DNA from: Zygnema cylindricum
Taxonomy: Eukaryota > Streptophyta > Zygnematophyceae > Zygnematales > Zygnemataceae
DNA: 64,000 nt
Assembly: GCA_037447655.1 (NCBI GenBank)
Contig: JBBHKE010001152.1
Coordinates: 129,293 to 193,292 of the forward strand
Reading direction: 5' to 3'
Every line of letters starts with the position of its first letter. The first letter of the stretch is position 1. The notes beneath the pieces were generated by a model. It saw nothing but the letters and a program-made list of their open reading frames with translations, ran no database searches and was not told the DNA's origin. The position numbers were made by a program, and so were the translations under genes. Of the stretch, positions 1 through 64,000 are shown piece after piece.

Positions 1-172
1 AGATAGATAATTAGATCAGATAGATAATTACATAAGATAGTGAATTAGATTAGATATTGAATTAAATTAGATAGATAATTAGATTAGATAAAAAATTAGA
101 TTAGATAGATAATCCGATTAGATAGTGAACTACATTAAATAGATAATTAAATTAGAATGATAATTAGATTAG
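1..172. repeat. Degenerate TAGATAATTAGAT-type tandem repeat
   Basis: Short AT-rich units of the form TAGATAATTAGATTAGA recur with substitutions and small length changes up to the start of the adjacent tetranucleotide array. No coding potential is apparent. Confidence 0.8.
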
Positions 173-462
173 ATTATCCATCTATCCATCTATCCATCTA
201 TCCATCTATCCATCTATCCATCTATCCATCTATCCATCTATCCATCTATCCATCTGTCCATCCATCTATCTATCCATCCATCTATCCATCTATCCATCTA
301 TCTATCTATCTATCTATCTATCTATTTATCTATCAATCCAACTATCCATCTATTTTCCTATCTATTTATCTATCTACCTATCTAACTATCTATCTATCTA
401 TCGATCTATCGATCTTTCTATCTATCTATCTACCTATCGATTTATCTATCTATATATTTACA
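173..462. repeat. ATCC/ATCT tetranucleotide microsatellite
   Basis: A run of about 290 bp made almost wholly of ATCC and ATCT units, first as alternating ATCCATCT and then as ATCT with scattered substitutions. The open frame through it is a repeat translation (Ile, Tyr, Pro, Ser, Leu), not a gene. Confidence 0.95.
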
Positions 463-1403
463 ATACTAACCCCATATTTTGTATGATGTTTTTTACTTCT
501 TCTCCTACTACAGAGTATAAAAAAGCAAGGAGATGGTGGGTCGAAAGGGTTGCCATAGTAAGAGGCATAAGAGATACGACTAATACCTTGTCTACGTGTT
601 GGTCCAATTTTTGGTACGTCCGAATACAATATGAGTCTTAAGGTCATACTGTATGTTTTGCATACAATAGACATATTGTATGGGCCTACTTTCACCTACT
701 TTTGAACTATGGTTATTTTATATTGTGACGGATGTAGACGTGGGTGTAATTTGTGACGGTTGTATATGACTACAAAACTTGTGACAAATGATGACGTTAG
801 CGACGGTTGGAGGCGTATCTACTTGTGACATTGTAGATGTTTAGGGTTCGTGACATTCTGACGTCACGCTCAAATAATGACAACGTCGACGTCACAAATT
901 CTAAAATTTCCGCCATGGTTTCCCGAATTTGTTTTTTAGTTTTTTCTCACTTTACTTGCCATCAAAAGACGGCCAAACACAGTAAAAAATTGTTTTTAGA
1001 GATCTTTCATTTGATACCATTATTGACGTTTTTCATTGCAGCAATTGTGACATAAAAGAGGTAGTGGGAGAGGAAGATAGAAAGAGAGGCGCTTTCACGA
1101 ACTTTGTTTTTGCAAAATGGCATTTGTTGGTCGAGAACCCCTCCACGACCCCTATACGGAAAAAAACGCACGGAAAAAAGTCACATACAGGGTGGAAAGG
1201 TGCACCCCTCGGCTGCCCCTTTACGGAAAAAAATGCACAAAAAAAAAAAAAATACAAGTTGGAAAGGTGCAGTGGGTTCTTTTTTGGTACTACATGCACA
1301 AAAATTGTCAAAAACTTCCGACACGTGCGACAGCATCTGCCTATTCGCTCCTCATAGAACTCTATTTAAAATCACGTTGCAAGGTGATTTTATGTAAAGT
1401 TTG
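463..1403. other. Anonymous DNA left of Copia element 1
   Basis: No gene, tRNA or transposon recognised. Around 1155-1275 two motifs recur imperfectly: a GGAAAAAAACGCAC-like word (near 1157 and 1222) and a TGGAAAGGTGCA word (near 1192 and 1258). This looks like a small diverged local duplication. The overlapping short open frames here show no recognisable domains. Confidence 0.6.
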
Positions 1404-1477
1404 TGTAGAAATTAATGGTTTTTAAGTATTTTCTAGGTCTGAATAGAAATAAAGAAGCCGAGGCAGTCTACCTCTAA

Positions 1478-1531
1478 CTTCTCTCTCCAACTCTCAAACT
1501 TGTCGCAGTCACTGAGAAATTGGAGAGGAAG
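1478..1531 (+). other. Conserved LTR hairpin
   Basis: CTTCTCTCTCCAA at 1478-1490 can pair imperfectly with TTGGAGAGGAAG at 1520-1531 around a loop containing CTTGTCGCAGTCACTGA. The loop is almost identical in all LTRs in the window, while the arms differ in sequence but usually stay complementary. Its place in U3 puts it in the 3' UTR of the element RNA. Confidence 0.55.
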
Positions 1532-1860
1532 CTAGAGCCATGGCTACCTAGTGAGATGGTAGCAGATATGATGACTAAACCTGTGCCTTCCCCTAAGCTA
1601 ATTTTCTGCAGGGAGAAGTGTGGTCTGAAATTAAAGATTGACTAGAAAATAAGGGGAGTGTAGAAATTAATGGTTTTTAAGTATTTTCTAGGTCTGAATA
1701 GAAATAAAGAAGCCGAGGCAGTCTACCTCTAACTTCTCTCTCCAACTCTCAAACTTGTCGCAGTCACTGAGAAATTGGAGAGGAAGCTAGAGCCATGGCT
1801 ACCTAGGCTATCCTGAGGTTTACGGGAAATTTATATTAGTCAAGGGATTAATTACTAAAA

Positions 1861-1960
1861 GGTATGTGCCGGCGACAGGATTTGATCCTGGTACCTGCCG
1901 GCCGTCAGAGAGTAGATAGCCGGTAGCCTTAGCCGTTAAGTCTAGAAGTAGTCTTACATA
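1861..1960 (-). other. tRNA-like segment in LTR (antisense)
   Basis: Read on the minus strand, this segment has a D-arm-like CTTAACGGCTAAGGC followed by a T-arm-like CAGGATCAAATCCTG. The B-box equivalent GGATCAAATCC (1878-1888) departs at two positions from the GGTTCRANTCC consensus. Counterparts in other LTRs of the window match the B-box better. No complete tRNA cloverleaf is seen, so this is a tRNA-derived or tRNA-like module, not a tRNA gene. Confidence 0.5.
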
Positions 1961-2706
1961 GTATATAGTACGATAATGATTTAAACATGTACACGTAGGA
2001 TAAATCATTTAACTATAACTGTTAACGGGATACATAGATATGGTAGTGTAAAAGTACGAATTGCGGTACGGATAAGAAATCAATACCGCGCAATGATTTC
2101 GTAAGCGAAACAAATACCGCGCATATATTTATTACGGCTACGATCAAATGCGAGTTTAATCGGACGGCTGGAATTAGCGCCGAGATCGCGAAGTAAGAAT
2201 TCGGCGTTTTATGGACATCGCCACATCGGATGACAGGTGGCGATGTTACATTGGAGCGCGGCATCTCCGAGGATTAAAGGAGCGAATCTAGATATTCCAC
2301 GTGTGGACATTTAGGCCATGTCATACAATGTCCGTACATAAAGTACACCAGCAGCTGTACTTTTGCGTACGGAACTGAAATCTGAATGGTTCCGTACATC
2401 AGTAGATAGAGTCTGTGAGAGAGATAGGACTTAGAAAAATTAGAAGATAGGACCCTCTCTCCCAAAGAGCTTCTGTACAAAAGGTCAACTTTGACCCTTC
2501 ATAACTTACTGCTCAGGGGAGCAAATTCAGAGATTCTTTTTGCTATCGACTCAGGGGAGTCTTGTCTTCACAGGGGTGAAGTTGGTCAGAGTTTTTGTCT
2601 GCCAGGGTGGCAGCTATTTTTGCTTAAACACAAAGGGGTCAGAATTATCCTAGAGGCTTCTTGGAAGCTGTCCACTCTGAGGACTTATGGAGGTCTCAGA
2701 GTTTCA

Positions 2707-2721
2707 GGTTATGGGCCCTCC
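2707..2721 (+). promoter_or_regulatory. Primer-binding site for initiator tRNA-Met (anticodon arm)
   Basis: GGTTATGGGCCCTCC directly follows the LTR terminal CA. Its counterpart in elements 2, 3 and 4, GGTTATGGGCCCACC, is an exact complement of the plant-type initiator tRNA-Met anticodon arm (GGTGGGCCCATAACC). This copy has one mismatch. The ATG inside it pairs with the CAU anticodon and is in frame with gag. Priming by a tRNA-iMet internal region is known from Drosophila copia. Confidence 0.85.
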
Positions 2722-5700
2722 CTCTAGGGTACCAATCTTTCATGGAACTGGCTTCATATACTGGGAAAGTATGATGATAGGAGCTCTATGCGAAAAAAGG
2801 TTTTGGGGTATAGTGAGTGGACGATTGGGGCGTCCATCAAGTCTTGGAATTCCTCTAGGGTTTGGAGGAAGCATATTCACCAGGAAAGAGGATTCACCTT
2901 CAATGGAGGAAACAAAGGAAGGAGAGGTGGTGGACAAAGGAAAGGAGAAGGAGGCGACCACACCAATAGCAACTGGTTTAGCATTCATGTCACCTATTCC
3001 GAGGAACGAGGAGAATGATACTGAAACCTGGGACTTCAACAATATGACGGCAAAGCACTTCATCCTACGCCATCTCACTCAAGGACTTGCATGTCCTCAT
3101 TTGCAGGTAGAAAGGGCATCCGATCTTTGGATGGCTCTCATAGAGATGTACCGAAGTGGTACGATTCAGCAACAACAGTTGGCTGATCAGAAAGTTAAGG
3201 AGTATGGATACAAAGGGGGAAATATGTTGGATTTTTGCAATGAGCTTGCTATACTCTTCATGGAGCTAGAGAGTGCGGGAAAATTTTTTAGTGAAAAAGA
3301 AAAGGTTAACTGTTTACTGATGAAGTTACCTGATGAGTTCGAGAACATAGTCAACCGTGTGCAGGACTTGCCGGACTCAAGGTGGATATGTAACTCAGTA
3401 GTAGGGATGATTCTCGTTCGAGAGAATACGATTGAGATCCGAAGGGGAGGAAAGAGTGGCCAAGCCTTGGCAAAAGCGACCGATTGGAGGAACAAGGATT
3501 CCCGGAAACCAGTCGGAAACTATGGGGGTAGGGAGCAGAAAAAACAGGTTGACGAGTTCGAACCAAGGGCTCCCAAAGGTTTATGTCATTTTTGTAAGAA
3601 ACCGGGGCACTATATGGCAGAGTGCACTAAGTTAACCGAGCTTCGGTTAAAGGAGGGGCAGACCGGTGGTACCCCGAGAGGAAAGAAAAAGGCCCTTGTC
3701 ACTCAGGTACTTGAGGCGGAATCCGAGGACGAGGACGATGAGCTCCTTTTGGATGAGGAGTTGGAGGCGAAAACTGAGGTTGAAATTCCACGAAGGCATA
3801 AATGTGCTTACGGTGGATTGAAAGGTGAAGCAGGCTGGATTATAGATTCAGGTGCCTCAATGCACATGTGTAAGGATAGGCACCTGTTCACTAAGATAAG
3901 AAAGATTCCCACAGTAGAGATAGAGTACGGGGATGGGAGGATAGTCACCACTACTCTTGTAGGATCGGTAGATCTGAAAGTGTTAGTAGAAGGAAAGACA
4001 TCCATATTAACATTCTCCGATGTATTGTTTATTCCGGAGCTGAACAAAAACCTTATCTCTACATCTGTATTAGATGATAAGGGTTTTTTAACTAGCACTA
4101 GGGAAGGAGTTTTTACTGCTAGTTTTGAGGAGGATGTCTATTTCATTGCTGAGAAAGGTAGCCATGGGATGTTTAGGCTGATCTTAAGTAATGAAACGAA
4201 GAAACTTTATTATGCTGGTGTTCATGATATTATGATGTGGCATAAGAGGCTTGGGCATGTGAATCTAGATAAGTTAAGAGAGATGAAAAAGATGGGAGTG
4301 GTGGAAGGGATTCAGTTCAGTGAGAGTGATGATATAAGTGATTGTAGTGGGTGTGCTCAAGGTAAAGCACACAGATTACCCTTTCCTAAAACAGCCACCT
4401 ACAAGGGAGAAAAAATTCTAGATCTAGTACACAAAGATATTTGGGGACCGGCTAGAGTGCCCTCACCGCGGGGGAAGAGATTTATGATGACTATAACTGA
4501 TGATTGGTCTCGGTATTCCCGGGTGTATATTTTGAAAAACAAGTCAGAAGCTGAGGATTGTTTTAGACAATATAAAGCATGGAGCGAAAAACTCCATGAA
4601 ACTCCAATCAAGAGAGTAAGGAGTGACAATGGTGGAGAGTATACTTCTAACCAGTTTGAGGATTTTTTGAGGGAAGATGGGGTTCAACACCAAAAGACAG
4701 TTCTAGAAAAATTCGGAACAGAATGGGGTAGCTGAAAGGTTAAATAGAACACTAAGTGATAGTGCTAGAAGTATGTTGTCGGATAAGAAGATAGGAAAAA
4801 GGTTTTGGGCAGAAGCAATGAACTGTGCTAATTACCTCAAAAATAGAGTTCTTACTTCAGCTATAAAAGATCAAACACCTTATGAGAGATGGACAGGCCG
4901 GAAACCAGACTTATCTCATTTAAAGGTTTTCGGCAGTCAAGTATTCAGTCTAGATACAGATCGGTCTAATTGGAAGCTAGATCCTAAAGGAAAACCGGGA
5001 TACTTATTAGGATATGATGAGGATGTTAAAGGATATAGAGTTTATGATCTAAAAAAAGAAGATATAATCTTAGTAAAGCATCTAGTAGTTATGGATGAAG
5101 GAAAGTCTGTGGATCCCTTCAAATATACAAAGTCAGTAAAAATCAGATTGGAGTCAGAAAATTCTGATGACTTTGAGCTTCCTAACTATCCAGGTTTTAG
5201 AGACGATGACATTCTTGCAGGTACAAATCTGACTGAAAAGGACTCGGCTGTGGAAACTCCAGTGACAACTCTACCCGAAGCGGAAGACGTGGTGGAAATT
5301 GATTCGGAATCAAGGGATAGGGGAGAAACCAAGTTTGTTCGAAAGAATCCATGAGAACCATCTATTCCGGCCTCAGATTTTGAAGGGGGAAGGAGAAGTA
5401 GTAAAAGACTGCAAGAAAAACAGGTTAATAACAAGGTAACAAAACTATCTCATCAAGATGAACCTCAAACTTATGGAGAGGCGATGACTCCAGAAAGAAA
5501 TTGGTGGAACACAGCCATCAATGAAGAGATGGCCTCAATTATGGCAGCCGATACTTGGGAGCTGGTGGATTGTCCACCTAACCGAAAACCAATCGGTTGT
5601 AAGTGGGTTTTCAAATTAAAACTGAACCCAGATAACACAATCGAGCGCTAGAAGGCCCGACTAGTGGCAAAGGGATTTACACAAAAGGAGGTAATTGACT

Positions 5701-7041
5701 ACGAGGAAACCTTTGCCCCGGTGGTCAGATTTCCCTCCGTTCGCATACTTCTCAGCCTGGCAGCAGCGGAAGACATGGAAGTGCACCAGATGGACATCAA
5801 AACAACATTTTTGCATGGAGAATTGGAAGAGGAGATCTTCATGTGACAACCCGAACGGTTTGTGGAAGAAGGAGAGAAGAGTAAGGTATGCCGGCTGATT
5901 AAATCTCTTTATGGTTTGAAACAGGCGCCTCGACAATGGAATAAGAAGCTTGATGAGTTTCTTACCGGTCTGGGATATATCCGGATCAGCTCAGATCACT
6001 CAATCTATGTTTTCGAAGATGAGGAAGGTTTTATATTTATTGCAATTTATGTTGATGATTTGCTTGTTTTAAGTAAATCAATGGAAATTTAAAATACTGA
6101 AAACCGATCTTAAGGGGAGATTTGAAATGAAGGATTTAGGGGAAGCAAAATATATTTTGGGAATTCAAGTAGAGAGAGACCGAAAAAGAAAAATTATAAG
6201 ATTGACTCAAAAGGAAGCAATAGGGAACATGCTTGAAAAAATTCAAATGGATAAAGCTAATAGTTGTACAACTCCAATGGAATTGAAGAATGGAAGTGAG
6301 GGGAGTGAGGAAGTAGGAGTCATAGTCTTAGACGAGGAATTATCTCTTGAAGAACAGAAGTTCATGCAGACTATTCTTTACAGGGAAGTAGTGGGAAGTC
6401 TAATCTATTTTATGAATTGTACCCGGCCGGATTTAGCTGCAGCTGTAGGAGTGCTGAGTAGAAGTCTAAATGCTCCCACTAAGAGGGATTGAGGTGCAGC
6501 TAAGAAAGCCCTTAGATACTTGATAGGAACTAGGGATATATGGTTGCATTTGGGTGGGGAGAATACTGACATCACTACTTGGAGTGATGCTTGTTATGGT
6601 GATGCTCCGATGAGGAGATGCACTTCTGGATATGTATTATATGTGGGTGATGGGGCTTGTTGTTGGAGTAGCAAACAGCAAACTGTTATTGCTCAGTCCA
6701 CCTTGGAGGCTGAGTATATGGCCTCTTGCTCTACTGTAAAAGAATTGATGTGGGTCAAGTCTTTACTTGGTGAACTTGGTCATCTTAAGAGTGGTGTGCA
6801 GAAAATATTTTGTGATAATCAGGCAGCAATTGCTATTTCTGCCAATCCTAAACATCATTTTAAAGCCAAACATATGGACATCAGACTCAGCTTTGTTAGA
6901 GAGAAAGTAGAAAACAAAGTTATCAGTTTAGAGTACCGACCATATAGTGAGATGGTAGCAGATATGATGACCAAACCTGTGCCTTCCCCTAAGCTAATTT
7001 TTTGCAGGGAGAAGTGTGGTCTGAAATTAAAGATTGACTAG
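2711..7041 (+). pseudogene. Copia gag-pol polyprotein, element 1 (disrupted)
   Basis: Encodes the single Copia polyprotein that packages element RNA and copies and integrates it. The likely start is the ATG in the primer site (MGPPSRVP); an in-frame ATG 24 bp upstream lies in the LTR. Seen in order: gag core; zinc knuckle CHFCKKPGHYMAEC near 3585-3630; protease motif WIIDSGASMHMC near 3836-3871; GAG-pre-integrase (WHKRLGHV, then a CSGCAQGK zinc motif); integrase core with HKDIWGP and RSDNGGEY; RT with YVDD near 6049-6060; RNase H from about 6580 to the stop at 7041. Breaks: a frameshift near 4700-4735 just before the AERLNRT catalytic segment, stops at about 5352, 5650, 5844, 6090 and 6490. 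No intact polyprotein can be made. Confidence 0.93.
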
Positions 7042-7054
7042 AAAATAAGGGGAG
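7041..7054 (+). other. Polypurine tract of Copia element 1
   Basis: GAAAATAAGGGGAG lies directly after the pol stop and directly before the TG of the 3' LTR, where plus-strand DNA synthesis is primed. The same tract is repeated inside both LTRs because of the internal duplication. Confidence 0.8.
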
Positions 7055-8357
7055 TGTAGAAATTAATGGTTTTTAAGTATTTTCTAGGTCTGAATAGAAA
7101 TAAAGAAGCCGAGGCAGTCTACCTCTAACTTCTCTCTTTAACTCTCAAACTTGTCGCAGTCACTGAGAAATTGGAGAGGAAGCTAGAGCCATGGCTACCT
7201 AGTGAGATGGTAGCAGATATGATGACTAAACCTGTGCCTTCCCCTAAGCTAATTTTCTGCATAGAGAAGTGTGGTCTGAAATTAAAGATTGACTAGAAAA
7301 TAAGGGGAGTGTAGAAATTAATGGTTTTTAAGTATTTCCTAGGTCTGAATAGAAATAAAGAAGCCGAGGCAGTCTACCTCTAACTTCTCTCTCCAACTCT
7401 CAAACTTGTCGCAGTCACTGAGAAATTATAGAGGAAGGTAGAGCCATGGCTACCTAGGCTATCCTGAGGTTTACGGGAAATTTATATTAGTCAAGGAGTT
7501 AATTACTAAAAGGTATGTGCCGGCGACAGGATTTGATCCAGGTACCTGCCGGCCGTCAAAGAGTACATAACCGGTAGCCTTAGCCGTTAAGTCTAGAAGT
7601 AGTCTTACATAGTATACAGTACGATAATGATTTAAACATGTACACGTAGGATAAATCATTTAACTATAACTGTTAACAGGATACATAGATATGGTAGTGT
7701 AAAAGTACGAATTGCGGTATGGATAAGAAATCAATACCGCGCAATGATTTCGTAAGCGAAACAAATACCGCGCATATATTTATTACGGCTACGATCAAAT
7801 GCGAATTTAATCGGAGGGCCGGAATTAGCGCCGAGATCGCGAAATAAGAATTCGGCGGTTTATAGACATCGCCACATTGGATGACACGTGGCGATGTTAC
7901 ATTGGAGCGCGGCATCTCCGAGGATTAAAGGAGCGAATCTAGATATTCCACGTGTGGACATTTAGGCCATGTCATACAATGTCCGTTCATAAAGTACACC
8001 GGCAGCTGTACTTTTGCGTACGGAACTGAAATCTGAATGGTTCCGTACATCAGTAGATAGAGTCTGTGAGAGAGATAGGACTTAGAAAAATTAGAAGATA
8101 GGACCCCCTCTCCCAGAGAGCTTCTGTACAAAAGGTCAACTTTGACCCTCCATAACATACTGCTCAGGGGAGCAAATTCAGAGATTCTTTTTGCTATCGA
8201 CTCAGGGGAGTCTTGCCTTCACAGGGGTGAAGGTGGTCAGAGTTTTTGTCTGCCAGGGTGGCAGTTATTTTTGCTTAAACACAAAGGGGTCAGAATTATC
8301 CTAGAGGCTTCTTGGAAGCTGTCCACTCTGAGGACTTATGGAGGTCTCAGAGTTTCA
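7055..8357 (+). repeat. 3' LTR of Copia element 1 with internal duplication
   Basis: Same length as the 5' LTR and the same embedded pol-end/purine-tract duplication (about 7202-7310), followed by the second U3 start near 7311. It ends GTTTCA at 8357 and is followed by target duplication GTTTG. Confidence 0.95.
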
Positions 8358-8362
8358 GTTTG

Positions 8363-11300
8363 AAGATGAGCTGAAAGGACGCCAAAATGGGTCGAAATGC
8401 GCTAGACGACAAACTCCGGTACATGTAAAGTTTCAAAGTAATGCGACTTGTACAGCGACGATTTCAGTTTTTTGGTACGGATGCGGATTTTATCATTTTT
8501 TTTTGGTTATGGAGCAAAACGACAAAAAGTAATTGTAACTTTAGCACATGCGAAAGTACCCTTAGGTAGTCGTACTTTCACGAGTGTCTATTCAAAGAAC
8601 TTCAGGTGAGTAGCAACATATCCGTGGTTGGTCATTAGGAGTTAAATAGTTTAAGACGACGTTATGCAGGAGAAAAACTTTGGTTTGAAATGGATATTTT
8701 TTCGCCGATTACCTTATTCTTTTGTGTTCACTTTTTTGTGGTGAATGCCTCCATTACTAGGTAGTGCTTCCATTTGAGCTCTTCGTGTGGAATTATAGAT
8801 TCTATCACACTTTGTTCTAATCTGTACGTAATATGTGTATAGGTGTGACATCGACTATGCATTTTCAATAACAAAATCCAAGAAAATACGTGGGTCGTTC
8901 CGATATATTCTAATCACAAGAATATATCAAAAAGTTTGCCATTGTTTTTCATTAGTTGTGAATACAAAAGTGGAAAAGAGTCAGGGGAGAGAGAGGACGT
9001 GAGGGAAAAAGGGCGAGAGGGAGAGAAAAACAGAAAGTGAGCAGGGAGAGTAGAAGGAAGGGACAAATAAAAGGGGCGGGATGGGAGCTTTGGAATGAAA
9101 TGATTATGAAAACCTTGACTAGTTTTTAAATGATGGGAATTATTTCTCTATTGCGATAGTTAGAAAAATAAAACTGAAGAATGAAAATAAGCTTGTAATT
9201 TTATAGTTTTCGCTTAAGTTTGTTTACCTTACTAGACTTTATCTGTTACTTTCTCCGATTGTATATTTTGATTTTTTTAATATAAACAACGAGTGAGTGA
9301 ACAACAATTTGAGGGAGGAGGGGGAGGAGCGGGAGGAAAAGGAAGAGGGACCATTGAAATAGAAAGTGGGGTGGGACAAAGGAGTGTAGTAGAGGCGAAT
9401 ACGGAGAGAGAGAGAGTAAAGCATATACCATAACTACGAGTTAATTACTTGGGAATTTCTTGCTATTTTCATTTTGTATACGACTTACACAAGTTGAAAT
9501 TTAAATTGGTTAATTTGCAAAAACGCAAAACTTCCAGCGATAGTTATCAAGCCTTATAGCCATGGTTGCCCACATTGGAAAGAATCGCACATTAGTAGAG
9601 CAGGCAACAAAAGAGTGAATTCGAGCGTCGGGTACATAACAAAATCGGAAAATATAATCGCGAGTGGCGATATAAAAAGAGTTCGAATCGAATACAAAAA
9701 TTGGCATTCTAAAAAATATAAGAATTGAAACAACATTACATGGAGCACAAACAAATACCAACGGCGAAATGATATAGATTGAAGGATAGAGATGCACGCG
9801 TCCCCGTGGATTTCACAACTTGGTTCGAATCCTCGTTCCCCACGAGACTGTAAAGACATAAGATAATCTGTAATTAACAATCATTTAGAAAACAAGTGTG
9901 GCCTCGAAGATTGAACCCAAAAACAACAATTTTATACAGATGGTCTCTAGGAGAGAGGGCTTCAAAAGGTTCGCTAAAAACTATAAAACCTATACTACCT
10001 AGTGACAAAGCCTATCTACTAAATTTTCTGCCAAAAGGAGGACTGTATCGTACAGTGAAATATGTACAAAATATAAACTAGCCGACATAGGTTTTGTACA
10101 GCAGTTGTATGACACCAATAACGAGAACGTACCATCCAAGCTTGCGCCATGGTTTTATCCCCTCCTTCTCCGACATTCAACGAGGTATTGCCACGTGTCA
10201 TTTTGTGGTTTTTTTGGCGTATGCTTCAAAATAACCATTGTGGTCCGTTGGCGCTCATGTGAGCCGTCCGATTATAGCACAACTTTCTATGGTAGTCGTC
10301 TGATTATGCAGCTCGCCACATGTATCGTAAGTTATTTCCGTTCATTATGCTCCATGTGCGACAGTTTAATTTCATTTTATTAAATGGTCTAATTTGTGCA
10401 CGACATGTTTATTAATGATTCATACTCTATGTAAGTATCAAAAATTTTACGGCAACTAGATAAGAACAACGGCTCGGATGACTAACAATGACTTTGCAGG
10501 GCCAAAATCAATTCCTAGCCGGTCTATCACCTTTTCGATAAAGACCACCTTCTCTTATTCCCCTAACTCTCGCTACCACGGGCAGCCATGACTTCTCATC
10601 TCATTTGTCTTCTATCCTGCGACTTTTGTTAAAATCATAAGTAGGATAGGAATTAGCTTTTTGGTAATTTTAATACTTCCCCCTTTTCACAGATTTTCGT
10701 GTCTTATCTTTGGACGAGCGTATCAAGGCTTTAAGTTACTCTATAAGAGCTTGTTTTTGCGTCAACCAGGTAGTTGGTGATGCATTGTTGGAGGATCGTT
10801 GCCACTATGACGACTTTGCCAAACTAACGACCTCACCGGTGGCTTTTGAGATATTGATGCTTTGTTTTGCCTAGAGTCCACTTTATCTTGTGCGAAATCC
10901 TCCTCCAACGAATGGTTTTTGTTTTTTTCCCTTAAGTGTTTTGACAACAATTTTGTGAGTGTGCTTCACCACCTAGTTAGCCATGGGATTTTTTATCGTC
11001 CAAATGGGTTGTTTGCTCGTCAACAAGTTAGCCTCCCGATTTCGAGTGGCGATTTAGATTTGATTAACGTTGTCAACATTGCGCCAACGATATTTTCAAG
11101 TAGTTGGGCTTAAGTGGCGCCAACGCTCGTTTTACCGTTGATGATGTCCTTATTCTAGCTTAGGCTATCCCTAACGTGGCGGGAGGTTTTCTACCACTAC
11201 TATAAGCCCTCCTCTCGCCTCATACACTACTGCCCCCCTCCGCTCAAAACCAAGTCCCACTTTTCCAATCACATTGCTATCACTCACTTTCAATTACATC

Positions 11301-12507
11301 AACGCATATTTAAAAAAGTAGTCGTCATTAAATTTTGGAACCCCTTAGAGGCGTTACCTTCGCGTGCTCGTTTACATTCGTGTTTCCGGCTTGATTTTGG
11401 TGTGTGGCTACAAGTCAAACCTATTTTTTTGACTCTCTCTTTGGCGTGTGTCTAGATTGCATCTACTTTACCCTTACGTTTAAGTTTGCCTCACCCTTCG
11501 TTTTCCCATTTTGTTTGCAACCAACCTCTTCATGGTGAAGAAATACATTTACTTCGTTGATCACATGGAGGGGAAAATATTGCGACGTATGATTTGGTGT
11601 GAGATGTGATTTTTCCGCTGGCCGTGAGCCAAAATAACACTGTCAAACGAGAGGTTTTTCATAGAATTCCTCCCCTGTCCCAGTCTAAGGATTTTCAAAG
11701 CCCTTGGGTTGACCTCGTTTTTCTCCATGGTGTTGGGAGGACCCTCGGTGATGTGGTCGTCACGAATTTGACTGATATACACATTTCATCTCGCGTGGCA
11801 TGGATCGTAGGGAAGACCCCCCCCCCCCACACTGAAAAGAGGATTTTTTTTTATTACTTGACGCCACATCGATATATCGGGATAAAAATGTATTGAATTA
11901 TCAACCTATATATCAACTCAATATTGCGCTACTAAGCTTCTCGATATATCGAAACGATGTATCAATTATCGTGTACTCAAAACAAGGTACATTTCAAATA
12001 TGTGCAATGGACATTCGATACACAACAGTAGACTATAAAGGAATAAATTGTATCATCAAATCTATTATAGGCTCAAGGGTTGTAAATTAGGGGCACCGAT
12101 ATAGCGCTATAAACACTGATAGCGATCCATCATGTACTGTACCGTACCTTCAAAAAGCTTTAACGAAGTACACGAAAATTATGAAATCAAATGTACGAAT
12201 TTTGGTGATATGGCGGTATCGAAATCGATATAATTTGATAATGGACGATACCGCTTACCTCTAGGCAGAGGTCGCAAAAGTCAAAAAAATTCATACCCGA
12301 AATCGACCGTTTTTTTTTTCAAAATTTGAGTAACCGACGCCCGACCGAGTTTTGTCACGCTCCAAAATTGTTAACCGTTAACCTTCTGTCGTTTACGAAT
12401 AAAAAAATTAACCGAATCTTGATTTTTCGCGACTAACCGTGCCCGCCCGTAACCGAAAAAGTACAAAATTAATCAATGTACGACGGAATAAGCCAATAAT
12501 TACAATT
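8363..12507. other. Anonymous intergenic DNA, no supported genes
   Basis: About 4.1 kb without a recognisable gene or transposon. Open frames here are all under 110 codons and show no family motif on either strand. Purine-rich simple sequence lies at about 8975-9060 and 9305-9420. A lone B-box-like GGTTCGAATCC occurs near 9823 without a matching tRNA body. Downstream exons of the minus-strand GCP4 gene could lie here, but I could not identify any. Confidence 0.5.
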
Positions 12508-13290
12508 TGTCGCGTTCCCTAAGATTTGCGAAATGAATAGTGTACTACACCGCCAATCGTTATTAGCGTGTAAGTTTTTTTAGCGTATAAAAATAATTAC
12601 CGTGGTGTACGCTATTTAAGAATTTGAAAATTTTGGAAAAAATCATACATTCTAATTGTTTGGTTATGGTTATTTGGATCTTTGAAAAAAAAAATGTCGG
12701 TCGCAAACATGCTTACACTAATATAGGTCTCCGTACAAAACCTGACAAAAATCGTACACAAATCGTACATTCACACGGTCGAAACGCGGCTGTCGGACGA
12801 ATATGTGCGAGCGGGATTTTTTATGACCTGGTTTTTTTTCCTTTTTAGAACGCACATTCTCATGCGTCCGCGGTTACTAAAACTAATTTATTGTACTTTT
12901 TAACTTAAAAGGGTACATTTATGTACGGTCTGACACTGACCGTACACCACTCTATTTAGGAGACAACGTACTGGAAAAATCCTTAAATAGAATAAAGAAA
13001 AAAATAGAATGAACTACACTAATGGAGAATAATAATAAAAAAAAGCACGCTAATAACGATTGGCGGTGTACTGTGTTAGATTTGCGACGCTTTGTCGCGT
13101 TGCCTAAGATTTGGGAAATGAATACTGTACTACCGTGTCAGATTTGCGACGCTTTGTCGCGTTCCCTAAGATTTTCGAAATGAATAATGTACTTCCGTGT
13201 CAGATTTGCGACGCTTTGTCGCGTTCCCTTTTATTTGCGAAATAAATAGCTTACCACAGTACCGTGTCAGATTTGCGACGCTAATCATGA
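12508..13290. repeat. 62-bp tandem array interrupted by a DNA transposon
   Basis: Units of about 62 bp built on AGATTTGCGACGCTTTGTCG, CGTTCCCTAAGATTTGCGAA and ATGAATA-TGTACTACCGTGTC. Units start near 13078, 13140, 13203 and 13269. A truncated unit lies left of 12546. The 523-bp inverted-repeat element at 12547-13069 sits inside the first unit, whose two halves rejoin when the element is removed. Confidence 0.8.
12547..13069. mobile_element. Non-autonomous DNA transposon (MITE-like), copy 1
   Basis: Perfect 24-bp terminal inverted repeats: ACACCGCCAATCGTTATTAG+CGTG at 12547-12570 and its exact reverse complement at 13046-13069. A 3-bp direct duplication, ACT, flanks it (12544-12546 and 13070-13072). 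There is no transposase frame, so it depends on another element. The interior contains AGGAGACAACGTAC and TCCTTAAATAG words that recur in the shorter copy at 16111-16313. A 3-bp duplication fits Harbinger-type or CACTA-type transposons, but the termini do not settle the superfamily. Confidence 0.8.
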
Positions 13291-13435
13291 TGTCACGTAC
13301 TTCCACAATGCCAAAGAGTACAAAGTACATGAATGTTGGATTATCTTTTTGTAACATAGTTCAAAAGGGGAGGGGGGGGAGGGGAGGGGAGGGAGAGGGA
13401 GACGGAGAAAGAGAGAAATGGCATGGTTGAACGGT

Positions 13436-13930
13436 TTCTTAGGGTTTTGAATTGTTTACAGGGTTTTGGACGTTTTTTAGGGTTTTGAAAGGTTTTTCAG
13501 GTTATGAAGACTTTTGTTGCAGTTTTTGAGGGTTTTGGAGTTTGTTCCAGCGATTTATTTCGTACTGAAATTTACTGAATTTTACATTATCCGTACAATA
13601 CTCGACCATATCTGTAGGTACTGATTTTGGCGCGTATTCTTTATTGCGACGTTAGATATTATATATTATGTTTCGATGTTCGGTAGTAAAATGTTTTTTT
13701 TCAATGTTTAGAAAGTGATGATTTTTTTTTCCTTTCTTTTCTCCTTTTGCGCCCCCAACATGTTTCCTTTTAATTTCGTATTTGGTGTCTTTTTTTCAAG
13801 GTCTTTTAGGGTTTTTGTAGGCTTTTGTTTTCAATTTTTTTTTTTAGGGTTTCCTTGAGTTTTCTAGGGTTTTCTAGGGTGTTTAGGTTTCTTAGACTGT
13901 TAAGGTTCTAGGGTTCTTTTAGCTCTACAG
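13436..13930. repeat. Degenerate TTTAGGG-like motifs in GCP4 intron
   Basis: The hexamer AGGGTT(T) and variants recur at irregular spacing (13440-13560 and 13805-13925), resembling diverged plant-type telomeric sequence TTTAGGG. There is no regular array. The region lies downstream of GCP4 exon 2 and is probably intronic. It could also be simple T-rich drift. Confidence 0.4.
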
Positions 13931-14056
13931 CTCCATTTTTGGCATTTTTTTATTTTTTGGGTGGTTTTGGTTTTATGTGGTACCAACAATTAAAATTGTT
14001 TGCAATTTCCTGCGGTTTGAAACCCTAAATAGATTAGGGTTAAAGACGAACTTGCC

Positions 14057-14061
<5 letters not shown>

Positions 14062-14129
<68 letters not shown>

Positions 14130-14350
14130 TTGTGTATATAAATGCACACACACACATACATATATGTACACATGCACACATATCTGTATATAACATATGT
14201 ATAAATGGACGTACATATATATGCATATACATATATATATAGTTGTATACATACACACATACACACATCTCTCTCTCTCTATAGATGTGTGTGTATAGAT
14301 GTGTATTTACGTATGTATGTATATATATATATATATACACACACACATAT
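14062..14350. repeat. AT / GT / CA microsatellite cluster
   Basis: An (AT)n run at about 14062-14116 passes into GT, CA and mixed TATG tracts up to about 14350. The long Tyr/Ile/Val/Cys-rich open frames here on both strands are translations of this repeat. It lies just downstream of the GCP4 exon 2 splice donor, so probably within intron 2. Confidence 0.9.
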
Positions 14351-14478
14351 ACATATTATATATATAAATACATTATATAAACATATGTATACATAATAGT
14401 ATAAAACCACAAACAAAATGGGTAGCACAAAAAAATAAATAAATAAATAAAAGTCGGGTATATTTTTGAAACTCTAAC

Positions 14479-15778
14479 CATTTCCATATGTTCCACAATT
14501 ATCGCAATCGTCGGTCGTAAATCGTTTAATATTTCTCTTTCCGCTTTAACCAATTCCGAGCGATAAACTCCTAAAATTTCCTCAATTCCTGTACTTAACG
14601 ATTGCCAAAATTGGGTACGAACCACACTTTTTTCTGATTCGCCGAAACTTTCTCCCTCCGAATTCTCGGTAAAACTCAAACGGATTCCTTTTAACCAAGA
14701 GTCTTGACCGTATTTCTCTCGAAAAGTAACCGAATTTTTCACAATTTCCTCGAAATTCGAAACATTTTTAACAAAATTGTTAAGTTCACGATAATAAAAT
14801 CCGAGAGGAAGTAATTTCGCCACCTCGAACCTGAAGATTTGCCAAATTTGTGTGTTTTTTTCTTTTTTTTTTGCTTAACTTTGTATTTTAAACATGTATA
14901 TTTAACGTTAATTTTAAATACTATTTCCCATGGGGTATTAAAGGTTTTTCAAGGGATTTTCTAAGATTTTTTAGTAATTTTCAAGGAATTTCAGCTACTA
15001 GTTTTTATTTAAAAGGTCTTTTGAGTATTTTTACAAAAGCCTGAACAAATCTTCTTTTTAAATCCAATTCAAATCCACTAAAATCCCATAAAATCCATAA
15101 TACCCAATCCAAAAAAATCCTACCCAAATAATAAAATTCAATTCAACCAAATCGAAGGAAAACCCAATTAATTCAAATCCCATCGAATAGAAGCAATTCA
15201 ATTAAATAAAACCCAGAAAAAAAAAAATAAACTCTAATAATAGAAAAACACAAAACGACAAAAACCCACAACGCACAAAAAAAAAAAAACATAATACAAT
15301 CCACTCCAAACCAATTCAATAAACCATTAAAACCAATAAAACCAAATGAACCAATAAACCTCATAGAAATTTAACAAAACCCAATAAGCCCCAATAGAAC
15401 TACATAAATCAAATTAACCAAAGAAAACAATATGATCAATCCCAACAAAATAAAATATAATCTAATCAAATCAAATAAATTTAAACCAAACCAAATCAAA
15501 TCAAATCAAATCTAATGAAATAAAATCAAATCAAATCAACTTAAACCAAATCAAAATAAAAAATCAAATCAAACAAAATAAAACTTAACAAATCCCACAA
15601 ATCCCACAAATCCACACCTATTGAGGTCTCGACTGAACAATGGATCCACCGGCATCGTTTGACTTTCGGAATCTTCCAAGAAACCATCCTGGAAGCTTCC
15701 TCGAAAGCTCTCAAAAAGCTCCTCAGAAAAGACAGGACCGGAAAATCCGGAGAGACCGAGGACGAGTTCTCGGAGCAT
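14479..15778 (-). CDS. GCP4: Gamma-tubulin complex component 4, first two coding exons
   Basis: GCP4 is a core subunit of the gamma-tubulin ring complex that nucleates microtubules. Exon 1 (15778-15618) starts ATG and gives MLRELVLGLSGFSG, matching the conserved GCP4 N-terminus (MLHELLLALLGFTG in plants). Its donor is AG|GTGTGG. Exon 2 (14830-14479) follows acceptor TTCAG and contains LPLGFYYRELNNFV and STGIEEILGVYRSELVKAE, matching the plant pattern LIKLGFYYREL and GEILSVYRS. It ends at donor ATG|GTTAGA. The exons total 513 nt, exactly 171 codons, and the junction reads SRDLNRFEVAKLL without a stop. A pyrimidine-rich 5' UTR lies just upstream of the ATG. A full GCP4 is about 700 residues, so later exons should lie at lower coordinates. 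I found none before the transposon at 8357, so introns are very long or the gene is truncated. Family identity is from remembered plant sequence. Confidence 0.85.
14831..15617 (-). repeat. GCP4 intron 1 with AAATC-type pentanucleotide repeats
   Basis: A 787-bp intron with GT donor (15617-15616) and AG acceptor (14832-14831). From about 15060 to 15600 the plus strand is mostly degenerate AAATC/AATCC units (TGATT on the transcribed sense strand), clearest at 15475-15560. No coding content is seen. Confidence 0.75.
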
Positions 15779-16110
15779 GAGGGAGAGGGAGAGAGGGGGG
15801 GGGAGGGGGAGAGGGGGGTTCGCGGATGGGTTCGCTGGATGGATGGATGGTGGATCAGTTGAGACCGTTATCCGTGGATCAGTCCGTTGAATTGTGGATC
15901 GTTCAAGGCTGCGTATGAACAGGCCTTCTGCGGTAGCGGCGAAATCAAAACCGGGCGCTTCAGCGCAAAATCAGACGTCCGGCGCGAGAGGGCGGATCGA
16001 CAGATCATCCGGACATGCCGCGTGCATCATGCTTCGCTCATCCCCGGCGTCGTCAAATTCAAAAGAACAGTTAGGGTTCAAAAGTACATTTAGCGCTCAG
16101 CGTCACAGTT

Positions 16111-16313
16111 ACACCTTGAATCGTTATTAGCGTATAGAAATTATTAGTGTAAAAAACAATTAGCGTCATTCATTCTAATTTAGTGCCAGGAGACGTGGCA
16201 GATTATGGTCCACGTCCTTAAATAGTGTAATTTATTATATTTAAGGTATCAATGTCCAAATTTTGGGGTGCCGATATTGAGTACATAAGGCTAATAACGA
16301 CGATTCACGGTGT
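16111..16313. mobile_element. Non-autonomous DNA transposon (MITE-like), copy 2
   Basis: The left end ACACCTTGAATCGTTATTAG and right end CTAATAACGACGATTCACGG+TGT form imperfect inverted repeats of about 25 bp, closely related to those of the element at 12547-13069. The interior shares CAGGAGACGTGG and TCCTTAAATAG words with it. No clear target duplication remains. It lies about 330 bp upstream of the GCP4 start codon, so it may fall in that gene's promoter region. Confidence 0.65.
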
Positions 16314-16317
16314 AGCG

Positions 16318-16522
16318 TTCAGAAGTACAGTTAGCATTCAAAGTTCGGTACTGTTCAGTACAGTACAGTACAGTACTGGACAGTACTCATTCGGCAGTAC
16401 ATTTTACATACAGAAGTACAGTCTATATTGAAAAGTACATTAAACGTACAGTTGACGTTCAAAGTACATCATTCGTTCAGAAGTACAGTCTACATGATAA
16501 AGTACAGTCAACGTACGGCAGA
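16318..16522. promoter_or_regulatory. GTAC-dense cluster upstream of GCP4
   Basis: About 15 GTAC tetramers in 205 bp, including four in direct succession (CAGTACAGTACAGTACAGTAC near 16350-16375) and repeated AAGTACAGT and AAAGTACAT words. Chance expectation is about one. GTAC is the core recognised by SBP/SPL plant transcription factors and by the Chlamydomonas copper regulator CRR1, so regulatory use is possible. A decayed simple repeat is equally possible. Confidence 0.4.
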
Positions 16523-16953
16523 CTGAACCGCAGGGAGAAGGACATGTACCGCGGATTATAAAACAGTTTTATAAATTTTACGAAACGTACGAAATTATAA
16601 ATGTGACGATAAATAGCGTGACTCGTCAAACGGATTCTATGACGACTTGTTGAACTGGACTCAAAGCGCTTTCGTCAATTGGCATATCCGTACCGTATAG
16701 TACTGTGCGCATTTTTGCAAATTGTACTCTTTTTCCTTATAATTTTTGTTTTTTTTATCTTTTTTTTTTTACGCGTCATCGATAAATTAGGTTAGGCTAA
16801 AACCGTTAAAACACCATTGAAACGGAGGGTCCTCCGCCGTATCCGGAAAAAGTTAACTGACCCGTGTGCACTTTTTCCCCAAGACAAAAAATGCGACCAA
16901 TTGAATTCGCTCCTCTGATTCGTATTATAACCATATTATACAATAGTATTTAA

Positions 16954-17397
16954 ATGTCAAATACGACAAAAATACAGCAAGGTAAAAGTGGAAACAGGGA
17001 AATACTGTTTAAGGGTGAAGTTCCATCAGACGTTTCTGTAATTGTACGCCAAACTCTACAGACCTGGTCGATTGATAGCCTATTCCCACCGGAAAAAAAA
17101 ACACTTCCGCAACAGACGGACGTTCGAATAATGTACGGCTTTCCGAGCACCGACTTTGTAGATTTCGGAAGTTCTCGGAAAGCCGTACAAATGACCTTGT
17201 TCAAAGAAAACAACATTTCAGAAAATTGCCAAGGTTGTAGGCGTAAATTAGGACCGTCGAATTCAATTACAGATTTTATATGTGACGCCACGTCACCAAC
17301 CCTACAGTTTCTAAGACCGTGCACAGTGAGAACAGTTCTCGAATACAGAACGTTTAAAAATTGGCCGCGTGGAAAAGGTAAAAATAATCCACGATGA
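16954..17397 (+). other. Unassigned open frame, function unknown
   Basis: A 147-codon frame starting MSNTTKIQQGKSGNREILFK and ending at TGA. A minus-strand frame of 160 codons overlaps it almost completely (16950-17432), so at most one is real. Neither resembles a family I know. Composition is mixed and not repeat-like, which is the only point in favour of coding. It contains a 16-bp perfect inverted repeat at 17132-17189. It could be an exon of an unknown gene or chance. Confidence 0.2.
17132..17189. repeat. 16-bp perfect inverted repeat, 26-nt spacer
   Basis: TGTACGGCTTTCCGAG at 17132-17147 is the exact reverse complement of CTCGGAAAGCCGTACA at 17174-17189. RNA from either strand could form a stable stem-loop. 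Confidence 0.9.
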
Positions 17398-18600
17398 GCG
17401 CGACGTATGTGCGTACACGTCAAAAGGGCCATGTGCCTTCCGCCAGGGTGGCTGCGAATCCGCCGAAATTATCCCGTCACGCTCCCACCATCAAAGCTTG
17501 TCGTCGCCTTTTTGTCGTTGAGTTTCGAAATTTTGGGTAGTACATTTAATGCCCTCTGTACGAGTCATTAATTACCTCCGTTGGTACAGATATTATCTCC
17601 GCTGCTACAGATATTACCTCCGCTCGTATAGATATTGCGTTCTGACATTGTATTCGAAGATTCTTTCAAGATTTTAAGCATGGAATATTAACCTACATGT
17701 TACCAACCACAATGAGCCACGCAGGTTTACAGACGCGACCTAATGGAAGGCACGCCCTTCAGTACAATCTTCCGTACAATAACTGGGACGCCTAATGGAA
17801 GTCCACCCTGAGTCGAAGTTCCATCACGTAGAGTCTGTAAGCCACGTGTTCTAAATTGATTGGCGCTATGCAAGCTACGATCCGATATTGAATATCTTTC
17901 AGATTTTTAGCACGGACAAACTTAACTTCAAATCTTGACTTGCGTACCATGTACCTGCATACAAAGTAATCATACGACAAAACTTTTATACATTTTGCAG
18001 ACGCCAGTCTGTACACCAGCTCATTTTTTAGGGTTTTAGTTTTCGAACATAACGAAAGTCCTGTGAGAGAAATAGTGTGACGAACAAAAGCTACCAAAAT
18101 AGCGTGCCGAGGGAATGTTAAAAAATTTTGTTCTAATTTTCGATTGTATTTTGGAAACCGCGTGTCATATGCAAATCTTAAGATTTTTCGTTGGTTTTCC
18201 ATCATGACATGTAGCTTAATTGTCCACCGAGTCACAAATTTTTTTTTTCTGTATATGCCAACCCATTTCCTCCAGGTGGGTTAAGTGTAACAAAGAAAAT
18301 TGAAGTGAACTCCTCGCAGATGAACATCCGACAGCAAGTATTACCTCCAAGACCTTTGGAGAGTATCGGCAAGATTCGTTGTAATGTTGTTTTTTGTATA
18401 AAAACAAAATAGGCGGTACGATTTGGTTCAGAGAGTCGCGGATTTCTGTAAAAAACGTCACTTTTCGCTTGATGGAACTTCAACCTAAGTTTGGAAAGCA
18501 ATGAGGACACCAAAATATTATAAAAGGTTAGTGTACCAAATATATTAAACGCTAAATATAGTTGTAGCCAATCGGTAAGACATCTAGACGCCACAGTATT
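17398..18600. other. Anonymous DNA left of Copia element 3
   Basis: No recognisable gene or transposon. Two minus-strand open frames (17792-18235, 147 codons, and 18232-18594, 120 codons) touch end to end, but neither has a motif I recognise. They could be exons of an unknown gene or chance. Around 17575-17640 the word (T/C)ACAGATATTACCTCCGCT recurs two to three times. Confidence 0.35.
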
Positions 18601-18822
18601 TGTTGAAATTATTGATTTATATGGTATTTCCTAGGTCTAAATTTAGTACAAATAGAAGAAAGAAAAAGGCGGACAGCATGTCTCCAACCCCTCTCTCTAC
18701 CCACCATACTTGTCGTAGTCACTGAGGGATAGAGAGGGTGGCTGAGCCATGGCTGTCCTAGCTTAAGCAGGCAGGGCTAAAGAGTGACTTATGTCACTCT
18801 CAACAAAAGGTTGAGTTCGGCA

Positions 18823-18885
18823 GGACTCGAACCTCCGACCGGTAGAGCGCGGCTTAGCCGTTAGCTCTAGCCACTATGTCGTAGA
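18823..18885 (-). other. tRNA-like module with consensus B-box in LTR
   Basis: On the minus strand GGTTCGAGTCC (18833-18823) is a perfect match to the RNA polymerase III B-box. About 30 nt earlier lies AGAGCTAACGGCTAAGC, resembling a D-arm/A-box. The spacing suits a tRNA-type internal promoter. A full cloverleaf is not evident. Confidence 0.5.
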
Positions 18886-19386
18886 AGTCTGTTAGGATAT
18901 ATTAGGTTTGATATATATTTAAACAGTGTTATGACCATGAATTCGATTAACGGAATGATGAATGAAGGAACATAAAAACAAAGTATTATATTTTGCGAAC
19001 ATTATCTTGCACGAAAAACAAATGAATCGGACATTTGATTTGACGACGGACAATTAATGTCTGATTTAATCCGACGGTGTATATCACTGCCGAGATCGCG
19101 TAATGGTCACTTTGGCGTTTATAGACGTGGCATGACGTGGCGCCACGCGGACGGATGACATTTAGTCGCAGGAATTTCGGCGAACATATGGACAAGTTAA
19201 AAGTGGACACACGTCCACTTAATTGCGTTGCCGTACATAGGCCGTACAGAAAGTACATCGGCCATAATACTTTTCTGTACCCTACAATGATCTGATTAGT
19301 TCGTACTTCAATAGATAGGGGTTGTGAGAGGGATTTAGGACTTAGAGAATTTGGTAGATAGGTACCTCTCTCCCTTTGAGAGTTTG

Positions 19387-19392
19387 TATAAA
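19387..19392 (+). promoter_or_regulatory. TATA box of Copia element 3 LTR
   Basis: TATAAA in GTTTGTATAAACTTGG, about 216 bp before the LTR end. It aligns with TATAAA at 62598-62603 in element 4 and with a minus-strand TATATAAAA at 61408-61416 in element 5. Transcription would start some 25-30 bp downstream. Confidence 0.6.
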
Positions 19393-19608
19393 CTTGGCAT
19401 TTTTGCCGACTCATAACTTATCGATTGGTTGGCCGTTTTCAATGATTCTTTTTGCAACAGAACCAAGAGAGTCCACACTCCACAAGTGTGCAGTCAAATT
19501 GTCAGTTTGGTTTCTTCGACATCAGTGGTTGTGGCTTGAATTTGGTTAGTTAAATATTATCTAGAGGCTTCCTGTATTCTGTAGTCCAATAGAGGACACA
19601 GAATTGCA

Positions 19609-19623
19609 GGTTATGGGCCCACC
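19609..19623 (+). promoter_or_regulatory. Primer-binding site, Copia element 3
   Basis: GGTTATGGGCCCACC directly after the LTR CA, a 15/15 complement of the plant-type initiator tRNA-Met anticodon arm. There is no in-frame ATG in the LTR just upstream (the corresponding codon is TTG), so the ATG inside this site (19613-19615) is the likely gag start. Confidence 0.85.
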
Positions 19624-20067
19624 CTCTAGGGTGCCCACCTTCAATGGATCTGGGTTCATCTATTGGAAAGCCATGATGATGGGAGTTTTGTGCGAAAAAC
19701 GATACTGGGGTATCGTCAGTGGACAAGTGAAATGTCCACCTTCGGGAACTCCATCAAGATTTGGAGGCGTAAGGTTTCCTGCAGCAACGGCTGCCTCATC
19801 GGAGGAGGCAGATAATTGGGACAGCAGTGTGTCCGAAAAGGGGAAAGGGAAGGAGACACCCCTCACTCCTATTGCCACAATACCGAGAGCGAGGACCGTG
19901 AAGACTGCGGAGAACGATACTCAAATGTGGGAGGATGTAAACATGGCTGCCAAGAATTTCATTCTGAGGCACCTCACTCAAGCTTTGGCCACTCCTCACC
20001 TTCACATTTAGAAGGAAGAGGAGTGGTGGGTGAGATGGTGGAGATTTATAGAGCTGGAACTATTCAG

Positions 20068-21329
20068 TGTTGTCCATAGCTTATTTCAGCCATGGATTAC
20101 CCACGGAAACACCCACAGACTACCTCAAAAACAGCTGTGTTTCAGACGACACAGATTACTCCACAATAAACGAAATGGTCCGAAACTGCACCAATATGTA
20201 CTATACCATATACACTGTAAACTCTTAAAGTTAGAGCAAAATCCACCAAGGCATCTAGAAGATATAAGCTCCAGAGTATCCCAAAAATAGCTGACAGCCT
20301 CACAAACTAACCACTTAGACTGTTCACAGAATCTTACAGATATACTGGAATACAATGAAACTTCACACACATATAGATTCTATATCATAGATTAACTCCA
20401 CAAAGTTTCACATGAAAGCACCAATCAGAGTGATCACACCAACAGGTCAAAGATGCAGAAAACAGTGTGCCATTACTTTGATTAACTTGACTGCGATACA
20501 TAAAATAATCTAAGTCCTGCAAGTTATACTCAGAGTACGGAGGCATACCAGCCGTACTGTATCTACTCTAATAACCTAACTAGTCAAAAGGACAAACCTC
20601 TGTTGTACAGAATATTTACACCGTACTCTTCGTATGTCAGAAACTAAGCTACCACTAAGCAACCACTAAGCTACCACTATCGTTTAATCATCATTACTTG
20701 AAATCTATCCTATTCATATTATCCGTAGTTGCGCTAGCTGCGCTGGCTGCGCTTTCCGTACGGATCATGAAAATAGCCGTAACTGCGTTGACTTAACTGC
20801 GTCGCAGCTGCTCCGTACCGGCGGCGCCTATTTCAACATTCCGTTTATTTTACATCGGATCGCTTCGCGATCCGCCGTCCATTTGTCATTGCTTGTTCAC
20901 ACAACTCAATGAGTCTTTTACGTAACTTTAATTATCAATCCATTCGCTCCCCCAATCCGTGAATCTGTTCAAACCTCCATATTAAATCCAATTAGCAGTT
21001 ACGCACGAAACTAACTTTTCAAAACAACACTCCCCCGAAAATTTAGTTTCGTGCACCCAGAAAAATATGCAGCGTGTACTGCTATGTTGCTACGCTGCGC
21101 TAGTTTGACATCGCAGCGCAGTATGAATACAAAGTGCAGTGTGTACTGCTATGCTGATACGTTGCGTTAGTTTGACATCGCAGCGCAGTATGAATACAAA
21201 GTGTTGCGTGTACTGCTATGCTGCTATGCTGCGCTAGTTTGACATTGCATTCCTAACTGCTGCTCTTTTTCACCTTTAACTTCCTCTTTATAGCCTCATT
21301 TACTAAGACTAAAGCTTTCAAATTCTACA
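20068..21329 (+). mobile_element. Solo LTR, family F
   Basis: A 1262-bp insertion in element 3 gag, starting TGTTGTCC and ending TTCTACA, flanked by TTCAG at 20063-20067 and 21330-21334. TG...CA ends, a 5-bp duplication and no coding content identify a solo LTR left by LTR-LTR recombination. It is unlike the other LTRs here. Orientation is assigned only from reading order. It holds a 67-bp tandem repeat near its right end. Confidence 0.8.
21069..21247. repeat. 67-bp tandem repeat inside solo LTR F
   Basis: Two full 67-bp units (21069-21135 and 21136-21202) and a partial third (from 21203). Each contains GTGTACTGCTATG, TGCGCTAGTTTGACAT and CGCAGCGCAGTATGAATAC. Similar GCAGCGCAG words occur at 30300-30440. 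Confidence 0.9.
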
Positions 21330-22367
21330 TTCAGGAGCTCCAATTGGCTGAGCGAAAGCTAGTGAGTTACACTTACAAAGGAGGAAAGATCTTAGATTAC
21401 TGTAATGATCTTTCTTGTTTGTATATGGAGATGGAAAGTGCCGGGTGGACAGGAACAATGAAAATGAATGTTAACACTCTTATCATGAAGTTACCAGATG
21501 AGTTCGAGAACATAGTGTATCGAGTACAGGAAATGACTGATAGTTCATGGAAATGGAACACAGTGGTCAAAATGATTCTTGTGCAGGAAAACACAATGGA
21601 GATTAGGAGAGGAAAGAGCATTCAAGCTATAGCAGCAGGAGAGGACCGATGGGGGAAGGACTCAAAGAAACCGTACAAAGGGTAAAGAGATCATTTTGGA
21701 GGATCGAGCCCCCCAAAGGGTCTTTGTCATTTTTGCAAAAAGTCGGGACACTTCATCGTAGATTGTGTCCAGGTGTCGGAGCTGAGGCTCCAAGAGAACC
21801 GTGGAGGGGGTTTTTCCGTAGGGAAGAAAAAAACACTTGTGGTTACAAAAGTGATAGGAGAAACCGAGGATGAGTCTTATAAGGAGGATGGGGAGCTTCT
21901 TCTAGACGAGAGTGTAGAGGAGAATGAGATCCCTCGGAGACAGGAATGTGCCCTTGGAGCAATTTGGGAAGCTCCATAGGAAGAATGGATCATCGACTCA
22001 GATGCATCGATGCATACGTGTCGTGATAAGGAACTCTTCACTAAGCTAAGAAAGATCCTTACTGTAGAGATACAGAATGAGGATGGGAGAGTGGTTACTA
22101 CAGATCTAGTGGGATTTGTTGATCTGAAAGTCTTAGAGAAGGGTAAGACTTGTATACTTACATTCTAAAATGTACTCTACATTCCCTAGCTGAGTAAAAA
22201 TCTTGTCTCTACGTCTATGTTAGATGACAAAGAGTTTGATACCTTCACTAGAAAGGGAGTCTTTACAGCTAAGTATAGGGATGAGGTTTACTTCACAGCA
22301 GATAAGGGTAGCCAAGGAATGTTTAGGCTTAACCTGAGTAATGAAAAGAAGAATGCTTACTATGTTG

Positions 22368-23419
22368 TAAAGAAATTAATGGTCTTTTAAAGTATTTTCT
22401 AGGTTTAAATAGAAATAAGAAAGAAGCCGAGGCAGTCTACCTCTAACTTCTCTCTCCAACTCTCAAACTTGTCGCAGTCAATGAGAAATTGGAGAGGGAG
22501 GTAGAGCCATGGCTATCTAGGCTATCCAGAGGTTTACGGGAAAATATATATTAGTTAGGGGTTTATTTACTAAAAGATATGTGCCGGCCACAGGATTTGA
22601 TCCTGGTACCTACCGGCCGGCAGACAGCCAGTAGCGGTTAGCCTTAGCCGTTAAGTCTAGAAGTAGTTTTACGTACTATATGGTTTGATAATTATTTAAA
22701 CATTTATACGTAGGGTGGTTCATTTAACTAGAACTGTTTTACGGGAGACATAGATCCAGTAATGTAAAATTACGGATTACAGTACGAATAAAAAACGAAT
22801 ACCGCGCATTTATTTCTTGAACGAAATGAATACCGCGCATGTATTTATTACGGCTAAGATTTAATGTGAATTTAATCGGACGGCCAGAATTAACGCCGAG
22901 ATCGCGGAGTGGATTTCGGCGGTTTGTGGTCATCGCCACATTGGATGACATGTGGCGAAGTAACATTGGATCGTGGTATCTCCGGAGATTACTTAACCGA
23001 ATCCAGATATGACATGTGTCGACATTTAGGCTATATCGTACAGTGTTCGTACAGAAAGTACACCGGCAGCTGTACTTTTGTGTACGGAACTAAAATCTGA
23101 TTCGCTCCGTACATCTGTAGATAGAGTCTGTGAGAGAATAGGACTTAGAAAATTAGAAGATAGGACCCTCTCTCCCAGAGAGCTTCTGTACAAAAGGTCA
23201 ACTTTGACCCTCCATAACTTACTGCTCAGGGGAGCAAATTCAGAGATTCTTTTTGGTATCCACTCAGGGGAGTCTTGCCTTCACAGGAAAGAAGTTGGTC
23301 AGAGTTATTGTCTACCAGGGTTATAGTTGTTTTTGCTGAAACACAAAGGGGTCAGGGTTATCCTAGAGGCTTCTTGGAAGCTGTCCACTCTAAGGACTTA
23401 TGGAGGTCTCTGAGTTTCA
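22368..23419 (+). repeat. 5' LTR of Copia element 2
   Basis: Ends TGAGTTTCA just before the primer site. It carries the conserved hairpin (near 22450-22502) and the minus-strand tRNA-like segment (near 22580-22660). Confidence 0.92.
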
Positions 23420-23434
23420 GGTTATGGGCCCACC
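23420..23434 (+). promoter_or_regulatory. Primer-binding site, Copia element 2
   Basis: GGTTATGGGCCCACC, a perfect 15-nt complement of the plant-type initiator tRNA-Met anticodon arm. Its ATG at 23424 is in frame with gag. Confidence 0.85.
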
Positions 23435-26400
23435 CTCTAGGGTACCAATCTTTAATGGAAATGGCTTCATATACTGGGAAAGTATGATGATAGGAGCTCT
23501 ATGCGAAAAAAGGTTTTGGGGGATAGTGAGTGGACGGTTGGGGCGTCCATCAAGTCTTCGAATTCCTCCAGGGTTAGGAGGAAGCAGATTCACCGGAAAA
23601 GAGGATCCACCTTTAACGGAAAAAACAAAAGAAGGAGAGGTGGTGGACAAAGAAAAGGAGAAAGAGGCGACCACACCAATAGCAACTGGTTCGGCATTCA
23701 TGTCACCTATTCCGAGGAACGAGGAGAATGATACTGAAACCTGGGACTTCAACAATATGGCGGCAAAGCACTTCATCCTACGCCATCTCACTTAAGGACT
23801 TGCATGTCCTCATTTGCAGGTAGAAAGGGCATCTGATCTTTGGATGGCTCTCATAGAGATGTACCGAAGTGGTACGATTCAGCAACAACACTTGGCTGGT
23901 CAGAAAGTTAATGAGTATGTATACAAAAGGGGGAAGATGTTGGATTTTTGCAATGAGCGTGCTACACTCTTATGGAGCTAGAGAGTGCAGGAAAAGAATT
24001 TAGTGAAAAAGAAAAGGTTAACTGTTTACTGATGAAGTTACCCGATGAGTTCATGAACATAGTCAACCGTGTGCAGGACTTGCGAGACTCAAGGTGGATA
24101 TGGAACTCAGTGGTAGGGATGATTCTCGTTCGGGAGAATACGATTGAGATCCGAAGGGGAGGAAAGAGTGGCCAAGCATTGGCAACTGCGACCGATTGGA
24201 GGAATACGGATTCCTGGAAACAGGTCGGAAACTATTGGGGGAGGGAGCAAAAAAATCAGACCGACGAGTTCGGACCAAGGTCTCACAAAGGTTTATGTCA
24301 TTTTTCTAAGAAACTTGGGCACTATATGGCAGAGTGCACTAAGCTAACCGAGCTTCGGTTAAACGAGGGGCAGACCGGTGGTACCCCGAGAGGAAAGAAA
24401 AAGGCCTTTGTGACACAGGTACATGAGGCGGAATCCAAGGACGAGGACAATGAGCTCCTTTTAGATGAGGAGTTGGAGGCCAAAAACGAGGTTGAAATAC
24501 CACGAAGGCAGAAATGTGCTTACGGTGGATTGAAAGGTGAAGCAGGCTGGATTGTAGATTCAGGTGCCTCCATGCACATGTGTAACGATAGGCACCTGTT
24601 CACTAAGATAAGAAATATTCCCACCGTAGAGATAGAGTACGGGGATGGGAGGATAGTCACCACTACTCTTGTAGGATCGGTGGATTTGAAAGTGTAAGTA
24701 GAAGGAAAGACATCCAGAGTAACATTCTCCAATGTATTGTTTATTCCGGAGCTGAACAAAAACCTCATCTCTACATCCGTATTAGATGATAAGGGTTTTT
24801 TTTTACTACCACTAGGGAAGGAGTCTTTATTGCTAGTTTTGAGGAGGATGTCTATTTCATTGCTGAGAAAGGTAGCCATAGGATGTTTAGGCTAGTTTTA
24901 AGTAATGAAACGAAGAAAATTTATTATGCTGGTGTTCATGATATTATGATGTGGCATAAGAGGCTTGGGCATGTGAATCTAGACATGATAAAGGGAGATG
25001 AAAAATATGGGAGTGGTGGAAGGGATTAAGTTTAGTGAGAATGATAATATAAGTGATTGTAGTGGATGTGCTCAAGGTAAAACACACAGATAACCCTTTC
25101 CTAAAACATCCATCTATAAGGGAGAAAAAATTCTAGATCTAGTACACACAGATATTTGGGGACTGGCTAAAGTGCCCTCACTGGGGGGAAGAGATTTATG
25201 ATGACTATCACTGATGATTGGTCTCGGTATTCCCGAGTGTATTTTTTGAAAAACAAGTCCGAAGCTGAGGATTGTTTTAGACAATATAAAACATGGAGGG
25301 ATAAACTCCATGAAACTCCAATCAAGAGAATAAAGAGTGACAATGGTGGAGAGTATACTTCTAACCGGTTTGAGGATTTTCTGAGGGAAGATGGGGTCCA
25401 ACACCATAAGACAGTTCCAGAAAACCCGGAACAGAATGGGGTAGCTGAAAGGTTAAATAGAACACTAAGTGATAGTGCTAGAAGTATGATGTCAGATAAG
25501 AAGATAGGAAAAAGGTTTTAGGGAGAAGCAATGAACTGTGCTAATTACCTCAAAAATAGAGTTCTTACTTCAGCTACAAAAGATCAAACACCTTATGAGA
25601 GATGGACACGCCGAAAACCAGACATATCTCACTTAAAGGTTTTCGGCAGTCAAGTATTCAGTCTAGATAGAGATCGGTCTAATTGGAAGCTAGATCCTAA
25701 AGGAAAACCGGGATACTTATTAGGATATGACAAGGATGTTAAAGGATATAGAGTTTATGATCTAAAAAGGGAAGATATAATCTGAGTAAAGCACTAGTAG
25801 TTATGGATGAAGGAAAGTGTGTGGATCCCTTCAAATATACAAAGTCAATAAAAATCAGATTTGAGTCATAAAATTCCGATGACTTTGAGCTTCCTAACTA
25901 TCTAGGTTTTAGAGAAGATGACATTCTTGCAGGTACAAATCAGACCGAAAAGGACTCGGCTGTGGAAACTCCAGTGACAACTCTACCCGAAACGGAATGG
26001 TGAAATTGATTCGGAATCCAGAGATAGAGGAGAAGCGGAGTTTTTTCGAAACAATCCACGAGAACCATCTATTCCGGCCTCAGATTTTGAGGGGGGAAGT
26101 AGCAAAAGACTGCAAGAAAAACAGGTTAATAACAAGGTAACTAAACTATCTCATCGAGATGAACCTCAAACTTATGGAGAGGCGATGACTTGTCCAGAAA
26201 GAAACCTGTGGAAGACAACCATCAATGAGGAGATGGCCTCAATTATAGAAGCCGATACTTGGGAGCTAGTGGATTGTCCACCTAACCGAAAACCAATCGG
26301 TTGTTAGTGGGTTTTCAAATTAAAACTGAACCCAAATAACATAATCGAGCGCTACAAGGCCCGATTAGTGGCAAAGGGATTTATATAAAAGAAGGGAATT

Positions 26401-27765
26401 GACTGCGTAGAAACCTTTGCCCCGGTGGTCAGATTTCCCTCCGTCCGCATACTTCTCAGCCTAGCACTAGCGCAAGACATGGAAGTGCACCAGATGGACA
26501 TCAAGACAACCTTTTTGCATGGAGAATTGGGAGAGGAGATCTTCATGCGACAACCGGAAGGGTTTGTGGAGGAAGGAGAGGAGAGTAAGGTTTGCCGACT
26601 GATTAAATCTCTTTATGGTTTGAAACAGGCGCATCGACAGTGGAATAAGAAGCTTGATGAGTTTCTTACCGGTCTGGGATATATCCGGAACACCTCAGAT
26701 CACTCAATCTATGTTTTCGAAGATGAGGAAGGTATTATATTTATTGCAATTTATGTTGATGATTTGCTTGTTTTAAGTAAATCAATGGAAAAAACAAATA
26801 AACTGAAAACCAATCTTAAGGGGAGATTTGAAATGAAGGATATGGGGGAAGTAAAATATATTTTGGGAATTCAAGTAGAGAGAGACCGAAAAAGAAAAAT
26901 GATAAGATTGACTCAAAAGGAAGCAATAGGGAACATGCTTGAAAAATTTCAAATGGATAAAGCTAATAGTTGTACAACTCCAATGGAGTTGAAGAAGGGA
27001 AGTGAGGGGAGTGAGGAAGAAGGAGTCATAGTCTTAGACGAGGAATTATCTCTTGAAGAACAGAAGTTCATGTAGACTATTCTTTACAGGCAAGTAGTGG
27101 GAAGTCTAATCTATTTTATGAATTATACCCGGCCGGATTTAGCTGCAGCAGTAGGAGTGCTGAGTAGAAGTTTAAATGCTCCCACTAAGAGGGATTAAGA
27201 GGCAGCTAAGAGAGTCTTTAGATATTTGATAGTAACTAGGGATCTATGGTTGCATTTGGGTGGGGAGAATACTGACATCACTACTTCGAGTGATGCCAGT
27301 TATGGTGATGCTCCGATGAGGAGATGCACTTCTGGATATGTATTATATATCGGTGATCGAGCTTATTGTTGGAGTAGCAAACAACAAAAATTTATTGCTC
27401 AGTCCACCATGGAGGCTGAGTATATGGCCTCTTGCTCTGCTGTAAAAGAATTGATGTGGGTCAAGTCTTTGTTTGGTGAGCTTGGTCACCTTAAGAGTGG
27501 TGTGCAGAATTTTTTTTGTGATAAACAGGCAGCAATCGCTATTTTTGCCAATCCTAAACATCATTTTAAAGCCAAACACATGGACATAGAACTCAGCTTT
27601 GTTAGAGAGAAAGTAGAAAACAAAATAATCAGTTTAGAGTTTAGACCAGATAGTGAGATGGTAGCAGATATGATGACCAAACCTGTGCCTTCCCCTAAGC
27701 TAATTTTTTGCAGAGAAAAGTGTGGTCTGAAATTAAAGATTGATTACAAAATAAGGGGAGTGTAG
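23424..27765 (+). pseudogene. Copia gag-pol polyprotein, element 2 (disrupted)
   Basis: Same domain order as element 1: gag; knuckle FSKKLGHYMAEC near 24298-24335 with the first two Cys lost; protease WIVDSGASMHMC near 24548-24583; GAG-pre-integrase MMWHKRLGHV near 24948; integrase with RIKSDNGGEYTS and NGVAERLNRT; RT with YVDD near 26750-26765; RNase H from about 27270 to 27765. Breaks include stops at 23793, 24695, 25519, 25784, 26305, 27073 and 27197, and frameshifts around 23960 and 24800. The usual stop after LKLKID is lost (TAG to TAC), extending five codons toward the purine tract. Non-functional. Confidence 0.92.
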
Positions 27766-28815
27766 AATTTAATGGTCTTTTAAAGTATTTTCTAGGTCTG
27801 AATAGAAATATGAAAGAAGCCAAGGCAGTCTACCTCTAACTTCTCTCTCCAACTCTCAAACTTGTCGCAGTCACTGAGAAATTGGAGAGGGAGCTAGAGC
27901 CACGGCTACCTAGGCTATCCAAAGGTTTACGGGAAAATATATATTAGTTAGGGGTTTATTTACTAAAAGATATGTGCCGGCCACAGGATTTGATCCTGGT
28001 ACCTACCGGCCGGCAGACAGGCGGTAGCCGTTAGCCTTAGCCATTAAGTCTATAAGTAGTTTTACGTACTATATGGTTTGATAATTATTTAAACATTTAT
28101 ACGTAGGGTAGTTCATTTAACTGGAACAGTTTTACGGGAGACATAGATCCAGTAATGTAAAAGTACGGATTACGGTACGAATAAGAAACGAATACCGCGC
28201 ATTTATTTATTAAGCGAAACGAATATCGCGCATGTATTTATTACGGCTACGATTTAATGTGAATTTAATCGGACGGCCGGAATTAACGCCGAGATCGCGG
28301 AAGAGGATTTCGGCGATTTGTGGTCATCGCCACATCGGATGACACGTGGCGAAATAACATTGGATCGTGGTATCTCCGGAGATTATGGCACCGAATCCGG
28401 ATATGACATGTGTCGATATTTAGGCCATATTGTACAGTGTCTGTATAGAAAGTACACCCGCAGCTGTACTTTTGTGAACGGAACTGAAATCTGATTGGCT
28501 CCGTACATCAGTAGATAGAGTTTGTGTGAGAGATAGGACTTAGAAAAATTAGAAGATAGGACCCTCTCTCCTAGAGAGCTTCTGTACAAAATGTCAACAT
28601 TGACCCTTCATAACTTACTGCTCAGGGGAGCAAATTTAGAGATTCTTTTTGCTATCGACTCTGGGGAGTCTTGCCTTCATAGGGGTGAAGTTGGTCAGAG
28701 TTATTTTCTGCCAGGGAGGCAGTTATTTTTGCTGAAACACAAAGGGGACAGGGTTATCCTAGAGGCTTCTTGGAAGCTGTCCAATCTGAGGACTTATGGA
28801 GGTCTCAGAGTTTCA
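27761..28815 (+). repeat. 3' LTR of Copia element 2
   Basis: Begins TGTAGAATTT directly after the purine tract AAAATAAGGGGAG and ends GTTTCA before duplication TGTTG. Confidence 0.93.
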
Positions 28816-28820
28816 TGTTG

Positions 28821-30235
28821 GTGTTCATATATTGATGATTTGGTATAAGTGGTTGGGGCATGTACATTTTAATAGGTTGAGGGAAATGAAAAAACTTGGG
28901 GTAGTAGAAGGCATTCAGTTTGGGGATAATGAAATGATGGATGATTGTAGTGGTTGTGCTCAAGGTAAGGCTCAAAGACTCCCCTTTCCCAAAGCCGCCA
29001 CATATAGAGGTGGGAAAGTATTAAATTTGGTCCACACAGATATTTACGGACTTGCAACAGTATCTTCGGTTGAAGCAAAGAGGTTTATGATGAGAATAAT
29101 CGATGATTGGTCTAGATACTCTAGAGTATAATTTCAAAAAACAAAGTCTGAAGCCTCAACTTACTTCAAAGAATATAAAACATGGAGTGAGAAAATGCAT
29201 GAAACCCCCATTAAGAGGATAAAGAGTGATAATACGGGGGGGGTATACCTCTAACCAATTTGAGGAATATCTAAGAGATGAGGGAGTGCAGCACCTGAAA
29301 ACTATACTATATTCCCCGGAACAAAATGGGGTAGCTGAGAGATTGAATCGAACACTAGGCGATAGTGCATGTAGTATGTTGGCAGACAAGAAAATAGGAA
29401 AGAGATTTTGAGAGAAGCAATGAACTGTGCCAACTACATTAAGAATAGAGTCCTTACCTCAGGTGTAAAGGGAGTGACACCTTATGAGAGATGGGCTGGA
29501 AGGAAACCAGATATCTCACAGTTCGGTAGCCAAGTATATAGTTTTGACACGGATAGGAAAAACTGGAAACTAGATGCAAAGGGAAAACCTGGATACTTTG
29601 TGGGATATGATGAGGATGTTAAGGGATATAAAGTCTATGACTTAGCAAAGAAAGATACCATTCTGGTCAAACACTAAGTTGTCATGGATGAAGGGAAGTC
29701 ATTTGATCCCATCAAATATACAAAGAAGATAAGAATCAGATTTGAGTCCGAAAGTGAAGAGAACTCAGTTGTTCCCGAAAGCGACATTAGTGAAACCATG
29801 ATTGTTGATTCAGGGGAGATTCGAGATATAGGAGACTCACCGGAAATCTCACATACCCCTATGGACTTCAACGAGATAGAAGACGTGGGACCAGAACTGG
29901 CTTCTGTGGACAGGGGAGCCGATGAGACAATGAGGAGGAATCCAAGATTTCCATCCATTCCAACTTTAGAGTTTGAGGGAAGGAAAAGGAGCAGCAAAAG
30001 GATATAGGAAAAACATGTCGCTCATTAGGTAACTAAGCTATCTCACCCAGATGAGCCTCAGTCTTACTCGGAGGCAGTGAATAGCCCGGAGAAAGAAAGT
30101 TTGATTAGAGCCTTAAATGATGAGATGGCCTCTATCATGAAAGCAAATACTTGGGAACTAGCGGATTGTCTTCCAGACAGAAAACCTATTGGGTGTAAAT
30201 GGGTATTTAAATTAAAACTAAACCCAGATAATACC
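28821..30235 (+). pseudogene. Copia integrase and RT start of element 3 (continuation)
   Basis: Resumes the element 3 coding sequence after element 2: a decayed GAG-pre-integrase (WYKWLGHVHFNRLREMKK), zinc motif CSGCAQGKAQRLPF, integrase HTDIYG near 29035, KSDN with a frameshift at the G run near 29233, and NGVAERLNRT near 29327. Then comes the linker to the conserved RT entry motif KPIGCKWVFKLKLNPDN near 30180-30230. Stops at 29129, 29409, 29675, 30005 and 30026. Homology ends at about 30235. Confidence 0.9.
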
Positions 30236-30240
30236 ACTAA

Positions 30241-30448
30241 TGTAACAGGGTTACAGAATTGGGTACTTAGTAGTTAGGGCTAGGCTGTTATAGTTGCGAT
30301 TTTAGAGCAGCGCAGTTGCGATGCCAGAGCAGCGCAGCTGCGATTCCAGACCAGCGCAGCATAGCAACTTAGCGGCATAGCAACTAGTAGCGCAGCGGTG
30401 TAGCAGAGCAGCATAGCAACGCCGCAATTGTGTAGATTGAACTGTATA
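30241..30448. other. Unidentified fragment with GCAGCGCAG words
   Basis: Starts TGTAACAGGG where element 3 homology ends, so it may be the edge of another LTR insertion (5-bp flank ACTAA). From 30300 it is built of GCGCAGTTGCGAT and AGCATAGCAAC words resembling those in solo LTR F. It is cut by the gap. No gene. Confidence 0.4.
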
Positions 30449-30458
30449 NNNNNNNNNN
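30449..30458. other. Assembly gap (10 N)
   Basis: Ten undetermined bases. Ten may be a placeholder. The sequences on either side belong to different elements, so the join is uncertain. Confidence 0.99.
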
Positions 30459-33400
30459 ATAGTAGGAATCTGCCTGTCTTTGCTACTTGGTATTGTTCCC
30501 GAATTTCTACTCTCTTGAGTGACCCCTCTTATTAATTCTAATGCTTCTCTGGGCTGGTATCTGTATGCAACTTCAAATGGTGAGAATCATGTACTAGCAT
30601 GTTTACATGAATTGTATGCAAATTCCATTAATGGCAGTTTAGATTCCTATGTGTTGTGAACTCCACTGCAAACAGTCCTAAGCATTTCCTCCAGTGTATG
30701 GTTCATCGTTTCTGTCCGTCTAAAGATGATAAAAGGTACTCATTTTTAATTCAGTGACTAGATTTTGTTGCAATTCTTTCCAAAATGCAGACGTAAATTT
30801 AGAATCTCTATCACTAATTATAGACAGGGGAACTCCATGATGTCTAACCACGTTGTCAAAATATAACTTTGCAATATCTACAACTGAATGAGTAGTTTTG
30901 CAAGGGATAAATATTGCCATTTTAATGAACCTATCAACTACGACCATGATACTGTCATTTCTTCTAGACGTAGCTGGTAACCTGACAATAAAATCTATAC
31001 TGACAGATTCCCATGGTCTTTCGAGGATATCTAAAGGTTTTAAGAAACCTCTAGGTTTCAGGTTACTAGGTTTACTTTGTTGGTAAGGGAAACAACTTTC
31101 CACGTGTTTCGACACCTCTTTTGCCATCCCGTGCAAAAACAATCTACCATGCAACCGACTAAAAGTCTTATCTGGACCTAGATGTCCTAAATGCTCATGG
31201 GTTTCCACTAAAAGTTGTTTTTTTAAGTCTCTCATATCACGAATGCATAGTATATCCTATGTTCGCAAATAAAGTAAACCATCTTCTATTCTAAAGTTTT
31301 TGACATGCCTTTCATTCAATGGGTCAGAATTCCCTCACAAAATATTCTTGCAAATCACAACAAAATAAGGATATTGATCATAACCATTTCTAGCAGCATC
31401 TAAAAACAATCCATCTCGAACCATCACACTTATCTCAAAACATTTACTTAAAGGATCTGCGACTACATTTGTCTTTCTAGGAATATGTTTGACGTTTAAT
31501 TTGAAATATGCCAATTTTTTGCATCCACCTAACCTGTCTACCTGTCATAATCTGTGAATCACTTTATCTTTGTAGATAGGAGAGTGCGTTATTATCACAA
31601 TGAACTGTAAATTGTTTATTATGCAAATAAAAACGCCATTTCACCAATGCATGAACTGATGCAAGTAATTCATTTTCTTGTGCTGGATAGTTTTTTTCAG
31701 CATCATTGAATGTTCGGACTAAAAAGAAATAGGATGAAAAAGTTTTTCGACTTTTTGACTTATGAGTGCACCTAAACTTTTATCAGATGCATCAGTAGTA
31801 ATCAGAACATCAAATTCCCCAGCAGGATCAGGATACACCAGTGTAGGGGTAGAGGTCAACTTCCCTTTTAGTTCCTCGAAAGCTCTCTCCTGGTCGGCTC
31901 CCCACATAAACGTCTCTTTCTCCCGAAGTTAATCTGTCAAAGGTGCGGCGATCATACTGAAGTTCCTGATAAATTTCCTATAATAAGTGGCGAATCCCAA
32001 AAATGATCTAACTTATGTAACATTAGTGGGTTGCTTCCAATTTCGGATTATAGTAATTTTGGATGGATCTGTTTTAACACCCTCCCCGCTAACTATATGT
32101 CCTAATAATAATTGTTCACTGTTAAGAAAAATGGATTTTGACAATTTTCCATATATTTTTCTTTCCCTTAACCTTTCAAATACCTTCTTTAAATGAATTA
32201 CATGTTGTTTTTTAGATTCATTGTAAATTAAAATATCATCTATAAACACCTGAACAAACTCATCTATATAATCAAAAAATGTTTTGTTCATTAATCATTG
32301 ATAATTAGGCGGTGCATTTGTTAAACCAAATGGCATCACTATCCATTCAAAATGACCGACTCTAGTTGTAAATGCAGTTTTATCAACATCTTCAGTTCTA
32401 ATTGGCACCTGATTAAAGCCACTATGCAGATCAATCAAAGAAAATAATTTTGCACCTTTCAAACAATCTATCAAATCAGAAATTAAAGGTAACGGATACT
32501 TATCTTTCACCGTAATCTTGTCCAGACTACGATAGTCGACACACATCCTCAACATTTCGTCTTTCTTTTTGACAAAGAGAACTGGTGCTCCGTACGGTGA
32601 TTTGTTGGGATGAATGTGTCCTTTCTCCACAAGCTCCTTGATCTATTTCTTTAACTCCTGCTCAAAGAAGCTATACTTATAAATTCTTGTGATAGGAATC
32701 ACAGGATTACATCCAGGTTCAAGGTTAATAACATGTTCCACATCTCGAGAAAGTGGCCTCCGTGAGGGTAAGTCACTTGGGAAAACATCTCTAAATTTAA
32801 AGATCAAATCTTTAACAGCATCATCAGATGTATTAATGTTAGTTCCAAAATCAGATTTTTGTCATTCAAGAGTTTTAGTGGTGTCTGATTTAGGAATAAC
32901 ATCAATGCTAGTGTTTTCTCCCCCCCTTTCATCAGTAACTGCCTCAGTTACTAATAACAAGAAAACATCATTTGTTTTATCTTTTAAATGTTTTTTAAAT
33001 TGTTTAGCAAAAATCAAACCTTCCAATCCCAACTTGGTTATGTTATTTAGATGTTTCCTATGCAACTTCTTCAAAGGTAATGCTTGCAAAACCTTCCAAC
33101 AGTTTTTAGACTTCACTCTCAAGGTGTTAGTTTCCCAATTAATTTGAGGATTATGTTCAGTTAACCAATGCTTTCCCAGTATTAGCTCTTGACTACCCAA
33201 ATTTATTATTTCACAAAAATTTCATTTTATGACCTTGGATATCAACTTCTATTGTATGAGTTTGTAAATTTAATATGGACTTATTACCATTTGCTTCCTG
33301 AACATGCAAAGGTTTATCCCTTGTAACTGTAGGAATTTTATTTTCCTCTACAAACTTATGTGAAATAATATTATGCATAGCACCTGAATCTACCATAACT

Positions 33401-34927
33401 CTCAATGGTTCCCCTTCCACTAAAGACTCGAATCTGATCAAACTGTGTCTGGTTTCATCGTTACTTAAATGTCCTAACATAGGTCTGTTATTAAGAGTTT
33501 CATCAAAAAGATTGTTCAAACTATGGAGTGTAGTTAGCATCATAATAAATTTAGCTATCCTAGCCTTTCCATTCATTAGCTTACCCTCCAGAGTTAACTC
33601 TTTAACCTCTAGATGTGGTCAACTCAACTGAAGACTTTCAGCTAGTCTTTTCCGTTTCCCACTTCTTGGGCTTCCTGTTCAGCTAGGTATAATGCAATAT
33701 CTTCTTGAAGACTTTCATTAACATCAACTGTTTTAAGAGATCCCTTATCTGTACAGTCCTTAGCGTAATGATCTGGATCTTCACATTTAAAAAAAGTGAC
33801 TTTCTTCTTCGGTTTTGTACATTCTTTGCTAAAATATCCCTAATTTATTTCAGTTGTGCACATTCCGATGCCCTATGACCTCTTTTCTGAAAAATAGTGC
33901 ATGTGGGAATGGTAAAATTAGGTTTTTGAGCATTAATGCTCGGTTTAGGACTCTTAATGTAGCCCCATCTATTCTAAAATTTATTTTCTGCATTAACACT
34001 CTGTCCACCCCTCTGATTTCCCCTAAAGATATTCTGCCTATTAACTAGATGTGCATTCAGACCTTCTTCCTCAAATTCCTCCTCATCCTTCTCTGATACT
34101 TCATTGAAATTTCCCTTGAGTGATCGAGTTTCACGATTATACCCTAACTGATCCTCTAATTCGAATGACTTAACTTGTAATTCCTTCAAATTAATAAATT
34201 TTTTATGTTTCAGTTCTGATTTCAGTATAGGATTCAGATAGTTCGAGAAATGCAACCTAGCCATTTCATCAGTCAAACCTATGACATGTATGCTAGATGA
34301 GTCAAATTCCACAATATAATATTTCACAGATCCAGCCTGCTGACAGTTAAGCCACTTTTATTCCATAATGGATTTATAAGTGACAGACAAGAAACGTGAT
34401 TTGATCGCGGTCTTAAAAGCTTCCCAATCAGCATTGTCAATAATCAAATTAGACCTCCCCTGAGTGTTATACCAACTTTGAGCATCACCTTTCAGATAAC
34501 TAACAGCAAAAGAAGTGTAATCATCACGGTCACAGTTTCTATATTCCAAATAATACTTCATATGAAAAATCCAAGCATCTAACTTATCAATCTTCTTACC
34601 ATCAAATGATATTGCTTCAGTGATAGACAATTATAGATCTGTTATCTTCTTAGGTCTATCGTGATTATCTTCCCTAAAACTGGCATTTCTCTTACTACTC
34701 TCACCCATTTGGTCATTTCTGGTGTGAATTAAATTAATTAGCTCATCCAATTTCTGATTTAAAACTTTTCCATTTTCCTTAACATTGTTCAATTCACTTT
34801 TGAACTAAGAAATTATTTCATCCACAGCAGCAGCATGATTATTAAATCTTTTGACAAATTTCAAACTACGATTTTTCAACACATTCGAGGCATTTTCCAT
34901 TATGTGTTTCCATGTAGAATTTGCCAT
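30459..34927 (-). pseudogene. Ty3/gypsy gag-pol polyprotein, E copy 2 (disrupted)
   Basis: Start ATG at 34927-34925 (MANSTWKHIMENAS). Seen on the minus strand: Retrotrans_gag-type capsid with KGDAQSWYNTQGRS near 34450-34500; a degraded zinc knuckle near 33850; protease VDSGAMHNIIS near 33368-33400; RT 32630-32013 with FIDDILIY near 32225-32250; RNase H fragment 31907-31719; integrase HHCC and core 31235-30720 with FIVRLPATS and SDRDSKF. Stops or frameshifts separate nearly every domain. Integrase is incomplete at the gap. Confidence 0.88.
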
Positions 34928-35684
34928 TATCACACAATGAAATCAAGCAATAAAAGGTATAGTAAAATTATCCAAAAGAGTTTGCAGCCGATTTGAAGTC
35001 CTCAGATTTCTTGAATCCACGCCTTCCTTTCTTTAACAAATCTTTTGAAATGAATCAAAATCTGAAAATCAAATAAACATTAATAGTAAGTTAGTGAAAA
35101 TTCAATATTTCCAAACATTGAAATAGAAAGGTAAAAAATTTTCCCACAAATTTTGCAGCAACAAAATTCAAAGCTCTAAAATGGAAAATCCAACCACAAA
35201 TTTTGCAACAGCAAAATTGAAAGCAATCAAAGGTAACAATTTAGGGATTGAAAAGTCTTAAGTCATTTCTAGACTCCTTTGCCATTGAAGAAGTAAAATG
35301 CTCCACTTTCTTTCTCCACCATTAGCAAATTTCCCATTTCCCACTATATTATGATCTTTTGTTCTCTAATCCTCACATCCTCACCCTTCATGGCTTCAAG
35401 CCCTCCCTCTACACATGAATCATTGCTAGGAGAATGCAAGTTTGTTTGGCCTCAAGGTAATTAAAGTGAGTTTCAGCGGTGGCTACACTGCCCACCCCGC
35501 CTTAGTCCTTAGGACCAGAGCAGGCCCACATCTAACCAGCGGTCGTTGGCATTGTGATCACTTAGTTTCCCTCCAATCCCCTACCACTCTACATTGTGAT
35601 TCTATCGACACAGGTTAAAGCACCCTTACCGGTCACGGCTATCGATATTCGAGTTAGCAAACTTCTCCTTTGTTTCTAACCAAA
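34928..35684 (-). other. Leader of gypsy E copy 2
   Basis: Untranslated stretch between primer site and gag start. CACAAATTTTGCA(G/A)CAACAAAATT occurs twice (near 35147 and 35196). No open frame of note. Confidence 0.6.
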
Positions 35685-35696
35685 GCTCCGATACCA
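35685..35696 (-). promoter_or_regulatory. Primer-binding site of gypsy E (tRNA-Met 3' end)
   Basis: On the minus strand TGGTATCGGAGC lies two bases after the LTR end TTACA. It matches the common plant primer site TGGTATCAGAGC, complementary to the initiator tRNA-Met 3' end, with one change. Unlike the Copia elements here, E uses the tRNA 3' end. Confidence 0.8.
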
Positions 35697-35698
35697 TA

Positions 35699-36442
35699 TG
35701 TAATAAGATCTCCTACCTCTCAAAAAACGAATTACTACAACCAATTTCAACCACACATTCCACACATTGGAAAAATACACATCCACTTTGTAAAGCACTC
35801 ACATAAGGATAAACTTTAAATTAGAAGAAGCTTTTGTCCACATAACATTAGCTCGGTCTCTTACCCTCGTGGCTCAACCCTTCTTTTTAAATTCTTTTCC
35901 ACTGCTCTCCTCTCTTAATAATTCTATCTCTTAACTACTAAAACACAACTTAGTTTGTAAGAGATTTCAGTGCCAAAATGCCTATGCTCCAATTTGGTTT
36001 TAATTGCTCAAGACGAAGATCAGTCAAGATTTCCACAAATTTTTTCAAAGGAAAAGATGTCTACTCCTCTTTTAGACTTCACTATTTATCCATCATCGCT
36101 CTGGACTCGCCAAGCCAGAATCAACACTCCGTTGGACAGGTTTTACCTCGGGCAATCATTGATAAGCTATGACTCAGACTGACCAATGCAATAACGTGCG
36201 AAATCTCTTACTAACTACGTTGCATTTACCAACCAATCAACACTACGTTGCACTACGTAACACTTACGTGCAAAAGTGCGCTCCAAACGAAACGCGACTT
36301 CGCAAGAAGGTGCGTCACATATTTCGCATGCGAAACTACCTACGAAATTCCATTAAGTGAAAGTGACGTTTCGTACTAAAAATTGTACGAAACAACCTTC
36401 GTGCGCACTAAACGACTAAATGTTTCATTAGTACTTTATAAA
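35699..36442 (-). repeat. LTR of gypsy E copy 2 (outer end not resolved)
   Basis: The inner end is fixed by the CA and primer site at 35699-35700. The LTR extends rightward an unknown distance and must stop before the Copia LTR fragment at 36443. No second E LTR exists in the window for comparison, so the boundary given is an upper limit. Small open frames here have no recognisable domain. Confidence 0.45.
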
Positions 36443-36565
36443 TGTTGGAATTCAAGTATTTTCTAGGTCTAGAGATTGCAAAATAAAAAGCAAAATAGTA
36501 GATATTGACAGCCTGCCTCTAACTCCTCCTCAAGTCCCCACACTTGTCGCAGTCACTGAAGACTG
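36443..36565 (+). repeat. Copia LTR 5' fragment
   Basis: TGTTGGAATTCAAGTATTTTCTAGGTCTAG followed by GCCTGCCTCTAACTCC and ACTTGTCGCAGTCACTGA matches the first ~120 bp of the Copia LTRs, then diverges. The hairpin loop is kept but the stem is poor. It is a remnant of a broken insertion. Confidence 0.75.
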
Positions 36566-37383
36566 AAGACTCCTAATCGCGCAATTCTTTCGCGGACGTC
36601 TATCGAATTCATAACTTTATATTCCTAACTTTTTAATACCTATTTACGACCAAGTTTGATCCATTATTACTGTTAGAGTTTATTGGAAGTCTGCTCCATT
36701 GTGTCAGGTCGGTAACAAACCTTCCTCAATTATGATTGGCGCCACTAGGTTAGAGTTCAGATTCTAAAAATCTTGAAAAAAATCTACAAACAGAATATCT
36801 GTACAAAATTTCTGTACCATCGGAGGTAATTAATTATTTGTACATAAAGTTTCCCGCTAGATTTTTATTTTGAAAATGGAAATAAAAATTTTGAAACAGA
36901 ATGGCAAAAAGACGCGACAAACTTTGAAGGTCGCTACAAACTTTGAATGTCGGTGGATGTCACACGAAGCGTGCGAGGATATTTTCACCTGACCTGCATT
37001 CAACGTGGCAAGAGGCACATGGCATGTACGACGTTTACGCTTGTGATCGCTTGTACAACGTAGATATTTTCTTCCCTTCTCACCTGTACCAATGGTAATG
37101 AATGGCATTCATCTGGTGGGCCCCAACTCTCCTCGCGAGGAGAGTTAGGGCCCACTGGATGATGTGCTCGATTGTTTCGCGAACCTCGAAAAGTGATAAA
37201 TCCAACGGTCACGAATCACGCTCACATCATTGGAGCTTCATGACAGTTTTCGAGTAACGATGTTTCTTCTGACAAAAAAAAAATATGGTACGGCTCTGTA
37301 CGGTGCTGTACGAAAACGTACGGCGTCAAGTAATAAACCCCATTTTTTGTCTAATCCAACTTCACCTTAAGGCTAAGGAAAGT
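36566..37383. other. Anonymous DNA left of gypsy D copy 1
   Basis: No gene or element recognised. Near 37285-37335 GTACGG recurs four times (TGGTACGG, TGTACGGTGCTGTACG, CGTACGG). Near 37124-37148 there is an inverted repeat AACTCTCCTCGCG/CGAGGAGAGTT. Confidence 0.45.
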
Positions 37384-38550
37384 TGTCAAGCTCGAGTGCT
37401 TTTCAAGCACCCCTTTTTATTACCGAGGATTTCCGTACCCTTCCTACCCGTACTGTTCTCAGATTATGGAGAAACAAGCACTACCAGCCGGAAGGATTAT
37501 AGTATTTCCTCTACGAAACAAGACGCACTTTATTTCGTGCCTAAAGGAGGTCGGACGACAAAGTTTTACAGTCGGAAAGATCGCAGTTCCGTTACATAAC
37601 ACTAGCTTCCACCAGCCCTAGTGGGGGGTATATTGTGGATTGCCACGTAGACTTCCGCACTGTAATCTAGATTATGTTGTTAGCTGCCTGTAGCAATTTA
37701 GTTCAGGTTCAGCTGACCAGTGGTTCATTTATTACATTAAGTCAAAGCTTGGCACTTGTGTGTCCTTTTAGTACTTTGTCTTAAAAACTATGGAACAAAC
37801 AATAACTTTCGGCCGCGGATCTAGCCGTAATCAGAGGTCCAACTTTTTGCCCCAAGTGTAATACACATTATTTTGTCTTATGTCAGTTCGGTTGTCGTTG
37901 CTAGCCGCTCATTGGCTAATAACGTAGGTTTGACTTTTGGACCTGAAACGGGACAAGCTTTTCCTGTATAAGGCACTTGGGGCCGAAGGAGACAGGTTGC
38001 TTTTCAGTACTGTCTCCTATGAAAACCCTCAAAAAATCCAACAAACTTTCTTTTGGAAGAATCTTTGTTTTGTTTGACTCTATTGCCATCATTGTTTTGG
38101 ATTGGTCCATTGTAGGAATCATAGTTCGGGCTGGTAGTTGGCACTTTCGTCCCTTTGGGTGATTTTTGGATTTTTCGTTGCTTGAAACTGAGAAGAGTTT
38201 GGTCGGTTCCGAACTGCGCACACCGAGGGTTGAAGGAGTACCAATCCTATTTACACTACCATCGGGAGAGAGTTCACCCTTGTCTCTTTGTCATCGTAAA
38301 TTGCCGAGATATGTTAAGCTTGCTTCGCCATCTTTTATATCTTCCATCTTATATTTTATTTCTGTGGTCAAGGTGATATTGTTAAATTTGAAACAGCCAT
38401 TCCTATTTATTTCTATATGTCAACGTGGGAGTGCATTGTGTATTCGCTTGTAGTTTCTTTTGCTTTGGCGTGAACTCCCCGGAGTAAAACTGCCACTTCC
38501 TTGTATCGAAACAGTGGGTTTTCAGGAACAAATGTTATAAACTTCCCGTG
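37384..38550 (+). repeat. LTR (B segment) of gypsy D copy 1
   Basis: Closely matches 57080-58250 over its whole length, from TGTCAAGCTCGAG to ACTTCCCGTG. The ~300-bp A segment that precedes B in copy 2 is absent here. Either the LTR is truncated exactly at the A/B border or B alone is the LTR. Confidence 0.75.
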
Positions 38551-38684
38551 GATGAGTGCAGTGCTGAAAAGCCACATGTCTCCTTCGGAGTAAAGGGGAT
38601 AGGAGCTTTTGACTTTAGAAGCTCTCTTTGCGTAAGCGAGTTTTGTTTACTTTCGTTTCTTCTTCTTTCGAGACCTTTGTCATC

Positions 38685-41023
38685 ATGGGGGGAGGCGAAG
38701 CTCAAGATAAGAACCTCTCCGGTGCCAGGCAGGAAGAACGGGCGAATCAAAAAGCGGTGGCACCAGAAAAAGAGTCACAGGTTCCCGAAGAATCCGTCCC
38801 TTTCACTTCGTCTGCAAACATGGAGCGGTTTCTCCAGGGGATGATGCCTGAGCCTGTTAGAGTTGAGACTCCTCCAAAACCTCCCGAATCGCAAACTTCG
38901 CCCCCATCTCTTATTAGCCTCACTACTGAACATTTTCCCTCCTTGGCGGAGGCCTTCAGAACCTTTGCCAAGGAAAGAAACCCAGCGCACAGGCTCAAGA
39001 AAGAAACCGAGTGTCACCCCGGGCCAGGCCAAAGAGGCAAGCTCAGCGGGAGCCCCTTTTGGGTCCTCTTCCGGAGGTCGGGCTTCAGACTAGATCAAAG
39101 ATTCCTAGGGCCGAAATTCAGATTGACCTTGCGGTTTTGACAGATCCTAGTCGCCCTGGTCGAAAGGAACTCCTTGCCCTTCATGATCTTCATAAACTGA
39201 AGGTGAAGCAGGAGTTGGTGCAGAGAGTGGCTTGGTCGGATCAACCCCGGGTGGTTAAACTAGTGGGAGGGGTGGTGGAGATTCTAAGCAGCTCTTCAGA
39301 GAGTGGTTCCTCACAAACCTTGCAGGAAAGGCCCAAGAGGGCTCCTCCTTCTCGCCCTCCTCCATCTTCTTCCCAAGACACTGCAGCAAGCCGACCGTCC
39401 CGGGTGCGCCCTGGTTCGAGGTCTCGTAGGGGAGCAGGTGGCAGCGAGAGAGGGGCAACAAAGCCGGTGAGGGGGAAGAAGTTTGACCATAGGGATAGTA
39501 AGGGTAGATTGGCACCTCTTCCCAAGGAAGAATCTTCCCCAACGCCGGCGCCATTCTCCACGGAGTGATCTTCCCCTATGGCACACCGTGTTTTCCCTGA
39601 CGGAGGGTTTTCTGGCGACCCGAACACACTGACCCAGAGGTTCCCTAAGCAGAACCAGAAGAGTTGTCCGAGGGATTGTGGAGAGCCAGGGCTACAGATC
39701 TAGAAATTCTAGGAGCAAGGATAGCTGATCTGACCGGAGTAGTGGAAAGGGCTAAGGAACTAGTGGACATTTTGAAATCTCAGGGCCAGGCTACGGCGGG
39801 GGTTGGACCCGTCACAGTAGATTGGGAGGCTTTGGAGGAAGAACAAAGAAAGTTGTGGGAGTAGGAATTGAACCTCATCCGGGAAGCTCGGTAGAGGTCA
39901 AGTGGGATCCTCAGTGGGCAGATTCCTTTAACACCAGTAGCGGAACCCATGTCCGGAGCTCAACCCCAGGCTCCTTCTTCGGAGAATAGTCAGGAAACTC
40001 CTCTTCAACGGGAAGAGGGGGCATACACAAGACCTAATATTGGGGGTTTGGGTGCAGATTCACCGTCTGAAATCGCAGGCTCCACGGGAAGAGCCTACTA
40101 TTGTTTCGGTGGAGGTTTCTGTAGCTGTTAAGGCCTTAGTGGAGTTACAACCGGACGAAAGAATTCAAATACCCTTGAGACCGTCTACACCTCCTTCGCC
40201 TCCACCTAGACTGTCCCTTGATCCTCCTCCTTTCCCTCTTCATCCTCCTACCTCTCACTCCCAGGATCCGGCAGCAGAACCCCGGGACAATCCCATCTCC
40301 TTTCCCTCACCTTCCGTTTCCCTTACTGGAGCAGACCGTGGGTCACCAGGTTCGCTGAATTTACCTTACAAGTCAGACGTCTACACTCCTCCTCAGCGGC
40401 GTTCCCCATCCTCCAGTTCCGGAACTCCTCGTCCCGAAACCTCCCGAAGACGGCTCCGGAAACAGACCCCTTTTCGGTGACGAACTCCTTCCCCTCAGAA
40501 CTGCCTTCGTCGTCTCCTTCTCCATCCCTTCCCAGAGATCAACCTTTAAACCAACCTCAGATCCACATCCCTTCAGAGGAGATAGTTCTTAAAGACGAAA
40601 GGTATTCCCGTGGATATCTAGGAGTGGACGAAGGGGTGTGGGCCCTTCCTTCTACTACACCTGGCCAGACAAGTCTTCAGACGCTGATACCCTCTGCACC
40701 CTGGGGGCCAGGAGTTCTCCCCAAGAGGAATATCCTTCCTCCAGCCGTCCTTTGAGGGGTTGGTACTTCCTTTGCGGGAGGAGTAACCACACCTAGCAGA
40801 GATGCACCTCCTACCGGAGGAGAAAGTGGTTCTGGTTCCGAAGAAGAGGACAAAGGGGTCACTTCGCCGGCACAGTTCGTCAGTCCCACCGACCTTTCCT
40901 TTTCTCAGTTCACCCAATCAGCGGAAGAAGAGAAACAAATGGGGGATATTCCAATATTTACGGGGACAGCTCGGGGATCGCTTTCTTAGATTTCGAGTTG
41001 TTGTGGAAATCGTTCACCCAATC
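38685..41023 (+). pseudogene. Gypsy D gag, proline-rich N-terminal region, copy 1 (disrupted)
   Basis: Starts ATG at 38685 (MGGGEAQDKNLSGARQEERA), 135 bp after the LTR. It continues through frameshifts (about 39010, 39660, 40040 and 40750) as a charged then strongly Pro/Ser-rich polypeptide with SRPPPSSSQDT, TPPSPPPRLSLDPPPFP and RSPSSSSGTPRPETSRRR. A helical-looking stretch WEALEEEQRKLWE near 39820-39860 ends in a stop. The part 39752-41023 is homologous to 48112-49380 of copy 2, where a typical capsid follows, so this is an N-terminal extension of Gag. Homology stops at about 41023 against inverted gypsy E. Role unknown; the composition suggests a disordered region. Confidence 0.7.
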
Positions 41024-44000
41024 AGAAATAATTCATCTCGAACCATCACAATTATTTCAAAACATCTACTTAAATGATCTCCGACTACATTTGTCTTTCC
41101 GGGAATATGTTTGACATTAAATTTGAAATATGCTAATTTTTGCAACTACCTAACTTGTCTGCAATCATAATCTGTGCATCACTTAATCTTTGTAGATAGA
41201 AGAGTGCGCTTGTTTTAACTGGTTGATATGTATCACTGGATGAATTTTTGTTGAAGGCGGAAAGTCCAATTTGGCAGCAACTGACGATACTATCTCGATT
41301 ATAGTAAATGGTCCGATGTGCTTAGGAGCAAATTTCCCAGTAGGATCTCTTTGTCCCTCGATCTTGCACTTGTAATGAGTTGTTGAAAGCCAAACCTTGT
41401 CACCTGTGCTTGCCATCCAATCACCCCGTTTTCGATTAGCATTTAGTTCTTGCCTTCTTTGTGCCTCCACTAATGCATCCCGTACTGTTTTCCAAACTGT
41501 TTGAATGTATTCCCAAAATTCCGTTCCAGAACCCCTATTCTCTTGTGTGACCCCTGTTATTAAGTCTAATGCTTCTCTCGGTTGGTATCCGTATGCAACT
41601 TCAAACGGTGAGAATCCTGTACTAGCATGTTTACATGAATTGTATGCAAATTCCATTAATGGCAGTTTAGATTCCCATGTGTTCTGAACTCCACTGCAAA
41701 CAGTCCTAAGCATTTCTTCCAGTGTACGGTTCATCCTTTCTGTTTGTCCATCTGTCTGAGGATGATAAGAGGTACTCAATTTTGATTCAGTACCTAAATT
41801 TTGCTGCAATTCTTCCCAAAATGCAAATGCAAATTTAGAATCCCAATCACTGACTATAGACAGGGGAACTCCATGATGTCTGACCACGTTGTCGAAATAT
41901 AACTTTGCAATATCTACAACTGAATGAGTAGTTTTGCAAAGGATAAAGATTGCCATTTTACTGAACCTATCGACTACGACCATGATACTGTCATTTCTTC
42001 TTCTAGATGTAGTTGGTAACCTTACAATAAAATCCATACTGGCAGATTCTCATGGTCTTTCGGGGATATCTAAAGGTTTTAAGAGACCTCTAGGTTTATG
42101 GTTACTAAGTTTACTCTGTTGGCAAGGGACACAACTTTCCACGTGTTTCGACACCTCTTTTGCCATCCCTGGCCAAAAGAATCTACTCTGCAACCAACTA
42201 AGAGTTTTATCTCGACGTAGATGTCCTAAATACTCATGGGCTTCGTGTAAAAGTTGTTTCCTCAAGTCTCATATTTCAGGAATGCATAACCTATCCCCTG
42301 TTCGCAAATATAGTAAACCATCTTCTATTCTAAAGTTTTTGACATGCCTCTCATTCAATGGGTCAGAATTCCCTCCCGAAATATTCTTGCAAATCACAGC
42401 AAAAAAAGAATCTTTATCATAACCATTTCTAACAACATCTAAAAATAATTCATCTCGAACCATCACAATTATTTCAAAACATCTACTTAAATGATCTCCG
42501 ACTACATTTGTCTTTCCAGGAATATGTTTGACATTAAATTTGAAATATGCTAATTTTTGCAACTACCTAACTTGTCTGCAATCATAATCTGTGCATCACT
42601 TAATCTTTGTAGATAGAAGAGTGCCTTATTATCACTGTGAACTGTAAATTCTTTATTATGCGAATAATAACGCTATTTTACCAATGCATGAACAATTGCA
42701 AGTAATTCTTTTTCCTGTGCTGGATAGTTCTTTTCAGCATCATTAAATTTCCTGGACTCAAAAACAATAGGATGAAAATGTTTCCCGACTTTTTGACTTA
42801 TGACTGCACCTAGACCTTTATCAGATGCATTAGTAGTGATCAAAATTTCATATTCCTCAGCACGATTAGGATACACCAGTGTAGGAGCAAAGGTAAACTT
42901 CCCTTTTAGTTCCTCGAAAGCTCTTTCTTGATCACCTCCCTATACAAACGTCTCCTTCTCCCGAAGTAAATCCGTCAATGGTGCGGCGATCATACTGAAG
43001 TTCTTGATAAATTTTCCGTAATAAGTGGCCAATCCCAAAAATGATCCAACTTCTGTGACATTGGTGGGTTGCTTCCAATTGTGTATTGCAGTAATTTTCG
43101 ATGGATCTGTTTTAACACCTTCCCCACTAACTATATGTCCCAAAAATAATTGTTAACTTTTAAGAAAGCTGGATTTTTACAATTTTCTATATAACTTTCT
43201 TTCCCTTAGCCTTTCCAACACTTTCTTTAGATGAATTACATGTTGTTTTTTAGATTTGTTGTAAATTAAAATATCATCTATAAACACCTGAACAAACTCA
43301 TCTATATAATCAGAAAATGTTGGGTTCATTAATCTTTGATAAGTAGGTGGTGCATTCGTCAAACCAAATGGCATCACTATCCATTCAAAATGACCGACTC
43401 TAGTTCTAAAAGCAGTTTTATCAACATCTTGAGTTCTAATTGGCACCTGATTAAAGCCACTACGCAGATCAATCAAAGAAAATAATTTAGCGCCTTTCAA
43501 ACGATCTATCAAATCAAAAATTAAAGGTAATGGATACTTATCCTTCACCGTAATCTTGTTAAGACTACGATAGTCGACACACATCCTCAACGATTCGTCC
43601 TTCTTTTTGACGAAGAGAACAAGTGCTCCGTACGCTGTCTTGCTAGGCTGAATATGTCCTTTCTCCAAAAGCTCCTTGATTTGTTTCTTTAACTCTTCCT
43701 GCTCAAAGAAGCTATACTTATAAATTCATGTGACAAGAGGATTACACCCAGGATCAAGGTTAATAACATGTTCAACATCTCGGGAAGGTGGCCTCCCTGA
43801 GGTGAAGTCACTTGGGAAAACATCTCTAAATTCAAAAATCAAATCTTTAAAAGCAGCATCAGATGTATTAATGTCAGTTACAAAATCAGATTTTTGTTTT
43901 TCGAAAGTTTTAGTGGTGTCTGATTTAGGGATGATATGAATGGTAGTGTTTTCTCCCCACCTTTCATCAGTAACTGCCTCAGTTACTAAAAACAAGAAAG

Positions 44001-46042
44001 CATGATTTGTTTTATCTTTTAAGTGCTTTTTAAATTGTTTAGCAAATATCAAACCTTCCACTCCCAATCTCGTTACGTTATTTACATGATTCCTATGCAA
44101 TTTCTTAGGAGATAATGCTTGCAAAACCTTCCAACCGTTTTCATACTTCACTTTCAAGGTGTTAATTACCCAATTAATTTGAGGATTGTGTTCAGTTAAC
44201 CAAGGTTTTCCCAGAATTAGTTCTTCACATCCCAAATTAATTATTTCACACACAACTCTCATTTTATGACCTTGGATATCAACTTCAATTGTGTCAGTTT
44301 GTAAGTCTAATGTCGACTTATTTCCATTTGCCACTTGAACCTGTAAAGGCTTTTCCCTTATGACAGTAGGAATTTTATTTTCCTCTACAAATCTATGTGA
44401 AATAAAATTATGTGTGGCACCTGAATCAACTATTATTCTCAACAGTTTTCCTTCCATTAATGACTCGAATCTAATCAAACTGTGTCTGGTGTCATCATTA
44501 CTTAACTGTCCTAACTTAGGTCTGTTGTTGAGAATTTCATCAGAAGGATTCTTTAAACTATGCAGTGTAGTGAGAATTATAATAAATTCAGCTATCCTAC
44601 CTTTTCCATTCATTAATTTGCCCTCCAAAGTTAACTCTTTGACTTTTGGATCCGGTTGACTCAACTGAGGACTTTCAGTTAGTCCTTTCCGTTTCCCACC
44701 TCCTGGGCTTTTCCTGCTCAGCTATGTATAATGCAATATCCTCTTGGAGACCTTCATTTACTTCGGCTGTTTTGAGAAAACCTTTATATGTACAATCTTA
44801 AGCGTAATGATCTGGACCTCTGCATTTGAAACAAGCTACTTTCTTTTTAGATTTTATGCACTCTCTACTAAAATGTCCCTCCTCTCTATACTTATAACAG
44901 TTATTTTTTTTCACTTGTGCACACTCAAATGCTTTATGACCCTTTTTCTGACAAATAGTGCATGCGGGGATGGTAAGGTTGGGCTTCTTGGCATTAATTC
45001 TTGGTTTAGGACTTTTAATGTATCCCCCTCTATTATTATATTTATTTCTTGCATTAACACTATGTCCACTCTTTTGATTTCCCTTGAAGATATTTGCCTA
45101 TTCACCAGACCAGTAATCTGACTCTCTTCTACAAATTTCTCCTCATCCCACTCTGATACTTCATTCAAATTACCCCTGAGTGATCGAGTTTCCAGATTAT
45201 ACCCCAACGGATCCTCTAATTCCAATTATTTATCTTGTAATTCCTTCAAATTATTACACTTTTGATGTTTTAGTTATGATTTCAGTATAAGATTCAAATA
45301 GTTCAAGAAATGCAATTTAGCCATTTCATCAGTCAAACCTATGACATGAATGTTAGATGAGTCAAATTCCACAATATAATCCTTCACAGATCCAGTCTGC
45401 TTACAGTTCAACCACTTTTCTTCTATTCTAGATTTAAAAGTGACAGACAAGAAACGCGATTTGATCGCGGTTTTAAAATTTTCCCAATCAGCATTATCAG
45501 GAATCAAATTAGACCTTCCTTGAGTATAATACCAAATCTGAGCATCGCCTTTTAGACAGCTAACAGCAAAAGAAGTGTAATTGCACGATCACAATTTCTA
45601 GACTCCAAATAATACTCCATATAAAAAATCGAAGCATCCAACTCATCGATCCTGTTACCATCAAACGATGGTGCCTCACTAATAGACAATTTTAGATCCC
45701 TTATCTTCTTAGGTCTATCATGATCATCCTCCCTAAAAATGATATTCTTTTTCCTACTCTCACCCTTTAGGTCATTCATATCATTCTTGGTCTGAATTAA
45801 GTTAATAAGTTCATCTTATTTCTCATTTGAAACATTTCCATTTTCTTTTACAACTTTCAATTCTTTTTTCAATTCGGAAATGGTTTCATCGACAGCAGCA
45901 GCATGATTATTAAATCTTTTGACCAATTTTACAGTCCGCTTCTTCAACACATTCAACACATTCTCCATTTCACGTTTCCATGCAAAATCTGCCATTATCA
46001 CACAATGAAATCAAGCAAAAGAAAGATAGAGTATAATTTCCC
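41024..46042 (-). mobile_element. Ty3/gypsy retrotransposon E, copy 1 (inverted, partial)
   Basis: A second minus-strand E copy with gag, protease, RT, RNase H and integrase, cut by a 132-bp gap on its 5' side. At its 3' side (41024-41210) a ~185-bp piece of the RNase H/integrase linker, duplicated from 42442-42628, replaces the expected end. No LTR is present. Confidence 0.88.
41183..45995 (-). pseudogene. Ty3/gypsy gag-pol polyprotein, E copy 1 (disrupted)
   Basis: Start ATG at 45995-45993 (MADFAWKREMENVLN). On the minus strand: capsid 45779-45274; CCHC-like knuckle near 44925-44960; protease VDSGATHNFIS near 44400-44435 in an uninterrupted 312-codon frame; RT 43668-43177 with FIDDILIY near 43263-43287; RNase H 42876-42562; integrase HHCC near 42265-42050 and core 42037-41183 with RLPTTSRRR, SDWDSKFAFA and HPQTDGQTERMNRT. 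The C-terminal GPY/F-type motif is KFAPKHIGPFTIIEIV. This is a chromovirus-like integrase tail, but the sequence ends (SSIYKD) before any chromodomain. Stops and frameshifts separate the domains. It is better preserved than copy 2. Confidence 0.9.
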
Positions 46043-46174
46043 NNNNNNNNNNNNNNNNNNNNNNNNNNNNNNNNNNNNNNNNNNNNNNNNNNNNNNNNNN
46101 NNNNNNNNNNNNNNNNNNNNNNNNNNNNNNNNNNNNNNNNNNNNNNNNNNNNNNNNNNNNNNNNNNNNNNNNNN
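46043..46174. other. Assembly gap (132 N)
   Basis: Undetermined bases between the leader of gypsy E copy 1 and Copia fragments. Confidence 0.99.
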
Positions 46175-46249
46175 TTCACTTTGCTTATGGCGCGTACATA
46201 AATAATGCCGATGCTAATTTAAGCTAAGATTAGCCTGTCGGTCTTAATC

Positions 46250-46566
46250 GCTATCTACTGATGTACGGAACCATTCAGAATATAGTTCCATACGCAAAAG
46301 TACATCTGCCGGTGTACTTTATGTAGGGACAGTGTAAGACATGCCCTAAATGTCAACACATGTCATACCCAGATTAGGTGCCATAATCTCCGGAGATTCC
46401 ACGATCCAATGTAATTACGCCACGCGTTATACGATGTGGCGATGGCCACAAACCGCCGAAATCTTCTTCCGCGATATCGGCGCTAATTCTGGCTGTCCGA
46501 TTAGAATCGAATTTAATCGTAGCCGTAATAAATACATGCGCGGTATTCGTTTCACTTAAGAAATAA
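46250..46566 (-). repeat. Inverted Copia LTR fragment
   Basis: The reverse complement matches the middle of the family-A LTR, from the GAAACGAATACCGCGC region to GGTTCCGTACATCAGTAGATAG. It abuts a plus-strand RNase H fragment at 46567, so the join is a rearrangement. Sequence at 46175-46249 is not recognised. Confidence 0.8.
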
Positions 46567-47042
46567 ATGACATCACTACTTGGAGTGATGCTAGTTATGG
46601 TGATGCTTCGATGAGGAGATGTACTTCTGGATATTTATTATATGTGGGTGATGGGGATTGCTGTTGGAGGAGCAAACAACAAAAATTTATTGCTCAGTCC
46701 ACCATGGAGGCTTAGTATATGGCCTCTTGCTGTGCTGTAAAAGAATTGATGTGGGTCAAGTCTTTGCTTGGTGAGCTTGGTCACCTTAAGAGTGGTGTGC
46801 ATAAATATTTTTGTGATAATCAGGCAGCAATCGCTATTTCTGCCAATCTTAAACATCATTTTAAAGATAAACACATGGACATTAGACTAAGCTATGTTAG
46901 AGAGAAAGTAGAAATCAAAATAATCAGCTTAGAGTACCGACCAGATAGTGAGATGGTAGCAGATATGATGACCAAACTTGTGCCTTCCCCTAAACTAATT
47001 TTTTGCAGGGAAAAGTGTGGTCTGAAATTAAAGATTGACTAG
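46567..47042 (+). pseudogene. Copia RNase H 3' fragment
   Basis: Homologous to the last ~158 codons of Copia pol: DITTWSDASYGDASMRRC, SKQQKFIAQSTMEA, a TAG stop near 46713, then VKELMWVKSLLGELGHL and the C-terminus KCGLKLKID. Only the RNase H end is present; the 5' side joins an inverted LTR piece. The purine tract and a 3' LTR follow. Confidence 0.9.
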
Positions 47043-47055
47043 AAAATAAGGGGAC

Positions 47056-48111
47056 TCTAGAAATTAATGGTACAATTTTAGTATTTTCTAGGTTTTAAAT
47101 AGAAATATAGAAAAAAGCCGAGGCACTCTACCTCTAACTTCTCTGCCCAAACTCTCAAACTTGTCGCAGTCATTGAGAAATTGAAGAGGGAGCTAGAGCC
47201 ATGGCTACCTAAGCTATCCAGAGGTTTACGGGAAATTTATATTAGTTAGGGTTTATTTATTTAAAAGGATGTGCCGGCGACAGGAGTTGAACCTTGTACC
47301 TACCGGCCGACAGACAAGAAGTAGCCGGTAGCCTTAGCCGTTTTCTCTAGATATAACATTAAGTAGTATATAGTATGATATTTATTTAAACATGTAAACG
47401 TAGGATAAATCATTTAACTGTAATTGTTTACGGTATACATAGATCCGGTAATGTAAAAGTACGGAATACGGTACGAGCAAGAAATCAATACCACGCATTT
47501 ATTTCTTAAGTGAAACGAATACCGCGCATGTATTTATTACGGCTACAATTAAATTCGATTCAAATCCGACGGCCGGAATTTGCGCCGAGATCGCGGAAGA
47601 AGATTTCGGCGGTTTGTGGCCATCGCCACATCGGATGACGCTTGGCGTAATTACATTGGATCGTGGAATCTCCGGAGATTATGGCACCAAATCCGGATAT
47701 GACATGTGTTGACATTTAGGGTATGTCGTACTATGTCCGTACATAAAGTACACTGTCAGCTGTACTTTTGCGTACATAACTCTATTCTGATTGGTTCCGT
47801 ACATCAATAGATAGATTCTGTGAGAGAGATAGGACTTAGAAAAATTAGGAGATAGGACCCTCTCTCCCAGAGAGCTTCTATACAAAAGGTCAACTTTGAC
47901 CCTCCATAACTTACTGCTCAGGGGAGCAAATTCAGAGATTCTTCTTGCTATCGACTTAAGGGAGTCTTCCCTTCTCAAGGGTGTAGGTGCTCAAAGTGTT
48001 TGTCTGCCAGGGTGGCAGTTATTCTTGCTGAAACACAAAGGGGTCAGGATTATCCTAGAGGCTTCTTGGAAGCTGTCCACTCTGAGGACTTATGGAGGTC
48101 TCAAAGTTTCA
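47056..48111 (+). repeat. Copia 3' LTR inserted in gypsy D copy 2
   Basis: A 1056-bp family-A LTR, starting TCTAGAAATT (TG mutated to TC) and ending GTTTCA. Gypsy D gag resumes directly at 48112 with AGGAACTAGTGG, so the Copia element had inserted into D. The left flank is lost. It carries a good minus-strand B-box, GGTTCAACTCC, at 47283-47293. Confidence 0.88.
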
Positions 48112-50313
48112 AGGAACTAGTGGAAATTTTGAAATATCAGGGCCAAGCTACAGCGAGGGCTGGACCCGTCACAATAGATTGGGAGGCTTTGGAGGAAGAA
48201 CGGAGAAAGTTTTGGGAGCAAGAATTGAACCTCATCCGGGAAGCTCGGCAGAGGTTAAGTGGGATCCTCAGTGGGCGGATTCCTCCAACACTAGTAGCGG
48301 AACCCCCGTCCAGAGATCAACCCCAGCCTCTTTCCTTGGAGACTCGTCAGGAACCTCCTTTTTAGCGGGAAGAGGGGGCAGACACAAGACCTAATATTGG
48401 GCGTTTGGGTGCAGATTCACTGTTTGAAATCGCAACGGCTCCACGGGAAGAGCCTACTTTTGTTTCGGTGGAGGTTTCTGCAGTTGTTGAGGCCTTAGTG
48501 GAGTTACGACAGGACGAAAAAATTTAAATACCCCTGAGACCGTCTACACCTCATTGGCCTCCACCTAGACTGTCCCCTGATCCTCCTCCTTTCCCTCCTC
48601 ATCCTCCTAACTCCCAGGATCTGGCAGCAGACCCTGGGACAATCCCCTCTCCTTTCCCTCACCTTTCGTTTCCCTTACTAGAGCAGACCATGGGTCACCA
48701 GTACCGCTGAATTTACCGTATAAGTTAGACGTCTACTCTCCTCCTCACCGGCGTTCCCCATCCTCCAGTTTCAGAACTCCTCCTCCTGAAACCTCTAGAA
48801 GATGGCCCAAGAAACATACCCCTTTTCCGAGACGAACTCCTTCTCCTCAGAAGTGGCCTTTATCGTCTCCTTCTCCATCCGTGCCCCGAGATCAACCTTT
48901 GAACAAACCTCGGATCCACATCCCTTCAGAGGAGACAATTCTTAAGAACGAAAGGTATTCCCGTGGATATCTAGGAGTCGACGAAGGGGAGTGGGCCCTT
49001 CTTTCTACTACCCCAGGCCAGACAAGTCTTCAGACGCAAATACCCTCTGCACCTAGGGGGCCAAGAGTTCTCCCCGAGAGGACACCCTTCCTCCAACCAT
49101 CCTTTCAGGGGTTGGTACTTCCTCTGCGGGAGGAGTATCCACACCTCGCAGAGTAGCACCTCCTACCAAAGGAGAAGGCGCGCTCCAGTCCCGAAGAAGA
49201 GGACAAAGGGGTCACTTTGCCGGCACAGTTCGTCTGTCCCACCGGCCTTTCCTTTTCTTTGTTCACCTTATCAGCGGAAGAAGAGAAAGAAATGGGGGAT
49301 ATTCGAATATTTACAGGGGACAGCTCGGGGATCGTTTTTTGAGATTTTGAGTTGTTGTCGAAATCGTTCACCCAATCTGAAATCAATAAAAACAAGGGAG
49401 GATCAATGCCGAATGACTTCGAGACGACCCTCTTTCCCATGATGGTCAACTACCTCTTTAGAGGGGCGTTAGCAGACTATAAGGAGCGTCAACCTCTTTT
49501 GATGGCTCATAGCATCAAGATATCTGATCCCACTCTTGATGCGGCCGTTTTTCAAGCGGAGGCTGACTTGGCTGCAGCGGCGGCCACCCCTGTGACAGCC
49601 ACATTTACCGATGATATGAAAATGCAGGCCAAAGGAAGGGCATATGTTAACCACCTGCAAGCTATTCAGGCAGCTCGGGCAGCAACACGCATGGTGGCCA
49701 ATCCCACCCCGTGTACCACCCTTATGAATATCTGGCGACTCCTCTACACCGAGAGGAACGAATTGGCCTTCAAGGAATTCACAGAATTCCGATGCTTGAA
49801 GACAAGACACCCCAAACTCTCCTCAACTGTCTATCAAGCCTGTGCTAGAAAACTAAGCTGTCGACCATTGATCTTCCTACAATGGCCACGAAGTATTTCA
49901 TTGCTGTCCTTAATTCCTTCGAACCGACAGGGCAGACTGCTTTGGATAACTAGATTGCAGGACAAGCAATCCAGGACATAAATCCCTCGGCCAATGACAT
50001 ATCCATGGTGGCCATGAAGTTATACGACCACTTCGTTCACAGTGAGGCTAGGGAAAAGGCCATGACCGGCAAGGCAAGAGCAAATTTTGCAGGATTCGCC
50101 GGGGAAACTTCCTTAAGTGTGGAAGAACAAGCGGAACTCCAAGCTTTGCCGAAGCTTAAAGGGAAGCAAGCTGTGGACAGCGGGCTCGAACCTGCAATGG
50201 GGGCAGACGATCCGGTAATTCTGTACAATTGCCTAAATTGTCAACAACCAGGACATGGATGGAAATGCTGCAGCAGGAAACTCAAACCGAAGCTAGCCCT
50301 CAAAGAGAAATAA
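48112..50313 (+). pseudogene. Gypsy D gag with CCHC knuckle, copy 2 (disrupted)
   Basis: Continues the Pro-rich N-terminal region seen in copy 1 (SKEERRKFWEQ-type helix, then a Pro/Ser tract), with stops near 48363 and 48525. The capsid-like part begins about 49350 and includes MPNDFETTLFPMMVNYLFRG, an Ala-rich helix and AKGRAYVNHLQAIQAARAA. A frameshift near 49790 and a stop near 49950 follow. It resumes at 50005 and ends with zinc knuckle CLNCQQPGHGWKCC (about 50228-50270; C-x2-C-x4-H-x4-C), the RNA-binding nucleocapsid signature. The zone 50318-50780 has no clear frame. Confidence 0.8.
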
Positions 50314-50795
50314 TGGGATGTATAGCGTTCAGAAAAGAGCCAGAAGCAGCATGAACAACAGCTCAAAGGAGCTGGGAGGGGGGAGAGAACACAGGTCACG
50401 AAGAACAATTACCGACCCACTTCCCGGAGCGAAACTTCGAATATGTCCCAGTCCCAACTGCGGCGTATCAAACTGCCAAAGTTTGACAATGCTCAGATCT
50501 CCAACGAGATTCGGAGCAAGTATACCACCGAGGGTCACAAATGCGAGGCTAATGGTTTTATGGGGCACAAAGAGGGGCAATATTTCTAGAAGAACGGATC
50601 CCGAAGGAGATGATGCAATTCGCTCTGTTCACGGGAGGAGGAGAGACTGCGGTTAACCCTTTTCCCCTACAACTCCTTTACCCTTGGGAGCGCCTAGTGT
50701 TGCCTACACCAGTGACACCAGAACAAATAACGAGTGCTCCAGGAAGACTTACACCGGAGATAATAATCTAACAGCAGAGTCAGCAGACGGCTGCC

Positions 50796-52202
50796 ATGGC
50801 TGTACAATTGGCTGCTCTTCGTTTGGGATCGACTTATTGGCCTGCTCCTCTTACGGCAGCGCAACGACTCGAAAGACAGAAGCAAGAGTTACTACAAAAG
50901 CTAGCGGAGCTTGAGCTTCAAAACACATCGGGTGTTAACGAAGATGAGATGATGGGCTGGGATTTCGAACCCCCAAATGCCCACAATGCTAGCAGTTTAC
51001 TTCACAGAGCGTGGAATGTGGGAGTGGGAGATGGTTGTAGACAACTTCGCTGTTCAACCTCTGATCAGAGGAGAGACCGGCAGAAAATGAGCAAGAATGA
51101 CCACAACCGGAAGGCCACTGGGCCTTTATCATTCACGCCCCGGGCAATAGTGCTGAACAGTGACACAGGTCTTGGAATAAAGGCCACCCAACCTCCTCCT
51201 CCTCCTCCTAAGCCTAAACTGCCTCCCGATTTCGAAAATTACAAAAACGAGAAACCACAGCAGGAGAAGAAATCACTAGAAGAGGACAAACAAAGCACTC
51301 AAGATTGGTTTGAGCGGTTCATGGCCGAACGTTCAGACGAGGAGGCACCCAAAACTCCACCAATGCCCGATTCCGGTTTTGAAAGTGATTACAACGAGGG
51401 GGACGAAAAGGATCGGGAGCCAGATTCTCTGGCTTCATCCCCGAGAGCCCCACTCCCTTCCTCAAAGCTTGCTGTCATGCTAGTCTGGAACCTTATGCCA
51501 TATGCCTTGACTCATGTTAAGACCCTCGCTTCCTCCCATAATTTGCCCGAAGATATCCTCATTCAGGCCTTGGGAGAAGAAATTCATTCTGGCAAGGACA
51601 AAGTTAACCGGGCAACAACACCCACGACGGTATATTTGTCAGCTGAGCCGAAAACCCCTATCGTGGATAAGGACTACAAAACCATCTCTGTAGCGCTTAT
51701 TCTGAATCGGACGCGCAACTTCAAGCTTAATGGGTACGGCGGGTGCCAAGACGCTGTGGTCGACACCGTAGCACTTCCAAACCTTATCACCACTTCCGCA
51801 TTGCAGAAAATGCCGGGTGAACTCAGACCCCAAATTTGCCCAAGTAACATCTGCTTAAGCACGGTCAACAGCGGCAGTCAGCCCGTCCATAAAATCATCA
51901 AAGCCATGAACATTGAATTCTCCGATGATGCTAGATAGAAGGTGAAAATTGAACTTCCTTTCTTATTGGTAGAAGGGAATCAGTTTGAAATCCTGTTGGG
52001 AATGGCAACTTGGACCTGGATGAATATGAGTTTAAGTGTTTGGAAAGAGCAATGTACAGTTCGGGACCCCGGAAATCTCGAAGGCACCAAAGTTGTGGAT
52101 CCTTTGGATTTATGGAACCGGGGGAAGACTAATGTTCCTGTGTCTGTTGTTACCCAGTGTATTCCACATCCTCTCCGGCGGAGTTGTTCGACATTTCAAT
52201 AG
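50796..52202 (+). pseudogene. Gypsy D linker and aspartic protease (catalytic site decayed)
   Basis: A 380-codon open frame (to 51938) starts with a coiled-coil-like AAQRLERQKQELLQKLAELE. It continues through a charged, Pro-rich linker (QPPPPPPKPKLPPDF near 51187-51230). It ends in a retropepsin-like segment: QDAVVDTVALPNLITTSAL matches the family pattern xxVDTGAxxNLI, with the active-site Gly changed to Val (DTV). After one stop, ELPFLLVEGNQFEILLG (51950-52000) supplies the second conserved protease block ILLG. The protease would process the polyprotein; the lost Gly means this copy is inactive. Confidence 0.72.
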
Positions 52203-52392
52203 ATATCGCAGAAGACATCTAGCAATTCTCGATTTCCAAGCGATGGAAAGGGGAATACACAAATAGATTATTGCAGGTAACAAAACTCCGGCAAAGAGTA
52301 GATCAGGCATTCTCAGCCTTATTATTATTACCGAAAACAGATTCGACCACCCTGTCAAATGTTTTCCCAACCAAGACTGGTAACAAGGACTT

Positions 52393-53430
52393 CAATCGAC
52401 AAGTGGTATCATTGACGGTCTCGACAGCGGACTTCGGATTTTATCTTTATTTTCAGGAATCAGTTCTGATCTGGAAGCATTTTTGAAAGCAAGATATCGG
52501 GTGGAATCATATACAGCACTGGAGATTTCGCCGAAAGCACGCGCTGTCAGCCAACATCGCCTTCATCAGCTGCACCGCCTATATCCTCAACAGCTTCCAG
52601 TGTCTTCCATTTCCAAAGCTCAGAGGAGTCTTCCCTAGAATGTGGATAACATTATGGCACCCCATTTAGCAAATCTGGGCAGAATTGATCTAGTTGTGGC
52701 AGGATGGCCTTGTCAAGGATACTCCCTCGCAGGACAAGGAAAAGGGCATCAAGATCGCAGGAGTAGCACCTTCTACCAAATAATTACATTAATATCGTGG
52801 ATTTAGCAGCTCCAGGACACACCAGTGGGGTACATCTTGGAGAACGTCCACCCGGGGGATGATAAACGAATACAGGTTGCAGACAGCAGGAAACAAGTAA
52901 CCCGGACTTTGAGAGCTCCTTTGGTTTTTGACGCTGCTCACATGGGATCTCAAGCACACAGACTCCGACATATTGGACCAATATGATCCCGCTTCCGGTA
53001 CTCCGGCAACTGTTGGATAAACAGACCCCCAACCCTCACACTGTAGTACAGCAAATACTTGAAGAAGGGAGACTACCCACACTTGTAACCAAACCAGATC
53101 GTCCTCCTTTCTTCCATGTAACACACCCAGAACTCCTCGCCGAGCCCTCCCCACATTGGTCTCTTTTCCTCACAGTCATGCCTACAGAAAAGGAGCAGCT
53201 GGGATGATTTTTGACAACAAGGACGGAATTTGGACAACACCGACAATTTCAAAATGAGAACAAGCCATGGGATTCCATCCGGGAACCAAGCTGCACCAGG
53301 TATTTCAGACCAACAAAGGTGCGTCCTAATCGGGCAAAGCATGGATTTGAATGCCATTACATGGGTTACCAAACACGCTCTTGCATGTTCTAGTCTCCAT
53401 TCTCCAAATTCTCGCAGAAGTTATCTTTAA
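52393..53430 (+). pseudogene. Cytosine-5 DNA methyltransferase domain in gypsy D (disrupted)
   Basis: One frame from about 52393 to 52983 carries C5-methyltransferase motifs in the canonical order. Motif I is LRILSLFSGISSDLEAFL (52432-52485), the AdoMet-binding FxG loop. A motif II-like acidic residue is in YTALEIS. Motif IV is DLVVAGWPCQGYSLAG (about 52693-52740) with the catalytic Cys codon at 52711-52713. Motif VI is GYILENV (Glu at 52840). Motif VIII-like HRLRHI is at 52957-52974. After frameshifts, EQAMGFHPG (near 53258) and QQRCVLIGQSMDLNAITW (near 53318-53375) resemble motifs IX-X. Two TAG stops (52636, 52804), TGA at 52984 and at least two frameshifts inactivate this copy. It lies between protease and RT, in the element's own coding order, so it is part of the polyprotein and not a host gene. 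It would transfer methyl groups to cytosine C5; sequence preference cannot be read. Subfamily (DNMT1, DNMT3/DRM or other) is uncertain. Confidence 0.87.
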
Positions 53431-53479
53431 GCTCCAAAACTGTTGTCAATGCAAGCCACTTTGAAGCTTCAGGGGGGGA

Positions 53480-55363
53480 GACAGAGGAGAAAAATTCTAC
53501 ACCCAAGAGTTCCTTTAGTGGGGGGGAACGGTAGTTCAAAAAGGGACAGCTTAGCCGAAGTTGTCAGCAGTAAAGTATTATCCGAAAGAGTAGAGGCGGA
53601 TCCACCGATTGGGCTAGAGATTGACATCAATCTCTGGGGGAGACCACCAAAAGCTTGGACCACAGTTGAGCCGGGGAAGATGGACTGCACTCTGGGGGAG
53701 CAGCTGGACCCTCAGCAGAAAGAACAGCTAACGGAACTCTTGGCCAAAAACAATCAGGTTTTCTCCTGGTCAGAAACAGATGTCGGAATATACAAAGGAA
53801 CCCCCTTTAGTATTGACCTGATGGACGAAACCGCAACTGTTTGGTAGAAACAGTACCCTCTCAGCTTCAAGGAGAAGGAGTTTATCACCGCAAAGGTCCA
53901 AACTTTGGTAGGCGCCGGGTTGGTTCAGGAAAGCACAGGACTCCATGGGTTTGCTTCCCCCACAGTTCTCCCTCCTAAGAAGGATTCATCTGGGAAAACT
54001 GTAGATTTCCGAATGTGTGGGGATTACCGCATGCTGAACACGGCCACCATTCCTGACCGTTATCCAATGCCAACCCCGGAAGAGATTTTTGACTCTCTTG
54101 CCGGGGCCACCATCTTCTCCACACTGGATATGAAGAATGGATTTCACCAGATTGCCATGGAACCAAAACACCGGAAGAGAACAGCATTCTGGGCCAGATC
54201 TAGAGTTTATGAGTGGATTTATATGCCTTTCGGACTGAAGAATGCACCAGCCAAGTTCCAACATGCCATGGACGAAGCGCTCCGAGCAATCGATTGTGCC
54301 CGGTGCTACATCGACGATTTGATAATATTCTCCAAGACCTTTTAAGAACACCTGGAGCATATCCAAATTGTTCTCCGGGCCCTTCAAGCAGCGAGCTTGA
54401 AATGTCACACGGGGAAGGGTATTTTTGGGGTGCACAAAATTATTTACCTCGGACATGAGGTGACTCCTGGGACAGTGGGTCCCCATATGGTTAAGGTTGG
54501 AGCCCTTGACGCTCTTCCTCCCCCGAAGGACATTTCTGCCTTGCGCACCTTTCTCGGCCAGGCCAACTACTATCGCACGTTTATTCCTGAGTTTGGTAGT
54601 CACGCCCAGCCCCTAAATAAGCTATTGCGGAAAGATCAAGAATGGCTGTGGGCCGAGGAATACCAGATCACTTTCGAGTTCTTGAAAGATGGCCTTAAGA
54701 AACACCCAGTGCTCCGGATGCGTGATCACCAGAGACCTTTCCATCTTTACACTGATTGGAGCAGGTTTAGATAGGGAGCGGTTTTGGCCCAAGTTGACGA
54801 CGCCGAAGCCGAGTATGTGGTGGCTTATGCCTGTCGGAGCAACAACCGAGCTGAGGGGAATTATAGCAGTTACCATGGGAAGCTTTTGGCAGCTGTGTGG
54901 GCCATCCAGCATTTCAGGCCTTATTTGTACGGGGTCCCTTTCACACTGATAACCAACCACCAACCTCTAAAATGGATCATGGAGAATAGTAAGTTGACCG
55001 GCAAACTCGCGAGATGGGTGCTTATCCTACAGGAATATGATTTCAGCATCGTTCACCGGGCAGGGGAAATCCATGGGAATGCCGACGGACTTAGCCGAAA
55101 CAGTGATCCTTCTACACTGGATTCCACAGGCGCTCGGCATGACGAAGACCCGGAAATCAGTTTGGGACTCATTCGAGCATCCTCCGCCTTAATTTGTCTT
55201 CCTCCATGTGAGGGGGCACTGTCCACCTTTGCAGCAGATGTTGAGGGGCAGGCACCCATTAGAGTCGGACGGAAAGACATCTGTAACGACTCCGAGGCTC
55301 TCGAATCCATCCAGCAGGGATCACCTCTTCCCCATTTGGCAGGATTTCAATTGTCCCGAGTGT
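53480..55363 (+). pseudogene. Gypsy D reverse transcriptase and RNase H (disrupted)
   Basis: RT begins after a linker (EQLTELLAKNNQVFSWSETD near 53725) and a stop at 53845. Conserved blocks are PTVLPPKKDSSGKTVDFRMC, YRMLNTATIPDRYPMPTPEE, TIFSTLDMKNGFHQI, YMPFGLKNAPAKFQ and the catalytic YIDDLIIF at 54307-54330. A stop at 54343 and a frame change precede the thumb (FLGQANYYRTFIPEFG). RNase H starts near 54740 with HLYTDWSRFR, where a stop follows, and continues 54784-55130 with ETTELRGI-type active-site context and QPLKWIMENSKLTGKLARW. It ends HRAGEIHGNADGLSR, the usual gypsy RNase H end. Decayed but clearly gypsy. Confidence 0.93.
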
Positions 55364-55366
55364 AGA

Positions 55367-56535
55367 CCCGGATGGCGGCTTATGAATGGGACCGAGGTGT
55401 TCTTCTCCGAAAATGGTTAGACCGTACGAGGAAAGTGGTTCCTCCCCCATCAGATCGAGAAATATTGATTACTAATCTCCACAAGCAATGTGGACACTTC
55501 GGGCAGAAGCGGACCACTTCCCTAGTTACAGGCTCGTATTGGTGGCACGGGTTGCGAGCCCAAGTCAACCGAATCGTACAAACTTGCTCTTCTTGCGATC
55601 GAGTTAAGGCCTCCTTTGACAAAAAAGGCGGGACTGAGTTGCATTCTCTCCCTATCCGGGGGATATTTTATCGGTGGTCTTTGGATCTTTTGGGACCTCT
55701 TTGGACCTGCAAACGTGGGAATCGTTTCGTCCTGGTCATGATTGAACATTTCTCAAAATTGATAGAGCTTCTGGTTTTGCCGCGAAAGGAGTCCAAGTCC
55801 ATCGCCGACGCTTTCTTGCAGAGGATCCTGTCACAATTTGGAGGGCAGCAGAGGTTCTGACAGACCAAGGATCGGAATTTGCCAGAGAATTTACAAATCT
55901 TTTGGAGAAATGCCTAATCGACCATCGACTTATAAGTCGCAACCACCCTCAAGCCGACAGTTTGGCCGAAAGGTGCGTACAAACAGTGAAGCAGTCACTA
56001 CGGAAATATGCCGTGCAAGAGGACTTGGGAGAATGGGACAAAAGGGTGCCTTGGATTGCCATGGGATACAGATTCAGCAGACAGGCTTCCCTCCACTCCT
56101 ATAGTCCTTACTTCATCTTATTCGGACAGCATCCCATTCTGCCCGGGGCTACCTCGGCCCAAACAGTGGTGCTCTCGGAAATGGATCACAAAGGGACTGT
56201 CGAAAAACTGATCGCCGATCGTGCCAATATCTTCCACCAAGAGATGCCTCTTGCCATGGGGAATTTACAGGCGGCACAACACCGAGATCAATTGTGGTAT
56301 TCCCAGCGCCAGAACGGGGAATATGTGCCCAGACAGCGACGGTTTATGCCGAGAGATTTTGTATATCGAATGCAACAGAAAAAGGACACGCTTGACATTT
56401 CTGTCGGGCGGGTGATTTTGAAAGTGGTGGAAGTCTCAAACAAGGGAGTTCTGACTTTGGAGGGGAAAGATGGTCGAAGAATTAAAGAGAATCAGATCAA
56501 TGTGGCTCCTTGCCATCTCCGAGGATTGGAAGACG
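55367..56535 (+). pseudogene. Gypsy D integrase (disrupted)
   Basis: HHCC zinc-binding domain: HKQCGHFGQKRT with paired C-x2-C in QTCSSCDRVK (about 55480-55610). Catalytic core: first Asp in RWSLDLLGPL (near 55690); second Asp in LTDQGSEFAREF (near 55855-55885, reached by a frame change after the stop at 55858); Glu in HPQADSLAERCVQT (near 55945-55985). The C-terminal part contains FVYRMQQKKDTLDISVGRV and VLTLEGKDGRRIKENQI, an SH3-like DNA-binding tail. Only one frame break is needed to read the domain, making it the best preserved part of the element. It leads without a break into the PHD finger. Confidence 0.92.
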
Positions 56536-56735
56536 AACCCACTTTCCACATGACTTGCTTTGCCGATCCCCCTTCCTGTTCTTCATCATGTAACCTGTCC
56601 TCCCAGCAGCACGACATCTTGGTCTGCAATCAGTGCGGCCAGTGTTGGCATCCAGCTTGTCTCCCCTCCTCGTGGGAATCACGCTCTCCATCCCCTAGTC
56701 CATGGTTCTACGGGGACTGTGAATTGGGCGGGTAA
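56536..56735 (+). pseudogene. C-terminal PHD finger fused to gypsy D integrase
   Basis: The last ~65 codons of the integrase frame contain CSSSC (56577 and 56589), then CNQCGQCWHPACL: C-x2-C-x4-H-x2-C at 56625, 56634, 56649 and 56658, exactly the central PHD spacing. They end in WFYGDC. A canonical PHD ends W-x-C-x2-C; here the seventh ligand reads Tyr, a probable mutation in this copy. The first pair is spaced x3 rather than x2. PHD fingers usually bind the histone H3 tail (methylated or unmodified Lys4). At an integrase C-terminus, where chromoviruses carry a chromodomain, it could steer integration to chromatin with a given mark. Alternative: a generic zinc-binding tail. Confidence 0.72.
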
Positions 56736-56765
56736 CTATTTCTTTTTCTTAGTCAAGGCTGACTA

Positions 56766-56777
56766 AGAGGGGGGGAA
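56766..56777 (+). other. Polypurine tract of gypsy D
   Basis: AGAGGGGGGGAA just after the integrase-PHD stop and directly before TTGGAGGACC, taken as the 3' LTR start. Confidence 0.7.
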
Positions 56778-58250
56778 TTGGAGGACCGACCCGATTACCG
56801 AGAATCCAAATCCCTTTCCCTAGCCTAATGGGAAAGGAAGGGGGAAAGGAGATCTTTTCGCCCCCCCCCCATTCACTTTCTCTTACTCCCAGTTTCGGTG
56901 TCTCTCCTATCTTTGCATGCATATCTATGGGAAGGATGGGGGGTCAGTAGGGGGCATGATCCTTATTCTGGGAGACCTTTCGCATTTGGGGGGGGGAGGG
57001 GGGTTCTTTGCAGGAATCCGATGCCAACTACCTCGGGCTGTGGGCTCTTCCCTGGGGATTCTCGGGCACGCTCGACAGCTGTCAAGCTCGAGTGCTTTTC
57101 AGGCACCCCTTTTTATTACCGAGGATTTCCGTACCCTTCCTACCCGTACTGTTCTCAGATTAAAGAGAAGCAAGCACAACCAACCAGAAGGATTATAGTA
57201 TTTCCTGTACGAAACAGGAGGCATTTTATTTCGTGCCTAACGGAGGCCGAACGACAAAGTTCTACCGTCTAAAAGATCGCAGTTCCGTTACATAGCACTA
57301 GCTTCCACCAGCCCTAGTGGGGGGTACATTGTGGATTGCCACGTAGACTTCCATACTTTAATCTAGATTATGTTGTTAGCTGTCTGTAGCAATTCAGTTC
57401 AGGTTCAGCTGACCAATGGGTCATTTATTACATTAAGTCAAAGCTTGGCACTTCTGTGTCCTTTTAGTACTTTGTCTTAAAAGCTATGGAACAAATAATA
57501 ACTTCCGGCCGCGGATCTAGCGGTAGTCAGAGGTCCAACTTTTTGCCCCAAGGGTAGTACACATTATTTTGTCTTATGTCAGTTCGGTTGCCGTTGCTGG
57601 CTGCTCATTGGCTAATAGCGTAGGTTTGACTTTTAGACCTGAAACAGGACAAGCTTTTGCTGTATAAGGCACTTGGGGCCAAAAGAGACAGGTTGCTTTT
57701 CAGTAATGTCTCCTGTGAAAACCCTCAGAAAATCCAACAAACTTTTTTTGGAAGAATCTTTGTTTTGTTTGAATTTATTGCCATCATTGTTTTGGATTGG
57801 TCCATTGAGGGAATCATAGTTCGGGCTGGTAGTTAGCACTATCGTCCCTTTGGGTGATTTTCGAATCTTTCGCTGCTTGAAACTGACAAGAGTCTGGCCA
57901 GTTCCGAACTGCGGACACCGAGGGTTGAAAGAGTACCATACCTATTTACACTACCATGGGGAGAGAGTTCGCCCTTGTCTCTTTGTCCTCGTAAATTGCC
58001 GGGGTATGTTAAGCTTGCTTCGCCATCTTTTATATCTTCCATCTTATACTTTATTTCTGTGGTCAAGGTGATATTGTTAAATCTGAAACAGCCATTCCTA
58101 TTTATTTTTATGTGTCCATGTGGTAGTGCATTTGTGTATTCGCTTGTAATTTCTTTTGCTTTGGCGTGAACTCCTCGGAGTAATACTGCCACTTCCTTGT
58201 ATCGAAACAGTGGGTTTGGAGGGAACAAATGCTATAGACTTCCCGTGAAG
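56778..58250 (+). repeat. 3' LTR of gypsy D copy 2 (segments A and B)
   Basis: Segment A (56778-57079) starts TTGGAGGACCGACCC and ends GCTCGACAGC. Segment B (57080-58250) matches the LTR of copy 1 (37384-38550). Placement after the purine tract supports A+B as one 1473-bp LTR. TG/CA termini are not clean, so the limits are approximate to a few bases. Confidence 0.65.
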
Positions 58251-58550
58251 TTGGAGGACCGACCCGATTACCAAGAACCCAAATCCCTTTCCCTGGCCTA
58301 ATGGGAAAGGAAAGGGGAAAGGAGATCCCTTCGCCCCCCCCATGCACTTTCTCTTACTCCCGGTTCCGGTGTCTCTCCTATCTTTGCATGCATATCTATG
58401 GGAAGGATGGGGGGTCAGCAGGGGGCATGATCATTATTCTGGGAAGCCTTTCGCATTTGGGGGGGGGAGGGGGGTTCTTTGCAGGAATCCGAGGCCAACT
58501 ACCCCGGGCTGTGGGCCCTTCCCTGGGGATTCTCGGGCACGCTCGACAGC
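58251..58550 (+). repeat. Second copy of gypsy D LTR segment A
   Basis: TTGGAGGACCGACCC to GCTCGACAGC again, ~300 bp, highly similar to 56778-57079 but followed by different sequence (TTTTTGATTGC) instead of segment B. Probably the start of a second D LTR in tandem, or a recombination product. Confidence 0.8.
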
Positions 58551-58591
58551 TTTTTGATTGCAATAGTCCTTGGGAGTCTAAATGAGGGAGT

Positions 58592-59642
58592 TGTAGAAGT
58601 AATGGTTCTTTTAGTATTTTCTAGGTCTAAAATGAAATGCAGCAAAGATGTCGAGGCAGTCTACCTCTAACTCCTCTCTACAACTTCCACACTTGTCGTA
58701 GTCACTAAAGGTTAAAGAGGGAGCTAGAGCCATAGTTGCCTATGCTGTCTAGAGATAGAGAGACATGCGGTAGATTTTTGTAGGTTTACCAAAATATACT
58801 TAACGGACCCAGGATTTGATCCTAGTACCTACCTCCGTCAAGTTAGCAATAGCCGGTAGCTTTATCCTATGGTCTAGGATTAGTGCTAAGACATATAGGG
58901 TTTGATAGATATTTAAAGATGTACGACTATATAAATTCATTTAACGGCACGAACAAACATGTAACATAGACACAGTTAAAATATACGTACGGCGTATAGT
59001 ACTTCGTGAAATGAATACCGCGCATTTGTTTCAATGGCAAAACAAATATCGCGCATTGATTTTCGACGGCAATAATCAAATGGCGGTTTTAATCGAACGG
59101 CCACGATAGGTGCCAAGATTGCGAAATAGGCGCTTTGGCGTTTTTCGGTCAACGCCACATCAAGCGCCACGTGGCACGTCATCATTGGCTTGCGACATCT
59201 CCGTGGAATATGGGAACTAATCCGGATATGGCAAGTGTCAACATTTTAGCCATGGTGTACGATGGTCGTACAAAAAGTACTTCGGCACATGTACCTTTCT
59301 AAAAGACATAGTCTAGTAACTGGTGTCGTAATCTAGAAGTAGAGGGTTTGGAGAGGGATGTAGGACTTATAAAATTTGGTAGGTAACCCTCTCTCTCCCG
59401 GAGAGCTCCTGTACAAAAGGTCAACTTTAACCCTTCATAACTTACTGCTCAAGGGAGAAAATTCAAAGATTCTTTTTGCTATCGACTCAGGGGACTCTTC
59501 TCTTCACAAGGGTGAAGCTGGTCAAGGTTTTTGTGTGCCAGGGTGGTTGTTATTCTTGCTGAAATACAAAGGAGTCAGGGTTATCCTAGGGGCGTCATCT
59601 GAGCTGCCTACCCTGTGGACCAATGGAGGTCTCGAAGTTGCA
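58592..59642 (+). mobile_element. Solo Copia LTR
   Basis: 1051 bp, starting TGTAGAAGTAATGG and ending AAGTTGCA, with perfect target duplication GGAGT (58587-58591 and 59643-59647). It contains the Copia LTR marks: TTTTCTAGGTCTAAA, the hairpin loop CTTGTCGTAGTCACTAA and the tRNA-like GGATCAAATCC on the minus strand. There is no internal region, so it formed by LTR-LTR recombination. It interrupts sequence following the second A segment of gypsy D. Confidence 0.93.
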
Positions 59643-59647
59643 GGAGT

Positions 59648-60297
59648 TGGACAGATCCCTGATTGGGAGACATCCGTGGGGTTTTGGGACCTTTGGAGTC
59701 TGATCACGGGAGTTTTCCGTGGCCTCAGTTTGCACCTCTAGGTGGGTCAAAACCCTTATTAAGTTTGCATTCGGGTACGCTAGGATGCTACTTATTTTGT
59801 TTTTAATTCTTTGTTATATGTTTATGTATTGTGGCGAATGGCTCCTGATAGAGTAGGGTAGGAGGCTATATGGTTAAATGTGCAAAGATCACTGTCATAA
59901 ATGTTATGGCAGTCTAAATTATTTCCATCTTGATTTGATTTGTTAATTCCCAAAATTAGGGTTATGGTTGACTCTCTTTTGTTTAAAGTTATTAGCATAG
60001 CCCACCGAGCTTGATGATTTTAAACCTCGCGATTAGAATGATTCAGGAGTAAACACGACGGTCTAAACACTAGGACGAGGTTGGTAACTTTTCTATTTAT
60101 TTATTGTTTTTATCATCTATATGTCCACACTAATGTTTTCATGATGATCATTGTATTTCGACGTATAGAATTCTCTAAGCGGAGTGTTATTTGTCACCAA
60201 ATTTATATATTTTTCTTCTTACATGAAACATTACAACCATGGGCTTGGCAACCCTGTCACTTCCCCTTCGAAGCTCTAAAGTGCTTTCCGTCATAAG
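59648..60297. other. Anonymous DNA between solo LTR and element 5
   Basis: No gene or known element recognised. It may be the downstream part of whatever the solo LTR interrupted. Open frames are short and lack motifs. Confidence 0.5.
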
Positions 60298-60299
60298 AA

Positions 60300-61032
60300 T
60301 CATCCCCACGGTATACTCCAAGTCCATGAGGAGCCATCTTTTTCTTGCATACGGTTAATGATGTTTTCGTACTCATCTAGGAGTTTCATGATTAGTGTAG
60401 TAATCTTTCTCTCCTCGTATTCTACATATCTTGTACTAGCAAGATCAACATATAACGCAGCAATATCATTGCGAAACTCTATTATGCTACCGCCTTTATA
60501 AAAATAGGCCTCTATTTCCTGTTTTACTAAGTGTTGCCTCTGTATAGTTTCACTCTTATAAATGTGAATTAGTGTTTCCCACATTTCTGAAGACTTGGTT
60601 AGGTTTATAAGAGTGATAGCTATGGACTTAGACACGTTTCTAAGTATGAGATGTTTATCTATATGTTTTTGTATTTCCAGATTTTTCTGTCATTTGTTCA
60701 GCTTTTGATTCAATTATAACCCCTACAAGTGGAGCTGTAGCCGAGAGCCTAACTCCCCTCACCATAGGTGTCCCTTTATCCTTCTCCCCATTTTCCCCTT
60801 CCATGGTAATGATTTTCCCTTCACCTTCCATTGCATCAGGACTCCAGTTGTTTTTCTGGGAAGTACCAGATGAATCTCCGTAGTGAGATCCACCAAAGCC
60901 AGGTAGCGGACACCTCATTTGTCTCGAAACAACTCCCCATAAGTGCTTTTCGAAAAGCAACCCCTCCATCGTAAACTCCCAATAAGTGACGTCTGTTCCA
61001 TCAAACATAGGCACCCTAGATGGTGGGCCCAT
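60300..61032 (-). pseudogene. Copia gag fragment of element 5 (frameshifted)
   Basis: Starts at the ATG in the primer site (61032-61030) with MGPPSRVPMFDGTDVTYWEF, runs to a stop at 60655, then shifts frame to LINLTKSSEMWETLIHIYKS and MKLLDEYENIINRMQEKDGS, matching the Copia gag core. It ends at 60300. No knuckle, protease or pol follows. Confidence 0.85.
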
Positions 61033-61036
61033 GACC
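61022..61036 (-). promoter_or_regulatory. Primer-binding site, Copia element 5
   Basis: Minus strand GGTCATGGGCCCACC, the same initiator tRNA anticodon-arm complement with one change (T to C), right after LTR end GTTTCA. The ATG is retained. Confidence 0.8.
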
Positions 61037-61814
61037 TGAAACTCTATCGGGTCCATTCCCCCCCACTGAATTCGCAGATTCAAAGAAGCTTATCTTAATA
61101 GTGCCGACTCCAAGTTGATACAAACACAAATGACTAACACCTTGATAGTCAAAACCCCAATAGACCTTCAAACCTGTGAAATAAGACTTTTTGTGTGCTC
61201 AATTCCACCTCAGAATGCAAAGTTAGAATATGAGTTTTGGATAAAATTTCCCAATTTGACTTTCCCTTAGAAATACTACCACCCTAGTAGAAAAATACTC
61301 TAACCGATTACACTCTTGTGTATCTTGGAATCCCCTGAGTCCGTAGCATAAAGAATCATTGAAAATGGTCAACTTAATCGTTAGTTATGGTTGCTCAAAG
61401 TTAGCCTTTTTATATAAGGGTGCTCTCGGAGAGAGGCGGCTACCTATCAAAAATGCAAAGTCCTATTCCCTCTCTAAAACCACTTCTTCTGAAGTACGAA
61501 ACCAATTATATGATTCTAACGTACATGAAAGTACAGGTGTCGGAGTACTTTCTGTACGGCATTTGTAAGGCATGTCCATACCGGTGACATCTATCACATC
61601 CGGACTTGTTGTTTTACGCTTTGGAGACTCCGCAAACCTACAAGATGTTGCCACGTGTCATCTGGAGTGGCGACGTCCTAAAACCGCCAAAATGTCCTTT
61701 CCGCGATGCCGGAGCTTACTACGGCCGTCCGATTTGATCGACTTTTGATACAGACCGTCGAAATATTGTATATATCATATATTTCGTACTCTATATAAAG
61801 TACAATGGGTTCTA
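61037..61814 (-). repeat. LTR 3' part of Copia element 5
   Basis: About 778 bp of LTR on the minus strand, ending GTTTCA at 61037. It carries a clear TATA box, CCTTATATAAAAAGG (61405-61419 region), at the position homologous to the TATA boxes of elements 3 and 4. The LTR start lies beyond element 4, outside the window. Confidence 0.75.
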
Positions 61815-62817
61815 TGTTGAAATAAGTAGTTTTTGTTGTATTTTCTAGGTCTAAAACTAATTAGTGAAAACATATAAAGAAAATGTAGGCAGCCTGCCTC
61901 CATCTCTTCTCTCTTACCCCCATACTTGTTGTAGTCACTGAAAAAGAGAGAGAGTGATAAAGCCATGGCTGCCTCAGCTCCATAGGAAGGACTAAAGAGT
62001 GACTTAAGTCACTCTCAACAAAAGGTTGAGCACGGTAAGACTCGAACCCTCGACCGGCAAAGCGTGGCGTAGCCGTTAGCTCAAACCAGTCTGTCGTAGA
62101 AGTCCGTTAGGAGATATAGGGTTTCATTAGTATTTAAACTATTGTATAATACAAAAACCATTTAACTGAAATATGGACGAACGGACATATAACTTGATAA
62201 GATTTACTGCGAACGTCATTTCGCACGAAACAAATGAAACAGCATTTGTTTTAAACGGTCGACATACAATGTCAGATTTAATCCGACGGCGCACATCATC
62301 GCCGAGATCGCGAATGGTCACTTTGGATTTTATGGACGTGGCATGACGTGGCGCCGCGTGGAAGGATGACATTCGGTCGCGAGAATTCCATAGAATATAC
62401 GAACGAGTGGAAAAGTGACACGCGACCACTCAGTAGCCTTGTCGTATACCACCAGTACATAAATGACATCGATCGTAGTACCTTTATATACTTTACAATA
62501 ATATGATTGGTTCGTACTTCAGTAAATAGGGGTTGTGAGAGAGGTTTAGGACATAGGAAATTTTGGTAGATAGTCAACTTTCTCTAAGAGAGCTTTGTAT
62601 AAATTGTCATTTTTGCCAGCTTATAACTTATCGGCTGGTTGGCCGTTTTCACTGATTCATTTTGCTACGGACTCACGAGAGTCCAAGCTGCAAAGGGTGC
62701 AGTCAAATAGTCAGTTTGACTTCTTGGGCAGCAGTGGTTCTGGCTTTAAGTGGGTTAGTTAAATACTATCAAGAGGCTTCCTGTATTCTATAGTCCAATG
62801 GAGGACACAAAATTGCA
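61815..62817 (+). repeat. 5' LTR of Copia element 4
   Basis: Starts TGTTGAAATAAG and ends AAATTGCA. It has the conserved hairpin (loop CTTGTTGTAGTCACTGA, arms of CTCTCT/AGAGAG), a perfect 18-bp palindrome GAGTGACTTAAGTCACTC at 61997-62014, a minus-strand tRNA-like module with GGTTCGAGTCT (62038-62048), and TATAAA at 62598-62603. Confidence 0.9.
62598..62603 (+). promoter_or_regulatory. TATA box of Copia element 4 LTR
   Basis: TATAAA in TTTGTATAAATTG, 220 bp before the LTR end, aligned with the TATA boxes of elements 3 and 5. Confidence 0.6.
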
Positions 62818-62832
62818 GGTTATGGGCCCACC
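62818..62832 (+). promoter_or_regulatory. Primer-binding site, Copia element 4
   Basis: GGTTATGGGCCCACC, a perfect initiator tRNA anticodon-arm complement. ATG at 62822 is in frame with gag, with no in-frame ATG just upstream in the LTR. Confidence 0.85.
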
Positions 62833-64000
62833 CTCTAGGGTGCCCACCTTCTATGGATTTGGGTTTATCTATTGGGAAGCCATGATGATGGGAGCTTTGT
62901 GCGAAAAACGATACTAGGGTATCGTCAGTGGACAAGTGAAACGACCACCTTAAGGAACTCCACCAGGGTTTGGAGGAGTAAGGTTTCCTGCAGCAACGGG
63001 TGCCTCAGCAGAGGAGGCAGATGATAGGGACAGCGGTGTGTCCGAAAAGGGGAAAAGGAACGAGACACCCCTCACACCTATTGCCACAGCACCGGGAGCG
63101 GCGACCAAGAAGACCACGGAGAACGATACTCAAATGTGGGAGAATGTAAACATGGCTGCCAAGAACTTCATTCTGAGGCACCTCACTCAAGCTTTGGCCA
63201 CTCCTCATCTTCACATTTACAAGGCCGAGGAGTTGTGGGTGAGTTTGGTGGAGATTTAGAGAACTAGAACTATTAAAGAGCTCCAGTTGGCTGAGCAAAA
63301 GCTAGTGAGTTACACTTACAAAAGAGGAAAGATGTTATATTACTGTAATGATCTTTCTTGTTTGTATATGGAGATGGAAAGTGTCGGATGGACAGGTACA
63401 ATGAAAATGAAAGTTAACACTCTTATCATGAAGTTACCTGATGATTTCGAAAACATAGCGTATCGAGTACAAGAAATGCCTGATAGTTCATGGAAATGGA
63501 ACACAGTGGTCGGGATGATACTTGTGCAGGAAAACACAATGGAGATTAGGAGAGGAGGAAAGAGCATTCAAACTCTAGCAGCAGGAGGGGCTCGATGGGG
63601 AAGGACTCAAAGAAATCGTACAAAGGGGAAATAGATCATTCAAGAGGACCGAGGCCCCCAAAGGGTCTTTATCATTTTTGCAAAAAGCCGGGACCCTTCA
63701 TTGCAGATTGTGTCAAGCTGCCCAAGCTAAGGCTCCAAGAGAACCATGGAGGGGGTTCTTCCGAAGGGAAGAAAAATGCACTTGTGGTTACAAAAATGAC
63801 AGGAGAAACCGAGGATGAGTCTTCTCAGGAGGATGGGGAGCTTCTTCTTGACAAGAATCTGAAGGAGAAGGAGATCCCTCGGAGGCAGAAGTGTGCCCTT
63901 GGAGCGATTCGGGAAGCTCCATTGGAAGGATGGATCATCGACTCAGGTGCATCCATCCATATGTGTCGTGATAAGGAACTCTTCACAAAGCTAAGAAATA
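62822..64000 (+). pseudogene. Copia gag and protease start of element 4 (disrupted)
   Basis: MGPPSRVPTFYGFGFIYW, then stops near 62917 and 62953. Gag core ENDTQMWENVNMAAKNFILR (63120-63180), a stop at 63257, then LVSYTYKRGKMLYYCNDLS and MKLPDDFENIAYRVQEMPDS. A frame change near 63610 leads to a decayed knuckle, YHFCKKPGPFIADC (63670-63712), with the first Cys changed to Tyr and the His to Pro. Protease WIIDSGASIHMC near 63931-63966 is intact at the active site. The window ends in protease. Confidence 0.88.

Follow-up and report, generated by a model that had tools for sequence, protein, structure and literature searches.

The window analysed here is a stretch of 64,000 nucleotides from the genome of the green alga Zygnema cylindricum. 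One gypsy-type element spans positions 37384-58548 of it, with repeats that are split and direct. The Pol of this element holds the gypsy domain set of reverse transcriptase (RT), RNase H (RH) and integrase (IN, Pfam rve). With the protease upstream and the RT downstream, positions 52223-53430 of the forward strand encode a DNMT3-class C5-cytosine methyltransferase (DNMT) domain. The parts of the element are given below, where L numbers stand for loci of the same genome, P numbers for proteins found in database searches, and the motif names are those that we take to apply.

37384-38550 (+), A1, left terminal repeat, starts TGTCAAGC; 92.4% identical to A2, edge read
41705-43677 (-), nested distant gypsy RT-RH-IN inside the element; about 29-42% identical to the family, no DNMT match
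49954-50313 (+), Gag piece with a CCHC-like knuckle, CLNCQQPGHGWKCC; knuckle recognised by eye
51750-52219 (+), protease region; the box reads DTVA, and DTGA in L012
52220-52228 (+), TAG CAA TTC, in-frame stop, conserved, with a 3' context of the readthrough type; from copy comparison
52223-53430 (+), DNMT3-class domain with N-terminal extension, decayed; from motifs, genome profile match and Pfam
52226-52255 (+), hairpin just 3' of the stop, core UUUCC..GGAAA; z -1.84
52438-52461 (+), motif I, ILSLFSGI; from sequence
52705-52725 (+), motif IV, WPCQGYS; Cys codon at 52711-52713
52840-52848 (+), motif VI, ENV; from sequence
52954-52968 (+), AHRLR, motif VIII-like; from sequence
53326-53352 (+), LIGQSMDLN, motif X-like; from sequence
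53848-54558 (+), reverse transcriptase; Pfam RVT_1 7.8e-21, 88% identical to the RT of P0001
54649-55038 (+), RNase H; from Pfam and family comparison
55429-56027 (+), integrase, H2C2 zinc finger and rve core; frame change near 55846
56028-56735 (+), C-terminal tail of the integrase with PHD-like finger; Pfam PHD 0.0021, below cut-off
56778-57077 (+), B1 repeat, ends GACA; 94% identical to B2
57080-58250 (+), A2 repeat; from repeat comparison, edges read
58251-58548 (+), B2 repeat, right end of the element; from repeat comparison, edges read

The window copy

The initial annotation had proposed a methyltransferase between the protease and the RT of a gypsy element. All the motifs that it named are present in the window, and the position holds as well, including in other copies where long open frames join the DNMT to RT and integrase. 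Its start has to be moved: the true domain begins at 52223, directly after the TAG, in a different frame from the start at 52393 given before. The motifs of the window family could be matched to DNMT3A by alignment. Their order is linear, I-IV-VI-VIII-X, and the circular rearrangement of plant DRM-type enzymes is absent. The open piece 52639-52803 matches Pfam DNA_methylase with an E-value of 3.3e-9 (37.1 bits, cut-off 22), while the pieces 52384-52635 and 52807-52983, each searched alone against Pfam, gave no match. A profile search of the algal genome recovers the window copy at 41.9 bits and an E-value of 1.2e-8, and the match contains two TAG.

The frame as first given has stops at 52636, 52804, 52984 and more beyond, and the family match shifts frame near 52420, 52950, 53110 and 53300. 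Judged from these stops and frame shifts, a working enzyme cannot come from the window copy. The region 49343-51938 matches the family copies L012, L013 and L016 at the DNA level. In a relative on contig C1344 the whole element, A1 to B2, takes up 10.6 kb. Some 10 kb of the window copy was therefore probably inserted later, and the nested gypsy on the opposite strand at 41.7-43.7 kb is probably among these insertions.

Several other repeats lie in or near the element. The nested gypsy and a second piece at 30666-32588 (-) are two more gypsy RT-IN regions, about 26-42% identical and with no DNMT match. The end of a copia-like RNase H, recognised by eye at 46716-47042 (+), is apparently nested in the DNMT element, and beside it lies an inverted pair of 319-bp repeats (46251-46569 and 47496-47814, 91.5%). 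Two direct repeats, each about 1.08 kb long (47044-48111 and 58580-59642, 71% identity), have a further copy at 83% on contig C544 (140785-141812); this pair was dropped as a candidate for the element ends once A1 had been found at 37384. The same contig carries, at 136.6-140.8 kb, a closer copy of the window subfamily, about 90-92% identical and cut off in the RT before the DNMT.

Class of the enzyme

When the single domain of L012 was compared with PDB sequences, DNMT3A came first (6.5e-12). A family profile of 15 sequences matched DNMT3A with 4.2e-28 and DNMT3B with 3.8e-26, followed by DRM2 (5.2e-13), M.HhaI (5.5e-9), DNMT2 (9.3e-9) and DNMT1 (0.38). We also predicted the structure of P0033 from an alignment of 27 sequences (mean pLDDT 68, pTM 0.55, with the DNMT part mostly above 90). 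In the 50 rows shown for this model the matches are to DNMT3-family chains, the best being DNMT3A with 5.5e-18 and a target TM of 0.81. Both the PDB profile and the predicted-structure matches place the putative enzyme in the DNMT3 class. The catalytic-type residues are kept in 15 aligned relatives, and it is plausible that the enzyme of the element methylates cytosines of the element's own DNA de novo.

Copies in the genome and selection

The 352.8-Mb genome, in 2689 contigs, contains at least 123 matches to the DNMT domain (PF00145; 123 of 782 candidates gave a score), the window copy included, which is beyond what chance would give. By hand count, 26 of the 123 lie in open frames of at least 500 codons, a few of these matches holding a stop themselves. 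The loci that we read were drawn via DNMT matches, except L024 and L055, which lie beside one of them. They fall into three families: the window/L012 type and the L017/L054 type, both with WPCQGYS, and the L009 type with WECQGMS. L012 and L013 have frames of 1525 and 1520 codons in the order DNMT-RT-RNaseH-IN-PHD. L009 is a single frame of 2395 codons in the order Gag-protease-DNMT-RT-RNaseH-IN-PHD, flanked by identical terminal repeats; its protease is placed by order, as no Pfam match was found for this part. All parts share a single open frame in the L009-type copy, and in the window family Gag-protease is divided from DNMT-Pol by a stop.

In the L009 copy, on contig C1344, A1 and A2 are 100% identical over 931 bp and B1 and B2 99.6%. 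These terminal repeats show that relatives in the same genome moved recently. The window copy itself is an old, dead member of this family of DNMT-bearing gypsy elements. About 3 kb to the left of the forward A of L012 we noticed an inverted A-B unit, L023 (C544:116589-117990), with an A part that is 99.3% identical; it may be a rearranged or a second copy.

Selection on the DNMT was measured as dN/dS from Nei-Gojobori counts on observed codons, and the medians leave out pairs whose dS is saturated or at most 0.05, as well as those with fewer than 60 shared codons. In family A (15 copies) the median is 0.26 for the DNMT (102 pairs) and 0.18 for the RT (75 pairs); in family B (9 copies) it is 0.11 (7 pairs) and 0.07 (5 pairs). 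Synonymous sites are saturated in 27 of the 36 DNMT pairs of family B, yet dN is only 0.11-0.22. The spacer between DNMT and RT is looser, with 0.43 and 0.23. The DNMT is kept somewhat less strictly than the RT, and far more strictly than free sequence; whether it is under purifying selection was a question raised in the initial annotation. Single ratios of close L054-type pairs reach 1.25 (L054-L042, dS 0.008), as would be expected from few changes and decay. The paper on KnitGypsy-Dnmt3 (PMC5890265) gives a Ka/Ks below 0.2; our 0.11 is below this value and our 0.26 above it, the latter including decayed copies.

These results also bear on the possibility that a fragment of a host DNMT gene was inserted once, without function, into a single gypsy copy. 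The broken state of the window copy would fit such an event, but the 123 scored genome matches, the DNMT before RT in the own-genome frames read, the dN/dS well below 1 and the relatives in other species do not. On the number of matches and the purifying selection we reject a one-off insertion as hardly credible.

A conserved stop between protease and DNMT

An in-frame stop lies exactly at the border of protease and DNMT in the window and L054 types. It is TAG in 23 of 24 copies and TAA in L041, and the exact sequence TAGCAATTC (UAG-CAA-UUC) is found in 21 of the 24, the misses being L037, L041 and L046. The 24 copies are genome places, represented by 29 rows because five were fetched twice, and some of them could be two haplotypes of one insertion. 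The protein is kept on both sides of the stop, as ..DIADSI*QFPISKRWE.. and ..DIAPLI*QFPISAEWE... An additional stop within the 39 codons upstream was seen in four of the 24 copies (L045, L047, L053 and the window). Between L012 and L054, 72 of the 95 fourfold sites of the DNMT differ while the nine bases at the stop are the same, and with fourfold sites this near to saturation the shared nine bases cannot be put down to mere recency. The key part of known readthrough signals is the six bases after the stop, with the consensus CAR-YYA in plant viruses, according to the part of PMC2194720 used here; the context CAA-UUC agrees with it in five of six positions, one base off.

A hairpin starts 4-7 bases 3' of the stop. 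In five of the seven copies of the sister family (L017, L042, L045, L051 and L054) its z-scores are -4.8 to -6.5, against -1.8 and -1.6 in L046 and L047. The 16 window-type rows besides the window range from -3.4 to +0.8, and in L037, L041, L049 and L053 a hairpin was looked for and no support was found. When 46 other windows of 50 bases along the frame were scored, none was as low in L054, L051 and L045, compared with one in L012, five in L013, nine in L053 and one in the window copy. We consider the stop and its context to be strong sequence evidence for readthrough, and the hairpin to be strong in one family only.

The mode of expression is not uniform in the clade, as there is no stop between protease and DNMT in the L009 copy, and P0004, P0076 and P0088 have protease and DNMT in one frame. 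In P0034-P0038 together with P0071-P0078, DNMT and RT-RH-IN-PHD are apparently in separate frames; for P0038 and P0078 an identical length of the longest contig (6232) is listed, and the two may come from a single contig. An altered genetic code, with TAG read as an amino acid, was considered and rejected: the frames of 1525 and 2395 codons hold no TAG.

Alternatively, the UAG might not be read through, and DNMT-Pol could be made from a start of its own, by reinitiation, from a subgenomic RNA, or by editing or splicing around the stop. There are relatives that split their frames in other ways, with the DNMT apart from the RT (for example P0038 and P0078), and P0001 has its first Met downstream of the stop at codon 19. 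In L017, L042 and L054, however, no Met is encoded until motif I has been passed. Translation begun at an AUG would there give a truncated enzyme, an argument against a fresh start. The codons beside the stop (QFPIS..WE) are also kept across families with near-saturated fourfold sites, and the six bases 3' of it resemble those of readthrough signals. We think it quite unlikely that DNMT-Pol is made in one of these other ways, and programmed readthrough is the best reading of the conserved UAG.

Similar arrangements are known from SIRE1, Tca2 and MuLV, for which the part of PMC2194720 used here describes an in-frame stop with a CAR-YYA-type context or a 3' RNA structure that likewise splits the products. 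The present stop differs in lying between protease and DNMT-Pol, in its context CAA-UUC and in being a signal predicted from sequence.

Repeats and integration

The repeats follow the plan A-coding-B-A-B, which is DIRS-like, in the window copy and in five of the seven other copies examined. Among the exceptions, C1374 has extra sequence between the repeats, C544 is rearranged and C1407 is incomplete. The element has the ends TGTC..GACA, and B1 and A2 are joined as GACA-GC-TGTC. Exact 4-bp target duplications (TTGG, AAGG and CCCC) flank three of the six copies with edges read; in C449 the duplication differs at one of four bases, and for C1374 and the window no target duplication was found at the edges read. 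Ends and duplications of this kind fit insertion by a DDE integrase. A tyrosine recombinase gave no Pfam match in P0001, P0002 or the polyprotein of L009, and an rve integrase is present, which rules out membership of the DIRS elements.

The PHD-like tail

A PHD finger is found by Pfam after the integrase in L009 (1.5e-9), P0024 (2.9e-10), P0076 (5.8e-11) and P0078 (2.1e-9). In the window family the match is below the Pfam cut-off (P0001 2.4e-4, P0002 0.0044, window 0.0021) and the Cys/His pattern is visible. The ADD finger of DNMT3 enzymes reads H3 unmethylated at lysine 4 (H3K4me0). By analogy, the PHD-like finger might have an ADD-like role, or it might steer the integrase. Chromoviruses likewise have a chromatin-reader tail after the integrase, as far as the sources used here describe them; theirs is a chromodomain, whereas here a PHD-like finger takes its place and a methyltransferase is added. 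Two further domain combinations were noted among the proteins. The domains listed for P0162, a gypsy polyprotein, include PWWP (PF00855), which adds a further chromatin reader carried by a retroelement, and a G-patch domain lies between DNMT and integrase in P0024 and is listed for P0110 too.

Relatives and the position of the DNMT

The protein searches returned 30, 36 (at a threshold of E 10) and 236 matches, of which the best 120 of the 236 were listed, and most come without an organism name. Named streptophyte relatives are from Klebsormidium nitens (P0023, and P0126, which has no DNMT), Closterium (P0029, P0030 and P0064) and the liverwort Marchantia polymorpha (P0133 and P0170). Named relatives from Chlorophyta are from Chromochloris zofingiensis (P0024, by gene id) and Haematococcus lacustris (P0028 and P0125). 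P0164, a distant gypsy that lacks a DNMT, comes from a flatworm. A domain profile made for these relatives left out four long or weak DNMT rows. Wherever a streptophyte protein has both domains (P0023, P0030, P0064, P0133 and P0170), the DNMT precedes the RT, the gene model of P0030 being fused with copia parts. The DNMT of P0024 stands after RNase H and before the integrase, and that of P0125 between the RT and the integrase, RNase H being matched there only in part; the gene model of P0028 has a DNMT and no RT and cannot be placed by order. In the five named hosts the DNMT thus lies before the RT in Klebsormidium, Closterium and Marchantia, and before the integrase in Chromochloris and Haematococcus.

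In a tree of 63 DNMT domains, 19 before the RT and 44 before the integrase, the two positions form the two sides of one branch (100/99). This split is present in all 200 bootstrap trees looked at, from a bootstrap that was not fully settled. The tree leaves out pieces shorter than 231 residues or without a known position, and hence Closterium and Haematococcus, and host DNMT3 is absent from it. A quick DNMT tree of 67 rows gives the same split with a support of 76. In a quick RT-RNaseH-IN tree of 84 rows, which leaves out rows without DNMT and PHD beyond the first 14, the before-integrase rows again lie to one side of a single branch (33 rows, support 80). The 11 before-RT rows are scattered (8 changes), mostly among PHD-bearing rows without a DNMT in frame. 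The frames of these PHD-bearing rows often start just before the RT, and a separate DNMT frame upstream is possible, so that these rows cannot be counted as lacking a DNMT. P0023 is on the same side of the DNMT split as the window family, while the RT-RNaseH-IN tree puts it beside the before-integrase side (84). The long row P0129, with DNMT before RT, falls with the outgroup in the latter tree.

One capture of a DNMT and one move would be the simplest history. We tentatively suggest a lineage carrying both a reader and a writer, namely a PHD reader and a DNMT3-type writer, with dosage by a leaky stop in some families. This lineage would be older than the split of Chlorophyta and Streptophyta, and the DNMT would have moved once across RT-RNaseH, its positions following the two phyla in the five named hosts. 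As a whole we consider this proposal rather unlikely. Host DNMT3 may instead have been captured independently two or more times, once upstream of the RT and once before the integrase. The trees contain no host DNMT3 genes, and a single change of label cannot tell a move from two captures. Against separate captures, the before-integrase rows are set apart by one branch in the DNMT tree and in the RT-RNaseH-IN tree alike, and the PHD occurs in proteins with either DNMT position. We see repeated capture as a serious possibility, if a less than even one. One scan of viral contigs found 10 loci, the best with 45% over 70 residues round the catalytic motif, and no close kin; these loci look like generic methyltransferases, which is no proof against a viral origin.

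Discussion

Taking the evidence together, we consider it highly probable that the window holds a dead copy of a gypsy element with a DNMT3-class DNMT and a PHD-like finger, whose intact relatives would use UAG readthrough, de novo methylation in the particle and DDE integration. The conservation pattern suggests that ribosomes would make Gag-protease and stop at the UAG. A minority would read through UAG-CAA-UUC, in some families aided by the 3' hairpin, and produce Gag-protease-DNMT-RT-RNaseH-IN-PHD. The protease would then free the enzymes inside the particle. There the DNMT would most likely carry out de novo methylation of the double-stranded cDNA or of the new insertion, and the copy would be marked on arrival. 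To judge from the ends and duplications, a DDE-type integrase would insert it with 4-bp target duplications.

The DNMT could instead act on host or rival DNA or on RNA, or its methylation could tame the element for the benefit of the host. Among the proposals of 2018, in the part of PMC5890265 used here, are an RNA substrate (for a LINE enzyme), an influence on the epigenome of the host and a slowing of retrotransposition. The domain is, however, embedded in Pol and would be expected in the particle with RT and integrase, and no separate product is evident from the sequence of the window family. We think action of these other kinds unlikely, and prefer de novo methylation in the particle.

Elements of this kind have been known since 2018, as the initial annotation had noted for retrotransposon-borne DNMTs. 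The parts of PMC5890265 used here report that Dnmt3 was acquired independently in K. nitens gypsy elements, and note a DIRS-like repeat plan for KnitGypsy-Dnmt3. They also report that SymbioDIRS enzymes methylate CG de novo in yeast, while for the K. nitens enzyme no activity was seen in yeast, a result that the authors called inconclusive. KnitGypsy-Dnmt3, as described there, is like the Zygnema element in its gypsy Pol, its intronless, unrearranged Dnmt3-type DNMT, its DIRS-like repeats and its purifying selection, and the K. nitens protein P0023 likewise has the DNMT before the RT, about 37% identical to that of P0001. The Zygnema elements differ by the readthrough-type stop, the PHD-like tail, the 4-bp target duplications and the at least 123 matches in one genome. 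The main text of PMC5890265, figures being outside this check, uses neither the word PHD nor the word readthrough. SymbioDIRS-Dnmt3, in the same source, shares the Dnmt3-type DNMT in Pol and the split direct repeats, but has a DIRS RT and a tyrosine recombinase where we find a gypsy RT and a DDE-type integrase.

In the portions used here, a 2025 paper mentions DNMT3s of retrotransposons, given as LTR Copia and DIRS, from streptophytes and dinoflagellates, and a 2025 paper on Ectocarpus reports an N4/N6-type methyltransferase in a DNA transposon. A 2019 opinion, likewise in part, lists methylase-bearing gypsy and DIRS elements in green algae, charophytes and others, and gives them as absent from land plants, with tracheophytes as an example; the proteins from Marchantia are a case in a land plant that is not a tracheophyte. 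We noticed no description of the readthrough stop, the PHD tail or the two DNMT positions in the portions of the open-licence literature covered. What is new is the conserved UAG, the relatives with two DNMT positions, the PHD-like tail, and the split repeats with 4-bp duplications.

If the leaky stop is confirmed, the dose of the enzyme would be set together with that of RT and integrase, and the enzyme would then probably act in the particle. For the lineage of K. nitens, the separate acquisition inferred in 2018 may have to yield to an older one. Cytosine methylation normally silences transposons. Here selection maintains the methyltransferase that a lineage carries, and this lineage has relatives in algae and a liverwort, raising the question whether self-methylation hides, primes or restrains the element. 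This question becomes testable in hosts that can be cultured.
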